The notes under the pieces are model-generated. The model was not told the origin of the DNA, searched no databases, and worked only from the letters and a program-made list of their open reading frames with translations. From Deltaproteobacteria bacterium (GTDB taxonomy: Bacteria > Bdellovibrionota > Bdellovibrionia > Bdellovibrionales > Bdellovibrionaceae), in NCBI GenBank assembly GCA_017302835.1, contig JAFLCC010000002.1, forward strand, positions 124,001-188,000: a DNA stretch of 64,000 bases. Direction: 5' to 3'. Positions 1-64,000 of this stretch are shown in pieces. Position numbers and translations under genes: made by a program. How positions within the stretch are numbered: position 1 is the stretch's first letter; every line of letters starts with the position of its first letter.

Positions 1-1
1 C

Positions 2-202
2 GTTGATTCAGTTGATAGTGTCGTTGCTATTGAGGGAAAAGATATCAGCAGAACTCCTGATGTTGAATCTAATGTCAAAACTGAATTTATTCAGGGAGTG
101 GCTCGAAGTGAAAAGGCTTTAACTCTTATTTTAGATTTAAAATTGGCTCTTAATGCTGATGATTATAAAATACTAAAAGAACAAAACAATAAAGCTGCCT
201 GA
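2..202 (+). CDS. cheW: CheW-like chemotaxis coupling protein, C-terminal fragment
   Basis: An open frame runs from the window edge to a TGA at 200-202 (66 codons, 5' end missing). The tail reads VDSVVAIEGKDISRTP, then a TEFIQGVA segment and a LTLILDLKLAL strand. This matches the last third of CheW domains, where a hydrophobic VDSV strand is followed by a conserved [EFI]xGVxx turn and a final ILLDLxxLL strand. CheW links chemoreceptors to the CheA kinase in the cytoplasm. The convergent regulator gene stops 1 bp downstream. A CheW domain at the end of CheA or CheV is an alternative, but the short tail after the last strand favours stand-alone CheW. Confidence 0.72.
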   Translation, partial: VDSVDSVVAIEGKDISRTPDVESNVKTEFIQGVARSEKALTLILDLKLALNADDYKILKEQNNKAA

Positions 203-203
203 T

Positions 204-1022
204 TTATATCTGTGGGGAAAACAGATCTAAACACATGACAAATAATTCATCGCTACCTCCAGCATGAATCTTTTTTTGAATTTTCTTTATATTTTCTAAT
301 ATTTGTTTTTTGATGAACTCATAACTTTCATGATCCAGAGTAAACAGACTGGAAAAATGAAGATCGTTATGAGTATTCATTTTAACAATAGAGGCCATGG
401 CTTGAGATCTTCTTAGAATATGTAAATTATAATTATGAATGGATTCTTTAGAAAAATGAATATTTGGATTTTTATTGATCCATAGGTTTTTTTCAAAATC
501 GACAAATCCATACTTCTTTAGCTCTAAGAGAGTACTTGATATAACACTTTTATCAGTTTTTAATTTTAAACTTAAAGATTCGACGCTTTGATACTTAGGT
601 GAGCTGGTTAGCATGTGAATATAGGATGGAAGTAATGATGAAAAATAAAAGCTCCAGCCTTCGTCTGAATTGACTGCCGGAGTTGCGTCAGAATGGTATA
701 AAAGCTTTTCAGATTCCAGTTTATTCGTTTTAATTTCATTGAATAAGAAGGATTTTAGTTCTTTCGTAGCGGCTTTTGAATATCTTACAAGTAAAAGAAA
801 GTGATTTGTTTCTAGAGCTGATAATTTAAAAAAAGTGGTGGTTAGGTAGGCCTGATCATCTGTCAAATCATTTTTGCTTTTTAAAACTTGATAAATATAT
901 GAAGATTGACAACTCAAATGTTTGGCAAGTTGACTTTGAATTCCACGCGTAGAGTTTTCTGAGTGTAAGCGCTGATTAAGAAAGTCCTTGTAGTTATTAA
1001 AATTAAAAACACTGTCGTTCAT
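204..1022 (-). CDS. TIGR02147-family transcriptional regulator-like protein
   Basis: About 272 residues from the ATG at 1022; an in-frame TTG at 1058 adds 12 residues, but the ATG version begins with the usual MNDSVFNFNNYKDFL helix. The N-terminal part holds a helix-turn-helix-like stretch (QSQLAKHLSCQSSYIYQVLK). The middle has the family's LSALETNHFLLLVRYSKAAT segment, and the C-terminal half has a winged-helix-like region (VESLSLKLKTDKSVISSTLL). These features fit the TIGR02147/DUF4423 family, a paralogous group common in Bdellovibrio and Fibrobacter and presumed to bind DNA. The target is unknown. It is convergent with cheW and separated from it by one base. Confidence 0.75.
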   Translation of the reverse strand: MNDSVFNFNNYKDFLNQRLHSENSTRGIQSQLAKHLSCQSSYIYQVLKSKNDLTDDQAYLTTTFFKLSALETNHFLLLVRYSKAATKELKSFLFNEIKTNKLESEKLLYHSDATPAVNSDEGWSFYFSSLLPSYIHMLTSSPKYQSVESLSLKLKTDKSVISSTLLELKKYGFVDFEKNLWINKNPNIHFSKESIHNYNLHILRRSQAMASIVKMNTHNDLHFSSLFTLDHESYEFIKKQILENIKKIQKKIHAGGSDELFVMCLDLFSPQI

Positions 1023-1227
1023 AAGCCTTATATGAACTAAAACATTTAAGATTGGCAAAGATTATTTATAAAATTGAATTGATTGGATTGAAAGATTTCA
1101 CGCAGATACGACCTATTGATCTTCACATTTGATTTGAAAATAATTCATTATTATTAATATAAAAAATCACTAGATATTTTATAATATAAATATAGCAAAT
1201 AGCATAATTTCTGTATAGGTTGAGCCC

Positions 1228-1239
1228 ACTTAATTAAGT
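1228..1239. promoter_or_regulatory. Perfect 12-bp palindrome upstream of small secreted gene
   Basis: ACTTAATTAAGT is a perfect palindrome about 65 bp before the ATG at 1303, in the 244-bp AT-rich gap after the TIGR02147 gene. Such sites can bind dimeric regulators, but an AT-rich palindrome of this size can also occur by chance. No binding protein can be assigned. Confidence 0.2.
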
Positions 1240-1302
1240 AAAAAGAAGAATAAGAATATAAAATAGGTATAAAATAATTTTAATAAATTTAAGGAGAGTT
1301 AT

Positions 1303-1677
1303 ATGAAGTTTTTTAAGTTTTTTGTTGTTTTAAATTTTCTAACATTGGCAGTCCTTGCCGGAGGATCATTAAGTAACGGACCTACTGGTTATCAATATTT
1401 AGATTGCACTGGTAAATCAAATAAAAATGCAGTTAGGTTGGCTGTTAAGGTCATTATGGGAAAAGGAATCGTTTTAAGTTATGCTGAAGAAGGAAAGGCC
1501 GCTCACTACAATCTTGTAACTGTTGAAGAGAATACTTCAGGTGTTAGTATTTTTAAAGGAACCCCCATGTCAGTCGTCGTTCCAAATAATCAAGTTCCAA
1601 ATCCTAACAATACTTTTGTAGCTAATTTATACGTAGACCAAAAGCTTGCAAACACATTGGTGTGTACTAGATTTTAA
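1303..1677 (+). CDS. Small secreted protein, unknown function
   Basis: 124 residues with a clear signal peptide (MKFFKFFVVLNFLTLAVLAG, likely cut near residue 20). The mature part has only two cysteines, C35 and C121, near its ends; they could form one disulfide. Composition is beta-rich (alternating V/I/L) with no motif I recognise. A strong ribosome binding site (AAGGAGAG) lies 4-5 bases before the ATG, so the start is secure. It has its own upstream region and is convergent with pflA, 13 bp away. Likely periplasmic or secreted; function unknown. Confidence 0.7.
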   Translation: MKFFKFFVVLNFLTLAVLAGGSLSNGPTGYQYLDCTGKSNKNAVRLAVKVIMGKGIVLSYAEEGKAAHYNLVTVEENTSGVSIFKGTPMSVVVPNNQVPNPNNTFVANLYVDQKLANTLVCTRF

Positions 1678-1690
1678 TTATTAATTATTT

Positions 1691-2425
1691 TTAATAAACA
1701 GGACAAGTTAGATGTTCTTTAAAAATGGATTGTGCCATAGCTACCTTTTCTGGGGCTGGTGGCACTGTTTTTTTTAAGGAATACTCAAGACCAAGCTCTT
1801 CCCACTTGTATTCACCTAATTTGTGAAATGGTAGAATCTCTACTCTTTTAAGAGTCTTAAGAGTCGCAGCAAATCTGGCAACACCTTCGATGTTTTCTGA
1901 ATCGTCGGTAAGTTCAGGAACGAGAACAAAACGTAACCAGATGGGTATATCTCTTTCACTTGCAACTTTTGCAAATTCTAATGTTGGTTCCAATTGAACA
2001 TGGGTAAGCCGCTCATAGAGTTCACGTTTCCATGATTTTATATCAAGCAGAATTAGATTCACATAGGGTAGCACTAAATCCATCGCCGCATGGGATGCAA
2101 AGCCAGAAGTGTCTAGTGCCGTGTGAAATCCTTTTGCCTGGCACTCTCTTAACAGAGAAGAAACAAATTCTGGTTGCAGCAAAGGCTCACCCCCGCTAAT
2201 GGTAACGCCGCCATGGCCATGGTCCGTATAAGCATGGTACTTTTCAATTTCATGCATCAGCTCATCAACTGTAGTTTCTTTTCCACCGTTGGGATTGCGA
2301 GTGTCTGGATTATGACAATAAAGACAACGAAGAGGACAGCCTTGAGTAAAGATAACAAAACGCAACCCCGGCCCATCAACCGCGCTGCCAACTTCGTAAG
2401 AATGAATTCGACCTTGAGTTTTCAA
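1691..2425 (-). CDS. pflA: Pyruvate formate-lyase activating enzyme
   Basis: Radical SAM enzyme that installs the glycyl radical on PflB using S-adenosylmethionine and a 4Fe-4S cluster. 244 residues, the usual length. The cluster motif CxxxCxxC is C30, C34, C37 (GCPLRCLYCHNPD). The SAM-binding GGEPLLQ segment follows near residue 77. The start is a TTG at 2425: a GAGGA box sits 7 bases upstream, and the nearer ATG opens a frame that stops after five codons. It lies 45 bp behind pflB on the same strand, so the two form an operon. Together they allow non-oxidative cleavage of pyruvate to acetyl-CoA and formate under anoxic conditions. Confidence 0.95.
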   Translation of the reverse strand: MKTQGRIHSYEVGSAVDGPGLRFVIFTQGCPLRCLYCHNPDTRNPNGGKETTVDELMHEIEKYHAYTDHGHGGVTISGGEPLLQPEFVSSLLRECQAKGFHTALDTSGFASHAAMDLVLPYVNLILLDIKSWKRELYERLTHVQLEPTLEFAKVASERDIPIWLRFVLVPELTDDSENIEGVARFAATLKTLKRVEILPFHKLGEYKWEELGLEYSLKKTVPPAPEKVAMAQSIFKEHLTCPVY

Positions 2426-2470
2426 AATAACGTCCTCATATCAAAAGAACTTCAACAGAACTTTTACATA

Positions 2471-4735
2471 TCACATGTATTGATGAAAAGTTCTGTTAAT
2501 AACTTCCAATTGTTGTTCGCGAGTCAATTTTACAAAGTTTACGGCGTAACCTGAAACACGAATGGTTAATTGAGGATGTTTTTCTGGGTGATCCATGGCC
2601 TCAAGAAGGGTTTCTCTATTAAGAACATTCACATTGATATGATGTCCTCCTTGCTTGAAATACCCGTCTAAAATATTTGTTAAATTATCTACTTGATCCG
2701 CTTGATTTCTTCCAAGGGCGGTAGGTACGACAGAGAAAGTATTCGAGATACCGTCTTGAGCCGAAGCATAGGGTAACTGTGCCACTGATGCCATAGAAGC
2801 TAGGGCGCCGTGGGTGTCGCGACCATGCATGGGATTTGCTCCCGGAGCAAAGGCTTCGCCTTTTTTTCTTCCATCAGGGGTGCTGCCTGTTTTTTTACCA
2901 TAAACGACATTGGAGGTGATAGTTAATACAGACATGGTGATATTAGAATTTCGATAAGTTTTTTGTTGTAATAACTTGTCATTAAATTTTTTAACTAAAC
3001 CCTTTGCAATAAGATCTACACGCTCGTCATTATTTCCATATTTAGGAAACTCGCCTTCGGTTCTAAAATCAGTCACAAGACCTTGGGCGTTTCGAACAGG
3101 ATAAACTTTAGCGTAGCGAATAGCTGATAGAGAATCAGCTACCACGGACAAACCAGCAATTCCCGTAGCCAACTTTCTTTCGATATCTCTTTCATGTAAA
3201 GCCATTTCCAATCTTTCATAGCAATACTTATCGTGCATGTAATGAATTACATTCAACGTGTTTACATACAAATTAGCTAACCAATCCATCATGACATCAT
3301 AGCGCTCCATGACCATATCAAAATTCAAAACCTCATCAGTAATGACTGGTAACAAGGGTCCGACTTGCTCACCGCTCACTTCATCCTTTCCTCCATTTAT
3401 TGAATAGAGTAGGCATTTAGCCATATTGGCGCGGGCTCCAAAAAATTGCATTTGTTTTCCAACCTTCATTGCAGAAACACAACAAGCTATCGCATAATCT
3501 GTGCCGTACATTGGGCGCATTAAATCATCACTTTCATATTGTACAGAACTAGTATCGATAGATACCTTCGCGCTAAATTCTTTAAATCCTTTGGGCAAGC
3601 TCTCTGACCATAACACTGTCAAGTTGGGCTCTGGAGCCGGGCCTAAATTATATAAAGTTTGCAAAACCCGAAAACTATTTTTAGTGACAAGGGTAGTTCC
3701 ATTCAAAGCCATTCCACCTACACACTCGGTAACCCAATTAGGATCTCCTGAAAAAAGATCATTATATTCTGGTGTTCGAGCAAAACGAATCATTCGTAAT
3801 TTCATTACAAATTGATCCATTATTTCTTGAGCCTCATACTCTGTTAATTTAGCGTTCTTTAAGTCACGTTCAATATAGATATCTAAAAAGGAAGAGACTC
3901 GACCTAAAGACATGGCAGCACCATTTTGTTCTTTGGTAGCTCCAAGATAAGCAAAATAGGTCCATTGAACCGCCTCTGTCGCTGTTGAGGCTGGTCGACC
4001 CAGATCAAAACCATAAGTCTTTGCCATTGTTTTCAACTCTTGAAGGGCGCGCATTTGTTCAGAAAGTTCTTCTCGAAGCCGGATAGTGTCCTCATCCATA
4101 TTTCGGTATTCTAACTGCAATTTTTCTTCAGATTTAGCTTGGAGTAATAAATCAATTCCATAAAGAGCCACGCGGCGGTAGTCACCAATGATACGTCCAC
4201 GCCCGTAAGCATCTGGTAGACCAGTGATAATTCCAGATTTGCGAGCGTCCTTCATTTCTTTGGTGTAAACATCGAAGACCCCTTCATTGTGAGTTTTACG
4301 ATGTTTGCTAAAAATTTCTTCTGTGGCTGGAGACATCTTATAGCCAAATGCTTCAAGAGCACTCATGGCCATGCGATAACCACCATTAGGCATTAACGCT
4401 CTCTTTAAAGGTTTCTCAGTTTGGAGTCCCACAATTGTTTCTAAGTCTTTATTTATGTATCCAGGAGCGTGGGAAACAATGCTAGAGACAACTTCTGTAT
4501 CGGCATCCAGAACTCCTTTTTTAATTTCTTGAATCATTAATTCTTTGACTTGTTTCCACAATTTTTCAGTTTTATCTGAGGCTCGACACAGAAATTCATC
4601 ATTACCCAGGTATGGCGACACATTTTTAGAAATGAAATCTTGAACATTAATTTCAGAACGCCAATCACCAGCAGAGAAACCCTCCCACTCGGGAGAAGTA
4701 TTTACAAGTTTAAGAAGAGGTAGAATTTGTTTCAT
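2471..4735 (-). CDS. pflB: Formate C-acetyltransferase (pyruvate formate-lyase)
   Basis: 754 residues, close to the 759-760 of the E. coli enzyme. The catalytic cysteine pair is C418-C419 (IACCVSAM), the same numbering as in E. coli. The glycyl-radical site is G729 in RVSGYAVNF near the C-terminus. The enzyme turns pyruvate and CoA into acetyl-CoA and formate, and is oxygen-sensitive once activated by PflA. The ATG has an AAGGAG box 6 bases upstream. Base composition is visibly less AT-rich than most neighbours. I see no formate transporter (focA) or formate dehydrogenase beside it. All key residues are present, so it should be functional. Confidence 0.97.
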
Positions 4736-4826
4736 TGAATAACTCCTTTTAGATAAAGTAACAACAGTATACTCCTGTTTTTTCTTACTTGAAAGGGTTA
4801 GTTTGGAGATGTAATTGGGACAAATT

Positions 4827-4852
4827 AAACAGGATAAATAAAACAGGATAAA
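4827..4852. repeat. Two 12-bp direct repeats, 14-bp period
   Basis: AAACAGGATAAA occurs at 4827-4838 and again at 4841-4852 in the 380-bp non-coding gap upstream of pflB. The rest of this gap (4736-5115) holds an imperfect inverted repeat (TTTCCGAT near 4873 with GTCGGAAA near 4913) and the tRNA-like relic listed separately; I see no gene in it. The direct repeat could be a regulator site for the divergent pfl operon, but nothing proves it. Confidence 0.35.
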
Positions 4853-5000
4853 CTAGAGCAACTAACCAAGAATTTCCGATAGGAACGTCATTTCAAATGG
4901 TTAAAAGAACTGTCGGAAAATTTAATCAGAATATCGAATCCCACTCAAAAACGGGGAACCACCAAAACACCCAAAAAAGTGCCATTCTTTGTCACTCGTT

Positions 5001-5100
5001 CAGGGGGGGGACTTGAATATTAGGCCTCAGTCGTCTCCTTCCTGCGGCCTTGATTTGAGTCGTAGGCTCAACCACTGCGAAGCGCTCCTATCAACACTTT
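5001..5100 (-). other. Degenerate tRNA-like relic (possible class II tRNA remnant)
   Basis: Read on the minus strand, this stretch contains GCAGTGGTTGAGCC (D-arm-like), ACTCAAATC (anticodon-loop-like, CT-CAA-AT), a roughly 35-nt interval long enough for a long variable arm, and TTCAAGTCCCCCCCC (T-arm-like). The order and spacing resemble a leucine-type tRNA. The anticodon and T stems do not pair, so it cannot be a working tRNA. It also carries an 8-G run at 5003-5010 in AT-rich surroundings. It may be a decayed tRNA or integration scar, or a chance resemblance. Confidence 0.25.
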
Positions 5101-5115
5101 TATACATCATTCTTA

Positions 5116-5769
5116 TTACAAATTTAATCTTTGTCTTTCAGCTTGAATGTCAGCCTTCATATTTTGGATCAAATCATTAGTTTCCCCAGCATCCAACCCT
5201 AGCTTCTGACTCAACGTCATGAGCGCTTTGTAGGAGGGGTTTTCGTTTTTATAAATTAATTCAAAATCATCTGTATCAATGCCAAGCTCATTGAGCTCCG
5301 TATAATCCTTATTTTGTGCTTTAATTAGTGCACTCACAATAAGCTGCGCTGATTTTTCTGGTATTTGATATTTTTCTGAAACGAGGAGCACGGGATTATC
5401 TAAACGGCTTTTATCGAAGGCGAGTGAAGATTCAGATGCATTTGAAGAATCTGAAAAGTCTAAAGAATCAGCTGCATCAGTTTGCAACTCAACTTCCTTG
5501 CTCATCGGAGCATAGCAACGGTAACGATCGCAATACCTGGGAGGCCGTTGAGGGTGTCGGTAATATCTGCCATCATAGCGCTGGTCGTAACCATTGTTGT
5601 AGTGGTTGTCGTAACGGCGATCTCTTTCGCTACTTTTACCTAACTGGTTTCCGATAACTCCACCGACAATGGCGCCAACGCTTAAGCCTACCTCAGAATC
5701 AGTACAACCTTGAATTCCCAAACTGCTAGTTGCAACGAGTGTTGCGATGATCATCCTTTTGAATTTCAT
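5116..5769 (-). CDS. Glycine-zipper lipoprotein
   Basis: 217 residues from the ATG at 5769, which has an AAAGGA box 6 bases upstream; an in-frame ATG at 5796 lacks one. The signal peptide ends in a lipobox (IQGC, lipidated C22). Right after it comes a glycine-zipper segment (VGAIVGGVIGNQLG) as in outer-membrane lipoproteins of the SlyB/17-kDa antigen type. A Tyr/Arg/Asp-rich spacer follows, then a predicted helical C-terminal domain of about 100 residues. Probably in the outer membrane; exact role unknown. It is monocistronic or first in a unit with the lipoprotein gene upstream at 5881. Confidence 0.72.
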   Translation of the reverse strand: MKFKRMIIATLVATSSLGIQGCTDSEVGLSVGAIVGGVIGNQLGKSSERDRRYDNHYNNGYDQRYDGRYYRHPQRPPRYCDRYRCYAPMSKEVELQTDAADSLDFSDSSNASESSLAFDKSRLDNPVLLVSEKYQIPEKSAQLIVSALIKAQNKDYTELNELGIDTDDFELIYKNENPSYKALMTLSQKLGLDAGETNDLIQNMKADIQAERQRLNL

Positions 5770-5880
5770 AAAAAATCCTTTCTTAACTGGTGTCAAATAG
5801 AAACAACTTCTATAGATGGCCTAAATAAGCAAGGACTGTGCCCAAAAAAAAGAGTACAAAATGCCCCACGTGATGCATTA

Positions 5881-6477
5881 TTAGTTTTTCCACTCCGTCA
5901 TTCCTGGAAAGATAAAAAATTCTTTTCCCGAATATTTACCTTGAAAAGTAGTGACATCATAGCCGGTGATCTCAGTAATTTCGACGGGAGGTTTTGTATA
6001 AGAATAAAAATATTTTTTTCCATCCCAGCAGTCATTACATGGAGAGTAATCATGAGAATAAACTTGTAAAATTTTTGGCGCTAGGAATCCTCTGATTCGT
6101 TGTGAATGATAACCTGCTAAAATAATTTTTTGAATACGAACTCCACTTTTTATATTCAAAGTCCAAAGAGTACTGTCGTAGGCCATTAGACATAATATAA
6201 TAGGTTGTTTATTGTCACTGATTGTGACGATCACTTCTTTTTCATTTGGAACATCGGTAGGGACCGCGCCTTCATAGACCCCTATTACATGTAATACGGG
6301 GTCACTCGATGGGTCTTCATCCTCCTCTTCATCTGGCGATGAAACTGACTTGCTAGATCGAACTGTTTTTTGTTGTTCTTTCTTAGAATTAGAAGTGCTA
6401 TTTTTACTTTTAGAGATACAACCACTGGTACCACTCATAATAAAAAGCGTCAGGTTTAAAAAAATAAAATACAACAT
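5881..6477 (-). CDS. Lipoprotein of unknown function
   Basis: 198 residues. A short signal peptide ends in GTSGC (lipidated C20). A Ser/Lys/Glu/Asp-rich low-complexity spacer (about residues 22-60) precedes a beta-rich C-terminal domain with several Tyr and Trp and two cysteines in the segment DYSPCNDCWDG, which could chelate metal or form a disulfide. An AGGAGAG box sits 4-5 bases before the ATG. No family recognised. It precedes the glycine-zipper lipoprotein on the same strand with a gap of about 110 bp. Confidence 0.65.
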   Translation of the reverse strand: MLYFIFLNLTLFIMSGTSGCISKSKNSTSNSKKEQQKTVRSSKSVSSPDEEEDEDPSSDPVLHVIGVYEGAVPTDVPNEKEVIVTISDNKQPIILCLMAYDSTLWTLNIKSGVRIQKIILAGYHSQRIRGFLAPKILQVYSHDYSPCNDCWDGKKYFYSYTKPPVEITEITGYDVTTFQGKYSGKEFFIFPGMTEWKN

Positions 6478-6582
6478 AAAACTCTCCTAAAAACTCCATT
6501 GAAGTGTAACTTTTGAAAATAGAATTGATCAATAATTATTGCTAAATTAATGCAAAAATTTATTTTAGAGTGTCTATTTCAA

Positions 6583-6604
6583 AACTTGCTCCATCATGCA
6601 AGTT
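6583..6604. repeat. 7-bp inverted repeat just upstream of phnA
   Basis: AACTTGC (6583-6589) and GCAAGTT (6598-6604) form a perfect stem around an 8-base loop, 17 bp before the ATG of the PhnA gene. It could be an operator or a hairpin in the leader near the start site. There is no T-run after it, so it is not a typical terminator. Confidence 0.4.
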
Positions 6605-6621
6605 GAAGTAGTCTTCATAAT

Positions 6622-6996
6622 ATGAAGAATGTATCCTATTGTCCTAAGTGTAATTCTGAAAATATTTATTTTGATGGCAGTATTTGGACTTGTCCAGAGT
6701 GTTTCTATGAATGGAACCATCAAAATGAAACTGTAGATAAGACTGTAAATACGAACGAGGAACCCATTCAAGTACCTCAAGGAGTAAGCGATGCTTATGG
6801 AAATACTTTACAGAATGGGGATACCGTGACAATTGTTAAAGATCTAAAAGTAAAAGGATCCTCTTCAGTTGTAAAAGTGGGAACGAAAGTTAAAAATATA
6901 CGACTGATGGATGCTGGTGACGGCCACGATATTTCATGTAAAATCGATGGATTTGGAGCTATGAATTTAAAATCAGAATATGTAAAAAAAGTATAA
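6622..6996 (+). CDS. phnA: PhnA/YjdM-family zinc-ribbon protein
   Basis: 124 residues. The N-terminal zinc ribbon has two CxxC knuckles (CPKC at residues 7-10, CPEC near 24-27). The C-terminal part carries the family signature [25 protein letters not shown] and the VKNIRLMD and HDISCKIDG strands. This is the YjdM (formerly PhnA) family. Despite the historic name it has no proven role in phosphonate use. Its stop codon directly touches the next ATG, so it is the first gene of a three-gene operon with the cyclophilin and a membrane protein. Confidence 0.9.
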
Positions 6997-7905
6997 ATGA
7001 CTAGAAGAATTCATTTTTCTTATTTAAACGTGCTAATTTCAGTTTTTTTTCTTTTTCTATCTTCTGCCTTTTCAAATGCAAAAGGGGAGGACAAGAAGGA
7101 AGAAAAAATTATTTTTGAAACAAATTTCGGTGATTTGGTTTTTGAATTAAACGATCAAATCGCCCCTAAGCACGCTCAACAATTTAGAAAAATTGCCGAG
7201 AGGGGATATTTTGAATCAGTGAATGCATTCAGAATTCAACCAGGATTCGTTATTCAGTTTTCTGATATCTATAATCGCAAAAAATCTTTGCCAGATGAGG
7301 TTCTTAAAGAATTTACAAAACTCCCTCTTGAAATATCGAACGTGAAACATATTGCTGGTGTATTATCCGCAGCCAGAGAGGATAATGATAAAGATAGTGC
7401 CCATAGTTCATTTTCAATTTTGCTTGGGTCGGCTCCGCATCTTGATGGAAATTATACTATTTTTGGAAAACTTTTGGAAGGTCAGGATGTTATCTCTGAA
7501 ATTCTAAAGATTCCAAGAAATGGAACGAGTCCAGAAATAGAAGTTGTAGTCCAGAAGTCATACATATTGCGAGGTGAAGAAGCCAATAGGTTTCAACCTA
7601 AAAAACAGATATTTTATGAGAGTAGTTTTATTTCACAGAAGAAAATGGAGGAAAAACTTAAATGGATGCATCTGGGCCTATGTGTAGTTGTCATTTTGTT
7701 TTCAATTTCGCTTCAACTAATGGGGCAGAATAAAATTAAATGGGCAAGGTTCGCTGTTTCTGTGGGTTTGTTATTGGTAATTTTCATGATTTTAAGTTTC
7801 TTTTTTTTAAGAAGTATTCCGATGAGTTCTTTTGAAACTATAATATCGTTTTTTTGTGTTTTATATTCTTTTGTAGGATTCAGACGTTTTGAAGAACGAA
7901 GTTAA
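6997..7905 (+). CDS. Secreted cyclophilin-type peptidyl-prolyl isomerase with C-terminal membrane helices
   Basis: 302 residues. An N-terminal signal peptide or anchor (residues 9-27) is followed by a cyclophilin domain (about 35-190): FETNFGDLVFELN, FRIQPGFVIQ, SAAREDNDKDSAHSSFSILLG and LDGNYTIFGKLLEGQDVI match PpiA-type enzymes. The usual FHRVxxxFxxQGG active-site loop is altered, which may lower activity. After a linker the chain has about three hydrophobic helices (about 223-295), so the isomerase domain is probably tethered to the inner membrane facing the periplasm. The ATG follows the phnA stop with no gap, implying translational coupling. Confidence 0.82.
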   Translation: MTRRIHFSYLNVLISVFFLFLSSAFSNAKGEDKKEEKIIFETNFGDLVFELNDQIAPKHAQQFRKIAERGYFESVNAFRIQPGFVIQFSDIYNRKKSLPDEVLKEFTKLPLEISNVKHIAGVLSAAREDNDKDSAHSSFSILLGSAPHLDGNYTIFGKLLEGQDVISEILKIPRNGTSPEIEVVVQKSYILRGEEANRFQPKKQIFYESSFISQKKMEEKLKWMHLGLCVVVILFSISLQLMGQNKIKWARFAVSVGLLLVIFMILSFFFLRSIPMSSFETIISFFCVLYSFVGFRRFEERS

Positions 7906-8863
7906 TTCACCTTATTTTATTAGTTCCTATATAGATATTTTCTTTCTATGTTCAGTTTCGTTTTTGCTTTCAGGAGTTTTATATTTATTTTTTAATTCTT
8001 CAATTAATGCACAATTATCAAGTACAGCCTACATTATATCTTGGGTGATTAACTGGCCACATTTTTCAGCAACATTGTATCGCCTTTATTCAGATAAAAC
8101 CCAAACAAAATTGTTCCCTGTTACAGCTTATGTATTTCCTTGGATCATTGTTATATTACTTGTGTTTGGATTACTAGCTCCAAATGGTTTTGGTACTGTC
8201 ATAGTAAGATTATTCATGATTTGGTCTCCTTTTCATTTCAGTGGTCAAAGCTTAGGACTGATTTTGTTGTACTTACAAAGAGCCCAAATAGTAATTACAT
8301 CTTGGGAGCGAAGACTCATTGGTTTTACTTGCTTCTCATCATTTATTTATTCTTTCGTCACCTCAAATAGCAGCAATTCTGAAAAATATTTTTGGGGTAT
8401 AACAATTCCTAGTTATTCATTTCCATCTTGGTTTGCTCAGATTACTTTGGTTTGGATGATTTTCTGTTATATTTTCTTTATGTTTTGGTTCATTATTAAA
8501 AAGAAAAAATCGCAAACATTTTTACCAATGATAATTTTATTGATCCCAATAACACAAGCTATATATTTTTGTACAACTACAGACGTTAATTTTAATATTT
8601 TCGTACCCGGACTACACTCCTTGCAATATTTATTTTTAGCTTATGTGCTTCAAGGTGTATCTTTTAATTTTCGAATTCATGGAAAGTGGATCATAATAAA
8701 TATCATTGGTGGGATCGTTTTATTTGAAGGAATTCCTCGTTTTCTTGGACAAGGAAATATACCGCTAGACATATCTTACGCGTTGGTCCTGTCTTTAGTT
8801 CAAATCCATCATTTTTTTGTTGATGGGATAATTTGGAAATTACCTCGTCAAAAACTTGCTTAG
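7889..8863 (+). CDS. Polytopic membrane protein with conserved-looking His motifs
   Basis: 324 residues with about eight or nine hydrophobic helices. Histidines sit in motif-like contexts at helix ends: NWPHFSATLYRLY, SPFHFSGQSLG, and IHHFFVDGIIWK near the C-terminus. Paired membrane histidines like these can bind haem or metal, but I cannot name the family with confidence. Translation starts at a TTG (7889) inside the last codons of the cyclophilin gene, with TAGGA about 10 bases upstream; the 17-bp overlap indicates coupling. It ends 26 bp from the convergent gene at 8890. Confidence 0.65.
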   Translation: MKNEVNSPYFISSYIDIFFLCSVSFLLSGVLYLFFNSSINAQLSSTAYIISWVINWPHFSATLYRLYSDKTQTKLFPVTAYVFPWIIVILLVFGLLAPNGFGTVIVRLFMIWSPFHFSGQSLGLILLYLQRAQIVITSWERRLIGFTCFSSFIYSFVTSNSSNSEKYFWGITIPSYSFPSWFAQITLVWMIFCYIFFMFWFIIKKKKSQTFLPMIILLIPITQAIYFCTTTDVNFNIFVPGLHSLQYLFLAYVLQGVSFNFRIHGKWIIINIIGGIVLFEGIPRFLGQGNIPLDISYALVLSLVQIHHFFVDGIIWKLPRQKLA

Positions 8864-8889
8864 AGATCAGATCGCAAAAGCATTTGGGA

Positions 8890-9837
8890 TTATTCAAACT
8901 TAATATTTTTATCACTAAAATAGTTATATAACAGGGCAGAAAGAATAATTCCTGAAATTATTTCATATTTATTTGATTTAATGTAAGTACCTATTTTTGA
9001 GAATATTGATTTAGGTTTGAAATTTTGTATGCACTCATGGTTAAAGAAAATATCATAGCTTTCTATATCTTCGAGTTTAGATGATTCGTAATCCTTGCAG
9101 TTTCCTGTGACAAGGTATTTGTTTACATCTAGCGATAATTTTGTAAGTTCGGTTACTTGACCATAATATTTAATTGCCTGTTTTTTGTCTGAGAGAAAAA
9201 GTAAGTGTTGTGGGACCTCATTGTATTTTAAATGCTGATCATCCTGTAGATTGAAGATATTTCCATCGGAAATAAGAATCGTATAGTCAGGAAATTGTTT
9301 TAAGAGATCCCTAAAATAAATTTTTTCGTAATGACAGTATTTTTCAAATTGATTGAATTCGTATTTTAATTGTTTATCATTCGAAAAGATCCAACATAAT
9401 TGAGACAAATAATATTTATGAGCTTGAGAGTCCAATGTCTGTGATAATTTTTTTTCAAAAGTATTAAATAATAATTTCCTTTCGGCGCCATTAAAAATGT
9501 TTTCAGATTGTCGAGATCGGATCTCCTTATTTACGTCTAAGTATTGACTTTCCAATCTAAGCCAATTTTCCGAAGAAGCCAGAGTGAATTGAATTTGCGA
9601 TTGTTTAGTTTTAATTTGAATTAACTGGTATTGAGAATAAGAAAGGTACTCTGAATTTTTAATATACGATTCAAAATCTTTATAGTTCGAGTCTTTAGCT
9701 GGAATAAGAACCGAACCGAAGAGAAAACAAGGAAATATAATGAAATAATAACAAAGATAATCTTTAAACAGAGACATTTCTAGACGAGCCCATATAAGTA
9801 TTTTGTTATAAAATAATCTTAAAGTTAATTTTTTCAT
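8890..9837 (-). CDS. Membrane protein, last gene of Flp-type pilin locus
   Basis: 315 residues. One hydrophobic segment near residues 26-45 (YYFIIFPCFLFGSVLIPAK) and one at the C-terminus (YEIISGIILSALLYNYF) frame a polar, Lys/Gln/Tyr-rich middle of about 240 residues with four cysteines in its second half. This suggests a periplasmic domain held at both ends by the inner membrane. No family recognised. It follows the CpaB-like gene by 13 bp, so it belongs to the same minus-strand transcription unit and may act in pilus assembly. Confidence 0.6.
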   Translation of the reverse strand: MKKLTLRLFYNKILIWARLEMSLFKDYLCYYFIIFPCFLFGSVLIPAKDSNYKDFESYIKNSEYLSYSQYQLIQIKTKQSQIQFTLASSENWLRLESQYLDVNKEIRSRQSENIFNGAERKLLFNTFEKKLSQTLDSQAHKYYLSQLCWIFSNDKQLKYEFNQFEKYCHYEKIYFRDLLKQFPDYTILISDGNIFNLQDDQHLKYNEVPQHLLFLSDKKQAIKYYGQVTELTKLSLDVNKYLVTGNCKDYESSKLEDIESYDIFFNHECIQNFKPKSIFSKIGTYIKSNKYEIISGIILSALLYNYFSDKNIKFE

Positions 9838-9850
9838 AAGAAGTCCTTTT

Positions 9851-10372
9851 TTAATTTTGATAGTGAATTGAAATTTTATTTTTTCCTGCTTGAAAGATGT
9901 TTTGTGATTTTATTGTTGGATTTTGTATGACTGCAAAAAAGGGTTCTGTATAGGTTAAGATGTTTTGACTTTGTTCCTCTTTTAAAAGTACGGCAAAAGA
10001 ATCAATTTCATTTGTAGCTTGAATAATTTTTACTCGAGAAGCTATTTTTTTTGTTTTTTTACCATTGAAGGTGAGATAGAGATCAACAACTCCATGTTGA
10101 CCAATCATATTGGAAAGGGAGGCTCCGTTTAATATGGATACAGGAACAAAAACATAACCTTCAGGTATTGTTGAATCTAAAAAAAACTTATTGGTTGTTT
10201 TCTTTTCTTCCTGATTAAAAAAAGTAGCACTAAGAATTATCACTAGACCTAATAAGAAAAAGAGGATGACTTTTTTATTTTGATTGATACGTACATTTAA
10301 AAAATACTTGCTAATAATTTGAGTATTGAGTTTTTCCATAATTTTGTTTATTTCTTTGTGTAAAAGTTTCAT
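9851..10372 (-). CDS. CpaB/RcpC-like pilus assembly protein (divergent)
   Basis: 173 residues with one membrane helix (about 34-51) and a periplasmic domain. The segment IPEGYVFVPVSILNGASLSN and the strands VDLYLTF, KIASRVKIIQATN and FAVLL follow the pattern of the CpaB/RcpC Flp-pilus protein, where a SAF-like part is followed by a VDVxxT strand and a VxVLA strand. It is shorter than typical CpaB (about 250-300 residues), and the PGDxVD motif is reduced to IGQHGVVD. Start uncertain: the ATG at 10372 overlaps the preceding gene by 62 bp, and the ATG at 10339 is an alternative; neither has a clear binding site. Confidence 0.5.
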   Translation of the reverse strand: MKLLHKEINKIMEKLNTQIISKYFLNVRINQNKKVILFFLLGLVIILSATFFNQEEKKTTNKFFLDSTIPEGYVFVPVSILNGASLSNMIGQHGVVDLYLTFNGKKTKKIASRVKIIQATNEIDSFAVLLKEEQSQNILTYTEPFFAVIQNPTIKSQNIFQAGKNKISIHYQN

Positions 10373-10520
10373 TTTTTTTGTAATTATGATGGAATTTTTT
10401 TGTGCTTTCGTTGGCGATGAGAATTAAAAAAACACAGAAAGCAACGACAAAAAGGGCCTCAATCAGAATTTGTCCTTTTTTACTATACAATGGTGTTTGA
10501 GAAAACTGAGAGTTTTTCAT
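10311..10520 (-). CDS. TadE-like minor pilin, short
   Basis: 69 residues. The N-terminal part has the prepilin-like KKGQILIEALFVVAFCVFLILIA pattern: a basic stretch, a glycine, then a hydrophobic helix with a glutamate at position +5 (GQILIE), as in TadE and Flp pilins cut by a prepilin peptidase. The rest is a short basic, Asn/Lys-rich tail, much shorter than in classical TadE. It lies between the 240-residue pilin-locus gene and the CpaB-like gene. Confidence 0.55.
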   Translation of the reverse strand: MKNSQFSQTPLYSKKGQILIEALFVVAFCVFLILIANESTKKFHHNYKKNETFTQRNKQNYGKTQYSNY

Positions 10521-10604
10521 AAACCCGATTCATTTCATTTTCGTAGCCAAAGTAACAGGGAGATGGCGCCAATTTGAGTTTCGTATATCGGATCCTCAGG
10601 GCAC

Positions 10605-11327
10605 TTACCAGGTGTTTGTAAACATTGACTTTTTAAAATAGAGGATTTCAAGTTTTTTTTCAGGGGCTGCGGTTAAGCTGGCCCAGCAATACTTATTTTG
10701 TTTATAATCAGTGAATAGAATAGATCCTAATTTTTTTTTGCTGAGACTAATAATTGCAAATTTTAATTTTTGCTCTGAAGTGAAATCTTTAACTAGTTCG
10801 TAAGGAGGGAAGATAATTTCCTTTTTTTTCTTTATGGCCATTTTGAAATTTAGAAAAGGAAGAGCTTGTGAATGAAGCTCTGATTGGAAACGATAACTTT
10901 CCTTAAGTTTTTGCAAGCCCCCTTTGAGGTTCGAATAGAGTAAAAAGGCATTCTTTTTTAAAACTAAATTTTGTATCGTAATAAATGACAGCTGAATTTT
11001 TTCCAAATTTTTTCTTAGAGAGAGAAGGTTTTTATAAATAATGGCTATTTTAGGGATCCATATAAAGGGTTTAAGAGATTCTTGAAAAGCGTAAAGACTT
11101 TCTGCCAATGAATTAAAGTTTAGAATTGTTTCGATATTTTCTTTAGCTAAGCTCATAATCTTCTGTTGTTCTGTCCTGCAAATCTTATCAATCACCATTT
11201 CATGATTCAGTAAGAGTTGAAATGACAAACTGTAAGAAATAAGGGCTACCAGTAGGCTTATGAGGATCATGAACTTGAGTAAGACCCATCCCTGTCTATT
11301 ACGGCACGGTTCCTTTCTCACTTCCAT
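10605..11327 (-). CDS. Pilin-locus protein with N-terminal membrane helix
   Basis: 240 residues. After a short basic leader (RNRQGWVLLKFM) comes a hydrophobic helix (about 16-38), again like a prepilin or TadE/TadG N-terminus, but the +5 glutamate is missing (GWVLLK). The rest is a mostly helical periplasmic domain with coiled-coil character and a beta-rich C-terminus. Its start overlaps the end of the TadE-like gene by 10 bp. Position and topology suggest a minor pilin or assembly factor. No named family. Confidence 0.55.
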   Translation of the reverse strand: MEVRKEPCRNRQGWVLLKFMILISLLVALISYSLSFQLLLNHEMVIDKICRTEQQKIMSLAKENIETILNFNSLAESLYAFQESLKPFIWIPKIAIIYKNLLSLRKNLEKIQLSFITIQNLVLKKNAFLLYSNLKGGLQKLKESYRFQSELHSQALPFLNFKMAIKKKKEIIFPPYELVKDFTSEQKLKFAIISLSKKKLGSILFTDYKQNKYCWASLTAAPEKKLEILYFKKSMFTNTW

Positions 11328-11680
11328 TGAATGAGCTCAATGGTCTTAGTAAAGTGTACTGATTTTAATTCATCAGATGCATTCAAAGCAATCGTCATTT
11401 TTCCTATGACCTGGGAAGGAGTTTTAACGATGGTAGTTGATTTTGTTTTAATAAATTTTAATAGGGTCATATTTTTTATAAGAATTTTTTGACAATAATT
11501 TGTAGGATAGCTAAGTCCACAGAAAGTGGCTTCATGAAGATGGTATTGAGAATAGAAAAATGCAAATGTCATGGTGAAAATAATCAAAAGACTGGAAAAA
11601 ACCAAGAGTAATAAGGGCAAAACCAACATTGTTTCAACAAGAGTTTGCCCCTTCTGATTCATTACTGATTTCCTTGCCAA
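11318..11680 (-). CDS. TadE-like pilus protein
   Basis: 120 residues. The leader MARKSVMNQKGQTLVETMLVLPLLLLVFSSLL fits the TadE family: basic residues, then G-QTLVE with glutamate at +5, then a PLLLLVFS helix with the conserved proline. The periplasmic part carries two cysteines (CGLSYPTNYC) that could pair. It overlaps the Flp pilin gene by 19 bp and the next gene by 10 bp, so translation is coupled. TadE proteins are minor pseudopilins of Flp/Tad pili. Confidence 0.7.
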   Translation of the reverse strand: MARKSVMNQKGQTLVETMLVLPLLLLVFSSLLIIFTMTFAFFYSQYHLHEATFCGLSYPTNYCQKILIKNMTLLKFIKTKSTTIVKTPSQVIGKMTIALNASDELKSVHFTKTIELIQWK

Positions 11681-11907
11681 AAGTTATTAAAGTCCTTTTC
11701 TTCATGCATTGATTTCGTGACAATGCCTTTTTTGGGACGTTCACCCTGAATTGAAGACCCTAAGGATTCTGCAACATGCGAATAATGAACCCTTATGTTC
11801 TGACTTATAACTTTGATAACTCCTATGGTGCCGACAGCGACTAAAGATAGAATTATTAAATATTCCACAAGACCTTGGCCACGCTTGTTTAGTGAAAGAT
11901 TTACCAT
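11662..11907 (-). CDS. Flp-type pilin
   Basis: 81 residues. The N-terminus NKRGQGLVEYLIILSLVAVGTIGVIKV is the hallmark of Flp/Fap pilins: a prepilin peptidase site after RG, GLVEYLII with Glu at +5 and Tyr at +6, and a single helix. The tail of about 40 residues is longer than in many Flp pilins (total 50-65). A TTAGGAG box lies about 7 bases before the ATG. It is the first gene of the six-gene locus reaching down to 8890. Confidence 0.85.
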   Translation of the reverse strand: MVNLSLNKRGQGLVEYLIILSLVAVGTIGVIKVISQNIRVHYSHVAESLGSSIQGERPKKGIVTKSMHEEKDFNNFWQGNQ

Positions 11908-12050
11908 AATAGGCTCCTAACATTTCGAAGTGTTTAAAAATATCAATCAAATGATATTTAATTCATTTACATTGAAATAATGGAGCCACTATAGGGTATG
12001 AGTTCACACAGCTTGGATATCCGGGTGAAGAGTAAATTTCGGACAATGAA

Positions 12051-12308
12051 CTATTTTTTTTTCTTGAGGTCTTTTTTATCTTCGGCCGCTTGGAGTTTTT
12101 TGTCTTGAGATTTTTTCGCTTTTCGTTGGACAATAATTCGATCTAAAATTTCGTAGGCCTCTTTTTGTAAGTCATTTTCAAAAATAAACCGATAAAATGC
12201 TTCAATTTCTGGGCTTTGTCTAAATTTCTTAAGGGATGTAGGGATGCTTTCAGATTGAACAAAATCTATAGAGCTTCCATCTTTCGATAATTTAACTTTA
12301 TCAGCCAT
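12051..12308 (-). CDS. Small basic protein, unknown function
   Basis: 85 residues from the ATG at 12308, which follows a GGGGGA box; an upstream in-frame ATG at 12332 is less likely. The middle is helical (IEAFYRFIFENDLQKEAYEILDRII) and the C-terminus is a highly charged Lys/Asp/Gln tail ending in KKKK. No membrane segment. Such small helical proteins with a basic tail may bind nucleic acid or ribosomes, but that is a guess. It is divergent from folD. Confidence 0.55.
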   Translation of the reverse strand: MADKVKLSKDGSSIDFVQSESIPTSLKKFRQSPEIEAFYRFIFENDLQKEAYEILDRIIVQRKAKKSQDKKLQAAEDKKDLKKKK

Positions 12309-12418
12309 TTTTGAATCCCCCAAGTTAACCATTTTCTGTTTGTAAAAACGCTATAGATGACGCTAAATTAATGAAAAGTGGGGCTTTGGTCAATGTTAAT
12401 ATTCAGATTAGGGGCGAT

Positions 12419-13270
12419 ATGATTCTATTAGATGGAAAAAGGGTGGCTGAGGATCTTAAAAACGAATTAAAATACAAAGTGCAGCAGTTTAAAGAACAAT
12501 TTGGAGAAGCTCCCTTATTAAAAGTGGTTATTGTCGGAGAGGACAAAGCCAGTCAAGTCTACGTGAAAAATAAACATATCGCATGTCAGAAAGTCGGTAT
12601 TAATTCAGAGATTCTTGAGTTGCCCTCTCATCTCACTGAGTCTCAGTTTTTGCATCAAATTGAAAAACTGAATGAAGATCCAAGAATAGACGGTATTTTG
12701 GTGCAATTACCATTACCAAAAAATTTATCAAGTCAGATGGTTTTTCGTACCATTTCACCTGAAAAAGATGCTGATGGAATGACCTATACCTCAACAGGTT
12801 ATTTATGGTCCGGGCTTGATCATGTAAAGCCTTGCACACCCAATGGTGTTATTAAAATCTTAAAGTATTATCAAATACCTATTGCCGGGCAGAAAGCTCT
12901 TGTTATTGGACGAAGTCAGATTGTTGGAAAACCGATGGCGGCCTTGTTGTTAAATGAAAATGCAACGGTGACAGTGGCTCATAGTGGGACAAAGAATTTA
13001 AAGGAATTCACGTTAGCCAATGACATTATTATCGCAGCTGCAGGAAAGCCCGAGTTTTTAACTGGAGAGTATTTTAATTCAAATGCGGTGGTGATAGATG
13101 TGGGCATTCATGGTACAGGTACAGGTAAGCTTTGTGGAGATGTTGAGTTTTCTTCAGTTTCTAAAAAGGTGAAAGCGATAACTCCTGTTCCTGGTGGAGT
13201 TGGTCCCATGACGATTGCTTGCTTACTAGAAAATACTCTTATTTTAGCTGCGAAAAGAAGATCTAAATAA
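12419..13270 (+). CDS. folD: Bifunctional methylene-THF dehydrogenase/cyclohydrolase
   Basis: 283 residues from the ATG at 12419, chosen because a TTAGGGG box sits just before it and the product then has the family length. It interconverts 5,10-methylene-, methenyl- and 10-formyl-tetrahydrofolate in the cytosol. The catalytic YxxxK is Y48/K52 (VYVKNK). DGILVQLPLP, PCTPNGV, IGRSQIVGKPMAALL and PVPGGVGPMT are all present. Its stop directly touches the start of the methyltransferase gene, forming a two-gene operon. Confidence 0.97.
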   Translation: MILLDGKRVAEDLKNELKYKVQQFKEQFGEAPLLKVVIVGEDKASQVYVKNKHIACQKVGINSEILELPSHLTESQFLHQIEKLNEDPRIDGILVQLPLPKNLSSQMVFRTISPEKDADGMTYTSTGYLWSGLDHVKPCTPNGVIKILKYYQIPIAGQKALVIGRSQIVGKPMAALLLNENATVTVAHSGTKNLKEFTLANDIIIAAAGKPEFLTGEYFNSNAVVIDVGIHGTGTGKLCGDVEFSSVSKKVKAITPVPGGVGPMTIACLLENTLILAAKRRSK

Positions 13271-14557
13271 ATGATCAGTTTAAAACTCAAAGCAAACCAA
13301 GAATACAGATATAAACAGTATCATCCGTGGGGTTTTATCGATGATTTTGAAAAAATTCCTGACAGCATTTCTGCAAATCAAGTCATTGAAGTAAGAGACT
13401 CAAAGAATCAATTTATTTCAAGAGGCTATGCAAATCTTAAATCACAAATTTTTTACCGAGCTCTTACCTTTGATTCCAGAGAGTTCATTGAAGCAAAGCA
13501 AAAATTCATTGAAGCAAAAGTATTTAATTGTTGGAAAGAAAGAAAAGCTTTGGGGTATCAATCTAGCTGTAGGATATGTTTTAGCGAGAATGATTACCTG
13601 CCAGGTTTAATTATTGATTATTTTCAAGTTTCAGATTCTCAAGTTTTTACAATACAAATTCTCACCATGGGGATGAATAACTTATTAACTGATATGATGG
13701 GTTTCGTAAAAGAAATTGTTAAGTTATCTCTTGAACATAAAATTTCAAATATTTCCTGGGAGAAAACGGGCATCGTAGTCAGAAATGACTCTAAAATAAG
13801 AGAAAAAGAAGGCTTGATGGTGACGGTTCCTCAAGTTTTAAAGGAAGTTCAAGGCATTAATCTCAAAGATTGTCAGATTATTTTAGACCATTTCTTTTTA
13901 GAAAAAAAATTTTCAATCTCGACGAATTTGAATGAAGGGCAAAAGACAGGTTTTTTTCTTGACCAAAGTTATAATTTGCTGAGAACTGCTGAACTATTTA
14001 AAAATTATTTAGTTTTTCATAAACCCGAAAAAATTAAAGTTTTAGATGTTTGTTGTTACCTGGGGCAATGGTCTGTTTACATGGGACTTATTCTTAAGGA
14101 GCTAAACATTGAAGCGGAATTTGTTTTGTTAGACATTTCTCAGGATGCTATTAACAAGGCTAAAACTAATTTAGATAGATATGGGATAAAACATTCTGCG
14201 CTGATAATGGATGTTTTAGAGAAAGACTTTGATTTTAATAAAAATGAGTTTGATTTGATTATTGTCGATCCGCCCGCATTCGTTAAAAACAAAAAGAGTC
14301 TTCCTACAGGAAAGCATGCCTATCAAAAATTAAATTCTAAAGTGATTCCGTTTCTCAAAGAGCGCGGACTCTTAGTTTCTTGTTCTTGTTCGGGTTTGTT
14401 ATCAATGGAAGATTTTAGGATTTGCTTACAGAAGGCCTTTACTAAAGCCTATGTAAAGGCTAAATGTGTCGCCCAAGGTGGGCATGCGCCTGATCACCCA
14501 TTTTTGCTTTCGTTTCCTGAAGGGTATTATTTAAAAATGTTACTTCATGTCTTGTAA
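13271..14557 (+). CDS. rlmI: RlmI-type class I SAM-dependent rRNA methyltransferase
   Basis: 428 residues. The N-terminal 80 or so residues form a PUA-like domain (NQVIEVRDSKNQFISRGYAN). A Rossmann methyltransferase follows: LDVCCYLGQWSVYMG is motif I, and DPPAFVKNKKS is the DPPxF catalytic motif of the RlmI/RlmK group that methylates cytosine C5 in 23S rRNA. A CSCS segment follows (SCSCSGLL). It starts directly after the folD stop (TAA-ATG). RlmI is the best guess; the exact target nucleotide cannot be read from sequence. Confidence 0.85.
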   Translation: MISLKLKANQEYRYKQYHPWGFIDDFEKIPDSISANQVIEVRDSKNQFISRGYANLKSQIFYRALTFDSREFIEAKQKFIEAKVFNCWKERKALGYQSSCRICFSENDYLPGLIIDYFQVSDSQVFTIQILTMGMNNLLTDMMGFVKEIVKLSLEHKISNISWEKTGIVVRNDSKIREKEGLMVTVPQVLKEVQGINLKDCQIILDHFFLEKKFSISTNLNEGQKTGFFLDQSYNLLRTAELFKNYLVFHKPEKIKVLDVCCYLGQWSVYMGLILKELNIEAEFVLLDISQDAINKAKTNLDRYGIKHSALIMDVLEKDFDFNKNEFDLIIVDPPAFVKNKKSLPTGKHAYQKLNSKVIPFLKERGLLVSCSCSGLLSMEDFRICLQKAFTKAYVKAKCVAQGGHAPDHPFLLSFPEGYYLKMLLHVL

Positions 14558-14565
14558 AGAATCAG

Positions 14566-15495
14566 CTACAGTGGGCTTGGTGCGACTTGAGAATTTTGTT
14601 GTGGTTGCAGTTGTTGATGCTGAGCTTGCTGTTGTTGGATAAAGATATTAACTTTATTTATGTATTCTTTGAGATTGTGATTTTCTTGTTTTAATAAACT
14701 TTGCTGCGTCATTGATTGTTGTAGGTGCTGGTAATAGTCCTGACATTCCATGCTCTTCTTATCGTGAGCCAACTTTAATTCAACAATTTTATTTTCAGCG
14801 ACTGTCATCAGATTCTTCATAGCTTCATTTTGATTGATGGAAGCAAGTTCAATTTCATTAAGAGATTGGGACATTGATTCGATCTGCAAATTAAGTTCTG
14901 AAATTTGTGAATCTTTTTCAGTTAGTTTAATTGTCCATTCTTCTAAAGAGGATTTAAAGCTTTCCTTTTCGTTTATCCAGTCTGATTTTTCTATTTGAAA
15001 TTGGTTTTTTGCTTTAGCTAATTCAATAGAAATTTCTTCTTTTAAAGCAAAAGATAGTTCAAGGTCTCTTTGCAGTTGTTTCACTTTTTCTTGTAAACTT
15101 TGAGAATATTTTTTTTCTTCGTTTTGGATTTGGGTTGCTCGTGACTTCAATCCTTGCGATTCAAGTTGTAACTGAAGGGAAATTTCATGTGCCTTCACCA
15201 AATCAGCATTGAGCTTGGTATTGATTGTTCTTTCAGCATTCAACTGTTCAGTCAAAATTTTAAACTGTTGGTTAATCTCAGAACTTGAAACCTGCACATT
15301 TTCAAGGGATTTAATTTTCAACCTGAATTCGTCTTGTGTGTCTTGTAATTCTGTATGAAATTTTTTTATTTGGGTTTGCATCTTTTCAATCTTCGAAGAT
15401 TGAGGGGCAAAATTATCCTCTCTTTGAGAAAGCTCATTTAATTTATTACAAATTTCATCAAAAAGTTTTTCGTGTTCAGCTGTTGTATTCGACAT
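14566..15495 (-). CDS. Long coiled-coil protein
   Basis: 309 residues from the ATG at 15495; an upstream TTG at 15558 would add 21 hydrophobic residues and has no binding site. Nearly the whole chain is heptad-rich and charged (Lys, Glu, Gln), predicting a continuous coiled coil from about residue 5 to 285. A Gln/Pro-rich tail (QQQQAQHQQLQPQQ) follows. No membrane segment and no enzyme motif. A structural or scaffolding role is likely. It is convergent with the methyltransferase gene and divergent from the MFS gene. Confidence 0.6.
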   Translation of the reverse strand: MSNTTAEHEKLFDEICNKLNELSQREDNFAPQSSKIEKMQTQIKKFHTELQDTQDEFRLKIKSLENVQVSSSEINQQFKILTEQLNAERTINTKLNADLVKAHEISLQLQLESQGLKSRATQIQNEEKKYSQSLQEKVKQLQRDLELSFALKEEISIELAKAKNQFQIEKSDWINEKESFKSSLEEWTIKLTEKDSQISELNLQIESMSQSLNEIELASINQNEAMKNLMTVAENKIVELKLAHDKKSMECQDYYQHLQQSMTQQSLLKQENHNLKEYINKVNIFIQQQQAQHQQLQPQQNSQVAPSPL

Positions 15496-15576
15496 GAAGA
15501 AAGAGTACAATGCTAGAATAAAGTCCGTCACACAATTTTTTAAAATACTTGAAAGCAACAGATTTAGGTCTAGCCA

Positions 15577-16866
15577 ATGATATTAAAAAGTTTAAGTTTT
15601 TCATTATTAGAGTTTGCGATAAATGGAATTGAAGTTTTCTTAAGACTTTATCTGCTTATTTTTTACACAGAAAGGGTTGGCTTAGATCATTATTATGTTG
15701 GAATAGCCTTGGGGGTATCCATATTAGTCGATGCTTTTTTAGATCCAATAATTGGAAGTTTTGTGGATGACTATAAAGTTAAACACAAACAGAGGTATCA
15801 CATAATTGCCTATGGTATTTTCTTTTGGGGGATCAGTTTTTTTGCTATTTTTAATCCTCCTCATTTTTCTAATGAGTATTTGGATTTTTCATACTTACTA
15901 GTGGCTTCATTAATTTTTAATATTTCCTATTCTTTTGTAACAATACCGTATTCATCTTCTGTAGCAGATATTTCTAAAGACTCTCAAGAGCGATTAAAGT
16001 TAATCGGTTGGCGGTCAGCAATTGGTAACTTAGGTTCTTTTATTGGCATTGGATTGCCTGGTATTTTTTTAATTTTTGATTCAGCCAATGCCTATAGGTA
16101 TTCGAGTATTTCTTTTGTACTCATTTTGACCGGATGTTTTTTGCTTACCTTTCTCACTTTAAAGAAACATAATAAGCCAAACATTGAATTGAAATCTGCC
16201 AAAATTAGTTTTGAAAAGTTATATAAAGGAATGAAAGAACCTTTCGTGATTTTATTTATGAGTGCATTTTTTATCGCTAATTTAGGGCTCACCATTAATT
16301 ACTCGTTAGCTATTTATTTTTATAAACTAAGGCTTAAATTCACGGAAGAAGAGATTCAAATAGTATTAGGTTGTTTTTTAATTTGTGCCTCATTGTTTGT
16401 GCCATTTTGGACTTATTTATCAAAAAAATATAATAAACTTTATTTATCGATTTATTCACTCATGTTAATGGGAATAGTAAATTGTTTTGTTTATGTTTAC
16501 TTACCAGAAAAAAATCTAATATTAACAGTTTTTTTTGCTTCTATTGTGGGGGGATTTTTAATAAGTGTAGCATTTCTTTTAGAGTCAGTTCTTACCGATT
16601 TTATCATTTTTAAAGAGAATCAGATGCATCAGGAAAAAATGAGTTTTTATTATAGTTTATGGAAAATGAATAATAAAATTTCTCGAGGAGTGGCCTTAAC
16701 TTTAACTGGATTTGTTCTAGAGCTAGTTAATATTAAGTCTCAAGTTCCTGGTGAAAAATATGATAGTTTAGCCTATGCTTTTGGGCCGGGAGTAGGAATT
16801 TTCTTTATTTTGGCTTGCTTGGTCTTGTTAGTAATCCCTAAGAGGTACTTTCATCTTTTAAAATGA
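15577..16866 (+). CDS. GPH-type MFS transporter
   Basis: 429 residues with about twelve hydrophobic helices. The loop after helix 2 reads DAFLDPIIGSFVDD, the signature of the glycoside-pentoside-hexuronide (MelB-like) branch of the major facilitator superfamily. Family members move sugars or other small solutes with Na+ or H+ across the inner membrane; the substrate here is unknown. The last bases overlap the following YkgJ-type gene (ATGA), so the two are co-translated. Confidence 0.85.
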   Translation: MILKSLSFSLLEFAINGIEVFLRLYLLIFYTERVGLDHYYVGIALGVSILVDAFLDPIIGSFVDDYKVKHKQRYHIIAYGIFFWGISFFAIFNPPHFSNEYLDFSYLLVASLIFNISYSFVTIPYSSSVADISKDSQERLKLIGWRSAIGNLGSFIGIGLPGIFLIFDSANAYRYSSISFVLILTGCFLLTFLTLKKHNKPNIELKSAKISFEKLYKGMKEPFVILFMSAFFIANLGLTINYSLAIYFYKLRLKFTEEEIQIVLGCFLICASLFVPFWTYLSKKYNKLYLSIYSLMLMGIVNCFVYVYLPEKNLILTVFFASIVGGFLISVAFLLESVLTDFIIFKENQMHQEKMSFYYSLWKMNNKISRGVALTLTGFVLELVNIKSQVPGEKYDSLAYAFGPGVGIFFILACLVLLVIPKRYFHLLK

Positions 16867-17249
16867 AAATAGATATAGATAGACCTTCAACTTGGAAAAA
16901 ATTTAAGACGAGCACTCAATGTGAATCTTGTTTTGCAGGTTGTTGTACCATGCCTGTTGAAGTTAAGATTGAAGATCTGATTCGACTCGACCTAACTGAT
17001 AAAGACGAGGTGGAGAATTTAGGTATTAAGCGAGTCACTAAAAAATTGATTAAAGAAAAAAAAATTATTTATTTTCGTGAAGCTACGGGTTTATTCATGC
17101 TTATGCAAAAGGCTAATAAAGATTGTATTTTTTTGGATTTAAAATCTAGAAAATGTACGGTGTATTCAAAAAGACCGGATGTTTGTCGAAATTTTCCAGA
17201 CGAAGGCCCTCGTCCTGGTTTTTGTCCACAGGAGTTAAAAAAAATTTAA
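16863..17249 (+). CDS. YkgJ-family cysteine-cluster protein
   Basis: 128 residues. Cysteines occur as CESCFAGCC near residues 20-28, then DCIFLD, KCTVY and RPDVCRNFP, the conserved pattern of the YkgJ/CxxCxxCC zinc- or iron-binding family. Function is unknown for the family. It overlaps the transporter gene by 4 bp. The C-terminus (PGFCPQELKKI) adds one more cysteine. Confidence 0.82.
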   Translation: MKIDIDRPSTWKKFKTSTQCESCFAGCCTMPVEVKIEDLIRLDLTDKDEVENLGIKRVTKKLIKEKKIIYFREATGLFMLMQKANKDCIFLDLKSRKCTVYSKRPDVCRNFPDEGPRPGFCPQELKKI

Positions 17250-17324
17250 TTGGTTATGGCTCAAGCCCCGGTTTGACTCGAGATCCGCAGCGTTTAAACA
17301 AAAAAGTTATTCTTTCACAAGCCT

Positions 17325-18272
17325 TTAATAATCATCAGAGATAATTTTGTTATCTTCCAAGTTAGCTACATTTCGCATCGTCTGACTTTTAAGCTGTAAA
17401 AGTTGAACTTTGATTTGCATTGAGATTTCTTCAAGATGTTTGAATTCATCCCCAGCTCGTAGCTTCAAACGGACATCTTTTCCTTCAAGGGTGTCATCTA
17501 AAAATCTTTCAAAGGCATATAAAGGTCCTGCTATTCGATGCGAAATAATTTTACCCACAGTGAAAAGAATGGCGCAAAATCCTACAGAAATAATAAGAAA
17601 AGTAATTACAAAGGGCGAGATGAACTTATTAATTAAAAAAATGTTTCCTCCGACTAATTCTGAAATTGAAACTCGCAGGTAAGTATAAGAGAAAACCAAG
17701 CTAATCAAGGTTAAACCAACGCCAACTCCTAATAGCACAAGACAATATTTAATTTGGAAACTTGGATTAACCCAATATTTTCTTCTTGAGTTAATTTCAG
17801 GCCAAAGAATTTCGCCTTCCTTTATGATAGCTGTTACAATCATGCCGTACCCAACCCATTGAACTGCATCTGCTATATTAAAAGCGGGGCTAGATAAGGA
17901 AGGAGTGCCGATAACAATAAAGTCTACAACATAACCCCATATGATACGATCGGCAACATTACCAAGAATGCCACCTATTAAAATAGACAATCCTGTTCGT
18001 AACAGCAGGGACTTTATTGGTAGTAGATATTGAATGATGACATAAATGCAGAGTAAAAAGGCACCGCCCGTTGATAGTGAAACAATCCTTAAGACTTTAG
18101 GTAAATCAGAAAACAATCCTAACATGGCACCATGATTATGATGAAGTACAAAATTTAAATACCCATAGGAAATAATTCCTTCAATACTATTTGCCCATAT
18201 TTTTGTAAATCTATCAATTATCCAGCAAACAACAAGTGGGACTAAGACGATTAACCATTCATGTTTCTTCAT
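17325..18272 (-). CDS. lspA: Signal peptidase II fused to a two-helix HAMP-like module
   Basis: 315 residues from the ATG at 18272 (an upstream TTG at 18308 is possible). Residues 1-155 are a complete LspA: NVADR at 105-109, catalytic D117 (VVDF) and D135 (FNIAD), and four membrane helices. LspA cuts the signal peptide of prolipoproteins in the inner membrane. A typical LspA ends near residue 165. Here the chain continues with helices at about 176-198 and 218-240, a short loop between them, and a cytoplasmic HAMP-like stretch (HRIAGPLYAFERFL at 245-258, LRAGDEF at 271-277). Stand-alone proteins with this two-helix HAMP pattern exist in related bacteria; the fusion is unusual. Confidence 0.88.
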   Translation of the reverse strand: MKKHEWLIVLVPLVVCWIIDRFTKIWANSIEGIISYGYLNFVLHHNHGAMLGLFSDLPKVLRIVSLSTGGAFLLCIYVIIQYLLPIKSLLLRTGLSILIGGILGNVADRIIWGYVVDFIVIGTPSLSSPAFNIADAVQWVGYGMIVTAIIKEGEILWPEINSRRKYWVNPSFQIKYCLVLLGVGVGLTLISLVFSYTYLRVSISELVGGNIFLINKFISPFVITFLIISVGFCAILFTVGKIISHRIAGPLYAFERFLDDTLEGKDVRLKLRAGDEFKHLEEISMQIKVQLLQLKSQTMRNVANLEDNKIISDDY

Positions 18273-18422
18273 AGAGTTCAGTTTATTATTCAAAAATTCA
18301 ACCAGCAACTAAGATAAAATAAATCTGCTTAAAGTCTGGAAATAAATTTTTAAGACTCAACTTACAGAGAGGTCTAGGTCGTATTTTTTAGTCATTTTAA
18401 AAAAAAATGATAGAATATTAAA

Positions 18423-19637
18423 ATGATAGACATGAAAATTTTCTTATTTTTCGCTCTTGCTGGTTCAATTAACGTTTATGGAGAAGAGGATACTCCGGTA
18501 ACCCATGACCCTATAGCAGGTATAAATGAAGTTGTCGGATCTAGAGAGTGGAAAGCACCAAGGTATGAATATGCTGTGAACCCTTTGGGATACGAATCAA
18601 CTTCTTTTAAGACCCCGAAAGGGTTTGAATCAAGAGTGGAATTTTGGAAAAAAATTTACACAGAGTATTCTACTCAACAGGGTGTTATTCACGACAGTGA
18701 AGATGTAGGAGTGATCTATAAGGAAGTAAACTTTACTGATATAGAACAAAACTCAGAGTTGTCACTCAATCAAAAGGATAAGAAAAAACAAAAACGAGTT
18801 GAAAATTTTAAGAAGGAAATTCTGGAAAAGAATTCTAAATTAAAAATGTCAGACTTACGATTTCAGTTGGGGCAAAGCGATAGGATTCAAAAGGCAATAT
18901 ACATATCAGGACGGTATATCGAAGATTTTGAAGAAGTCTTCAGATTAAATAACCTGCCATTGGAATTAGTCAGATTGGTGTTCGTTGAAAGTTCATTTAA
19001 TGTTTTGGCGAGATCAAAAGTAGGTGCCAGTGGTCTTTGGCAAATCATGCCTTCCAATGCAAAACCATATAAAATGATTTCACATACTGTTGATAAAAGA
19101 AATCATCCAATCAAGGCAACGAAATTAGCCGCTAAGATATTGAAAAATAATTTTATGATGCTTGGGGATTGGGCGCTTGCGGTAACTGGTTATAATCATG
19201 GTCCTACAGGTGTTTTAAAAATGACTAGAAAATATAAAACCAGAAATTTGGTGGAATTAGTTGATAATGTAAACTCAAGAAAAAGTTTTGGTTTTGCGTC
19301 TAAAAATTTCTATGCCAGTTTCTTAGCCATTTTAGAGGTTGAAAAAAATGCTTCTAGATATTTTAAAAACATTACTTGGTCGAAAAAACTAGATGGGGAA
19401 AATTTAAAGTTACAACAGCCCGTTAGTTATCAAAATTTTCATAGTTGGTTTGATTTAAACTCTCAACATTTGCAATTATATAATCCGCATTTAACCAAAG
19501 CGGTGACATCAAGTAAAAATGATATCCCAGCTGGCACTTGGGTCATGATACCAGAAAAAAACTACTTACTGGCTCTTTCAGATATGGCTAAAAGAAAACG
19601 AAAACCAGCTCATGAAAGGATAGCTAAGGAAAGATGA
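18423..19637 (+). CDS. Membrane-bound lytic transglycosylase-like protein (SLT domain)
   Basis: 404 residues with a signal peptide (MKIFLFFALAGSINVYG; the ATG at 18432 is an alternative start). The SLT domain spans about 175-320: the catalytic Glu lies in VFVESSFNVLARSKVGASGLWQIMPSNA, and ALAVTGYNHGPTGVLK and FASKNFYASFLAILEVE follow, as in MltD. A LysM-like tail (DLNSQHLQLYNPHL...IPAGTWVMIPE) ends the protein. It cleaves peptidoglycan glycan strands in the periplasm. The N-terminal segment GFESRVEFWKKIYTEYST is shared with the enzyme at 54989, so the two are paralogs. Confidence 0.88.
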   Translation: MIDMKIFLFFALAGSINVYGEEDTPVTHDPIAGINEVVGSREWKAPRYEYAVNPLGYESTSFKTPKGFESRVEFWKKIYTEYSTQQGVIHDSEDVGVIYKEVNFTDIEQNSELSLNQKDKKKQKRVENFKKEILEKNSKLKMSDLRFQLGQSDRIQKAIYISGRYIEDFEEVFRLNNLPLELVRLVFVESSFNVLARSKVGASGLWQIMPSNAKPYKMISHTVDKRNHPIKATKLAAKILKNNFMMLGDWALAVTGYNHGPTGVLKMTRKYKTRNLVELVDNVNSRKSFGFASKNFYASFLAILEVEKNASRYFKNITWSKKLDGENLKLQQPVSYQNFHSWFDLNSQHLQLYNPHLTKAVTSSKNDIPAGTWVMIPEKNYLLALSDMAKRKRKPAHERIAKER

Positions 19638-19669
19638 TGGACATATTTTTTCGAACTCGCGTTTTTAGT

Positions 19670-19975
19670 TTAAGCATAGTTATTCTTTAAAATTTTTTTC
19701 GATACGTCCATTTTCCTAATAAACATAATTCCAAACCCTACTCCTTTATTCCAGATAACTTGCCCTGATACGGATCTAATTTTGTTAATCGAAGTCAGTG
19801 CAAAAGTTAAATGAATGAGGTCCCCCTCTTTCGGAACGTAGGTTCCTTTGGTTAGCTCCACAAAACATCCAGATTTTGAGAGATTTTTCATCGTGCCTTG
19901 GAGCTTGCCCATTCTTCCGTAGATTTCTATAGTTGCAAATTCAAGAGTTGAAAATCGTTTTGGAAGCTCTAGCAT
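19670..19975 (-). CDS. PilZ-domain protein with degenerate binding motif
   Basis: 101 residues covering one PilZ fold. The second motif reads NLSKSGCFVEL where DxSxxG is expected (Asp changed to Asn), and the usual RxxxR pair near the N-terminus is not evident (PKRFSTLEFATIEIYG). The strand VSGQVIWNKGVGFGIMFI is typical of the fold. PilZ domains bind cyclic di-GMP; the altered motifs mean this one may not. No neighbour on the same strand is close enough to suggest a partner. Confidence 0.75.
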   Translation of the reverse strand: MLELPKRFSTLEFATIEIYGRMGKLQGTMKNLSKSGCFVELTKGTYVPKEGDLIHLTFALTSINKIRSVSGQVIWNKGVGFGIMFIRKMDVSKKILKNNYA

Positions 19976-20033
19976 AAAATCCCCTTGGTTTGGTTATTAC
20001 TCTCTATTTTATCGGGATTTTAACTGAGAACTA

Positions 20034-20065
20034 TATTTTTTAAAAAGATATCTCATTTTGAGATA
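20034..20065 (-). terminator. Rho-independent terminator of thyA-folA
   Basis: On the minus strand a perfect 7-bp stem (TATCTCA/TGAGATA, 20049-20065, 3-base loop) is followed by TCTTTTT. It sits 7 bp after the folA stop, as expected for an intrinsic terminator. The stem is AT-rich, so strength may be moderate. Confidence 0.6.
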
Positions 20066-20071
20066 CGCCTA

Positions 20072-20578
20072 TTATTTTTCGAAAACTAGATAGTCAAATT
20101 GAAGTGATTGATTGTCTAGTTTTGAAGAGCTCCCCTTGATTTTTGAGACCATTTTAAAAATATTCTTATCAAATTCTGGAAAGAAAGCATCCCCATCATA
20201 CTCCTTATGGATTTGAGTTAAGTATATTCGTTGGGTGCAAGGTAGTGCCTGGAGAAATATTTCCCCTCCGCCAATGATAAAGATCTCCTCTGGCCATGGC
20301 GGAATTAGTTTTTTGGCCTGATCAAGAGCTGATTCTAACGAGTTAACCCACAAAATATTTTCTTTCTTTTCCAGCTTGGGATTGCGACTGATAACAATAT
20401 GAAATCTTTTAGGTAGCATTTTTGGCAATGATTCAAATGTTTTTCTACCCATGATAATAATTTTTTCTTTAGTTTTCTCTTTAAAATAACTTAAATCTTC
20501 TGGGATATTCCATGGAAGGTTATTATGAATACCTATGACACGATTTGAGCTTTGGGCTGCAATTTGAGAAACGATCAT
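20072..20578 (-). CDS. folA: Dihydrofolate reductase
   Basis: 168 residues, the usual length. It reduces dihydrofolate to tetrahydrofolate with NADPH, regenerating the cofactor used by ThyA. Conserved pieces: [28 protein letters not shown] (acidic Asp/Glu and WNIPEDL), [12 protein letters not shown], and [13 protein letters not shown]. Its ATG overlaps the thyA stop by 4 bp (ATGA), so thyA-folA is a translationally coupled operon. Confidence 0.95.
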
Positions 20579-21369
20579 ACGCTGATATCTGCCTTAATTG
20601 TTGGATAACTTTCATAATTAAGAATTTGAATGTCTTCATATTTAAAATCAAAAATATTTTTGATTTGGGGGTTTAATTTGAGGACAGGCAAGTTCTTTGG
20701 AACTCTTGTGAGTTGAAGTTTAGCTTGTTCTACATGATTGAGATAAAGATGAGCATCGCCAAGGGTATGAACAAAATCACCAACTTCAAGGTCACAAACT
20801 TGAGCTATCATGTGGGTTAGGAGAGCATAACTAGCTATATTAAAGGGAACTCCCAAGAAAATATCAGCGCTTCTTTGATAGAGCTGACATGATAGTTTAT
20901 GATTAGCTACATAAAATTGAAAAAATGCATGGCAGGGAGGTAAGGCCATTTTATCAATTTCACCTGGATTAAAAGCAACGACGAGATGTCTTCTTGAGTC
21001 TGGACTGGTTTTGATTTGAGAGATAACCTGGGAAATTTGATCTATTTTTCTTCCGTCCGCGGCCTCCCAAGAACGCCATTGTTTTCCGTATACAGGCCCA
21101 AGGTTCCCTTCTTTGTCAGCCCAATCATCCCAGATGGTTACTTTATTTTCCTTCAAAAAATGGATGTTGGTATCTCCTCTTAAAAACCAAAGAAGCTCAT
21201 AAAATATCGACCGAGTATGAAGTTTTTTTGTCGTTAACAAGGGAAATCCATTTTGTAGATTAAATCTCATTTGGTATCCAAATAGACTTTGTGTTCCAGT
21301 TCCTGTTCTGTCGGATTTTGGTGTGCCATTTTTAAGAACATCATCAAGTAATTCTAAGTAGGCGCGCAT
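20575..21369 (-). CDS. thyA: Thymidylate synthase
   Basis: 264 residues from the ATG at 21369, which has TGGAG upstream and gives the exact E. coli length; the in-frame ORF extends 12 residues further. It methylates dUMP to dTMP using methylene-tetrahydrofolate. The catalytic cysteine is in [16 protein letters not shown]-type and [18 protein letters not shown] segments bind substrate. It is first in the thyA-folA operon, and FolD at 12.4 kb makes the same cofactor. Confidence 0.96.
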
Positions 21370-21551
21370 AGGAACTCCACAGGTGAAAAAATGATAAATT
21401 ATCAATTTTTTGTTGAGCTTTAAAATAGCCTTTGCCGTAATTGGATCTCAAGAAAAAAATGACAGAGAAAAGAAGTTAAACAGCAAGTTAGAAAAAATGT
21501 CTATTGTTTCAAAAACAAAAATTCGCTAAAATCCATAACAAGGAGTATAAA

Positions 21552-21692
21552 ATGTCAAACTTATCAGTAGTTGAAAAAAAAGCACAAAATGAAGATGAAG
21601 TGATTAAAGAGATGCTTCCTTTTTTCTTTTATGCCGCAATTCCCTTAATAATAACTATTTTGTTAGCATGGAGCTTTGGTCCATCCCATTAA
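21552..21692 (+). CDS. 46-residue single-helix membrane protein
   Basis: The ATG at 21552 follows a strong AAGGAG box by 7 bases, which makes it a better start than the in-frame codon at 21504. The product has a polar, acidic N-terminus (residues 1-20) and one hydrophobic helix (LPFFFYAAIPLIITILLAWSFG). Its 3' end overlaps the end of the convergent GH15-like gene by 38 bp. Small inner-membrane proteins of this type often regulate a larger membrane partner; no partner is evident. Confidence 0.6.
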   Translation: MSNLSVVEKKAQNEDEVIKEMLPFFFYAAIPLIITILLAWSFGPSH

Positions 21693-23355
21693 GTGCTTCC
21701 ATCATTTGGTTAAGAGCTAGACTCATAGAGGCCTTGGCCCAATTGAGTGGTGCAATCGGAGAAGGCAACAGATACATTTTTCCATCCATTAAAACAGTGT
21801 TGATGCTTTCTGGTAGGAGCCAATCCTTTACAGGTTTTCCGTCTGCAGTTATTAAAGGACGATTACCCTTATGACCTGTCATTTGTCCAAGAGCTCTCTT
21901 AATGTGTAGAGAAGCCATAGATAGGTCTTGATCCGCTTGTCTTTGATCCTTTCGTAGTATAGCAAGTTTTCGCAATTCCAAACGTATAAGGGCCAATTTA
22001 CTATCAAAAAACCACTGAGCTTCTGTTCCTGGAGGTAGTTGTTCCAAGCGTCCCAAAAAGGCCTTTAACCCAGAAGCATCTCCGGTTTCACTGGGTTTCT
22101 TTTCATTATTTACGTTAGGTTCTGTGGTTCTTTTTTCAACCAATTTTTTTGGAGCTTTAATAGGATTTTCAATCCAATAATTTCCCCCCTGGTACGAGTC
22201 ATTTTGATAACGAAGAATTCCTGCTGGTCGTTTTAATGTCTCAATGATGGCTAAAGTGTGTCTTAGATCTTGTTCACTCAGACCTGGCAAAGGAGTAGGA
22301 AGAACAAGGTTGAATAAGGCAGCATCAGCTCGGCGGAACAAACTTGCGTCTTTATATAAGTCATAATCGGGAGATTCCCCACCCAAAGCAATTTGGCGGC
22401 GAACCGTCGCAAGGCCCTTTGCAATTAAGTCAGAGAGTTGCGTTCGATTTAATTTCAAAGTTTTAGTTAGTGAGTTTTCCTTCAGCCAAAGGCCAAGAGC
22501 ACACGTGACGATAGCGATACTTGATGAATTACGTCTATTGATTTCTTCCCAAGCACCAGCATCCTCAAGCTTCCAAAAATTTGCTTTTTCGAAAAAGGTG
22601 GGAAACAACTGAATGACTTCTTGACGTTTTTTATTTATGTCAGTTTTATCGATTATTTTTTGATTCAAAGCTTGCCACAATCCATTGAGAAAAAGACCGT
22701 GGGCATCCATTTGCAAATGGTTCCATTCCTCTGGTTTTCCATCAACCATCACATCATCCAGTGTAGGAGAATTTCCATCAAATCGAATATGGGGAACTTC
22801 CATTTTATTTGCGATGAGTGTAGGATTCTGAATGAGGTTCTTCATTCTTTGAATCTGATGATCACTGGCATAGTAGTCCTAGATCCCTAGGATCAGTCGA
22901 CGAGCCTCTTCTTTTCGAGTTGGATCCTGAAGAAGACTAAATAGAACCCAAATAGAATCTCGAACCCAAATGGCATCATAATTAGTCTCATCTTTTTTTC
23001 CTTCTTCAGTATCTCGGTTGGCTGCCATTGCATAACCACGTTTAGTCAGTGGGATATAAAGACTTGGGGCTAATTTTTTTTGGAGTTCTTGAAGGTCGCC
23101 GCGGGTCCAACGCTTTTCAACCCACTGTTTTATTTCAGGGTTGAATATGAGAACAAATTCCCCCTCGGGAGCGAGAACTGTTTCAATGTAAGGTCCTCCT
23201 TCAGCGAGATACTTTTGGACATCGACAAAGGCTTTTTCTTTTGTTGTCAATTTTGGTGATGTTGCATGGGCATCAATAGAAAAAGAAAATAAACCAATAG
23301 TGAAGAAAGTGACCATTAGTTTTAAATAGCAAGCGATGAGAGGACTTTTTTTCAT
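21655..23355 (-). pseudogene. GH15/phosphorylase-kinase-like secreted protein, split by one in-frame TAG
   Basis: Two open stretches, 23355-22879 (158 codons) and 22845-21655 (396 codons), are in the same frame and are separated only by TAG at 22879-22881. Reading through gives about 566 residues: signal peptide (cut near AHA), then NYDAIWVRDSIWVLFSLLQD, then after the stop DYYASDHQIQRMKNL, EWNHLQMDAHGLFLNGLW and WKLEDAGAWEE. RDS, W.H.QxDAxGLFL and ED.AWE are typical of GH15 glucoamylases and phosphorylase-kinase alpha subunits. No frameshift is needed. It lies 8 bp behind hpt on the same strand. It could be a pseudogene, a recent nonsense mutation, a sequencing error or readthrough. Confidence 0.75.
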
Positions 23356-23363
23356 TTTTCTCT

Positions 23364-23888
23364 TTATTGAAAATTTTGAACTTGGCCGATAAAGGGTAAA
23401 TTTCTGTAATGACCCTCATAATCGAGGCCATAGCCGACAACAAATTCATTTGTGATTTGAAATCCTACATGGTCCAACGTGCATGGAACTTTTAAAGCTT
23501 CGGGTTTTTCTAAAAGCGCTACAGTGGTTAAACTTGCTGGCTTTCTTGACAGAATAGAGTTTTTTAAATAATTCATCGTTAAGCCCGTGTCGACAATATC
23601 TTCTACTAATAAGACGTGTTTATTTTCTATAGGACGAGTCAAATCAAGAGTGACTTTGACTTCGCCAGAAGAAGAAGCGCCATGATAGCTAGAAACTCCA
23701 AAAAACTCACAAGAAATATCAGTATCTATTTTTCTGATTAGATCAGAGTAAAAAAGAAAGGAACCCTTAAGAACGCAAATCGCAACGACGTGCTTGTCTT
23801 TAAATTTTTTTGTAAGTTCTTTGCCAAGCTCATCAATTCGAGACTGAATTTTTTCGGCGGAAATAAAAGGATTAATTTTTAAATTCAT
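23364..23888 (-). CDS. hpt: Hypoxanthine phosphoribosyltransferase
   Basis: 174 residues. Purine salvage enzyme turning hypoxanthine or guanine plus PRPP into IMP or GMP in the cytosol. The PRPP-binding motif is VLLVEDIVDTGLTMNYL. VAICVLKGSFLFYSDLIRKI near the N-terminus and FVVGYGLDYEGHYRNLPFIG at the C-terminus are typical of the Hpt family. It is followed after 8 bp by the broken GH15-like gene and preceded by the uracil-type transferase gene about 95 bp upstream. Confidence 0.94.
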   Translation of the reverse strand: MNLKINPFISAEKIQSRIDELGKELTKKFKDKHVVAICVLKGSFLFYSDLIRKIDTDISCEFFGVSSYHGASSSGEVKVTLDLTRPIENKHVLLVEDIVDTGLTMNYLKNSILSRKPASLTTVALLEKPEALKVPCTLDHVGFQITNEFVVGYGLDYEGHYRNLPFIGQVQNFQ

Positions 23889-23983
23889 GTGTTACCTCGA
23901 GGTCATTTGGATTATGAATGTACTTAAATTAGTAGCCTGAAATATCAAAGTCAACCCATGTGATCGTGAGACAGCGATTAATT

Positions 23984-24754
23984 TTAGACAAAGGAGTTAT
24001 TCATAATTTCGCCAAAACCACCAGCACCAGGAACAATATAATCTTTCGCATTAAGTCCTTTTTCTTCATCCCAAAAGAGTCCTGGTTCGGCGTGCAAAAC
24101 TTTTGGACTAGATAATCCTCTATCAACACGTAAGGCGTATATCTTAACATCTGGATGGATTTGAAGGACCCTTCTAATATATTCAGGAGTTATGATTAAA
24201 TGAATGGCTATATATTTTTTTGCCTTACCTGGTATTTTCCTTTTGTAATGTTCAATAGTAGAAATAATAGTAGTGCCAGTGGCCCCCATGGGGTCAGGAA
24301 TTAGAACCAAGGCCTGATCCACATCTCCTCCAATTTTGAACCCATCTAGTAAAGTACTGGTAACTTGGTAGTCATCATTGGTCATACGGGCTGCAAAGAT
24401 ATGATCCTGCCTTATGTATTCCTGTTTTAAAAACATATGAAGTTGTTCATAGCATAGATGGCTTGGATAGGTTCCTGCTCTGGCCAGGTTCACACAAATT
24501 GCTTTTTGATTTGGGTTAATGATTTTGGCTGTCAGCAGCTTATCAGGATGATCGGATGTCATACGGGTTGGGACAGCCACTTCTTCAAGAAGTAATTCTG
24601 AATTTATCACAGTGGCTATCAGTTCGGAGTATAGGTATTTGACATATTGATTTATTAAAGGTTGCACTGTTTTAGGCGAGCATAGATTCGTGAGTACACT
24701 GATTAGATTTGGTTTATCGAGAATAGAAACTTGGGGTCCATAATGGTGATTCAT
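23984..24754 (-). CDS. upp: Uracil phosphoribosyltransferase-like protein
   Basis: 256 residues, longer than the usual 208. The PRPP loop reads LVLIPDPMGATGTTI, as in Upp (DPMxATGxT), and the C-terminal KDYIVPGAGGFGEIMNN matches the uracil-binding YIVPGxGDxGD region, though the second Asp of GDxGD is not kept. The product would make UMP from uracil and PRPP. The extra length lies mainly in the N-terminal half and in a segment with HAEPGLFWDEEKGLN. Pyrimidine salvage next to purine salvage (hpt) is sensible context. Exact base specificity is uncertain. Confidence 0.78.
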   Translation of the reverse strand: MNHHYGPQVSILDKPNLISVLTNLCSPKTVQPLINQYVKYLYSELIATVINSELLLEEVAVPTRMTSDHPDKLLTAKIINPNQKAICVNLARAGTYPSHLCYEQLHMFLKQEYIRQDHIFAARMTNDDYQVTSTLLDGFKIGGDVDQALVLIPDPMGATGTTIISTIEHYKRKIPGKAKKYIAIHLIITPEYIRRVLQIHPDVKIYALRVDRGLSSPKVLHAEPGLFWDEEKGLNAKDYIVPGAGGFGEIMNNSFV

Positions 24755-24760
24755 AAAAAC

Positions 24761-25801
24761 CTATTTCTCAAAATTATAAAAGAAAACAGAGAAAGTTTCC
24801 CCATTCTTAAAATATGCGGATTTCAAAATTTCAAAGGGGCTTATAGAAGTCAAGTATTCCTGTTGTTTTATCATTGGCGTCGTCGTTAAAACTTTGCCAA
24901 TAAAAAAAAATTGAGAATCAGAAAGCTCAATAGAGCCTAGATAATCCAAGGTTTGAAAGTTATTTGAATTTGGATCTGAAATGTTGACTTGATAACGTTT
25001 TGAAATTTTGAGATCGGCTAAAACACTTTCTGTCGAGATTTCTTTAATTTTGAGTTCTGAGGTTAGACCAATGGTATTGTTTTCATTTGAGCTCTTTAAT
25101 CCCTGAAACCAAGTTTCAGTTTTTTCCGGTTTAATCAATTTTTTATCTGTTCCATAAATATGAATCTCATTTTTAAGAGAGGTTATCTTTTGTCTACCTA
25201 AATTGATAGTTCCTTGAGAATAGTCACTGGAAATAAATTGACCTGAGTTTTTGGCTTCATCTTCAAGAGCATAAAGGCCCTTCAGGGTGACCTCAGCGTA
25301 TTGGATCATGAGGGTTAAAACAATTGGTTTTTTAGCTGCCGCCGTTAAATCTGTTGAGGCCTCTGTAGGGCTCTCAGTAGGTGACCCATTATTATTGGAA
25401 GTTGTCGGAGATCCATTTTCTTTAGTTGCTTGGTTGTTGTCAGTTTCAGAGTTTTTTGGAAAGGGAGCTGAGGTCGGGGAAGCCGGAGGGGTCTCTTTAC
25501 TTGAAAATGATGTATTTTGGTCCGTATTCGAAGTCGATGAAGAATGGTGAGAATTTGATATAAAAATAGCTTTCTTATTAGTTTCAATAAAATTTCTTTG
25601 GGACTTAGACAAGTTAAAATAATAAAAACTAGCAGAAAGCAAAAGAACCATGCCCACAAAAAAAATGACCGTTCCATTCTGAAACAGCTTTTGAACAACA
25701 GAAATTTCTGGCGGATTATAGGTCTGCATATCGATTCCGCATCTGGCGCAGAATCGATCATCTGGTTGTCTAAAATGACATTTGGGACATTCAACTTGCA
25801 T
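24761..25801 (-). CDS. Zinc-ribbon membrane protein with Ser/Thr/Pro-rich linker
   Basis: 346 residues from the ATG at 25801; an upstream TTG at 25864 would add 21 residues and overlap the divergent rsmH start. A small zinc ribbon with C5, C8, C18, C21 (CPKC, CARC) lies in the cytoplasm. One membrane helix follows (about 38-60). Then comes a linker of about 80 residues of Ser/Thr/Asn/Pro, and a beta-rich periplasmic domain to the end. No named family for the C-terminal part. It is 6 bp upstream of the uracil-type transferase gene on the same strand, so probably co-transcribed. Confidence 0.65.
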   Translation of the reverse strand: MQVECPKCHFRQPDDRFCARCGIDMQTYNPPEISVVQKLFQNGTVIFFVGMVLLLSASFYYFNLSKSQRNFIETNKKAIFISNSHHSSSTSNTDQNTSFSSKETPPASPTSAPFPKNSETDNNQATKENGSPTTSNNNGSPTESPTEASTDLTAAAKKPIVLTLMIQYAEVTLKGLYALEDEAKNSGQFISSDYSQGTINLGRQKITSLKNEIHIYGTDKKLIKPEKTETWFQGLKSSNENNTIGLTSELKIKEISTESVLADLKISKRYQVNISDPNSNNFQTLDYLGSIELSDSQFFFIGKVLTTTPMIKQQEYLTSISPFEILKSAYFKNGETFSVFFYNFEK

Positions 25802-25863
25802 AACTAATATAGGATAAAAGATTAGTCGTTGACCCTCAATAGAAAAGTTCTTAGGTTGGTCCA

Positions 25864-26736
25864 ATGAGCCATATTCCTGTTTTATTGAATGAAATTAAGT
25901 CGACCTTTCAACCTTTTGTTGGTTTTTCAAGACCGCTGTACTTAGATGGTACATTCGGGAGAGGTGGCCATTATAAGGAATTGAAGCTTTTAATTCCTCA
26001 GCTTCAAACGATTGCTTTTGATCAGGATCCAGAAGCCATCAAATATGCGAACAAATATTTTGCAAAAGAGATTGATTCGGGAGAATTGCAGATTATCCAT
26101 GATAACTTTATCAACTTTCAAAAGTACGGAATAGAAAAAATAGATATGATACTTTTAGACTTAGGAGTCAGCTCACCTCAGCTAGATCAACCCGAGAGAG
26201 GATTTAGTTTTTATCATCAGGGCCCTCTGGATATGAGAATGAATAACTCAGCTGGTTTAACAGCTGCAGACATTATTCAAAATGAGTCGGAAAAAGAACT
26301 CATTACTCTTTTTCAACAACTGGGTGAGGTAAGGAGTCCTTATAGGGTTGTGAAGGCGATCATGCATGATAGGGAATCAAAGCCATTTCTAAACACAAAG
26401 GACCTGTCGGGCCTTATTGAGCGGGTCGATGGTTGGAGAAGGAAAGGCTTTCATCCGGCAACTCAATACTTTATGGCCTTAAGGCTAGCTGTTAATAAGG
26501 AACTTCAAGTAATCAAAGAAGTAGTTCCACTTTTAATGGAACATCTGAATTCGGGAGGGAGAATGGCCGTCATCTCCTTTCACTCCTTAGAAGACCGAAT
26601 TATAAAAAATCTATTTAAAGATTCGTTAGAAAAAGGGAGTCCTTTATTTAAAAAAGTGATTCAGCCGTCTCGAGAAGAAGAAGTATCAAATCCAAGAAGT
26701 CGTAGTAGTAAGTTAAGAATATTTGTTAAGAATTGA
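25864..26736 (+). CDS. rsmH: 16S rRNA m4C1402 methyltransferase
   Basis: 290 residues (formerly MraW). It methylates N4 of C1402 in 16S rRNA. YLDGTFGRGGHYKEL is the SAM-binding motif, LLDLGVSSPQLDQPERGFSF is the family signature, and GGRMAVISFHSLEDRIIK is in the C-terminal half. It opens the division and cell wall cluster, but the usual upstream mraZ is absent: the gene divergent from it encodes a zinc-ribbon membrane protein. Confidence 0.96.
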   Translation: MSHIPVLLNEIKSTFQPFVGFSRPLYLDGTFGRGGHYKELKLLIPQLQTIAFDQDPEAIKYANKYFAKEIDSGELQIIHDNFINFQKYGIEKIDMILLDLGVSSPQLDQPERGFSFYHQGPLDMRMNNSAGLTAADIIQNESEKELITLFQQLGEVRSPYRVVKAIMHDRESKPFLNTKDLSGLIERVDGWRRKGFHPATQYFMALRLAVNKELQVIKEVVPLLMEHLNSGGRMAVISFHSLEDRIIKNLFKDSLEKGSPLFKKVIQPSREEEVSNPRSRSSKLRIFVKN

Positions 26737-26881
26737 AGTTTTTTCAAATAAGCGCTGAGACCTCTGTCTAGGATCTTAGAGACTATCTTAGTAATAAAAT
26801 GTCTAAAAAGAAAAACGGGTTATAATTAAAGAGACTAGGATGGTCTGAATATCAAGAATGATATAAAATGTGAGGTCATGG

Positions 26882-27202
26882 ATGAAATCTAAGCAAGATG
26901 AGATAAAGCCTTTTTTTAGTTTGGCCATTGTTATTTTGACTCTTTTTTTTGTGGCATTTATGCAGATGGAAGAGCGTCGACTTGGATATCAAATTTACTA
27001 TTTAGCTAAAAAAGTTAAAAAGGTTGAACAAGAAAGAAGACTTCGAGAAATTGAGTTAGCAAAAATCACCATGCCATCTCATTTAATGCAAGTTGCAAAA
27101 AGTAAATTGACATTAAAAAGACCTGAACTGAATCAAATTATCCATGTGGCTGGTCCTATGAAAGTTTATTCAAGTAAAAAAAGGATTGAATTTGAAAACT
27201 AG
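26882..27202 (+). CDS. ftsL: FtsL-like cell division protein
   Basis: 106 residues from the ATG at 26882, which has GAGG 6 bases upstream; a GTG at 26870 is also in frame. Topology is a short cytoplasmic tail, one membrane helix (about 10-30), then a periplasmic leucine-zipper-like coiled coil (LGYQIYYLAKKVKKVEQERRLREIELAKI). Sequence similarity to FtsL is always weak; the call rests on topology and its place between rsmH and ftsI. FtsL joins FtsB and FtsQ in the divisome. Its stop overlaps the ftsI start. Confidence 0.8.
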   Translation: MKSKQDEIKPFFSLAIVILTLFFVAFMQMEERRLGYQIYYLAKKVKKVEQERRLREIELAKITMPSHLMQVAKSKLTLKRPELNQIIHVAGPMKVYSSKKRIEFEN

Positions 27203-29096
27203 AATTATAATTATTTTTATTTTTTTTATCTGCCTATGGAGTTTCATACTTATTAGAGGATTTTTTATTCAGTTGGTTCCTAACAGTAAGTTATCTTCTT
27301 TGCAAAACAAACAATTTGAAACAAATGTCACTTTGCAGTCACGAAGAGGAAATATTGTAGATAAAAACTTAAAGGAAATTGCCATTTCTAATCAAACGTT
27401 TTCATTATTTGCAGATCCAAAAAATATAGAATTACCAAGAAAATATGCAAAACTTTTAGCGAAGAAATTAAATATAAATTCAGAGAATCTTTATCTTAAA
27501 CTAAAAGATAAGAAAAAAAGATTTGTTTGGATTCAAAGGTTTTTAAATAAAGATGAGTATGAAAACATCAAGCAACTAGAATTAAAAGGTTTGTCGTTTG
27601 TCGAAGAATGGAAGCGATACTATCCGAATGAGGAATTGCTAGCTCAAACGATTGGATCGGTGGGGCAGGAAGGAGTCGGCTTAGAAGGCATCGAATTAGA
27701 GTATGAGAATATTTTAAAGGGTGATTTAACAAAGAAAAAAATTCGCAGAGACGCCAGGGGGAGAACTTTAAATATTGAGGGCATGACGATTACTGAGAAT
27801 CAGGAAGGCGAGGATGTTCAATTAACATTGGATACGGATTTGCAATTTTATTTGCAAAATGAATTACAATTTGTTCTGAATTCTTTTTCTGCGGAATCAG
27901 CCATGGGTGTGGTGTTGGATGCAAAGACATCAGCCATAAGATCAATAGTGTCTTTGCCCAATCAAAATAAATTCAATTTAATGTCTAAAAGACAAAGAAA
28001 TATTACTGATGTATTTGAGCCAGGAAGTACAATGAAACCATTTATTGTTGCTATGGCAGTAGATGAAAAAAAAATTGAGCCAAATACAAAAATTTTCTGT
28101 GAAAATGGTAAGATGAAAGTGGGTAATAAAACCATCAGAGAAGCTGACTCTCATCATCAATTTGGAAATTTAACTAGTTCCGAGATCTTAGCCTATTCTT
28201 CAAACATTGGATCGTCAAAAATTGCTTTTTTATTAGGCCAAGAACAAGTGTGGAAGGGATTAGATAAATTTGGATTTGGAAAGAAAACCATGATTGATTT
28301 TCCAGGCGAAGGAAGAGGCGTATTACAGAAGTTGCCTTGGAGGGATCATTTATTTGCTAACATTTCCTTTGGTCATGGAATCAGTGTAACAGCAATTCAG
28401 TTAGCAAATGCCTTTGCCGCCCTTGTAAATGGAGGGATCTTGAATTCACCCTACTTGGTTGAAGCGACCAAGAACCAGGACTTGTCAGATTTTAAAAGCT
28501 TGAATAGACCGTCGGGAGTGCAAGTTATTTCAAAAGAAACATCTAATAAAATAAAGCTTATGTTGACTGCCGTTACCTATGACGGGGGGACAGGAGTGAA
28601 TGCAAGGGTTCCAGGATTCCAAGTAGGTGGAAAAACGGGAACAGCTCAAAAAAGTAATCCGAATGGAAAAGGCTATCTGCCTAATGCGTATCTTTCCAGT
28701 TTTATTGGTTTTATTCCAGTGCATGAACCAAAATATATTATTTATATCATCGTTGATAATCCTCAAAAAGCCTATTATGGATCGCAAGTAGCGGCCCCCG
28801 TTTTTTCAAAGGTGGCGTCCTATTTAGTTCGGAAGGATGGTTTTGCTCCGAGCTTAGTTTCAGAAAAAAATTTAATTTCCGAGAATTCAAAAAAACTTCC
28901 AAACTTGAGTCAAAAACAAACTGCTAGGAATCCGACGATGGGGATGTCTTTAAGGGAAATTATTAAGAGATTAGAACCCAATAAAAACGAAATCGAAATT
29001 CTTGGTAACGGCAAAACCGTAGAAAGTGTCGAAATCTCTAAACAAGACGATTCCAAACAAGATGAGATGACCAAGGTCAAAGTTATTGTGAAATAA
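27192..29096 (+). CDS. ftsI: Septal peptidoglycan transpeptidase (PBP3/FtsI), with PASTA-like tail
   Basis: 634 residues from the TTG at 27192, which is 6 bases after an AAAGGA box; the TTG at 27186 is too close to that box. One N-terminal membrane helix, then a dimerisation domain (SRRGNIVDKNLKEIA), then the penicillin-binding transpeptidase domain: active-site Ser in EPGSTMKPF (about residue 279), SSN motif (YSSNIGSSK), and KTGTAQ. The C-terminus (about 575-634, MSLREIIKRLEP...VKVIVK) resembles a PASTA repeat. It crosslinks septal peptidoglycan in the periplasm with FtsL and FtsW. Confidence 0.94.
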   Translation: MKTRIIIIFIFFICLWSFILIRGFFIQLVPNSKLSSLQNKQFETNVTLQSRRGNIVDKNLKEIAISNQTFSLFADPKNIELPRKYAKLLAKKLNINSENLYLKLKDKKKRFVWIQRFLNKDEYENIKQLELKGLSFVEEWKRYYPNEELLAQTIGSVGQEGVGLEGIELEYENILKGDLTKKKIRRDARGRTLNIEGMTITENQEGEDVQLTLDTDLQFYLQNELQFVLNSFSAESAMGVVLDAKTSAIRSIVSLPNQNKFNLMSKRQRNITDVFEPGSTMKPFIVAMAVDEKKIEPNTKIFCENGKMKVGNKTIREADSHHQFGNLTSSEILAYSSNIGSSKIAFLLGQEQVWKGLDKFGFGKKTMIDFPGEGRGVLQKLPWRDHLFANISFGHGISVTAIQLANAFAALVNGGILNSPYLVEATKNQDLSDFKSLNRPSGVQVISKETSNKIKLMLTAVTYDGGTGVNARVPGFQVGGKTGTAQKSNPNGKGYLPNAYLSSFIGFIPVHEPKYIIYIIVDNPQKAYYGSQVAAPVFSKVASYLVRKDGFAPSLVSEKNLISENSKKLPNLSQKQTARNPTMGMSLREIIKRLEPNKNEIEILGNGKTVESVEISKQDDSKQDEMTKVKVIVK

Positions 29097-29748
29097 AAAG
29101 TCCTAGTTCGGCTATCACCTGCTGAGGAATTTCATGCCCTCCATTAAATCGAATCATTTTTCCTCTTAACCCTGCGGAAGTCAGAAACGAATGCAATCTG
29201 TCGGCGCCACCCATAGGCAAAACAGGATCGTTTTGTCCATGACTCATAAAAAATGCAGAATCAATCATTTCTGACTTTAAGTGCTTCTTTAAATTAGTTT
29301 TATTAACTAAGTTTGATGATAGCAAAATAAGCGCTTTAGGTGGAACTTCTAAATTAAAGAATAAATTTAGAGCTAACATGCCCCCTTGGCTAAATCCGCC
29401 AATGATAAGTTTCTTTGGGTCTATTTTTTTTGCTTTAATCCAATAGCTAAAATCACTGACCAATTTTTCAATGTCCTCTGGTACCTCATCGCTGATATCT
29501 AAATTTCTGCTTTCTTTTTGATACCGATCAAGTGAAATAGGCCACCAGGCTTTTCCTGTCCACCCTACACCTAGTGGGATTGAGATGGGTCCATTTGGAA
29601 AGTACCAATTAAATTTTTTTTGAGTAGGAATCACTTTTGAGAGAGGGAATAAGTCTTGAGCATCGGCGCCATAACCGTGGAAGAGAACAATAGAATCCAA
29701 GTTAGGATCTTGAAAATCCTCAAGCAGGTTTTTATCAAATAGGTTCAT
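29083..29748 (-). CDS. Phospholipase/carboxylesterase-family alpha/beta hydrolase
   Basis: 221 residues. VLFHGYGADAQDLFPLSK is the N-terminal oxyanion region, GGFSQGGMLALNL holds the nucleophile Ser (GFSQGG), SHGQNDPVLP the acidic residue and NGGHEIP the histidine, giving a full catalytic triad of the abhydrolase_2 (YpfH/EstB-like) group. Cytosolic esterase of short acyl esters is the likely activity; the natural substrate is unknown. Its 3' end overlaps the 3' end of ftsI by 14 bp in the opposite direction, so it interrupts the division cluster. Confidence 0.85.
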   Translation of the reverse strand: MNLFDKNLLEDFQDPNLDSIVLFHGYGADAQDLFPLSKVIPTQKKFNWYFPNGPISIPLGVGWTGKAWWPISLDRYQKESRNLDISDEVPEDIEKLVSDFSYWIKAKKIDPKKLIIGGFSQGGMLALNLFFNLEVPPKALILLSSNLVNKTNLKKHLKSEMIDSAFFMSHGQNDPVLPMGGADRLHSFLTSAGLRGKMIRFNGGHEIPQQVIAELGLFISQ

Positions 29749-29813
29749 TTAAATTCTCCTAAAAAATACACTATTGATGGACACTTATATACTACTTTGT
29801 TAAATCTGAACAG

Positions 29814-31394
29814 ATGAATATTAAAGAATTATTTGAATTGTTTCCTCAGCTAAACAATAAGTTAAGCTCCCAATTAAACCAGCAGCTAAACCAGCAGTTA
29901 AATCACCGGTTAAATCACGGGTTAAATTCCATTAAAAAGCTGAATGTTCATCCGTCACTAATGGGACATAAAATAAAAAATTTGACGTCTTCGTCAAGAG
30001 AAGAACAAAAGAAATCAGTTTATTTTGCCTTCAAGGGATCTCGGGAGGATGGTCATTTCTATATTTCTGAGGTAATTTCAAAAGGTGTTTTGGCTTTAGT
30101 AATTGAAGATGAATCTAAAATTCCTAAAGGATGCTCTCTTCCGATCATGATTGTGCCTGATGCCCGCAATGCATTTGACTTTATAAGTTCAAAATTTTTT
30201 CATCAAAGTGATCAAAAACTTTATACCGTAGGTGTTACGGGAACAAATGGGAAAACGTCCATTACTTATATCGCCGAATATATTTTTAAAAACTTGAATT
30301 TGCCACTCGGAGTTATTGGAACAATTAATCATCGATTGGGTGCAAAAACATGGGATACGGAGTTAACTACCCCCGATTCTTGGACCCTACACAAAAGGTT
30401 ACACGATTTTTATAAATTACAAGCGGCAGGTGTTGTATTAGAGGTATCAAGTCACGCCTTAGATCAAAAAAGAGTGAATTCATTAAATTTTGATGCTGTG
30501 ATATTTACAAATCTAACAAGAGATCATTTGGACTATCATAAAACAATGGGTGCCTATTTTCGAGCAAAGCAAGTGCTTTTTTGGGATCAAATGTGGAAAA
30601 GCGTTAAAACTAATAAAATGGCCATTATCAACGGAGATGATTCTTTTGGAAAAAAATTAAAAATTGCCAACGGTGTGGATAAAATTTATTTTGGTATGAA
30701 TCAAACCAATGATTATTCTTTCAAAATCTTAAACCGAAATTATTACGGGCAAGACATTGAACTAAAATACAAAAAAACGTCATGGAAATTTCATGTGCCC
30801 TTAATCGGTGATCATTCTATTTATAATTTAATCCCAGTTTTGATTCTCGGAGAAAAGAATTCAATTAGTGTAAAAAAATCAATGGAAGCATTTAAAAAAT
30901 TCCCGGGTGTTCCTGGAAGATTGCAAAAAGTAGAGAATAAAAGAAAACTAAATATTTTCATTGATTATGCGCATACTCCCGATGCATTACAGAAAGTACT
31001 AAATACACTCATTTCAATTAAAATAAAAAATAATTTAAAAAATAAAATAGTATGTCTATTCGGTTGCGGTGGAGATAGAGATAAAGGGAAAAGGCCCTTA
31101 ATGGGAAAATTGGCGGAAAAATTATCTGACATCATGATAATTACTTCAGATAATCCCAGAAATGAAGATCCAAAACAAATCATAGAAGATATTTGTAAAG
31201 GTCTAAAAAAGAGGAATACTTTGAACGTGATTGTGGAAGTTGATCGAGCCCAGGCAATAAAAAAGGGAATTGAAATGTTGTCCCCAAAGGACGTGTTAAT
31301 TATTTGTGGAAAAGGGCATGAAAATTATCAGGTTATTGGCTCTCAAAAAAAATATTTTAGTGATTATGATGAAGTATTAAAAAACATAAATTAA
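29814..31394 (+). CDS. murE: UDP-MurNAc-tripeptide synthetase (MurE), with N-terminal tetrapeptide repeat
   Basis: 526 residues. It adds the third amino acid to UDP-MurNAc-dipeptide using ATP. VTGTNGKTSITY is the ATP-binding loop, EVSSHALDQKRV and FTNLTRDHLDYHKTM are family motifs, and SDNPRNEDP is the DNPR signature of the meso-diaminopimelate-adding type. Residues 12-39 are seven repeats of the form xLNx (QLNN KLSS QLNQ QLNQ QLNH RLNH GLNS) not found in usual MurE, which explains the extra length over about 490. The rest looks complete and functional. Confidence 0.94.
   Translation: MNIKELFELFPQLNNKLSSQLNQQLNQQLNHRLNHGLNSIKKLNVHPSLMGHKIKNLTSSSREEQKKSVYFAFKGSREDGHFYISEVISKGVLALVIEDESKIPKGCSLPIMIVPDARNAFDFISSKFFHQSDQKLYTVGVTGTNGKTSITYIAEYIFKNLNLPLGVIGTINHRLGAKTWDTELTTPDSWTLHKRLHDFYKLQAAGVVLEVSSHALDQKRVNSLNFDAVIFTNLTRDHLDYHKTMGAYFRAKQVLFWDQMWKSVKTNKMAIINGDDSFGKKLKIANGVDKIYFGMNQTNDYSFKILNRNYYGQDIELKYKKTSWKFHVPLIGDHSIYNLIPVLILGEKNSISVKKSMEAFKKFPGVPGRLQKVENKRKLNIFIDYAHTPDALQKVLNTLISIKIKNNLKNKIVCLFGCGGDRDKGKRPLMGKLAEKLSDIMIITSDNPRNEDPKQIIEDICKGLKKRNTLNVIVEVDRAQAIKKGIEMLSPKDVLIICGKGHENYQVIGSQKKYFSDYDEVLKNIN
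29847..29930. repeat. Seven tandem 12-bp repeats inside murE
   Basis: Units of 12 bp run from 29847 to 29930, for example CAATTAAACCAG, CAGCTAAACCAG, CAGTTAAATCAC and CGGTTAAATCAC. Each encodes four residues with the core LN. All units stay in frame, so copy number can change without breaking murE. The outer units are more diverged than the inner ones. Confidence 0.85.
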
Positions 31395-31421
31395 TAAAAA
31401 TTAATAAAAATAAGGAAAAAA

Positions 31422-32837
31422 ATGTTTGAATTAAAGAAATTAAAAGTCTGGATGGAGGCGACGATTCTTCAGGCTGAACGAACTGAGTTTTTGGAAGTGG
31501 CTTCGGATACCCGCAAAGATTTGAAAGGGAAGTTGTTTTTTGCATTACGTGGAGAGAATTTTGATGCTCATCAGTTTCTAGAAAAGGCCATTGAACAAGG
31601 CGCTGCTGGTTTGGTAATTGATAAATCAGAAAAGTTTGATGAAATAAAAGAGAAATCTAAATCCATTACCGTTTTTTTGGTTAAAGACACTTTAACGGCA
31701 TTGCAATCACTAGCACATGAGTATCGCCTGGCCTTAGGAACTAAAATTATTTCCATCACGGGCTCAAATGGTAAAACTACAGCCAAGGAGTTTACAGCTC
31801 AAGTATTAAGTGTTTTTTTTAAAACCCATTTTAATTCTGGATCTTATAATAACCATTGGGGTGTGCCATTTTCACTTTTAGCATTAAAGCCAGAGCATGA
31901 AATTGGAATTATCGAAATAGGGATGAGCCACCCCCACGAAATCGAAAAACTGGTCAAAATAGCTTGTCCTCAAATAGTCGTTTGCACGATGGTTGGCAAT
32001 GCTCATATTGAACACTTTGGGACAGTGGAAAAAATAGCTGAAGCCAAAGAGGAGATATACAAATATTCAGATCCAAATGGGATTAAAATTTTTAATTTGG
32101 ATAATGAGCATACATATAAAATGTATGTGAAATATGGATTTAACCGTAGTCAAGCATTCACTTTCTCAACGAACCGTAAGGAGGCAGATGTTTTTATGAA
32201 AGTTAATGAGTTTAAGATTGATTCATTAACTATAGAAGGTTCAATTTTAGGAGTTAAAAATACAATTCAAGTACCTATTTTCGGAGAACAGAATATTACG
32301 AATATCATGGTTGCAGCTACGATAGCGATTGCCTTACGCGTCCAACCTGAAAGAGTTTGGGATTCATTGAAGGGTTTAAGTACAAACTGGGGGAGGAATC
32401 AATTTTTACAGTCTGATATTGGAGGTAAAATTTTATTTGATGGATACAATGCTAATTCCGACTCTATGAAAAGTTTATTGTTAAATTTTTCAAAATTGAA
32501 AACTAGAGGAAAAAAAATCGCAGTGCTTGCTGAAATGCTAGAGCAGGGTGATATGTCAGCTGAGTGCCATAAGAATTTAGGAATACAGGTTGCTAATTCT
32601 GGATTTGATATCGTTTTCTTTTATGGAAAACCTTGGAAAGAATTTAAAGAAGGGGTTGATTCAGTTAATAAATCACAAAATATTTTCTATTATCCCGATT
32701 TTAACAACGAAATGATTACAAAGATCAAAGAACTTGAGACTTCAGAATCATTGATCTGTATTAAAGGATCAAGAGGAATGAAAACGGAAAGAGTGGTTCA
32801 GGGATTAGTTAAGACTTTCTCTGGTAAATACATTTAA
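31422..32837 (+). CDS. murF: UDP-MurNAc-tripeptide-D-Ala-D-Ala ligase
   Basis: 471 residues. It ligates D-Ala-D-Ala to the UDP-MurNAc-tripeptide with ATP, the last cytosolic step of the stem peptide. ITGSNGKTTAKEF is the ATP loop, SYNNHWGVPFSLL and EIGMSHPHEIEKL are MurF motifs, and FDGYNANSDSMKSLL is the C-terminal domain signature. It follows murE by 27 bp. The cluster stops here: the next gene is on the other strand and overlaps murF by 33 bp, so mraY, murD, ftsW and others are elsewhere. Confidence 0.95.
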   Translation: MFELKKLKVWMEATILQAERTEFLEVASDTRKDLKGKLFFALRGENFDAHQFLEKAIEQGAAGLVIDKSEKFDEIKEKSKSITVFLVKDTLTALQSLAHEYRLALGTKIISITGSNGKTTAKEFTAQVLSVFFKTHFNSGSYNNHWGVPFSLLALKPEHEIGIIEIGMSHPHEIEKLVKIACPQIVVCTMVGNAHIEHFGTVEKIAEAKEEIYKYSDPNGIKIFNLDNEHTYKMYVKYGFNRSQAFTFSTNRKEADVFMKVNEFKIDSLTIEGSILGVKNTIQVPIFGEQNITNIMVAATIAIALRVQPERVWDSLKGLSTNWGRNQFLQSDIGGKILFDGYNANSDSMKSLLLNFSKLKTRGKKIAVLAEMLEQGDMSAECHKNLGIQVANSGFDIVFFYGKPWKEFKEGVDSVNKSQNIFYYPDFNNEMITKIKELETSESLICIKGSRGMKTERVVQGLVKTFSGKYI

Positions 32838-33314
32838 GTAGTACTTAATTAGATAGTCTATTTTAAATTCCTGATCCTTATAGGTCCAAACTAGTTCATT
32901 AAACACTTTTATTTTAGCAATAATTAACTGGTCATCTAAAATTTTGGAGTTTAATTTTGATTCTGAAATTTGAGAGGTAGAGAGCATTTGTGAACCAATA
33001 AAATTGAAGCGAATGCATATTGAACCAGGTTCTAATAATGAAAATAGCATTTTGTAGCCATTCCTAAAAAGCATAAAGTCACCGTGCGTTTGAGCTATGG
33101 TGTAAATTTTTATATTACCAACTGGACTTGATTTTAAGTCATTGTACATACTGATAGCATCGGTGAATTTCTCTTTGAGAAGAGCCAAAAAATTAAGAGT
33201 TTCTTGAACTAAGATTCTTTTTTGATTATAGGATGGATCTAGGTTAATGACTCCAGATTCTATGGATTGATCTTCAGCCTCTACTAATTCCTTGATCCAT
33301 TCTAACTGATTCAT
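32805..33314 (-). CDS. Conserved-type hypothetical cytosolic protein
   Basis: 169 residues from the ATG at 33314, which has a strong AAGGAG box 6-7 bases upstream. No signal peptide or membrane helix. The N-terminal half is helical (WIKELVEAEDQSIESGVINLDP...ETLNFLALLKEKFTDAISMYNDL), and the C-terminal half is beta-rich (IKIYTIAQTHGDFMLFRNGYKMLFSLLEPGSICIRF). Function not recognised. Its end overlaps the end of murF by 33 bp, tail to tail. Confidence 0.65.
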   Translation of the reverse strand: MNQLEWIKELVEAEDQSIESGVINLDPSYNQKRILVQETLNFLALLKEKFTDAISMYNDLKSSPVGNIKIYTIAQTHGDFMLFRNGYKMLFSLLEPGSICIRFNFIGSQMLSTSQISESKLNSKILDDQLIIAKIKVFNELVWTYKDQEFKIDYLIKYYLNVFTRESLN

Positions 33315-33401
33315 ATTCACTCCTTGAATTTGATTTAGGACGTCCCTTTGCCATTTTAGCAGCACTTATTTAAGGATAAAAAGGAGAGACCCTGAAATCA
33401 A

Positions 33402-36356
33402 CTAAAAAATGCTAGCTAGCTGAAAGCTAGTTGATACGCTGGAACTTCCAGAAAAAGCGCCACCAAGTGGATTATATATCCCGATAATTGTTGTTAGCGG
33501 AAGTTGATAAGCAAGATTTAAATCAAAACGAAACTCAAAACCGACATTCCAAAAGCTTTGATTTGTGCTGATGGAATCAAATCTAGATTCTTCTGTTTTG
33601 TAAGCTTTTCCTTCCAAAAAAATCCCATCAGCAATAACAGCGCCATGAAGTCTTCGAAGGTAGAAAGGATCTGTTGAATGTCCTTTGTTAATGTCACGGA
33701 TAGGGAAACGGTATTCAAATTTTGGATTGATGATAGTTTCACCCACAAAGTGACCTGTATTATATCCGCGCATTAAATAGAAGGGAGTGTAGGGATCTTG
33801 TTGTACAGCGATGGAGCTTGTTGATCCTCCAACGATAGGGCTGATTTTGTTAGGTGAATAGAGCAAGTCAAACTTAGCTAACAAAGCGTGATTTTCTGGA
33901 AGATATTTAGAGAAAAATAAATTTGAACCAACTAGAAACTGAGTTTGTTCTCTATAGGAATCCTGGTTAAAAAATTGATTGAGCCCTAAATAAAGACTTG
34001 AGCCTTCTTTCGGGGAAACGAGTGCTAAGGGTTGCGTAAAGTCTTTATAGATATAAAGAAGGCTCAGGCCTTTTCTTAAATACTCTGTAGATGTTGTTTG
34101 TGATGTAATTTCTTTAAAACCCAATTGAAAAATTGAATTTTTATTCAGTGTCCAGATATCAGGTAATGTAAAAATGCTTTTAGTTGTGTAGGTTGCTCGG
34201 TTATTTGTAGTTACAAAATAGGTAGTATTTTGATTATAATTTCCGCCCCAGCCCCAAGTAAAGGAACGATTAACATAGGAACCTTGAACTGAAGTTTTCT
34301 GCGTTGCCGAGTCATAGTTGATGAGAAGATCGTAGGTGTGTCTTTTTAGAGGATCGTATCCACCTGTTTGTGCTTGAAAAAGAAATCTATTGTCGGTGCT
34401 GGAAGTTGTCAAAAATGGAATCCAATACTGTGGCCAAAGATAAGACCAAGGCGAATACTCGCTGACAGTACTTTTTGTTTCGAGTTTTTCATCTACATCT
34501 TTTGATTTTGTCACGTACCTTTTTGCTAACAAGCTAGTTACGGAGGGCAGGTTTTCAGGAGTTTTTACATAGTCATTCGCGCTTAAGAAGTGGACCTGAG
34601 GTCCTTTATTTGTAATTTTAGTTGCGTAAATATCTTTTGTGACGGGATCTAAACTGAAGGATTGGTAAGCAGTGTAAGTGTGAGTAAGGGGTAGTGCTGA
34701 TTTATAAACTGTATCTAAGTTTGAGCTTAAATTAACAGAATAAATATTGCTAATGCCATTTTTAACGGATGTAAAATAAAGAATATTACTTGCTTTGTAG
34801 GCAAATCTAGCTTGGGGAAACTGATTTAAAAAAGGTTTTAGAATGTTTGTTTTTCTATTGAAAAGCCAAAGAGTTTCTTGGCCAGAAGGTTTTCTTAAAG
34901 AAAACAATATTTCTTCCTTTGAAAGAAACAGGGGAGAAGAAATTCTTTCCTGGATATCTGCAGACCATAAAACGCTAACGTGTTTTGTTTTCAGGTTAAG
35001 GAGTCCAAGTTCTGTCTTAAAAGCACCCAATTTGACAAACACAATTTCATTCCCGTCCTCAGAAACAGAGCCTTCTCTAGCACGAAGGGAGTTTGTAATT
35101 TTGTGAGTGGATTTTGCCTTAATATCATAAATATATAAGTCAGAGAAAGTTTCTGTGGGATTTACAGAGTCCACTTTATCAAATAAAATGCGTGTGCTAT
35201 CTGGAAACCAAGAGGCTTTTTGAATGCTTCCTCCGGGGGGGCCATCCATAAGTTCATCATCTGAATCTTGAATGTTTTTATAAATATCATCAACAACCTT
35301 GCTATCTTCTATTTGTGAGGGGTTTAGAATAATAAAGTTACCATTACTATTTTTTTCTAATATCTGTAATCTTCGTTCGTCATCGTTGGAAACTGTTACA
35401 AGGGCCAAATATTTTCCATCGGGGCTTGTAGAGGGAGAAAGTGAGTACTGGGCATTTATTCCAATGGGAACATGGGTAGTCTCAGGAACTTGTTTAATTA
35501 CTTCAATTTGCTTTTGTATCATTTCTTCTAAGACATATAAGGTGTCTTCAAAAAACTTTTCATAATCAGTACCTAATAGTTCCTCAAAGGGAGAATTAAT
35601 AAAAAAGGGTACTCGGCCCGCTTGACGGTCATGCAGAATTTTTATTATTTTAGGACCTTTTTCATGAACGATCTGACTCCAAATTAAACTACCAAAAAAA
35701 TAAGGTCTTTGACCTTCTGGCCACGTAGGTAAGAACTCGTTTATGTCGTAAATTTTGAAATTTTTTAAGCTATCGGTTAAGACAAAAGATCTTAACATCG
35801 CATCTTGATAGGAAGATCTCAGACGTCCTCCTGTTGACAACTGTGTTTCCATTTGGACGGAAATTCCCTCCTTCCACCATCTTGGCAGTAGGGCATTGGG
35901 GGCAATGACCGATCCAAAAATAGGTCGAAGATAGCGAACAAAGCCATTGGCTCCTTCAAAAGTAAGAATGTGAGTGTATTCGTGAAGTAACAATTCATAA
36001 GCCCAGTCACCATAATCAGCCAAACTTTCATTCGAAGTGGGAAGCACAGGGTAGATCATGATGTAGGGATAAGGAATGCGAGTTGCAAAACCGTTAGCAA
36101 TATCTGTTTTATCGTTAATGATTACAGTTGTTTTTTTTGGTTTTTGAGAAAAAAACGGATCAAGAGATTTGTAGGCTTTTTCGAGTTTGCTCGCAACAAA
36201 AGTTCCAACTTCAATTTGGTTTTTATTGGTGATGACGAAGAAATGAGCTGTTTCAAGGGTTAGAAATTCTAAAGAAGGGGGAACTTCTTGAGAATACAAT
36301 TTTTCATTTATCAGGAGACAAAGTGAAAGAAGGAGAAATGCAAAGTTTTTTTTCAT
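33402..36356 (-). CDS. Large surface protein: gluzincin peptidase, beta-propeller and outer-membrane barrel
   Basis: 984 residues with a signal peptide (cut near residue 22). Residues 30-290 look like a peptidase-MA-type metalloprotease: HEYTH at 125-129 and a possible third zinc ligand E163 in WWKEG. Residues about 300-610 hold repeated PD40/TolB-like blades (SPDGKYLALVTVS, FPDSTRILFDKVD, SEDGNEIVFVKLG). The last 300 or so residues alternate polar and aromatic residues, as in a BamA-like surface-antigen barrel, ending in FQLASIF with a terminal Phe. Likely inserted in the outer membrane. It is divergent from the pal operon. Confidence 0.78.
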   Translation of the reverse strand: MKKNFAFLLLSLCLLINEKLYSQEVPPSLEFLTLETAHFFVITNKNQIEVGTFVASKLEKAYKSLDPFFSQKPKKTTVIINDKTDIANGFATRIPYPYIMIYPVLPTSNESLADYGDWAYELLLHEYTHILTFEGANGFVRYLRPIFGSVIAPNALLPRWWKEGISVQMETQLSTGGRLRSSYQDAMLRSFVLTDSLKNFKIYDINEFLPTWPEGQRPYFFGSLIWSQIVHEKGPKIIKILHDRQAGRVPFFINSPFEELLGTDYEKFFEDTLYVLEEMIQKQIEVIKQVPETTHVPIGINAQYSLSPSTSPDGKYLALVTVSNDDERRLQILEKNSNGNFIILNPSQIEDSKVVDDIYKNIQDSDDELMDGPPGGSIQKASWFPDSTRILFDKVDSVNPTETFSDLYIYDIKAKSTHKITNSLRAREGSVSEDGNEIVFVKLGAFKTELGLLNLKTKHVSVLWSADIQERISSPLFLSKEEILFSLRKPSGQETLWLFNRKTNILKPFLNQFPQARFAYKASNILYFTSVKNGISNIYSVNLSSNLDTVYKSALPLTHTYTAYQSFSLDPVTKDIYATKITNKGPQVHFLSANDYVKTPENLPSVTSLLAKRYVTKSKDVDEKLETKSTVSEYSPWSYLWPQYWIPFLTTSSTDNRFLFQAQTGGYDPLKRHTYDLLINYDSATQKTSVQGSYVNRSFTWGWGGNYNQNTTYFVTTNNRATYTTKSIFTLPDIWTLNKNSIFQLGFKEITSQTTSTEYLRKGLSLLYIYKDFTQPLALVSPKEGSSLYLGLNQFFNQDSYREQTQFLVGSNLFFSKYLPENHALLAKFDLLYSPNKISPIVGGSTSSIAVQQDPYTPFYLMRGYNTGHFVGETIINPKFEYRFPIRDINKGHSTDPFYLRRLHGAVIADGIFLEGKAYKTEESRFDSISTNQSFWNVGFEFRFDLNLAYQLPLTTIIGIYNPLGGAFSGSSSVSTSFQLASIF

Positions 36357-36399
36357 AGTCTATAAGGTAATACCTAAAGCGTTGCAACATCAAACAGGT

Positions 36400-36427
36400 T
36401 TGACTTTTAGAAGCTATGCAATAGATT
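36400..36427 (+). promoter_or_regulatory. Putative sigma-70 promoter of the pal operon
   Basis: TTGACT (36400-36405) and TAGATT (36422-36427) are 16 bp apart, matching 5/6 and 4/6 of the -35 and -10 consensus. The pal ATG is at 36466, about 30 bp after the likely start. The site lies in the 109-bp gap between pal and the divergent surface-protein gene. Confidence 0.45.
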
Positions 36428-36465
36428 TAACTAAAAATACAAAACAGAACTATAAGGAGTCCTAA

Positions 36466-37002
36466 ATGAACAGATCCATAAAATTTAATAAATCATTTTT
36501 GTTTTTATTATTGTTATCTACAGCACTATGTTTAACGAATTGTAGAGGCAAGCAGGAAAAGCCTGAAGAAGCTTTACCGACAACTCCAACAACAGAACAG
36601 GATAAGTCTGCTATTGATTCGACTCCGATGTCTTTTGATGCTGCTGGATCTGATAGCGGTAAGATTGAGGGATTGAAAACAGTTAATTTTGAATTTGATA
36701 AGGCATCCTTAACGGCAGCTTCAAAAAAATTAATTCAAGAAAACGTCGAATGGATGAAGCGAAACCCCAAGACAAAGGTCCAAATTGAAGGTCATTGTGA
36801 CAGCAGAGGTTCTATTGAATACAATGTGGCTCTTGGCGAAAGAAGGGCTAACTCAGTTAAAGATTACATGATTAGTTTAGGAGTATCAGCTTCTAGATTG
36901 GCAACCATCAGTTATGGAGAAGAAAAGCCTCTTGTTTCTGGTGATAGTGAATCAAACTGGGCGAAGAACAGAAGAGCTAACTTTGTTCCTTCTGCGAATT
37001 AA
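36466..37002 (+). CDS. pal: Peptidoglycan-associated lipoprotein (OmpA-like)
   Basis: 178 residues. The signal peptide ends in a lipobox (LTNC, about C26). A Thr/Pro-rich linker leads to an OmpA_C domain: VNFEFDKASLTAASKKL, VQIEGHCDSRGSIEYNVALGERRANSVKDYM and ISYGEEKP are near-perfect Pal motifs, with the Asp and Arg that bind diaminopimelate. Pal anchors the outer membrane to peptidoglycan and works with TolB. An AAGGAG box is 7 bases before the ATG. It starts a pal-DUF4398-cpoB operon; tolQRAB are not in the window. Confidence 0.93.
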   Translation: MNRSIKFNKSFLFLLLLSTALCLTNCRGKQEKPEEALPTTPTTEQDKSAIDSTPMSFDAAGSDSGKIEGLKTVNFEFDKASLTAASKKLIQENVEWMKRNPKTKVQIEGHCDSRGSIEYNVALGERRANSVKDYMISLGVSASRLATISYGEEKPLVSGDSESNWAKNRRANFVPSAN

Positions 37003-37018
37003 TTTAGGAAGTCCTTAG

Positions 37019-37360
37019 ATGAAAATAAAACTAAACAGCCGCATGTTAGATATTTTGTTCTTTTGCGGCTGTTTTTTTTTCTTGATCTTCATTCTTAATT
37101 CTTGTCAAACAACTCGAGAACCAGTTGAAGAATGGTCTTTGGCTAGATCTGCTATAGAAGCCGCTAAAGCCGTACAGGCTGCAAAGTATTCTCCTGGGTT
37201 CTGGCATCAAGCTGAAGACGCTTACAGAAAAGCTAGGGTTTTAATGAAGGAAGAAAGTTATTCAGAAGCCAGAGAAGAATTTAGTATAGCACGAAAAGCT
37301 GCAGAAAAAGCAGAAAACTCTGCAAGGATCAAGCGTCAACAAAGTGGAGAGGTGTTATGA
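37019..37360 (+). CDS. DUF4398-type helical lipoprotein
   Basis: 113 residues. A hydrophobic signal ends in ILNSCQTT (lipidated Cys about 29). The mature part is two long helices rich in Ala, Glu and Arg (LARSAIEAAKAVQAAKYSPGFWHQAEDAYRKARVLMKEESYSEAREEF), the pattern of the DUF4398 family often found beside Pal/OmpA genes. It begins 16 bp after pal and its last codons overlap cpoB (ATGA). Periplasmic face of a membrane; exact role unknown. Confidence 0.78.
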   Translation: MKIKLNSRMLDILFFCGCFFFLIFILNSCQTTREPVEEWSLARSAIEAAKAVQAAKYSPGFWHQAEDAYRKARVLMKEESYSEAREEFSIARKAAEKAENSARIKRQQSGEVL

Positions 37361-38016
37361 AAATAATTTTCAACAGTTTTTTGATTTTAAATACTTTGAT
37401 TTTTGTGGGATGTTTGAAAACCAGAAATGAAGTCAAAGACTCCGAGCAGAAGCAGGTAATGCAACAGCAGGTGGTTACCTTGCAAAAAACCAATGCAGAT
37501 AATAGCAGTCGTTTTGTCGAACTAGACGAACAGATTAGAGAGCTTTCAGGAAAAGTGGATACTTTTGAAAATAAATTATCAAAAGTAAATCCAGAACACG
37601 AAAGTACAATTAAAAATTTAGCTGAAATGCAAATTGAATCAAACAAAAAACTAACTCTCCTTCAGGAGGAAATTGCAAAACAGGAAACTCAGATACAAAG
37701 CTTAACCGCTGAGCTGCAGAATCTAAAAGCAGCCAATCAATCAGTGCCTGCGGACAAAAGGAATCCTTTTCAAATTGCCGAAGATTATTTTAAGCAAAAC
37801 GAATGGAAGAAAGCTATTATTCAATACCAGAAGTACCGTGATGATAATCCAAAAGGTAAGCAGTTCCCAGAAAGCACTTATAAGATGGCAGTTTCCTTTC
37901 AACTTCTTAATATGAAAGAGGAAGCAAGGGCTTTTTATGATGAAGTCATATCTAAGTTTCCAAATTCTCCAGAAGCAAAAAAAGCAAAACTTAAATTAAA
38001 AGGTTTTAAGAAGTAA
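37357..38016 (+). CDS. cpoB: CpoB/YbgF-like TPR lipoprotein
   Basis: 219 residues. Lipobox VGCL near residue 19. Residues 30-125 are a coiled coil (ELDEQIRELSGKVDTFENKL, LQEEIAKQETQIQSLTAELQNL) and residues 135-215 are TPR repeats (FQIAEDYFKQNEWKKAIIQYQKYRDDNPKGKQFPE, MAVSFQLLNMKEEARAFYDEV). This is the YbgF/CpoB layout, which coordinates peptidoglycan synthesis with Tol-Pal constriction. It overlaps the DUF4398 gene by 4 bp. Unlike E. coli CpoB it appears to be lipidated. Confidence 0.85.
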   Translation: MKIIFNSFLILNTLIFVGCLKTRNEVKDSEQKQVMQQQVVTLQKTNADNSSRFVELDEQIRELSGKVDTFENKLSKVNPEHESTIKNLAEMQIESNKKLTLLQEEIAKQETQIQSLTAELQNLKAANQSVPADKRNPFQIAEDYFKQNEWKKAIIQYQKYRDDNPKGKQFPESTYKMAVSFQLLNMKEEARAFYDEVISKFPNSPEAKKAKLKLKGFKK

Positions 38017-38501
38017 AACAACTTAGGGCTTGCAACAAAAAACTACCGATACCTAGAAGTAGATTAACCTCTGCAAAAGCTTTAAACTTCGAGGCCGTAG
38101 GTTTTTGTTCTAAATTTTCATATGTTTCTGAAATAAATAATTGTTTGCTAGAAATAAAGGATAAGTACTATCAATCAAGCTTAATTGCTGTTTGTAATAA
38201 AATGATCTACAGCACAGATCGTATGCAATGTCTAAAGCTAGTTGCAAATAAATCTGCAAACGAAAATGCTATTGCTGTTTGTGGTCAAAGGCCTTATTCA
38301 AGCCAAATTATTTCCTGCATTCAAGATATAGTTACTAACTATGTTCCACCCCCAGAGCCACCGCCAACTGAGTCATGCAAAAAGGATTTTGTAATGACAG
38401 AATTTGATACGGCTTTTAAGGATCTAAGTGAAAATAAAATAATGTCTTCCTATCAAAGACTATTGAATTTGAAAATGTACCTATATCAATGTTTAAAGTA
38501 G
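38010..38501 (+). pseudogene. Start-less cysteine-repeat reading frame (truncated gene)
   Basis: The frame is open from 38010 (just after TAA 38007-38009, inside the end of cpoB) to a TAG at 38499-38501, but the first usable start is a TTG at 38145 with no binding site. The upstream part is coding-like: it continues a repeat of about 25-30 residues with two cysteines per unit (AVGFCSKF...NNCLLEI, IAVCNKM...MQCLKLV, IAVCGQR...ISCIQDI). Three units can be seen, the first lying mostly before the TTG. A Pro-rich linker (PPPEPPP) and a short helical tail follow. The likely cause is loss of the original 5' end with its signal peptide. Confidence 0.5.
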
Positions 38502-38520
38502 TTTGATTTAAAAAAACCAT

Positions 38521-38665
38521 AAATAGTGAAACGAGAGGTTCATTAAAGGCATAGTATATGGCCTCTTCACGTCTGAAAATATTCAAATTCCACGGAGTTA
38601 TCAGAACTAACTGGTGGCCCCCTCGCGGGTGACGGAGTTGGTGTCAACTTCAAAAGGTTAAGATA
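38521..38665. other. Structured, GC-richer intergenic segment (possible ncRNA or leader)
   Basis: In the 303-bp gap 38502-38804, several stems can be drawn: GTGAA/GAGG pairs with CCTCTTCAC (38526-38570), CCAC..AGTT with AACT..GTGG near 38590-38615, CCC/GGG around TCG near 38615-38627, and AGTTG/CAACT with a GTGT loop near 38637-38653. The local G+C is higher than its surroundings. A 24-codon ATG frame at 38558 has no binding site. No known RNA family recognised. The rest of the gap holds only the sigma-54 promoter. Confidence 0.3.
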
Positions 38666-38765
38666 CAATTTTTTGTTACTCACTCTTCTTTTTAGTTAAA
38701 TGAATTCGCTATCTCCAATTGAATTGCTTTGAGATCTCAATCTGATACATTGATTAGCTATTTGG

Positions 38766-38781
38766 TGGCACCCTTGCTGCA
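38766..38781 (+). promoter_or_regulatory. Sigma-54 (RpoN) type promoter
   Basis: TGGCAC-N5-CTGCA with the GG and GC pairs exactly 12 bp apart, which is the invariant spacing of -24/-12 promoters (consensus TGGCAC-N5-TTGCA). The predicted start lies near 38792, leaving a very short leader with an AGAGGG ribosome site before the ATG at 38805. Sigma-54 promoters need an enhancer-binding activator; the structured segment upstream is a possible place for its site. Confidence 0.6.
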
Positions 38782-38804
38782 CTCTTTTGGAATAAGAGGG
38801 TTTT

Positions 38805-39878
38805 ATGGGTTTTAAGGAACACAAATTTGAACTGATGTTTGGAGCGGGATTGTCGCTTTTTTTCGTTAGTTTATTTTTGAATATACTTAGCTGGTCGCCA
38901 AAGAAAGTAGGATTTTTCAAGGATGTCTCTTTTGAAATGATTAGACCTATTTCTGAATTTAGAAACGAATACTCATTAAAAGATAGAGAGCTTGATAAGC
39001 AGTTTATAAATCCTTTCGTTAAAAAGAATTTAAATAAAGAAAGTCATCCTAAAACGACTCAAGCTAAGTTAGTTCCTATTAAAAAGAAACAAGCTAACGG
39101 GGCAGAAAAAAAATCACAAAATAAAAATATAAATAATAGTAGAAATAAGTTGGCATTGAGATTCATACCGAAAGATCAACAGCAGGGGCTCTCTCCTGGC
39201 GATTTAGACTATGCAAACAATGTGTATAATCCAGAACAAAATATTCTAATAAATGAAACTCCGATGGCTAAGAAAAAAATACAAAATAAAGAAGACGATG
39301 AGAAAATCAAGAAGACAGCTTCTGATTTTATGGATTTATCAAGTAACCCAAACACTGAAAAAATGAATGAATTGATATTGGCATATAAAAAAGGAGAAAT
39401 TTCAACCCAAGATTTTTATCATGTGGTAAACTCCATGGTGCAATCCTCTAATCCAAATGCACAATCTTTGGGTGTTTATTTGTGTTATCATTTTCCAAGT
39501 TTGCAATCTTTTTCAATCGTAACGTTAAATCTAGATAAGTTTAATGATCAGGTAAAAAGTTATGCGGACGAGTTTTTGTTTAGTTTTAATAATCAAGCTA
39601 AGCTTCAGTATCTTGGTCAGGCACTACAAAGTAGCGATATAAAAATAGTGATGAAAGCGGGCGAGATTATCATTTTAGGATTGCAAAAAATTAAAAATGG
39701 TCAAAGTATAAATTATGCAGGTAGAGATGGGCGTGGAAATAATGACATTGATTCAACGAAATTTTTTGAATTTCTTCTTCCTATTGCTGAGAATCTTAAA
39801 AAGAGTGGCAATGCAAGTGTGGCGAGCATTGGAGATTCTATTTCTCAAGAAATGGGACCATCTAATTCTATTAAATAA
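38805..39878 (+). CDS. Single-helix membrane protein of unknown function under sigma-54 promoter
   Basis: 357 residues. A cytoplasmic N-terminus (GFKEHKFELMF) and one membrane helix (about 10-30) precede a long basic, Asn/Lys-rich low-complexity linker (about 60-130). A helical C-terminal domain follows (about 160-350, with SDFMDLSSNPNTEKMNELIL and AKLQYLGQALQSSDIKIVMKAGEIIILGLQ), resembling HEAT-like repeats. No named family. AGAGGG precedes the ATG. The following outer-membrane-like gene begins 13 bp after its stop, so the two form a unit. Confidence 0.65.
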   Translation: MGFKEHKFELMFGAGLSLFFVSLFLNILSWSPKKVGFFKDVSFEMIRPISEFRNEYSLKDRELDKQFINPFVKKNLNKESHPKTTQAKLVPIKKKQANGAEKKSQNKNINNSRNKLALRFIPKDQQQGLSPGDLDYANNVYNPEQNILINETPMAKKKIQNKEDDEKIKKTASDFMDLSSNPNTEKMNELILAYKKGEISTQDFYHVVNSMVQSSNPNAQSLGVYLCYHFPSLQSFSIVTLNLDKFNDQVKSYADEFLFSFNNQAKLQYLGQALQSSDIKIVMKAGEIIILGLQKIKNGQSINYAGRDGRGNNDIDSTKFFEFLLPIAENLKKSGNASVASIGDSISQEMGPSNSIK

Positions 39879-39891
39879 TATTAATTATAAT

Positions 39892-40605
39892 TTGTTTTTC
39901 TTGTTTTTTTTTCTTAGCATTAATTTATTTGCCGCAATAAAAATTCCTAACGGGTTAGATCAAGGTTCCAGAAATCAATTTTTAAAACAACTAGGTTTTT
40001 CAAGTGGCTTTAAATACTTGTCTCAAGGATATATTCTTGGTGGTTCTGACGGGTTAGAGCTGTCAACAAGCTTAGAAACAGTTCCCTTTAGTAGGACAAA
40101 TTATTTAAGCCAATCACCCATTGATGAAACGGATAGAATTTTACAGAATATAATTATTGGAAAGGGTTTATTTCAAAATGTCGATTTCTTTTTCTCTTTC
40201 AGTCCATTTATATTTCAGAACCAAATTTCATCCTATGGAGTTGCTTTAAAGTATATTATATATCAGGACACAACAAATGCTTTTGATATGGGATTATTTT
40301 TTCATGGAAATGGACTGAATATTTCTAATTTAGTAGGCATGCAGACATCGGGTTTAGATCTGGTGTCTTCTTATTATTCAGGTTATTGGTCTTATTATCT
40401 GGCGTTTGGTATGATAAGAACTATCGGTAGTTTTGTTGGTGGTATTAATGGTGTCACTTCTGATTCTGAATCAGCAGTTGAAGACTTATTTTATTTTAGA
40501 ATTTACTCCGGAGTGTCCTATAATTTTGGTAAATATTTTTTATCACTTCAAATAGATCGAGCCTATAACGAAGTGTTTTCTGCTAAAGTTGGCACAAGAT
40601 TTTAG
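39892..40605 (+). CDS. Outer-membrane beta-barrel-like protein
   Basis: About 237 residues if translation starts at the TTG 39892, which gives a clean signal peptide (FFLFFFLSINLFAA). The same frame is open further upstream inside the previous gene, but that part reads as an overlap artefact. The mature chain has alternating aromatic and polar residues (VDFFFSFSPFIFQNQISSYGVALKYIIY, YSGYWSYYLAFGMIRT) and ends in VGTRF, a typical barrel with terminal Phe. No ribosome site is visible, so it is probably coupled to the gene before it. Confidence 0.6.
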   Translation: MFFLFFFLSINLFAAIKIPNGLDQGSRNQFLKQLGFSSGFKYLSQGYILGGSDGLELSTSLETVPFSRTNYLSQSPIDETDRILQNIIIGKGLFQNVDFFFSFSPFIFQNQISSYGVALKYIIYQDTTNAFDMGLFFHGNGLNISNLVGMQTSGLDLVSSYYSGYWSYYLAFGMIRTIGSFVGGINGVTSDSESAVEDLFYFRIYSGVSYNFGKYFLSLQIDRAYNEVFSAKVGTRF

Positions 40606-40632
40606 TAGCGCAGGTTCGTGGTAGAAAACACT

Positions 40633-41100
40633 TCATTTTTGAGAGCTTTTTTCAACCAATCGAGTTGTTGATTTCCCTTCAATAAACTGAAGTGAAAGAA
40701 CTTTGCCACCATAGGATTGTACAAATGCTCCGCCGACTATTTGATCGACAGTCCAATCGCCACCTTTAACAAGTATATCTGGCTTAATTGATTGAATCAG
40801 AAGTTCTGGTGTCGATTCATTAAAGATAATAGTGGCGTCCACAGAGGCGAGAGAGGCAAGGATTTCAGCTCTATCAAGTTCTGTTTGAATAGGGCGACTT
40901 GGTCCTTTAAGTTGCTTAACAGAGGAGTCAGAGTTAATACCGACAACGAGAAATTCTCCAAGCGAACGTGCTTCTTTTAAGTAACGAACATGGCCGATAT
41001 GGAGCAGATCAAAACAACCGTTGGTGAAAACAATTTTCTTTTTTCCACGAATGGGTTCTAACAATTTTAATAATTCAGAGGAAAGATAGACGGCTCCCAT
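40633..41100 (-). CDS. rfaE2: D-glycero-beta-D-manno-heptose 1-phosphate adenylyltransferase-type nucleotidyltransferase
   Basis: 155 residues, the length of the stand-alone C-terminal half of HldE. VFTNGCFDLLHIGHVRYLKEA contains the HxGH nucleotidyltransferase motif, VGINSDSSVKQLKGPSRPI and ILVKGGDWTVDQIVGG follow, and GKSTTRLVEK is the C-terminal signature. It makes ADP-heptose precursor for lipopolysaccharide core. The kinase half (HldE-N) is not beside it. It is the last gene of the minus-strand run that starts near 45.9 kb. Confidence 0.9.
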   Translation of the reverse strand: MGAVYLSSELLKLLEPIRGKKKIVFTNGCFDLLHIGHVRYLKEARSLGEFLVVGINSDSSVKQLKGPSRPIQTELDRAEILASLASVDATIIFNESTPELLIQSIKPDILVKGGDWTVDQIVGGAFVQSYGGKVLSLQFIEGKSTTRLVEKSSQK

Positions 41101-41106
41101 AGTCTT

Positions 41107-41850
41107 TTATGTTTTTTTAACCAGGTGTAATCCAATTAAATCTCCAGCTAAGTCTTTGTTTAATAGCCATGACAGTAGGGGCAAAAAAATAATTCCTGAA
41201 AAAATAATAAGGATGCTTCTTAAAACTATTTTAAAAGTATACCATCCAATTTCATTTTCTTGAGTTGGCGCCATTTTTTGATCATAGGCCCATTCGCCAG
41301 GGGTCGCACCTAGAAAGGCTCTATAGCAAGTGTAATAGATAAACCCAACCGAAAGGAAAAGGCAAAATGTAGAAATATAGATTAGCCCTTGTTCATCAGG
41401 ATTTTTTAAATTTGCAAATAAATCCACTTTAGTAATAGAGAGCAAGAGAACCAAGCATAGTAAAGAGGAGGCTACAACCAACATCAGATCCAGAAAGATG
41501 GCAGAAAGAATCACATTAGATTTCTTATATTCCACTTTAGTCTGTTTGAGTGATTTTTGGTGGGATGTTTTTATTTCTATATTAGCTTTTTTGGTATTTT
41601 CAATAGTTCGTAAAATTTCATCAACAACATCATTTGACTTATTTTTTGAAGGAATCAAATCTTTTTCAAAAAGATAGGGGGAATTATTTTTAGGTAAGGG
41701 AGTTGAAAAAAGTTTATGACTATCAATATCAGATGATTCTGTTTTTTTGGGCATATTTGAAATAAGTTTTTTAGGATCCCGATGAAACCCCAAACCTTCA
41801 GTAATTGGTTTAAATTCAAATTCCTCAAATGGATCGGTATTTTTATTCAT
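41107..41850 (-). CDS. RDD-family membrane protein
   Basis: 247 residues. A polar N-terminal region of about 120 residues precedes an RDD domain with three membrane helices: LDLMLVVASSLLCLVLLL, IYISTFCLFLSVGFIYYTCYRAFLGATPGEWAYDQKM (the helix-2 signature with GxTPGE), and VLRSILIIFSGIIFLPLLSWLL. The family's role is unclear; some members affect transport. It is only 1 bp from rsmE and 6 bp from rfaE2, so it belongs to the same operon. Confidence 0.82.
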   Translation of the reverse strand: MNKNTDPFEEFEFKPITEGLGFHRDPKKLISNMPKKTESSDIDSHKLFSTPLPKNNSPYLFEKDLIPSKNKSNDVVDEILRTIENTKKANIEIKTSHQKSLKQTKVEYKKSNVILSAIFLDLMLVVASSLLCLVLLLSITKVDLFANLKNPDEQGLIYISTFCLFLSVGFIYYTCYRAFLGATPGEWAYDQKMAPTQENEIGWYTFKIVLRSILIIFSGIIFLPLLSWLLNKDLAGDLIGLHLVKKT

Positions 41851-41851
41851 T

Positions 41852-42625
41852 TTAAAATCCCCTCATAAGATCAAATTCATACTTTAGGACGGAGATGGTA
41901 GCGAGGCAAGCCGTTTCAACACGTAGAATTTGTTCTCCAAGAGTCACAGGACTAAGGCCTTGCTTCATTAAGTGGCTAATTTCCATATCAGAAAAACCTC
42001 CTTCTGAGCCAATAAAGATCCAAATATTTTCAATGTGACTAAATTGATTCAGTGTTTTCAGCTCAGATAGATATCGCTTCACGTCAACCTTTGCATCTCC
42101 CTCATATAAGACAAGACAAAGGGTTTCTGGGTTTCGGTGAATTTTAGCTATGAAATCATAAAGTTTGTTTGGAAGCTCAATCCTGAGTAAATCACCTCGA
42201 CCTGATTGTTGAGTTGCAGAAATCACAATTTTTTTCCATCGATCCAATTTATGTTGCCATTCTTTTTCAGAAAAATTTTTAATAAAAGAAAATTCACAAA
42301 TGAGGGGCTGAATGGAGGAGACTCCTAATTCTACCGATTTTTCAATAATACTTTCTAGAGTTGAAAACTTAGGAATTGAAAGACACAAATGGAGATGGGG
42401 TTTTTTCAAAGGGGCTATTTGTCGTTCTTCAAGAATCTCCGCGATAGCTCTTTTTTTTGATTTTTCTTTAACTTCCACAAGGAAGGCCTTGGCATCTTCG
42501 GTGATGACTTCAAATCGATTTCCAGGTTCTTGCCTGCAAACCTCGAAAATATGATGAAATAATTCATTTTGAAAAGTAATCTGATTATGACTAATATCTT
42601 TCCGAGAGATCCAGTACCTTCGCAT
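41852..42625 (-). CDS. rsmE: 16S rRNA m3U1498 methyltransferase
   Basis: 257 residues of the RsmE SPOUT family. It methylates N3 of U1498 in 16S rRNA. The knot signature is present: IFIGSEGGFSDMEISHLMK and TLGEQILRVETACLATISVLKYE; the N-terminal PUA-like part begins with RRYWISRKDI. It lies 10 bp after prmA and 1 bp before the RDD gene, in one operon. Confidence 0.94.
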   Translation of the reverse strand: MRRYWISRKDISHNQITFQNELFHHIFEVCRQEPGNRFEVITEDAKAFLVEVKEKSKKRAIAEILEERQIAPLKKPHLHLCLSIPKFSTLESIIEKSVELGVSSIQPLICEFSFIKNFSEKEWQHKLDRWKKIVISATQQSGRGDLLRIELPNKLYDFIAKIHRNPETLCLVLYEGDAKVDVKRYLSELKTLNQFSHIENIWIFIGSEGGFSDMEISHLMKQGLSPVTLGEQILRVETACLATISVLKYEFDLMRGF

Positions 42626-42635
42626 CTAATCAACC

Positions 42636-43532
42636 CTAAGATGTAATTTTTTTAAGCCAGAAGCCAATCCAGTCATCTTTTTCAAGTCGTAATTCAACTT
42701 TTAACGGCGCTGTTTCAATAAACTCTGTGATAAAATCATCTTCATGATCTTTAAGAATTCCAGTAAGAAATAAACTTCCACCCTCTTTGGTGTTTCGAAC
42801 GAGATCATTCTTGATTTGAAGTAAAATACCATCCGTTATGTTAGCAATTACGACGTCAGATTTCTTATCGTAATCCTGAATTAAATGATCCGAAATTGTC
42901 GTATTTTTTGTTAAATTTCGGGTGATGTTTTCCAAAGCGACACGCCTTGCTTCGGAATCGATTTCAATTCCAGTGACAGATTGAAAACCTAATTTATCAG
43001 CCATGATTGCCAGCAAACCAGTTCCTGTTCCTACATCTAAAAAAACTAAAGAGCTACAATTGATGTTTTTTGAAAATTTATTTAAAAAATAAGAAGCCAT
43101 TTGTGTGGTCGCATGAGTCCCTGTGCCAAATGCCATACCGGGGTCTATAAAAATAGGGTATTCACAATTCATTGGAACAGTTTCCCAGCTTGGGACAATC
43201 CAAAAGCGGTCAACAAGCCTAAAAGCTTTGAATCCCTTCTTCCATTCTTCAAGCCAGTCTTTAGATTCCTCTTCATAAATATGCCATTTGATATTTTTGT
43301 CTAATTTTAATAACCCGTCAAAAAATTGGGGCGAGGGTTTTTCATTAAAAAAAACATCAATCTCGTGAGAGTTTGTTGCGATAATCTTGGGCTCATAGGT
43401 CAAGTCAGGTTGAATAAAGCTCAAGGATTCAGAGACGCCACTTGCGGCACAATCAAAAGAGTGTGAGGTGATAATGTCTTCTTGTTCTTTTGATAAATTA
43501 GAAAGATGAATACGAAAATAAATTGCTGTCAT
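42636..43532 (-). CDS. prmA: Ribosomal protein L11 methyltransferase
   Basis: 298 residues. The SAM motif LDVGTGTGLLAIMADKLG is preceded by FIDPGMAFGTGTHATTQM, the PrmA hallmark, and followed by DVVIANITDGILLQIKNDL (the NxxxxxL catalytic loop). PrmA trimethylates lysines and the N-terminus of L11. It sits just upstream of rsmE, an arrangement common in many bacteria. Confidence 0.94.
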   Translation of the reverse strand: MTAIYFRIHLSNLSKEQEDIITSHSFDCAASGVSESLSFIQPDLTYEPKIIATNSHEIDVFFNEKPSPQFFDGLLKLDKNIKWHIYEEESKDWLEEWKKGFKAFRLVDRFWIVPSWETVPMNCEYPIFIDPGMAFGTGTHATTQMASYFLNKFSKNINCSSLVFLDVGTGTGLLAIMADKLGFQSVTGIEIDSEARRVALENITRNLTKNTTISDHLIQDYDKKSDVVIANITDGILLQIKNDLVRNTKEGGSLFLTGILKDHEDDFITEFIETAPLKVELRLEKDDWIGFWLKKITS

Positions 43533-43547
43533 TTGAAGTGAGATTAA

Positions 43548-43952
43548 TCACTTCTTGCTGGGTTTATCAAGAAAAGAATCTTCTAAATCAATCGTATCTC
43601 CAATCATAAACCAGGGCATTTCTAGCATGGGCAAGCTTTCTCTTCCAAAATAATGGAACTCCCTAGCGACGGCAATTCTTCCATAGACAGCAATAATTTT
43701 TAATTGGCCAACTGGTGCCATTATTTCCCCAATGACTTGAGAGCCAGCGGAGTCCCTTAGGGTTATTTTTCTTGTTACTTGGACGACTAGATTTTTCTTT
43801 AAACTTTTTGAATCATCATTTTTTAAATAAAAATCACGAAAAATTGGATCAGAATCAGAAAGTGGAATATTTCTTTTAACCTCAAAGATACTGATTTCTT
43901 CCGAATTGCTTTTGAGAGAAAGTGTAAATAAAAAAGCCAAAATAAATCTCAT
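43548..43952 (-). CDS. Small secreted protein, possible SH3-like fold
   Basis: 134 residues with a signal peptide (MRFILAFLFTLSLKSNS). The mature part is beta-rich, with GSQVIGEIMAPVGQLKIIAVYGRIAVAREFHYFG, which could be a small barrel of the SH3 or SAF type. Only inferred. It is 15 bp before prmA on the same strand and about 100 bp after the pseudouridine synthase gene. Function unknown. Confidence 0.6.
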   Translation of the reverse strand: MRFILAFLFTLSLKSNSEEISIFEVKRNIPLSDSDPIFRDFYLKNDDSKSLKKNLVVQVTRKITLRDSAGSQVIGEIMAPVGQLKIIAVYGRIAVAREFHYFGRESLPMLEMPWFMIGDTIDLEDSFLDKPSKK

Positions 43953-44053
43953 GATAAAAGCATCGGAGTTTTAAAATGAGACTCAATAGTATTTTCGTCT
44001 AGATTTGAGTAATAGGCGCAACCCCTGGCCCTAAATGGACTTTTTAGAAAAAT

Positions 44054-44929
44054 CTATTTGAACATATCATTGAATTCTTTCGTTGTTTTTTTACTTTGGG
44101 TTACTGGTTTTCGCTTAGCAGAATTCGTTCTTTTGACTCGAGCCATATTAGAGCCTTCAGGACTATCTACTTGAAACACCTTTCTTTGTTCAGCTTCAGT
44201 TAAGAAGGATATTTCGCCTTTTTCAAGATGTCCTAATTTTAGTTTTCCAATGCTGATGCGTTGTAATTTTAAAACATCAAATCCAATTTTTTCAAACATA
44301 TAACGAATCTGACGATTTTTACCTTCATTGATGACAATCTTAATCCAGTCATATTGTTTAGAGCCCTCTTTTCTCTTAATTTTTTCGACATGCAAGGCTT
44401 TAACTCGACCGCCAGGAATACTGATGCCAGTCTTTAATTTTAAAAAATGACTAGGTTGGGGTTGGCCATCTAATTTTACTAAATAGGTTTTAGTCACCTC
44501 AGAATTAGGTTGCATAATTTTATTCGCCCAGTCTCCATCATTTGTTAAAAGTAAAAGGCCTTCAGAATCCCAATCAAGTCTTCCTACGGGAAAAAGTCTT
44601 TGATCAAAACGCTTTATAAAATCAGCAACCGTAGGCCTATTTTCTGGGTCAGAAAGGGTACTCAGAACACCTTTTGGTTTGTGTAGCATGAGGTATAGTT
44701 TTTGCTTTTCTTGTTGAATAGGTTTGCCGGAAACAGTGATTCGGTCTGTAGGGTTCACTTTAATTCCTAATTCAAATACTTTCTTACCATTGACTAACAC
44801 TTTGCCTTCAGCAATTAACTTATCAGCGGCGCGACGACTGCAAACTCCAGAATCAGCTAAGAATTTATTGAGTCTAACTCGTGAATCCTGGGTAATGATT
44901 TGTGATTTTTTGGCTGTATTGTAAGACAT
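44054..44929 (-). CDS. rluB: RluB/RsuA-family pseudouridine synthase
   Basis: 291 residues. An S4 domain starts at RVRLNKFLADSGVCSRRAADKLI (residues 17-40), and the catalytic domain has VGRLDWDSEGLLLLTNDG with the conserved Asp in RLD. KPKGVLSTLSDP and GKNRQIRYMFEKIG are family motifs. It modifies a uridine in 23S (RluB/RluE) or 16S (RsuA) rRNA; size and S4 domain favour RluB. The C-terminus has a basic Lys/Arg/Thr tail. Its first 24 codons overlap the end of the preceding gene in another frame. Confidence 0.9.
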   Translation of the reverse strand: MSYNTAKKSQIITQDSRVRLNKFLADSGVCSRRAADKLIAEGKVLVNGKKVFELGIKVNPTDRITVSGKPIQQEKQKLYLMLHKPKGVLSTLSDPENRPTVADFIKRFDQRLFPVGRLDWDSEGLLLLTNDGDWANKIMQPNSEVTKTYLVKLDGQPQPSHFLKLKTGISIPGGRVKALHVEKIKRKEGSKQYDWIKIVINEGKNRQIRYMFEKIGFDVLKLQRISIGKLKLGHLEKGEISFLTEAEQRKVFQVDSPEGSNMARVKRTNSAKRKPVTQSKKTTKEFNDMFK

Positions 44930-45867
44930 GGTTCACTCTTTTCCGTCGTAAGAATCTGACGGACTCTTAATATCAGGTCTTCTAGACTTTTGTCACCAAT
45001 ATAGACATTTTCAAGAGCAGAATCTGATTGGGACAATAATATGGTCATATAATTTTGCCAGGACTCTGAATTTTTTTCCCATAAACCTTGGCTAATATCA
45101 TAGAGTTTCTTAGTTAAATCTTGATAAAACGGATCAGTGTCTCTGGTGATGAAAAACTGCTCGGTGCGTTTGAGAGGCCAGAAAAGTCGAGGAACTTCGT
45201 GTATTTTTAGATCTGAAAAATCCTGTATTTTTTGAAACATATACCCCCTTGTTATACTGCCACTGATTTTATCACCTTTCAGTTGAAACTGAATTAAATG
45301 TTGAGGGCTAATTTCAAAAAAGAATTTTTTTTCAGAAGAAAGTTCTAAATTGGCACCGTACTCGAGCATTAGGTTTTTTCGGAGCGGTTCTAAAAAACCA
45401 TTACGAATAATAAATCTTCTATCTAACTGGTAAACATATAATTTTTGGTTTTCAGCTAAAACAAAGGCCAGCCATTTTTTTTGCTCAAACTGAAATCTGA
45501 CTTGAGCGTTGAGTCCGTGTTGATTTATGAGAAATTTTTTTAACATGTCCTCGCAATCTTTGTTGCTATCAACTTCAAAAATTTGAACAGTCTCGGGAGA
45601 TCGAATTTCCATTAAGTTCATTTTATTTTGATAAAATCCATTGAAATTTTTTAATAATAAAGCCATCTCGTGACCTAGGTGGGACTTATTTGAATACCAG
45701 TGGGGAAATTCGAACAAGGAACTAAAAAAGATTTCAAAAAACTGAGGAGTGATAGCCTCATCTGCCTGGCAAAATGTTTTAATATAATTATAAAGGGCTA
45801 ATCTAACCGGAGAGGTATGTGGATTTAATTCCATTAAAAACTTAAGTAAATGAGCCATTTTCAGCAT
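44857..45867 (-). CDS. Hypothetical protein upstream of rluB
   Basis: 336 residues; ATG at 45867, with a second ATG three codons later. No signal peptide or membrane helix. The N-terminus (MAHLLKFLMELNPHTSPVRLALYNYIKTF) is helical and the middle is beta-rich (FFEISPQHLIQFQLKGDKISGSITRGYMF). No family recognised. The last 73 bp overlap rluB in a different frame, which is long for bacteria, so either the end or the rluB start may be misread. It is divergent from the coiled-coil gene at 45890. Confidence 0.6.
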   Translation of the reverse strand: MLKMAHLLKFLMELNPHTSPVRLALYNYIKTFCQADEAITPQFFEIFFSSLFEFPHWYSNKSHLGHEMALLLKNFNGFYQNKMNLMEIRSPETVQIFEVDSNKDCEDMLKKFLINQHGLNAQVRFQFEQKKWLAFVLAENQKLYVYQLDRRFIIRNGFLEPLRKNLMLEYGANLELSSEKKFFFEISPQHLIQFQLKGDKISGSITRGYMFQKIQDFSDLKIHEVPRLFWPLKRTEQFFITRDTDPFYQDLTKKLYDISQGLWEKNSESWQNYMTILLSQSDSALENVYIGDKSLEDLILRVRQILTTEKSEPCLTIQPKNHKSLPRIHELDSINS

Positions 45868-45889
45868 ACTTCAAACACTAGGGATTTTT

Positions 45890-46477
45890 TTGGAATTAGT
45901 CCAGAATAATCTTTTACAACATCAAGAAATAATATTAGCCTATTTTCTGCAAAAGAATGTTCCCAGGGCATTTTGGAAGGAAAAAATGGAAAAAGAATTA
46001 AACTATTCATTTTTTGGCGTTGAAAAAGCAGTCCGTGAAGAGAGTGAAGTACATGAAATCGAGGTCCCCGTTATTGATTGGTTGCCTAGCTCGAGTCATG
46101 TTTCTAAATCTAAGCCAGATAGTCCTCATAAAGAGCTTGAAGAACTCAAAACTCAAGTTTTAGAATATCAAAATTCGACGAAGCTAAAAATAGATCGAAT
46201 GAACAATTCAATTCAAAAATGGGAGCAAAACTACGCTGACCTATCGCAAGAAATTTCTTCAAAGATGGCGATACTTTTGCAAAAATTAAATGACCAGAAA
46301 AAGTTTGACCAAAAAGTACAAGATATTGTGGACAGGCACAATAATTTGTTAAAAGGTTATGAAGTTAGAATGAATCAACTGCAAAAACTTTTACAACAAA
46401 AAGAATCTGATTTCGTTGAAGCCCATTCGGCACTGAAAGAAGCAAAGTCAGAAATCGCAAGAATCAAAAGACTCTAG
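45890..46477 (+). CDS. Coiled-coil protein, unknown function
   Basis: 195 residues from a TTG start with AGGGA upstream. The first 60 or so residues are mixed helix (NNLLQHQEIILAYFLQKNVP...), then residues 80-195 form a coiled coil rich in Lys, Gln and Glu (LKTQVLEYQNSTKLKIDRM, MNQLQKLLQQKESDFVEAHSALKEAK). Cytosolic. It is 17 bp before the YqhA-like gene on the same strand, so probably co-transcribed with it. Confidence 0.6.
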   Translation: MELVQNNLLQHQEIILAYFLQKNVPRAFWKEKMEKELNYSFFGVEKAVREESEVHEIEVPVIDWLPSSSHVSKSKPDSPHKELEELKTQVLEYQNSTKLKIDRMNNSIQKWEQNYADLSQEISSKMAILLQKLNDQKKFDQKVQDIVDRHNNLLKGYEVRMNQLQKLLQQKESDFVEAHSALKEAKSEIARIKRL

Positions 46478-46494
46478 GATAGTCTGGAAGTGAT

Positions 46495-47046
46495 ATGAAA
46501 AAGTTAGAGAATGTTTTTGAAGGAATTATTTTTTCAAGCCGCTGGATTCAAGCTCCTATTTATGGTGGTCTCATCATTGGAGCGGTCCTCTACGCCTATA
46601 AGTTTTTAGATGAACTTCTTCATCTCTGCTTGACTGTTGGGTCAATTAAAGAGGAAGTTTTGATGCTTGGGATTCTAACCCTGGTTGATATTTCGATGGT
46701 CTTAAACCTGTTAGTAATGGTGATTATTGGTGGCTACGCGACATTTGTGAGTAGGATGCATCTTGATACACACGAAGATAGGCCCGATTGGCTAGAGAAA
46801 ATTGATGCGGGAACTTTGAAGGTAAAATTAGCAGGAGCCTTAGTAGGAATTTCTGGAATTCACTTACTTAAGTCTTTTATCGATATCGGCAAAAAAGACT
46901 TTGAGCAGGTAAAGTGGCAAATCGTCATCCATGTCGTGTTTTTATTTTCAACACTGATGCTCGCTTATACCGAAAAAGTTCTTCACTCGTCTCACCATAA
47001 AACTGAGGACAAATCCTCCAAGTCAATTCAGGAAAGGTACCCTTGA
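46495..47046 (+). CDS. yqhA: YqhA/UPF0114-family membrane protein
   Basis: 183 residues with about four membrane helices. FEGIIFSSRWIQAPIYGGLIIGAVLYAYKF at the N-terminus, LTLVDISMVLNLLVMVIIGGYATFVS, and KVKLAGALVGISGIHLLKSFIDI are characteristic of UPF0114 (YqhA). The function is unknown. GGAAG lies 6 bases before the ATG. The stop TGA overlaps the TTG start of the next gene. Confidence 0.88.
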   Translation: MKKLENVFEGIIFSSRWIQAPIYGGLIIGAVLYAYKFLDELLHLCLTVGSIKEEVLMLGILTLVDISMVLNLLVMVIIGGYATFVSRMHLDTHEDRPDWLEKIDAGTLKVKLAGALVGISGIHLLKSFIDIGKKDFEQVKWQIVIHVVFLFSTLMLAYTEKVLHSSHHKTEDKSSKSIQERYP

Positions 47047-47624
47047 TATCTGATAGATTGCATGAAAAGATTCGTTCCTATGTCCAATTTCTGCGGCGCT
47101 ATGCAGACAGGTTTTGGTATTCTCCACTCATTGGTTTTCTGGCGGCGCTAGACAATCTTGTTATTGTTATTCCTACTGACGGGATTCTTATATCGAGTTC
47201 AATGCTCCTGCCTAAACGGTGGTTCATTCTCGCCCTTTGCGTTGCCGTAGGATCAACTTTGGGTGCGCTTGCGCTGGCAACACTCGTCGAATTTCAAGGC
47301 CTTCCCTGGATTCTCGATATGTATCCGGGAGTCATTGAGACAAAGACTTGGACCTTATCGATGGAGTTTTTCGAAAGATATGGTTTGTTTTTAGTTTTTG
47401 CAGTAGCTATTACTCCTTTTATGCAGCAGCCGGCCGTGATCCTCGCCAGCCTTGCGAATACCCCTCTTATCAAGCTTGCGGCCGTTATTTTCATTGGGAG
47501 ATTTATTAAGTTTCTTATCATGTCGTATCTTGGATCACATGCGCCCCGTTTGTTGAGCAAAATGTGGGGTCTTAAAGGCGAGTTGGATGACGCGGGAGTG
47601 AAGCTAAATGAGCCAAAGCGGTAA
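47043..47624 (+). CDS. YqaA-like small membrane protein (VTT/DedA-related)
   Basis: 193 residues from a TTG at 47043 that overlaps the yqhA stop; AGGAAAGG lies upstream. About five hydrophobic segments, with FLAALDNLVIVIPTDGILISSSMLLPKRWFILAL and RYGLFLVFAVAITPFMQQPAVILASL resembling the VTT domain of YqaA/DedA proteins. Likely an inner-membrane transporter or scramblase-type protein. The gene is clearly richer in G and C than its neighbours, which may reflect recent acquisition. Confidence 0.68.
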   Translation: MISDRLHEKIRSYVQFLRRYADRFWYSPLIGFLAALDNLVIVIPTDGILISSSMLLPKRWFILALCVAVGSTLGALALATLVEFQGLPWILDMYPGVIETKTWTLSMEFFERYGLFLVFAVAITPFMQQPAVILASLANTPLIKLAAVIFIGRFIKFLIMSYLGSHAPRLLSKMWGLKGELDDAGVKLNEPKR

Positions 47625-47640
47625 AGGTTTGGACAAGTCC

Positions 47641-49416
47641 TTATTTCAAACTTTGAAGTCTTTTTAAAAAGAGTTCTTTCTTTTCAAATTCAGTAAGAGT
47701 TAATTTCTCGAGCCACTGTCCCTTAGAATCAAAGAAGAGAATCGTTGGGAGACCTTTGATTTGGAATTTCTTTTTTAATTTCGCTAACAAATCTGAATCC
47801 TTGGTTGCATCAAATTTTAAAAGCACTACCTCTTTAGTAGCATTTTTAAATTCTGAGGATGAAAAAACATATTTGTCTAATTCATGGCAGGCAGCACACC
47901 AATCCGCATAAAAATCAAGAATGATGGGTTTAGATTGGCTGCTGGCCTTGAAAAAATATTCTTCAGAATAAGGTAGCCAATCGGATTTAGTTTGCGACGA
48001 TTCGGAGATGAGAGGATTTGTTCTAAGAAAATTAAGATCGAATACACCCAGAACTAAAGAGGTTAGACCTAGAACAAAAATTGTCTGCATAAGTCCTTTT
48101 CTTAAATAGTCTCTTCTTTTTGGGTGGGGGATGGGCATAAAGGTTCCGTATAAACTGCTAAGCAAGATCAAGCCTGAACCCAGTACAATTTGAAAAAGGC
48201 GTTCTGATAACAAAAATTGGAGGTAGTAGTAAAAAGCCGTTAGCATCAAACTTCCAAGCAGGAATTTCATAAAATCCATCCAGGGCCCTGATCTTGGCAA
48301 TTTTTTACTTAACTCAGTAAAGGCACCTAAAATAATGAATATAAGCCCCATTCCCATGGCATAGGAAAACAATAGGAAAAATCCAAAAAACATGCTTTTT
48401 TGTGTCGAAACATAAGTAAGAATAGCTACTAAGACAGGGCCAACACAGGGGCTCGCGACCAGACCAGCGAGTAGTCCAGAAAGATAAGCTCCTAAAAAAC
48501 CAGTGTGTTTTGTTCCTTTGCCAAATCGGTTTCTAAAGGCATGGGGAAGTTGAAGCTCGAAAGCACCATACATAGAAAAAGACATAATCAGAAATAAAGT
48601 ACAAATAAAAATCAAAAAATAGGTATTTGATAAAATAGAGCCAAATAGACTTCCTGTATAAGCAGCGATAAGTCCAAACACAGAATAAGTGGTAGCAATT
48701 CCATGGACGTAAATGATACTGGTTAAAAAATTATTAAGTCGGGTTCTCTTCTCTGAGTCTTTGGTTAGTATCGCAATGGTGATTGGAATCATAGGAAAAA
48801 TGCAGGGAGTAAAACTGGTAAGAATTCCAGCAAAAAAGGCCACTATAATTGCTAACCACCAGCTTTGTTTTAAAAGTTCTTCAAAAGAATCTAGGGTGAA
48901 CACAGAGTTCTGAAGTTCCTCAATTTTTTCAGCTGTGGTTGTGCCAACAAAAGTAACTGGTAAAGTGATATCCTTAGATTTTGGAAAAAGGCAAAAACTG
49001 TCTGTACAAGCTTGGTAGGTAATTTCTAAAACAATCTTACCTTTTTCATCGATGAATTTATCAGGAGCTTCAATTTGAAATGACAAAGTGGAAGTTTTTT
49101 CGATACCTCTGCGATTTTTTTTTGAAAATTTATCAAACCACTCCTTAACTGGAAAAAGCTTTAGAGTACTGATCTTAAAACCATTTGGTTCTAATACTTG
49201 TACTTTAAAATTATCCTCATACGTGTGATATCCAGGGGGAAGCGACAATTCAAAAGTCGCATTAAAGTTTTCATTGGAAGAGATAGAATTTTTAAATTCT
49301 ACGGTTCTCACAAGAAGTGGATCAGAATCTTTTTCTTGAGTCCAAGAGTGTGAGGGCAGAAAAGAAGTAAGAAATAAAAGAAAAATAATCATTTGATGTC
49401 TGACTAGGTTATCCAA
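47641..49416 (-). CDS. dsbD: Thiol:disulfide interchange protein DsbD
   Basis: 591 residues from a TTG at 49416 preceded by GAGGAG. Signal peptide, N-terminal periplasmic alpha domain with ACTDSFC, an eight-helix transmembrane beta domain with SFTPCIFPMIP and ASPCVGPVLVAIL (its cysteine pair), and a C-terminal thioredoxin-like gamma domain with FYADWCAACHELDKYVF. It passes electrons from cytosolic thioredoxin across the inner membrane to periplasmic disulfide isomerases. All three cysteine pairs are present. Confidence 0.95.
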   Translation of the reverse strand: MDNLVRHQMIIFLLFLTSFLPSHSWTQEKDSDPLLVRTVEFKNSISSNENFNATFELSLPPGYHTYEDNFKVQVLEPNGFKISTLKLFPVKEWFDKFSKKNRRGIEKTSTLSFQIEAPDKFIDEKGKIVLEITYQACTDSFCLFPKSKDITLPVTFVGTTTAEKIEELQNSVFTLDSFEELLKQSWWLAIIVAFFAGILTSFTPCIFPMIPITIAILTKDSEKRTRLNNFLTSIIYVHGIATTYSVFGLIAAYTGSLFGSILSNTYFLIFICTLFLIMSFSMYGAFELQLPHAFRNRFGKGTKHTGFLGAYLSGLLAGLVASPCVGPVLVAILTYVSTQKSMFFGFFLLFSYAMGMGLIFIILGAFTELSKKLPRSGPWMDFMKFLLGSLMLTAFYYYLQFLLSERLFQIVLGSGLILLSSLYGTFMPIPHPKRRDYLRKGLMQTIFVLGLTSLVLGVFDLNFLRTNPLISESSQTKSDWLPYSEEYFFKASSQSKPIILDFYADWCAACHELDKYVFSSSEFKNATKEVVLLKFDATKDSDLLAKLKKKFQIKGLPTILFFDSKGQWLEKLTLTEFEKKELFLKRLQSLK

Positions 49417-49527
49417 ATGAACTCCTCATGGGGTTTCGGTTGTTCCTGAAAATATAATTAATTCCTGGATGATAGTCTATGAAATCAAGTCGAAGGTCAT
49501 AAATTTACCTATTCAGAGTTAAAATTC

Positions 49528-49554
49528 TCAACATTTAATCAATTGTTCCGATAG
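49528..49554 (+). promoter_or_regulatory. Possible sigma-28 (FliA) promoter of motAB
   Basis: TCAACATT (49528-49535), then 11 bases, then TCCGATAG (49547-49554), compared with the FliA consensus TAAAGTTT-N11-GCCGATAA: 5/8 and 6/8 matches at exact spacing. The motA ATG is about 20 bp downstream after AGGGGAG. FliA control would fit a motor gene. Confidence 0.4.
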
Positions 49555-49574
49555 CAAACCAAAGGGGAGTCACT

Positions 49575-50441
49575 ATGGGCTTTGTTGGTATCCTTGTAGT
49601 TTTTGGTATGGTTTTTGGCGGCTTTATATTGGCCGGTGGTCATATGCACATCATTTTTATTGCGGCACCCTTGGAGCTTATGATTATCGGGGGAGCGGCT
49701 TTAGGAGCTTACATCATAGCTAATCCAGTTAAAATTATTAAGATGGGCATGAAGTTAGGAATGAAAGCGATGACGGCGAAGGGGCCTCAGAAAAAAGATT
49801 TTTTGGAGCTGATGCAATTAATGTTTCAGCTTTTTCAAGTTTTCAGAAAAGAAGGTCCTCAGGGAATTGAAAAACATATCGAAGAGCCAGAGAAAAGTGA
49901 GATATTTAAAGCGTATCCTGGTTTTATGCATAACCATCATGCTGTGCACTTTTTGTGTGATACGATGAAAATTACTCTTTCTGCGGAATTATCTCCCTAT
50001 GATGTGGATGATCTTTTGGATGGCGATATTAAAGCTATACACGCTGAAGAACATCTAGCAATGCATGCGGTTCAGGCCGTGGCAGATGGATTTCCAGGTC
50101 TGGGGATTGTTGCTGCGGTTCTTGGGATCGTGAAAACAATGTCGCATTTGACGGAAGGGACAGAGGTTATCGGAACGCTGGTTGCCAAAGCCCTTGTGGG
50201 AACGATGTTGGGGGTTTTTGGAGCTTACGGTATGATTGGGCCGACGGCGACCAAAATGGCTGCTGATATTGAAGCAGAGGGAAGATATTTAGCTTGTATT
50301 AAGGCGGCGATGGTGGCTTTGCAAAGAGGGGCACCTCCCTTGGTTTGTGTTGAGTACGCAAGAAGAACTATCATGCCAGAAGAAAGACCGTCTTTCGACG
50401 AAATGGATAAGGCAACAAAAGAAATTAAAAAGGCTGCCTAA
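49575..50441 (+). CDS. motA: Flagellar motor stator protein MotA
   Basis: 288 residues with four membrane helices. LMQLMFQLFQVFRKEGPQGIEKHIEEPEKSEIF holds the charged loop residues that touch FliG. VADGFPGLGIVAAVLGIVKTMSHL and GTMLGVFGAYGMIGPTATKM contain the two conserved prolines of helices 3 and 4. It forms the proton-driven stator with MotB. AGGGGAG lies 5-6 bases before the ATG. motB follows after 62 bp. Confidence 0.95.
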   Translation: MGFVGILVVFGMVFGGFILAGGHMHIIFIAAPLELMIIGGAALGAYIIANPVKIIKMGMKLGMKAMTAKGPQKKDFLELMQLMFQLFQVFRKEGPQGIEKHIEEPEKSEIFKAYPGFMHNHHAVHFLCDTMKITLSAELSPYDVDDLLDGDIKAIHAEEHLAMHAVQAVADGFPGLGIVAAVLGIVKTMSHLTEGTEVIGTLVAKALVGTMLGVFGAYGMIGPTATKMAADIEAEGRYLACIKAAMVALQRGAPPLVCVEYARRTIMPEERPSFDEMDKATKEIKKAA

Positions 50442-50503
50442 GATTTGAAAAAGGTAACTGAAGGGCATTAAAAATTTGAGATTTTAAAATTTAAAGGATT
50501 TAA

Positions 50504-51385
50504 ATGGCTGGAAAAGAAAAACCAATGATAGTTATAAAAAAAGTGATTGTCGCAGGTGGCGGGCATCATGGTGGTTCTTGGAAGGTGGCCCTTGCAGATT
50601 TCATGACAGCACTCATGGCTTTTTTTTTGGTGATGTGGCTTTTGGGACAAACAGAGGAAACAAAGAAAGCAGTCTCAGACTACTTTTCAACTCCATCGGT
50701 GATTGAATATAACTTTAAGAACTATGGGGCGCAAATCACTTTGGAAAAGCTATTTCTAGATTTGATAAATGAACCAATGAAGGCCTTTGAAACCTTCATG
50801 GAGCCAATGGACAAAACTCCAAACTTACTGGATATGGGCTCTGCCAAAGTGGTAGCGGCTTATCTTGCGGATCAGTTGTCTGATGAAGCTCAGAATGTCA
50901 AAATTAGTCAAGATGGTTTTAATTTTGATATACCAGAAAATTTACTTTTTGAGAAAGGTACAGCAAATCCAAACTCAAGTTTTATTCAAGTTATGGAAAA
51001 AATTAAAGGTATTACAACGGGCCTAGAGGACTCCATTGTTGATTTAAAATCTGTAGTGGCAACGGGGACCATATCTGAAGAGAAGGAAGAGATGAGTGGT
51101 TCCATAGCCCAAGAGAGACTAGATTTGATCATGAATAAAATAAAGGCTACGTTAGAGCATGCGACCGTAGATGTGAATGGGACAACGAGTATTGTCAATA
51201 CCAAAAACGATCCTCAGGCCAGTAAAAAAATAGGGTTTGTCAGGATCAGTATCAAGCAAAAAGAATTAAAATCAAATGGGCAAGAGCAACGTAAACTTGA
51301 AGTCGTTTTTGGCGAATCCAAAGAAGAACTTAATGTCTATGATAATTTCGTAAAAAAACTCACGGATAAAAAAGTAAAACGTTAG
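50504..51385 (+). CDS. motB: MotB-like stator protein with atypical OmpA domain
   Basis: 293 residues. One membrane helix (about 29-49) starts with the ion-channel aspartate D32 in ALADFMTALMAFFLVMWLLG, matching D32 of E. coli MotB. A plug-like region follows. The periplasmic half starts like an OmpA-type domain (FDIPENLLFEKGTANPNSSFIQVMEKI) and keeps SIAQERLDLIMNKI, but the GHTD segment is replaced by VATGTISEEKEEM. Peptidoglycan contact may therefore differ. AAAGGA lies 6 bases before the ATG. It pairs with motA; B. bacteriovorus is known to carry several motAB pairs. Confidence 0.88.
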   Translation: MAGKEKPMIVIKKVIVAGGGHHGGSWKVALADFMTALMAFFLVMWLLGQTEETKKAVSDYFSTPSVIEYNFKNYGAQITLEKLFLDLINEPMKAFETFMEPMDKTPNLLDMGSAKVVAAYLADQLSDEAQNVKISQDGFNFDIPENLLFEKGTANPNSSFIQVMEKIKGITTGLEDSIVDLKSVVATGTISEEKEEMSGSIAQERLDLIMNKIKATLEHATVDVNGTTSIVNTKNDPQASKKIGFVRISIKQKELKSNGQEQRKLEVVFGESKEELNVYDNFVKKLTDKKVKR

Positions 51386-51418
51386 GGTCTGGTTGTTTCA
51401 GACTCTAAGAATATTTTT
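51384..51418 (+). terminator. Rho-independent terminator after motB
   Basis: AGGGTCTG (51384-51391) pairs with CAGACTCT (51399-51406), eight base pairs with one G-T, around a 7-base loop, and is followed by AAGAATATTTTT. It starts right at the motB stop codon. Confidence 0.6.
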
Positions 51419-51436
51419 AATTGTAGAAGTTCTGAT

Positions 51437-53158
51437 TTAATCTATTTCGTTAGAAAAAAATCTTGGTTTCCTGCTGGAGCTAGCAAATTCGTCGGTTCCT
51501 GTTGTCATTTTTTTTCCTTTAATATCCTTAGAGGCTTTGACACTTCGACTTTTTGGAGAATAAGCATTATCATCTCTCGGAGTAAAAGGTCTTCTGTCAT
51601 TAGGGAACCCACCACGGCTGGAGCCACCAGCACCTCGGTAATTTCCCCTAGCCCCTCCGCTCCCACTATTTCGTCTTGGAGAGTAATCTCTTCGTGGTCC
51701 TCCATAAGAGCCTTCATCGTTTCGAGAGTTAGAATAAGCGGCATCTTTAGATCCAGGAGCTGCTAATTCTCTTGGGACGCGGCCATTTAAAAAATCAAAA
51801 GGGACTTCTTCCTCGTGTTGATTTTTTTCAAGCTTCAGATTGAGAAATTTTGTGATGAGTTCTTCTTTTGTCAGTTTTTCTAAATGGGAATACTCATCGG
51901 TGGTTTTAAAAGTTTCAATAACATCTTTTTTTATATGGTTCTCAAATTTCAATAATTGTTCAGAAGCCATCTTTAATTTATGAGTGATAACTTCTTTGAA
52001 AGTGGGGATTGATCCTTTTACAAGGTTGGCTTTTGTTTTTTGGTGGATCTGTCTGAGAGTGTGCAATTCTCTTGGTGAAACTAAACTGTACGAATAACCC
52101 GTTTTTCCATTTCTGCCTGTTCTTCCAATACGGTGAACATAAGACTCGACATCCCAAGGCAGGGAATAGTTCACAACATGGGTTAAATCAGAAACATCTA
52201 AACCCCTAGCGGCAACGTCGGTGGCAACAATAACTTTAACATCCTTAGCCTTAAACTTTTTGAGGGTCCATTCGCGTTCTTTTTGCTGCTTATCGCCGTG
52301 GAGTGAATCAACAAAATAACCACGTTTGGTAAGTTGCTCCTCAACCTCAGCACACTTCAATTTAGTTTCACAAAATATAATTCCATAAAACTCGGGTAAG
52401 GCATCAAGCAGGTGAGTTAATGCTTTTAATTTTAAATCTTCTTTAACTGTAAAATAGAGTTGAGTGATTTGTGTTGATAAGGAACCCTTATTTTGGATTT
52501 CAATAGTAAAAGGAGTTTCTAAATATTGTTGGGTTAATCGTTTAATGGCGGGACTCATGGTAGCTGAAAATAACCAAGTTTTACAGGCAGCTCTGACATT
52601 TCTTTTAGAGCTTTGCTTTTCTTCATTTGCAGAGTCGGAATGAGTTCTCTTGAGAATTTCTTCTAAAGAGTCACGAAAGCCCATGGAAATCATCTCGTCG
52701 GCTTCATCAAGGATGACAGTTTTAATATCATGCAGATTAAAAATTTCTTGTTCTAGCAAATCTATTAATCTACCTGGAGTTGCTACGATAATTTGAACTC
52801 CCTTTTTAACATCATCAATTTGTTTTCGATAACTGGAGCCTCCATAGATAGGAGCAATTTTCATTTTTTTAAAAGAGCTTAATTTTTTTAGCTGATCAAC
52901 TATTTGGATAGCTAATTCTCTTGTGGGGCTTAAGATAAGGGCTTGAGGAGTTCGTTGTGAGATGTCTATATTTTCAATTAGAGGAATTCCAAAAGCAGCT
53001 GTTTTTCCTGTTCCTGTTGCCGCTAACCCGATGAAATCTCCGGTATTTGTTAATAAATAAGGAATAGCCTTAACTTGAATCTCGGTGGGTTGTGTAAATC
53101 CGATAGAGTCTAGGTGCGCGATAAGTTCAGGGGAAATGGCAAAAGTAGAAAATGACAT
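51437..53158 (-). CDS. DEAD-box RNA helicase with RGG-rich tail
   Basis: 573 residues from the ATG at 53158, which has AAAGG upstream; an in-frame ATG at 53185 is less likely. Q motif (FTQPTEIQVKAIPYL), AATGTGKTAAFGIPL (motif I), LDEADEM (II), FSATM (III), and HRIGRTGRNGKTGYS (VI) are all present. The C-terminal region of about 80 residues is Gly/Arg-rich (GGARGNYRGAGGSSRGGF), as in CsdA/DeaD and RhlE-type helicases that bind RNA. Likely role in ribosome assembly or mRNA decay, especially in the cold. Confidence 0.93.
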   Translation of the reverse strand: MSFSTFAISPELIAHLDSIGFTQPTEIQVKAIPYLLTNTGDFIGLAATGTGKTAAFGIPLIENIDISQRTPQALILSPTRELAIQIVDQLKKLSSFKKMKIAPIYGGSSYRKQIDDVKKGVQIIVATPGRLIDLLEQEIFNLHDIKTVILDEADEMISMGFRDSLEEILKRTHSDSANEEKQSSKRNVRAACKTWLFSATMSPAIKRLTQQYLETPFTIEIQNKGSLSTQITQLYFTVKEDLKLKALTHLLDALPEFYGIIFCETKLKCAEVEEQLTKRGYFVDSLHGDKQQKEREWTLKKFKAKDVKVIVATDVAARGLDVSDLTHVVNYSLPWDVESYVHRIGRTGRNGKTGYSYSLVSPRELHTLRQIHQKTKANLVKGSIPTFKEVITHKLKMASEQLLKFENHIKKDVIETFKTTDEYSHLEKLTKEELITKFLNLKLEKNQHEEEVPFDFLNGRVPRELAAPGSKDAAYSNSRNDEGSYGGPRRDYSPRRNSGSGGARGNYRGAGGSSRGGFPNDRRPFTPRDDNAYSPKSRSVKASKDIKGKKMTTGTDEFASSSRKPRFFSNEID

Positions 53159-53260
53159 AGTTAGGTACCTTTCAGAAAGTGGCATTATAAAAGAAATTGC
53201 GCTAAATAGCTATAGATTAATAGGGTTTGTATTTATTTTATTTATAGCGAGATTGAATCA

Positions 53261-53971
53261 TCAATATTTAAAACCCAATCCGATGAACGCAAAAAAATCA
53301 CCATTGCCATTAAACTGTCCAGGATTGCTTGTAGCCGTGAGGCCGACTTGATAGTCAAGTTTATTATAGTTAGAACTTATCGTTGATCTTAAATCAAAAT
53401 AGTTTTGTAGAGAGCTGACCTCAACCATTGTGTATCCAAGCTGGTTGTTCCATTTGAAGGTGCTGAAAATCGTGTAAGTCTTACCAAAACCAACGTAGCG
53501 AGAGCTTGTTTCCGTACCTTCCCAATTGCTTTCGTTTTCATAACTTACCATGTAATCAAAGACATCTAAAGTGAGTTTAAGCGTATTGCCGTTCCGTAAT
53601 CTATCTTTGTAAAATTGATTCAAATTATAACCCAAAACAAAGCTGGCATCCTTGTTAAATTCAATTTTTAGATCAAAAATAATCTTTAGCCAAATATGAT
53701 TATTAAAACCTTCGTAGCTGACGTTGGATCCCCAAAGGCCAATCTTGAGCTGAGGTCCGAGGGGAAAAAACAGGGTGGTTTGCAAGCTTGGATCCCGTTG
53801 GGTCTGACTCAGACCATGGTATACGAAATGAGACAATATGGTAGTGTCTCCTTCTATAGAGGAATCATTTTTTGAATCTTTATTCTGTGAAAAAGCTAAA
53901 GTTGCAAAAAAAAACAAAGTGAAAAAACTGGTGGCTAAATAATTTTTGTATGATACTTCCATAAAATTCAT
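53261..53971 (-). CDS. TorF/Gcw-type outer membrane protein
   Basis: 236 residues. Signal peptide (ATSFFTLFFFATLAFS) then a chain with ILSHFVYHGLSQTQRDPSLQTTLFFPLGPQLKIGLWGSNV, which matches the start of the TIGR02001/TorF putative porin family (SxYVFRGxSQ...G.y.G.WgSNV). It ends in FIGLGFKY, an aromatic-terminated barrel. The start could be one of two ATGs, residues 1 or 4. Outer-membrane pore is the likely role; substrate unknown. Confidence 0.7.
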   Translation of the reverse strand: MNFMEVSYKNYLATSFFTLFFFATLAFSQNKDSKNDSSIEGDTTILSHFVYHGLSQTQRDPSLQTTLFFPLGPQLKIGLWGSNVSYEGFNNHIWLKIIFDLKIEFNKDASFVLGYNLNQFYKDRLRNGNTLKLTLDVFDYMVSYENESNWEGTETSSRYVGFGKTYTIFSTFKWNNQLGYTMVEVSSLQNYFDLRSTISSNYNKLDYQVGLTATSNPGQFNGNGDFFAFIGLGFKY

Positions 53972-54061
53972 TATTTCTTAAAAAGTTTAACAGTTAAAGA
54001 AAAAAGTGACGAACATAATAGTTATTAAATGAAATTTAAATTAAATTAGGAAGTCAAATTC

Positions 54062-54934
54062 ATGGATTCTCTCTTAAAAACAAAGATATCAGAAATAAAC
54101 TTGGTGGCTTTTGATACAGAAACCAGTGGTTCTTATCCTGTGAAAGACGATATTGTTGAATTCGGTGCCGTTAAGTGGAAAAATGGGAAAGAAATAGATA
54201 GGATTGAGTTTTTATTCAAACCCAAAGTAAAAATGTCAGACTTTATTATCAGTATCCATGGAATTTCAAATGAAATGGTGGCAGACAAGCCGTCGATTAG
54301 CCAGAATATTCACGAAATAAGAGATTTTTTTAAGGACTCCGTGGGAATTGCTCATCATGCTCCTTTTGATCTGGGATTTATTTCCTATGTTTTTGAAAAA
54401 AATAATATTGCTTTTCCTAAAGAGCCTGTTTTGTGTACCAGTTTACTTTCAAGGAAATTAATCTTAGGGGTTGAAAATCACAAACTGCAGACGTTAATAA
54501 AACATTTTGGATTTCCGAGTCTGGCTGCCCATCGAGCTTACGAAGATGCGAGGGCCTGTATGTTTGTTTTTAATGAGTGTATAAAATCTCTGAGCACTCA
54601 AAAAACTGGTGTGACCAGTTCTGATTTGACAAGCTCAGATATCACTTTAAGCGAGCTTATAAAGTTTCAAGGCAAAAGTTTACTTTGGCAGAACTACTCG
54701 CTTTCTTTAAGTTCGTCTAAAGAAATTAATGTTCTTGTGAAGGCAATTGAAGAATCAAAGCAAGTTCAGTTAGTTTACGCTAAAGGTAATAAAAAGAATC
54801 AAATAAGATCTCTTCAGCCGTTGGGAATTGTAAGAAATCCCGATGGGGATTATCTCCAAGCTTTTGACCCAACTGAAAATAAGGCCAAAAGATTTTTACT
54901 TGAATTTATTAAAGATGTAGTCAGTATTTACTAG
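54062..54934 (+). CDS. DnaQ-like 3'-5' exonuclease with WYL-like C-terminal domain
   Basis: 290 residues. Residues 10-180 form a DEDDh exonuclease: FDTETSG (D18, E20), AHHAPFDLGF (third acidic residue) and AHRAYEDARACM (His and last Asp). Residues 220-290 (VLVKAIEESKQVQLVYAKGNKKNQIRSLQPLGIV...GDYLQAFD) follow the WYL-domain pattern, a ligand-sensing module often found in DNA-damage or defence regulators. The combination suggests an exonuclease whose activity or localisation responds to a nucleic acid or nucleotide ligand. No close neighbours on the same strand. Confidence 0.8.
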   Translation: MDSLLKTKISEINLVAFDTETSGSYPVKDDIVEFGAVKWKNGKEIDRIEFLFKPKVKMSDFIISIHGISNEMVADKPSISQNIHEIRDFFKDSVGIAHHAPFDLGFISYVFEKNNIAFPKEPVLCTSLLSRKLILGVENHKLQTLIKHFGFPSLAAHRAYEDARACMFVFNECIKSLSTQKTGVTSSDLTSSDITLSELIKFQGKSLLWQNYSLSLSSSKEINVLVKAIEESKQVQLVYAKGNKKNQIRSLQPLGIVRNPDGDYLQAFDPTENKAKRFLLEFIKDVVSIY

Positions 54935-54936
54935 GG

Positions 54937-54963
54937 ACTCAGGCAATAATAAATTGCTTGAGT
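54937..54963. terminator. Hairpin between convergent genes, possible bidirectional terminator
   Basis: ACTCAGGCAAT and ATTGCTTGAGT pair over 11 positions (one G-T) around a 5-base loop, 2 bp after the exonuclease stop and between two convergent genes. No strong T-run follows on either strand, so termination is likely but not certain. Confidence 0.5.
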
Positions 54964-54988
54964 ATTCGTTCAATACCAAATAAGTTTG

Positions 54989-56374
54989 CTATTTTGTATA
55001 TTCGTTTCGGGCAACTTTTTGATTTTCCAATTTTGCTAAGTCTTGAACTTTATCTGGTTGAATGAAAACAGTTAGTCCTTTGGGGAGAGGTAGATTTAAT
55101 TTTACAGCTTTTTTTAAATCAGGGTTGAAATCAACAAAATCATTTTCAGTGATATTGATGTTTTTAAAAATCTTTTGAGGCCGTATTCTTTGGGTCAGCT
55201 TATAGGGAGTAAAAATCAAAGTAGGAACAGGGACGATATTTTCAAAAATCTTGTCAGAATATTTTTCAACATACAATGCGGCTAGAAACTCTGAATAAAA
55301 ATTTTCAGAGGCAAAGCTGAATCGTTTAGATTCGAAATAGGTTATTATATTTACAATGTCTTTTGTGTTTAAAGTTTTAACGGCCTTTCTCAATCCAGCG
55401 GGTCCATGATTCCAAGCCGTGATAGCTAAGGGCCAGGATCGTCCCATTATCAAATAATTTTCTTTGAGAAGTTCAGCTGCTGCTTCTGTTGATTTAAGAG
55501 GAGATCTTCTTTCGTCGATAAAAGAATTGATGACTAAGAACTTTTTGCCAGTATGATTCATAAATTGCCATAAACCAGCTGCGCCTACTTTGCTGGTGGC
55601 CGTTTTGTCAAAACTACTTTCAACTAAGGGTAGTCTAGAAATTTCAGGAGGCAGACCATGCTCAATGAAGATTTGTTCCATATGTGGTAAGTACCTGTTT
55701 GCTAATTGCAAACCTTTTTGAAAAAAGTCTTTTTGGCCTGTTTGTACCCGAATACGGGTCATGGCAGTTCTGATGTTTTTAGTCAAAGAACCCGGAATGC
55801 TTTTAAGCATCATAAAGTATTTAGTCTCTTCGTCATCTAAGCCTAAAGAAGATGGATCATAATTTACTGTAGGCTGGCCAGAAACATTTTTTTTAAGTTT
55901 TTTATAAAGAGAAGCAATCTTAGATTTAACGAACTGCAATTTTTTTTCAGTTTCTTTTTCAGCCTTTTCTGGGTTAATCCAATTGAAACGAGCTGGGCGG
56001 GCTAAAATGTCAGAAATATTAAACACTTCATATTTAATCCATGGATAATCCAAGTGATGAATAATTTTATTTTCTGATGAATATTCAGAGTAAATTTCAA
56101 TCCAGAAATTAACTCTACTTTCTAAACCTTTAGGAACTTCAAAGTTTTGGGAAATTCTTTTTTCAGTATCCTTAAGAATGTCTGTACTTAAGATTTTTGT
56201 AAATAATGACTTCGGGGTCGGCGCTCCCAGCTCATTTGGGCCAAATCGAAAATTATCTATGATCGACCAATTTGCGGGCGAGTATGAAGAATTTTCAATC
56301 AAAAAAAATCCTGAAAGGCTTAAAAACAAAAATAACATTGAACGAACCTGAATAGACTTATCATTTTTTTTCAT
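54989..56374 (-). CDS. Lytic transglycosylase-like protein (SLT domain), paralog of the 18.4-kb gene
   Basis: 461 residues from the ATG at 56374; a TTG at 56392 is also in frame. Hydrophobic N-terminus (MLFLFLSLSGFFLI), then GLESRVNFWIEIYSEYSS shared with the enzyme at 18423, then a coiled region, then the SLT domain: PLVESSFDKTATSKVGAAGLWQFMNHTG with the catalytic Glu, AITAWNHGPAGLRKA and FASENFYSEFLAALYVE. The C-terminus has a LysM-like segment (NITENDFVDFNPDL, LPKGLTVFIQP). It cleaves peptidoglycan in the periplasm. Its start is about 20 bp from that of the divergent tsaD gene. Confidence 0.87.
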   Translation of the reverse strand: MKKNDKSIQVRSMLFLFLSLSGFFLIENSSYSPANWSIIDNFRFGPNELGAPTPKSLFTKILSTDILKDTEKRISQNFEVPKGLESRVNFWIEIYSEYSSENKIIHHLDYPWIKYEVFNISDILARPARFNWINPEKAEKETEKKLQFVKSKIASLYKKLKKNVSGQPTVNYDPSSLGLDDEETKYFMMLKSIPGSLTKNIRTAMTRIRVQTGQKDFFQKGLQLANRYLPHMEQIFIEHGLPPEISRLPLVESSFDKTATSKVGAAGLWQFMNHTGKKFLVINSFIDERRSPLKSTEAAAELLKENYLIMGRSWPLAITAWNHGPAGLRKAVKTLNTKDIVNIITYFESKRFSFASENFYSEFLAALYVEKYSDKIFENIVPVPTLIFTPYKLTQRIRPQKIFKNINITENDFVDFNPDLKKAVKLNLPLPKGLTVFIQPDKVQDLAKLENQKVARNEYTK

Positions 56375-56397
56375 ATCTGGTATGATCAGCAACAGTT

Positions 56398-57474
56398 ATG
56401 CCAAATATTAAACTTATTTTGTCAATTGAAACGAGTTGTGATGATACTTCTGTGGCTTTGATTAATGATCAGGGAGAGGTTTTGCAGCTAATGTCAGCAA
56501 ATCAAGACCTTGCTCATTCACCCTATGGGGGTATCGTCCCAGAAATAGCAAGTAGGAATCATACTTTCAATTTATTGCCTTTAACAGACGAGTTATTAAA
56601 AAAGGCAAATATCAATCTAAATCAAATCCAAGGGGTTGCCGTGACGAACCGACCAGGATTGATTGGTGCTTTAATTGTGGGTGTGACCACAGCTAAAAGT
56701 TTAGCCCAATCATTGGGTGTTCCTGTGATTGGAGTCAATCATTTGGAAGGACACTTATTAGCTTCCTTTTTAAAGGATAAGGAATATGAACAAACTAAAA
56801 ATTTTGATTTTCCTTTCATAGCTCTTGCTGTGAGCGGCGGACATACTAGCTTATATTTAGCTAGCGATTTTGGAAAATATCGAATCATCGGAACTACTAA
56901 AGATGATGCTGCTGGAGAATGTTTTGATAAATTTGCTAAAATGTTAGGATTTGATTTTCCTGGCGGTGCAAAAATTGATAAATTGTCCCAGAGTGGAAAT
57001 ACAAAAGCGTTCGACTTTCCAAGAAGCATGATTTTGGAAGAAACATTAGACATGAGTTTTTCTGGTTTGAAATCATCAGGGCATCGATTTATTGAAAAGA
57101 ACTCAAAGGAATTTGTTCAAGAAAATTTAGCTGATATCTGCGCTTCTTTTCAAGAAGCCATTGTAGATGTCTTGATTTCAAAGTTGGATAGAGCCTGTAA
57201 AAAATATTCCATTCAGAAAGCCGTTGTCACAGGAGGAGTGAGTGCGAATTCGAGGTTAAGAGCTAAAGCCTATGAATGGAGTCAACAAAATAACATATTA
57301 TTATCCATTCCACCTCTAAGATATTGTACAGATAATGCGGCGATGATTGGATATGTTGGAATAAAAAGATTAAATGCAGGCGAAAGATCGACGATGACAC
57401 TTGGACCTTTTCCTGAGATGAAGGAAAGTGATTTTATTCAAGACTTTGCCCAAGTCAAAGAGACCAAGCAATGA
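56398..57474 (+). CDS. tsaD: tRNA N6-threonylcarbamoyladenosine (t6A) transferase
   Basis: 358 residues. SIETSCDDTSVAL at the N-terminus, GVNHLEGHLLASF with the metal-binding HxxxH, FIALAVSGGHTSLYL and AVVTGGVSANSRLR are hallmark motifs of TsaD (YgjD/Gcp). It transfers the threonylcarbamoyl group to A37 of ANN-decoding tRNAs with TsaB and TsaE. It overlaps rsmA by 4 bp (ATGA), so tsaD-rsmA-smpB is an operon of translation genes. Confidence 0.96.
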   Translation: MPNIKLILSIETSCDDTSVALINDQGEVLQLMSANQDLAHSPYGGIVPEIASRNHTFNLLPLTDELLKKANINLNQIQGVAVTNRPGLIGALIVGVTTAKSLAQSLGVPVIGVNHLEGHLLASFLKDKEYEQTKNFDFPFIALAVSGGHTSLYLASDFGKYRIIGTTKDDAAGECFDKFAKMLGFDFPGGAKIDKLSQSGNTKAFDFPRSMILEETLDMSFSGLKSSGHRFIEKNSKEFVQENLADICASFQEAIVDVLISKLDRACKKYSIQKAVVTGGVSANSRLRAKAYEWSQQNNILLSIPPLRYCTDNAAMIGYVGIKRLNAGERSTMTLGPFPEMKESDFIQDFAQVKETKQ

Positions 57475-58283
57475 CCGCCAAAGAGAGATTAAATTTATTT
57501 TTCAATTCAAGTCCTATCTATGCCAAGAGATCTCTTGGGCAAAATTTTTTAGTTTCTGACTATGCGATTGAAATGATGTTAAATAAATTAAAGGTGATTA
57601 ATTCTGAAAACATAATAGAAATAGGACCCGGTCCTGGGGCTTTAACCGATTTAATTTTAAAATTAAAAAAGAATTACTCAACTATCGAGCTTGATCAGGT
57701 CTTTGCTGAGTACTGGTCCTCAAAAGGGATAAAGGTCTTTAATCAAGATGCTCTTAAATTTGATTGGGATTTATTTGAGAATAAACTAGATTCCACCTTA
57801 ATTAGTAATTTGCCATACCAAATTTCTTCGTCGATAGTCATTGATCGCTCAATGGATGATGCTCCCTTCTCAAATATGGTATTAATGTTTCAAAAAGAAG
57901 TAGCTCAAAAGATAAGAGCAAAAAATAAAACTTCTGATTTTAGCTTGTTGAGCTTAATCGCTCAAACTTTTTGGCAAATGGAAACTCTTTGTGATTTAGG
58001 TCCACGGGATTTTACGCCGGCTCCGAAAGTGGCCAGCAGGGTATTGCATTTTAAATCGAAGAAAACAGAGATTAAAAATAAAAAAAACTATTTACAATTT
58101 TCAAAAGCGGCCTTTAAGCAAAAAAGAAAAATGCTCAAATCAAATTTAATGCAATATAATAATTTGAAAGAACTTGATCTTTTAGATGTAATGGCCGAGC
58201 TTAAAATAAGTAAAACAGCGAGGGCCGAAGAGCTAAGCACTGAAGACTTTGTTAATTTATATCAGAAGCTGGGATATTTGTGA
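57471..58283 (+). CDS. rsmA: 16S rRNA dimethyladenosine transferase
   Basis: 270 residues (KsgA). It dimethylates two adjacent adenosines at the 3' end of 16S rRNA. KRSLGQNFLVSD at the N-terminus, IIEIGPGPGALTDLILK (SAM motif), and LISNLPYQISSSIV (NLPY catalytic motif) are present. It overlaps tsaD and smpB by 4 bp on each side. Confidence 0.95.
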   Translation: MTAKERLNLFFNSSPIYAKRSLGQNFLVSDYAIEMMLNKLKVINSENIIEIGPGPGALTDLILKLKKNYSTIELDQVFAEYWSSKGIKVFNQDALKFDWDLFENKLDSTLISNLPYQISSSIVIDRSMDDAPFSNMVLMFQKEVAQKIRAKNKTSDFSLLSLIAQTFWQMETLCDLGPRDFTPAPKVASRVLHFKSKKTEIKNKKNYLQFSKAAFKQKRKMLKSNLMQYNNLKELDLLDVMAELKISKTARAEELSTEDFVNLYQKLGYL

Positions 58284-58726
58284 GCATTTTAATTATACAG
58301 GATAATAAAAAAGCAAGATTTGATTATGAAATTCTTGAAACCTATGAGGCCGGAATTGTATTAACTGGGAGTGAGGTGAAATCCTTAAGAGATAAAAGCG
58401 TTCAATTGAAAGACTCCTATATTTCCTTTATAAAAGATGAGGCCTATTTGCAAAATGCCCACATCAGCCCTTACAAGGCAAGCAGTTATAACAATCACAG
58501 TCCTGAGCGTCTAAGGAAGTTACTCCTTCACAAGGAAGAGTTGCAGAAAATTTTTGGTAAAATAAAAGAAAAGGGACTTTCGTGTGTTCCTTTGAAAATT
58601 TTTTTTAAAAAAGGCTTAGTGAAACTCGACATTGCCTTGGTCCGAGGAAAAAAACTTCATGATAAAAGAGAAACCATTAAAAATCGAGATGCTGCTAAAA
58701 GACTTAAAAATGACTTGAGAACATAG
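58280..58726 (+). CDS. smpB: SsrA-binding protein
   Basis: 148 residues, GTG start overlapping the rsmA stop. DNKKARFDYEILETYEAGIVLTGSEVKSLRD and HDKRETIKNRDAAKRLK are the SmpB signatures. SmpB carries tmRNA into stalled ribosomes for trans-translation. The tmRNA gene (ssrA) is not seen nearby in this window. Confidence 0.95.
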   Translation: MSILIIQDNKKARFDYEILETYEAGIVLTGSEVKSLRDKSVQLKDSYISFIKDEAYLQNAHISPYKASSYNNHSPERLRKLLLHKEELQKIFGKIKEKGLSCVPLKIFFKKGLVKLDIALVRGKKLHDKRETIKNRDAAKRLKNDLRT

Positions 58727-58750
58727 GGAACAAAAATAGGAACAAGAATT

Positions 58751-60160
58751 TTATTTGTAGAACCTGAGGCACATCATATTTATTTTTTCATTTCCAATCA
58801 TTTCGCTAAAATAAGTAATTTCAGCTATTAAATTATCCTGATGCTGGAGACTTAAGTCAGAAAGAATTCTCAATTGGTTGACTTGAAAATCTATAAATTT
58901 TGTTTCTCCATTTAAATTAAAATACTCCATAGCTTTATTTATTTCGTCCACTTGCGAATGGAAAATGTTTGAAAAACTCGCACCCTCTGCCAAAAGAATT
59001 TCTATTTTTCTTGAAACCATTTCATTAGGCGCATTGCTTCGATTTATTTTTTCAATCAACACAGAAAGTTTTTCCAAGAACACATGGGTACGCTCATTGA
59101 TTCGTTCAATAATGAGAGGAATAGAAACAAGTGCCTCACTAGAGCTGAAATTTGATTTTGAAATCTCAATGATGCGACCATAATAATATTTTAATTTTCC
59201 TGGAAGACTCAAAACTTTACTTCGAAGTTGCTCAAGTTTTTCTAAACCTTTTTTTAACTGATTTTCTTCATAGTGTTTTTTTATTGCGATAGGAAAGTCC
59301 TTCTCCAATTCCTTTAAATTATTGGTCGTTTCGGATTGCCAATTTCTAAAGTCTGAATACGACTGCGACAAACGCGATTTATAATTTGGAACTCCAAAAA
59401 ACAATGGTTTTTTTATTCCAGGTAAAGATTCTTGAATGCGAATAAGATTACCCGCTTGTTTTTCAATCACATCTATAACTGACTGAACAAGGGGCTGAAT
59501 AGTTAAATCCACTTGTTTTTGAAATTCAATCAGATTGGATAACGCTATTTTCATCATCTGATTTTCCATATAAATTTTTTGATGGAGATTATCGGAAGAA
59601 ACTCCAAACATGTGATTTAGTGGTATTGAATTTTGCATAAATCGAATTGTTAAAATGATCCCATGATGAAGCGCCACTAAATATGCCTGTGAACTCTTGT
59701 TCACTTGTCTTGGGTCATTCATCTCCTCTTTCATGGATTTTTCTAAAGTTGAAATGATTGATTTTATATGTTTCAAATTTTGACTAAGATTCACTGTTTC
59801 GTTCTCTTTTAAAGAAGGATGAAAGATTTTGTTTAATGATTCAATGGCTGAATCAAAGGCAGGAAGAGGTGGATTTTCTTTTGAAATCAGGTAATTTGAG
59901 ACATATTCTTGGATAAGAAAGTCGGCTGATTTCATTACAAATAGTCTATTTTGGTTATCCGCATCTACTTCAAGTTGTGATTTGACGGTTTGAATTGCTG
60001 GCAGGAGCCCAGTTAAGAACCCAACCCGGTGTGAAATCAATTCTTCAGCTGTTTCTGCGTGAAACAAAGAAAAACCAAATGCCAAACTTGGTAAGATGTG
60101 TGACCAAAAAAATGACATAAATAGGAGGAGCTGTTTTGTTTTATGCGTCTTAGTAGTCAT
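58751..60160 (-). CDS. Large helical secreted protein, unknown function
   Basis: 469 residues from the ATG at 60160; the frame opens at 60190, but that start adds ten residues of no clear signal. A signal peptide-like stretch (QLLLFMSFFWSHILPSLAFG) precedes a long all-helical chain rich in Leu, Ile, Lys, Glu and Asn with coiled-coil character throughout. No cysteine motifs and no named domain. Possibly a periplasmic structural or sensing protein. It is convergent with smpB. Confidence 0.6.
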   Translation of the reverse strand: MTTKTHKTKQLLLFMSFFWSHILPSLAFGFSLFHAETAEELISHRVGFLTGLLPAIQTVKSQLEVDADNQNRLFVMKSADFLIQEYVSNYLISKENPPLPAFDSAIESLNKIFHPSLKENETVNLSQNLKHIKSIISTLEKSMKEEMNDPRQVNKSSQAYLVALHHGIILTIRFMQNSIPLNHMFGVSSDNLHQKIYMENQMMKIALSNLIEFQKQVDLTIQPLVQSVIDVIEKQAGNLIRIQESLPGIKKPLFFGVPNYKSRLSQSYSDFRNWQSETTNNLKELEKDFPIAIKKHYEENQLKKGLEKLEQLRSKVLSLPGKLKYYYGRIIEISKSNFSSSEALVSIPLIIERINERTHVFLEKLSVLIEKINRSNAPNEMVSRKIEILLAEGASFSNIFHSQVDEINKAMEYFNLNGETKFIDFQVNQLRILSDLSLQHQDNLIAEITYFSEMIGNEKINMMCLRFYK

Positions 60161-60351
60161 AATATGAAGGACACTCAAAAATAATGCCAAAAATTTTCAA
60201 AAAGGTTTAGTTCGTAGTACGGTACGTAGTGAAGAATAAGCTCCCCATAAACTTTTTTATAAAAATTGATATTAATTTTAGAATGCAGGGAAAGGATTTT
60301 ATTTTACCTCAAGGCCTATTATTGTGAAAACATTTAGGATAGTTTGAGTTT

Positions 60352-60999
60352 TTAAGCAGATTTTTTCTTTTTTTGATTTAACTGTTGTGTGGGATGTTGA
60401 GAGATTTCCTCAAATTCGAGTCCAATTCTTTGAGATTTAGAGATAACTAGATCTCTCCAAGCTTGGTAGGAATCTCTATTATTTGGGTCAACAATGATGC
60501 TTTGTAAAAGTTTTAATTCAACTTCTGTGTTCGTTTTGAGTGACCTTTGAAAGTAGTCATAAATAATCTTAATTGATTTAAAATCATCCTTTGTTTCATC
60601 AAACTCAATTTGATGTTGCCAGTGTCCTTGCATCATTTGTTGTAGATGTTTTTCAATTTGATGAATAGGATATAAAATATTCTTTGTAAACTTAAGTCCA
60701 AAGTATATTGAAAAAGTTAAAAGCGATAAGAAGCTCATGCCAAAAAGCATCCAAATCCAGCGTTTTTCTTGATTCAAGTTCTCTACAAGTTGAGGATACA
60801 AATCAAATGCTAGTTTCTCAAATAAGATATAGTTTTTTTCAAGAAGATAGATTAATGGTAAGCTAGTGCTCGAAAACGCAACTAATAATATAACTGAAAA
60901 TATGGCAATATATCTCCATTGGAATTGAGTATCGTGGATCGAATACGATTCTCTTGATTTAGAGTTTTTTGAGTGCCATTTCCTTGGTCCAAATATCAT
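60352..60999 (-). CDS. Two-helix membrane protein with HAMP-like domain
   Basis: 215 residues. Cytoplasmic basic N-terminus, membrane helix 1 (about 29-51), a periplasmic part of about 30 residues, membrane helix 2 (about 80-102), then a HAMP-like segment (TKNILYPIHQIEKHLQQMMQGHWQHQIEF) and a helical C-terminus. No kinase or methyl-accepting domain follows. It has the same plan as the HAMP-like tail of the LspA fusion at 17.3 kb and of stand-alone HAMP proteins in related bacteria. Signalling partner unknown. Confidence 0.68.
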   Translation of the reverse strand: MIFGPRKWHSKNSKSRESYSIHDTQFQWRYIAIFSVILLVAFSSTSLPLIYLLEKNYILFEKLAFDLYPQLVENLNQEKRWIWMLFGMSFLSLLTFSIYFGLKFTKNILYPIHQIEKHLQQMMQGHWQHQIEFDETKDDFKSIKIIYDYFQRSLKTNTEVELKLLQSIIVDPNNRDSYQAWRDLVISKSQRIGLEFEEISQHPTQQLNQKKKKSA

Positions 61000-61067
61000 A
61001 CTAGTCCTATCGGTTTTTTTCTAAAAAAATAATTACAAAATTAATTTTTAGCTTTAATCTAGTCTTA

Positions 61068-61724
61068 ATGAATAAACGAAAACTAGTGACATCCCTACTT
61101 TTAGCTATAAGTGTGAGCTCTTGCAGCCATTCGACCTCATCAAAATCAGACTCAACTTTGGTCGGTGAAAAGTATTTGCTTTTGGAAGACAGATCTAGGC
61201 TAGAAGAACTTCGTAAGGAAGTTCCAAAAGAGAAAAAAATAGAAAATGATGAGTTTGCATTGAGTCTCCAGTGGATGAATGAGGTAAAGCTCAATCCTTC
61301 GGACATACGGTCCAAATTTTCAGATCGAGTTTCTAAAAATAGAAATTCATTTAACCGTGATTTAAACTCTGTTCGTGAAGAATTTACTAAAGCCGAAAGA
61401 CAAAAAAGAGAAGAATTTAACAGCAATATGGGTTCAGAAAGAGCAGCGATTTCTAGTCGGAAGAAAAGCTTTAATGACAAAAAAGTATTGTACGATGAAC
61501 TTGAGAATAAACGAAAAGACTTTTCAGCAAAGCAAAAAATTGAAAGGGATACTTTCGAAGAAGAATTAAGAGAAAAAAGAAGATCATTTGAAGACTATAT
61601 TAAACAGAAAACGGACACATTTAATATGGATTTAAAAACTTATACGATTGAATTCAACGAGAGAAAGAAAGTCGAAAACCAAGTCAAAAAAAACTTGGTC
61701 AAACAGCCAGCTAAAGAGCCTTAG
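61068..61724 (+). CDS. Coiled-coil lipoprotein
   Basis: 218 residues. The signal peptide ends in VSSC (lipidated C19). The mature part is almost entirely a charged coiled coil, with repeating Phe-rich heptads such as FTKAERQKREEFNSNM, FSAKQKIERDTFEEELREKRRSFEDYIKQ. It is likely attached to a membrane and may span or brace the periplasm. No family recognised. It is convergent with the PilZ gene, 5 bp apart. Confidence 0.66.
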   Translation: MNKRKLVTSLLLAISVSSCSHSTSSKSDSTLVGEKYLLLEDRSRLEELRKEVPKEKKIENDEFALSLQWMNEVKLNPSDIRSKFSDRVSKNRNSFNRDLNSVREEFTKAERQKREEFNSNMGSERAAISSRKKSFNDKKVLYDELENKRKDFSAKQKIERDTFEEELREKRRSFEDYIKQKTDTFNMDLKTYTIEFNERKKVENQVKKNLVKQPAKEP

Positions 61725-61729
61725 GACTA

Positions 61730-62431
61730 TCAGGTTCCTATTTTAGAAAGAAAGTTTCGATAGAGGTCCATATTTATGGAATACAAAAGTTTTTCATTCT
61801 CCTTTGTAATTTGAAAAAATTCAAATCCATAGTAAAATAAAGAATATTTCTTTCCTGCAAGGGTTTCCGTCTCTTCTTTAAAGTGTCTAAGAACAGCTTG
61901 TGTTTTGACGACATCATTTGCCATCACTTTAATTTCGAGATCCATGAGATCATCTGGCTTTGCATTTTCAAGTGAGCTTTTGAAACAAACTCGAATTCCC
62001 GTTTTGCTTAGGTCATAGACGTTTCCAATTTGAATCAAATTGTTTTTCGTTTTGACAATGACTTTAGAGCTTATAGATTTGGGAAATACAAATCTGAAGT
62101 TATCTCTTCTTTGAATTTGAAAAACATCAATGTCTAAATTTAGATAAATTGCGAACTTATCTTTAACAAATGATGTTTTGAAGAGGTATAAGTCCTTTTT
62201 TTTATGGATAAATTGACAAACGACTTCAGTTCCGGACAGAATTTCTTTTTCAGCTTCATTGAATTTAAAATACAGCCTATTTGAATTTGTGATCTGAGAA
62301 GGCGTTATTGGAAAAAAATCTGAATCAGTTTTACAAATGATATCTTCAGGATATTTAACTAAGTCAGAGAAAACAGCGTTTCTTTCTGAAGTGGATATTT
62401 TTTTAAATTGATTATTTCCCTTTAAATCCAT
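61730..62431 (-). CDS. YcgR-like PilZ-domain protein
   Basis: 233 residues. A YcgR-type N-terminal domain (about 15-110) precedes a PilZ domain with intact cyclic di-GMP motifs: RRDNFRF near residue 111 (RRxxxR) and DLSKTGIRV (DxSxxG). YcgR homologs slow flagellar rotation by binding the motor when c-di-GMP is high; MotAB at 49.6-51.4 kb may be the target. No neighbour proves this. Confidence 0.82.
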   Translation of the reverse strand: MDLKGNNQFKKISTSERNAVFSDLVKYPEDIICKTDSDFFPITPSQITNSNRLYFKFNEAEKEILSGTEVVCQFIHKKKDLYLFKTSFVKDKFAIYLNLDIDVFQIQRRDNFRFVFPKSISSKVIVKTKNNLIQIGNVYDLSKTGIRVCFKSSLENAKPDDLMDLEIKVMANDVVKTQAVLRHFKEETETLAGKKYSLFYYGFEFFQITKENEKLLYSINMDLYRNFLSKIGT

Positions 62432-62447
62432 AATACTGATATTTGCA

Positions 62448-62741
62448 TTAAGCAGCTTTAGCCGTTGGACTAACGATTCCTTTGCTGGCCAGGGCTTGAC
62501 AGCAACTCGCCCAAAAAGTTTCTTTTAGTTTCAGCTCATTGGAAGTAAATTTTAATTTGGGAAAATCATTTTTATCTAAACAGTCAATAAACGTTTCTTT
62601 TGAACAATTTCGAAGAATTTTTATCAACATATTGAAGTGAACATCTGTAAAGTTTTTCGAGTCGACCATGATTTGCTTTAGGCCCTTCTCGGGTGTTTGG
62701 GATAGAAAAGTGTGAATTTCATTTGAATCGTATTGAGACAT
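62448..62741 (-). CDS. Small helical protein, unknown function
   Basis: 97 residues, all helical by composition, with several cysteines (RNCSKETFIDCLDKND, FWASCCQALASKG). No signal peptide. It is 16 bp before the YcgR-like gene on the same strand and 142 bp after the S30AE-like gene, from which a terminator separates it. Function not recognised; a regulatory partner of the PilZ protein is possible. Confidence 0.55.
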   Translation of the reverse strand: MSQYDSNEIHTFLSQTPEKGLKQIMVDSKNFTDVHFNMLIKILRNCSKETFIDCLDKNDFPKLKFTSNELKLKETFWASCCQALASKGIVSPTAKAA

Positions 62742-62809
62742 GTGACCTCCATTGTTGGTTCTCTATCGGAATTTAGAAATAAATATTTAAAAATAAATTT
62801 AATAATTTG

Positions 62810-62846
62810 GCTGAAAAAAAAAGCGACGGATTTTATCCATCGCTTT
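62810..62846 (-). terminator. Strong rho-independent terminator of the S30AE-like gene
   Basis: On the minus strand AAAGCGATGGAT pairs with ATCCGTCGCTTT over twelve positions (one G-U) with a 3-base loop (62820-62846), followed by a run of about nine T. On the plus strand the G-U becomes a C-A mismatch, so it works mainly in the minus direction, ending the transcript that starts at 63239. Confidence 0.85.
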
Positions 62847-62882
62847 TTGGTGCTAGATTCGAGCCTCCCTAACTTATTGTTT

Positions 62883-63239
62883 TCAATAAGTTAAAGCATG
62901 TTCTCCTCTTCTTTTGAAACGACGATGATCGTTTTTTTTGGTTGAACACTTAGATAATGAGGCACTCACAGCTTTTGTTGCATTTTTAATGGCTAGGTAT
63001 AAATCTTCCTCCTGTTTTAGATATTTTTGGTAATTTTTGTTAAATTCTGTTTTAAGTATAATTTCACAGCTAAAAAGTGGGTGCCGGTACTCAGTTCTGG
63101 CCCGAATAATATTCAAATAGACATCAACATCAGGACTTTCGACATGGAATTTATTAAAAATATCGTCTAGGCTATCGAGTAAAAAATCATTAACGGCCTC
63201 AGACTTACTCATATTGTTGAAGTGAACATTGATTCTCAT
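62883..63239 (-). CDS. S30AE/HPF-like ribosome hibernation factor
   Basis: 118 residues, the length of short hibernation-promoting factors. MRINVHFNNMSKSEAVNDFLLDSLDDIFNKF matches the start of the S30AE domain, and EEDLYLAIKNATKAVSASLSK the DxYxAIDxAxDKLxxQL motif. A TAGGAGG box precedes the ATG. HPF binds 30S subunits at the mRNA channel and dimerises ribosomes in stationary phase. It is divergent from the LysR gene. Confidence 0.72.
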   Translation of the reverse strand: MRINVHFNNMSKSEAVNDFLLDSLDDIFNKFHVESPDVDVYLNIIRARTEYRHPLFSCEIILKTEFNKNYQKYLKQEEDLYLAIKNATKAVSASLSKCSTKKNDHRRFKRRGEHALTY

Positions 63240-63369
63240 AAACTACCTCCTATGTTTAGCATCATTATGGAACAACAATATTCATAAATAAAATATATAA
63301 TATAAATACAATACATTTAAAATATTTATATGTTTACTTTGGAGATTATTTTGTTACATTTAACTTGAA

Positions 63370-64000
63370 GTGTTGAACTATAATCATCTGTATTATTTTT
63401 ATGAAGTGGCAAAGTTTGGAAGTATTTCCCATGCGGCTAAATATTTAAACCTTTCTCAACCCTCACTTAGTATTCAAATTAAGACTTTAGAAGGGAATTT
63501 AGGGTTCAAGCTAATTGAAAAAAAAGGACGAAATATAGCTTTAACTGAAAAAGGTCAAAAAGTCTTTTCTCAGTTTTCACGAGCCTTTCAATCCACACAA
63601 GATATGTTTTCTCGTATTGACAATAAAGACTTGAACAAATCACTCAAGATTGGAATCAACTTTGAGGTAGAGCCGGCCTTCGTCCTAGAAGTTTCTCAAA
63701 AGGTCCTTAAGAAAGTAAGTCATTTAGATAAAGTTAATTTGTCTTTAATAAAAGAAGAGCATTTGTTAGATAGGGATCCCTTCCTTGAGTTGGACATGTA
63801 CATAACGAATAGAAAAAGCACAGAAAGCAAGGTGTTTTTTCTTTTTAAAGCAATAAATATTCCCATCAATTTGTTTCAATCTAGAGTCCATAAAGTCAGT
63901 GAGGGAAATCTAATTTTGCCGGGAAAAGATCTGGTTTTAAGAGATGAAACGGAATTTTTTTTAGCGCAAAACACGATTGAACATTTGACTCCAGTGATTG
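63370..64000 (+). CDS. NhaR-like LysR-family regulator, 5' part
   Basis: At least 210 codons, open to the window edge; the 3' end is missing. The start is likely GTG at 63370 (or TTG 63373). LNYNHLYYFYEVAKFGSISHAAKYLNLSQPSLSIQIKTLEGNLGFKLIEKKGR is a typical LysR helix-turn-helix, and the LNYxHLYYFxxVAKxGS start is the NhaR-branch form. The start of the effector domain follows. NhaR senses Na+/H+ in E. coli; the ligand here is unknown. It is divergent from the S30AE gene across 130 bp of AT-rich DNA, the usual place for LysR operator sites. Confidence 0.88.
   Translation, partial: MLNYNHLYYFYEVAKFGSISHAAKYLNLSQPSLSIQIKTLEGNLGFKLIEKKGRNIALTEKGQKVFSQFSRAFQSTQDMFSRIDNKDLNKSLKIGINFEVEPAFVLEVSQKVLKKVSHLDKVNLSLIKEEHLLDRDPFLELDMYITNRKSTESKVFFLFKAINIPINLFQSRVHKVSEGNLILPGKDLVLRDETEFFLAQNTIEHLTPVI

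Follow-up and report, generated by a model that had tools for sequence, protein, structure and literature searches.

The window, a stretch of 64,000 nucleotides of bacterial DNA, carries on its minus strand an lspA-HAMP fusion gene, a single open reading frame of 315 codons (17328..18272, with the stop codon at 17325-17327). The frame starts with an ATG at 18272, encodes 315 amino acids without internal stops and has an alternative TTG start 12 codons upstream of the ATG. Its first half (residues 1-155; 17808..18272) is a signal peptidase II (LspA, Peptidase_A8) that includes the catalytic residues D117 (17922..17924) and D135 (17868..17870). The C-terminal module (residues 160-315; 17328..17795) opens with R163 and Q173 of an RKxYWVNPxFQ motif and continues into two added membrane helices, helix 5 (approximately residues 176-198; 17679..17747), which is marked by hydrophobic sequence, and helix 6 (approximately residues 221-243; 17544..17612), which runs into AS1 of a HAMP-like segment. 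This segment (approximately residues 244-295; 17388..17543) extends from SHRIAGPLYAFERFL to LKLRAGDEFKHLEE and includes HRIAGPLYAFERFL at residues 245-258 and LRAGDEF at residues 271-277. A divergent gene for an MltD-like lytic transglycosylase (18423..19637, plus strand) is a conserved neighbor of the fusion. Downstream of the fusion, and convergent with it, lies a pair of plus-strand genes encoding an MFS_2 symporter (15577-16866) and a CxxCxxCC (YkgJ-like) metal-chelating protein (16863-17249), the latter overlapping the end of the symporter gene.

The LspA half is readily recognized. PF01252 covers residues 14-150 (84.6 bits versus a cut-off of 25; E 1e-23), and PDB profiles match this half to 6ryo, 5dir and 9emz. 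An AF2 monomer model, for which a 40-sequence alignment was used as input, has a mean pLDDT of 85 and shows LspA ending near residue 156, followed by two helices (170-207 and 211-262), a linker (263-278) and a last helix (279-313). Significant Foldseek matches of this model are solved LspA structures only (6ryp, 6ryo and 5dir; E 1e-6 to 1e-8, TM-score by target 0.70-0.74) and are confined to the first half. What the earlier note had read from the DNA, a complete LspA followed in one frame by two membrane helices and a HAMP-type segment, is confirmed. The full-chain structure prediction that it had proposed as a check shows this same order, and the two aspartates that it had called intact are present at their codons.

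In an alignment of 36 fusions (A1) that extends down to 26% identity, D20, K24, N46, G48, N105, D117, N132 and D135 are invariant; D117 and D135 are also invariant in a further alignment (A4). The LspA motif residues N46, G48, N105, R109 and N132 are all present in the fused protein and are invariant or nearly so in A1. The fusion does not reach the cut-off of the NCBIfam lspA equivalog model, TIGR00077 (46.5 bits versus 73.95), and is thus a divergent LspA rather than the orthologous housekeeping type. Beside the active site, fused proteins have diagnostic residues Q138, W139, V106, I102, M/I50 and L51 where canonical LspAs have I, V, Y, A, A and F, respectively. The fused LspA is a distinct subfamily and probably an active enzyme, with a predicted peptidase activity.

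The C-terminal module was more difficult to place. PF00672, the Pfam HAMP model, did not match the fusion even at an E-value of 10, and searches of Pfam, NCBIfam and PDB sequences with the module found no significant family. When profiles were compared using hhalign, with nine HAMP regions from the window's own genome as the HAMP reference, the fused module matched HAMP at 95.1% (E 3e-8) and the profile of its standalone relatives (see below) at 96.6%, with the AS1 proline and the AS2 Asp-Glu in register; controls, i.e., reversed profiles and the LspA half, gave 0.2-1.1%. On the basis of this match and its controls, we refer to this region as a HAMP-like two-helix module. The HAMP identification made in the earlier note thus stands as profile-profile homology (95-97%), although the Pfam model is silent. 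In the AF2 model, the membrane helix is followed by a helix-linker-helix arrangement with a 16-residue linker, as in HAMP domains. A module-only model had WalK and McpB-McpC, both HAMP proteins, as its best Foldseek matches, with E-values that are not significant. LspA is a four-helix enzyme of in-in topology with a cytoplasmic C-terminus, and two additional helices would again place the HAMP-like segment in the cytoplasm. No output domain follows this segment, and the chain ends 20-30 residues past AS2.

The window's genome has five matches to the fusion protein: the fusion itself, one canonical LspA and three standalone proteins of the two-helix HAMP-like type (160-163 codons), whose similarity is to the C-terminal module only. 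The latter are homologous to the module (hhalign 99.2%, E 1e-19). The genes for these standalone proteins (L003, L004 and L005) occur in unrelated neighborhoods, one of them near pilin-like genes, and their products matched no family in Pfam or NCBIfam.

The fusion occurs in nearly all of 66 genomes of the family, with 45-86% identity over approximately 300 amino acids, and the exceptions are mostly incomplete genomes. It is general across the class and has a scattered occurrence elsewhere in the phylum; Bdellovibrio bacteriovorus kdesi is a named carrier (70%). The homolog search suggested in the earlier note therefore recovered the same C-terminal extension class-wide and in other families. 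That note had also listed two outcomes that would speak against a fusion, an assembly join and two adjacent genes in relatives, and neither was found. An artefact of assembly or annotation that merged two genes is vanishingly improbable, since considerably more than 100 independent assemblies, complete genomes among them, contain the same fusion, with no stop near residue 160. The examined relatives that lack the fusion have their lspA and module genes at unlinked sites (e.g., approximately 20 kb apart), and no case of adjacent separate genes was seen. Both halves are clearly under purifying selection, with dN of approximately 0.09-0.15; dS is saturated, so that dN/dS ratios are unusable. We conclude that the fusion is genuine and ancient and looks functional. 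We found no description of an LspA-HAMP fusion, or of a study of Bdellovibrio lspA, in the open literature searched, which covered few subscription journals.

Several fusions depart from the common type. Two genomes (L044 in G118 and L046 in G119) have second, highly divergent fusion copies beside an ordinary copy. In another family, three fusions (L056 in G158, L055 in G157 and L057 in G236) are 45-56% identical to the type found in the class, versus approximately 37%, and this identity suggests horizontal transfer. In G287, a fusion at approximately position 5000 on the minus strand (L060) encodes 487 amino acids, comprising LspA, the HAMP-like module and a C-terminal thioredoxin/AhpC-like domain with a CPLC motif, the last assigned by eye.

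The canonical lspA is retained in an ileS(-lspA-lgt) operon beside the fused copy (in the window's genome it has 177 codons and immediately follows ileS), and the fused copy is therefore not the housekeeping one. This bears on the proposal of the earlier note that lipoprotein maturation is coupled to a membrane signal. A second LspA beside the canonical ileS-lspA argues against bulk lipoprotein maturation being under signal control; a narrower coupling receives indirect support from neighboring REC-GGDEF and solute-binding lipoprotein genes. In a survey of 124 fusion loci, in which some genomes were counted twice, divergent upstream genes coded for an S13/DacB carboxypeptidase at 90 loci and for the MltD-like transglycosylase at 69. 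The S13/DacB gene usually lies between the MltD-like gene and the fusion and is missing in the window; comparison of this carboxypeptidase with solved structures in search of a predatory homologue yielded generic S13/PBP4 relatives only. On the same strand as the fusion, a gene for an SBP_bac_5 solute-binding lipoprotein (SBP) is located just upstream at about 40 of the 124 loci; at 22, the gene immediately preceding it is a REC-GGDEF gene. The gaps are mostly 3-80 nt, and in many relatives the fusion directly follows an SBP gene, a REC-GGDEF gene or both. Same-strand SBP_bac_5 and REC-GGDEF partners are absent from Bdellovibrionaceae proper, including the window, and the window's own genus has neither an SBP orthologue nor a lipoprotein gene adjoining the fusion.

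Small-genome relatives (1.4-2.0 Mb) provide a view of how the fusion decays, and degenerate fusions are confined to five of them. One has lost both catalytic aspartates (G126), three have kept both and lost most other active-site motifs (G123, G124 and G125), and in the fifth (G102) the loss concerns mainly D20 and K24. The HAMP-like signature is kept in all five. The lipobox Cys of the SBP is present in 36 of 36 readable rows with an intact LspA-HAMP (about 30 genomes, with the unlinked SBP of G105 counted) and in none of the five genomes with degenerate LspA motifs, which still have canonical lipoproteins and a canonical LspA. In the fusion tree, degeneration must have occurred twice separately, and G105, the sister of G102, has kept both enzyme and lipobox. 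One genome (G095) has lost the fusion and kept the SBP lipobox; canonical LspA can therefore presumably process this protein, and the dependence of the lipobox on the fusion is not absolute. Most SBP lipoboxes are of the ordinary type.

Persistence of the HAMP motif after decay of the LspA motifs, with an SBP that has lost its lipobox and become anchored in the membrane, implies a function without catalysis and speaks for the fusion being a receptor and not an enzyme. In that case, the LspA half would mainly dock the solute-binding lipoprotein, and ligand binding on the outside would be passed on through the HAMP-like tail to REC-GGDEF or another cytoplasmic partner, with peptidase activity being incidental or used once for maturation of the partner. 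HAMP receptors coupled to SBPs are common, and SBP and REC-GGDEF genes share one operon with the fusion. We nevertheless regard a receptor as rather unlikely, because all other lineages, despite their very deep divergence, have invariant catalytic residues, an adjacent REC-GGDEF gene is limited to 22 of 124 loci and the window's genome lacks an SBP orthologue.

A second link between the fusion and particular lipoproteins comes from a distant bacterial family (f12), in which the products of genes adjoining the fusion have a basic n-region, a hydrophobic stretch and the atypical lipobox [FY][NTQ][HNQ]C. Examples are LILLLSFNHC and LGLVLIGYNQC, and several unrelated protein families are represented. 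Such lipoproteins were found in 8 of 9 fusion genomes of this family versus 0 of 9 fusion-less genomes, a contrast that reflects few independent events and leaves out two candidates in G187 (Fisher p 4e-4, uncorrected for relatedness); the fusion-less set includes four congeners of a carrier. Genes with the atypical lipobox are mostly in the fusion's own operon. In two carriers (G174 and G179) the lipoprotein operon is away from the fusion, and physical linkage alone is thus not the explanation. Raw DNA counts of the pattern did not separate carriers from non-carriers and were too noisy, so that each match was checked for its N-terminal ORF context; the separation appears only with such contexts and in few genomes. 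An apparent positive in a fusion-less genome (L353 in G145) was in fact a polytopic membrane protein.

Five atypical-lipobox proteins, mostly with FQNC, are encoded in the window's genome, and one was found in five small-genome relatives with a lost or degenerate fusion. The five (L230:1416-2495:+, L231:265-1611:-, L240:1440-3026:+, L250:868-1653:- and L251:1-1716:-) are long proteins in which a basic n-region and a hydrophobic helix precede an FQNC or YTNC lipobox; one of them is VWA/MIDAS-like. They are possibly a lipoprotein class missed by standard lipobox rules. A conserved operon in other genomes (L390 in G147 C2, L391 in G174 C54, L392 in G179 C8, and L069) encodes a DUF1501-like twin-arginine-type protein, two FNHC/YNQC lipoproteins, a cytochrome-like CxxCH protein and often LspA-HAMP.

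Together, these data support an association of the fusion with specific lipoproteins. Predatory bacteria have phase-dependent envelopes, and an intact active site in a second copy would also suit a redundant, regulated general LspA that acts on the bulk lipoproteome without client specificity, with the tail tuning activity or stability by phase (attack versus growth). Multiple lspA copies in M. xanthus, another predator (PMC8689077), fit this explanation as well. It does not account for repeated operon linkage to specific lipoproteins, correlated loss with the lipobox of one lipoprotein or co-occurrence with the atypical lipobox, and we consider it unlikely.

We give roughly an even chance to what we regard as the most likely role, in which LspA-HAMP would be a specialized second signal peptidase II for particular lipoproteins, coupled to cytoplasmic signaling. 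Most likely, the LspA half would bind and cleave a restricted set of diacylglyceryl-modified prolipoproteins, the clients being, depending on the lineage, an OppA-type solute-binding lipoprotein or lipoproteins with the [FY]x[HNQ]C lipobox. The two-helix HAMP-like module would set a coiled-coil relay in the cytoplasm and connect the enzyme and its bound client to a partner there; in some lineages, this partner would probably be the REC-GGDEF diguanylate cyclase encoded alongside. In favor of a specialized enzyme are the invariant catalytic residues, the retained canonical lspA, the SBP and REC-GGDEF neighbors, the correlated decay and the f12 co-occurrence; peptidase activity, client specificity, the HAMP partner, and the signaling role and its direction are inferred. 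Weighing against a specialized enzyme are the window's own genus without an SBP, the lipobox kept in G095, the ordinary type of most SBP lipoboxes, the minority of loci with an adjacent REC-GGDEF gene, the raw lipobox counts, the lack of an output domain and, among the five degenerate copies, the catalytic aspartates kept in three and the loss of mainly D20 and K24 in G102. More tentatively, LspA-HAMP could be the dedicated peptidase of the [FY]x[HNQ]C class, in which the small residue that usually precedes the Cys is replaced, with a tail that reports client status or ligand to c-di-GMP signaling. If so, there would be a previously unrecognized lipoprotein class, and a signal peptidase would have become a component of transmembrane signaling.

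Signal peptidase II is an antibiotic target and is usually regarded as a constitutive enzyme with a single domain, and the lipoproteins of predatory Bdellovibrio act at the prey interface. A class-wide, ancient second LspA with a HAMP-like relay, encoded beside specific lipoproteins and at times a diguanylate cyclase, would mean that maturation of lipoproteins can be client-specific and linked to signaling. The disappearance of the active site together with a neighbor's lipobox amounts to a natural experiment that indicates the client.

Among known systems, signal peptidase II (PF01252, MEROPS A8; 5dir, 6ryo/6ryp and 9emz) shares with the fusion its fold, domain length, Asp pair and motifs. 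The fusion differs by approximately 160 extra residues and, from canonical LspA, by being a second copy outside the ileS-lspA operon, with its own flanking residues and a score below the TIGR00077 cut-off. Extra LspA copies are likewise found in a predatory bacterium, Myxococcus xanthus, which has tandem lspA copies in the lgt operon and further copies in the myxovirescin cluster; the review describing them (PMC8689077) mentions no HAMP fusion. Because producers of LspA-targeting antibiotics such as globomycin or myxovirescin carry extra lspA copies (PMC8689077) and residues flanking the active site of the fusion differ from the canonical ones, an inhibitor-insensitive spare LspA conferring tolerance to these antibiotics was considered. 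It is highly improbable given the near-universal vertical presence across a whole class and the lack of associated biosynthesis or resistance genes in fusion neighborhoods, and it leaves the HAMP-like tail unexplained. Pairs of a solute-binding lipoprotein and a membrane transducer, such as GlnH-GlnX of Corynebacterium (PMC9769921), combine an SBP with a co-encoded membrane protein for which signaling toward the cytoplasm has been proposed; they are an analogy in the way of working only, as the transducer is not an LspA. With the HAMP domain (PF00672) of chemoreceptors and sensor kinases, the module shares a preceding membrane helix, the AS1 Pro, a Gly before the connector and the D-E/F that opens AS2, but it is below threshold in Pfam, lacks a kinase, MCP or cyclase output and carries its own SHRxAGPxYAF signature. 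The standalone proteins of approximately 160 amino acids have in common with the module an RKxYxxxPxFQ start, two helices and a GP..LR..D motif, and differ in that they are not joined to LspA and are 27-29% identical to the module.
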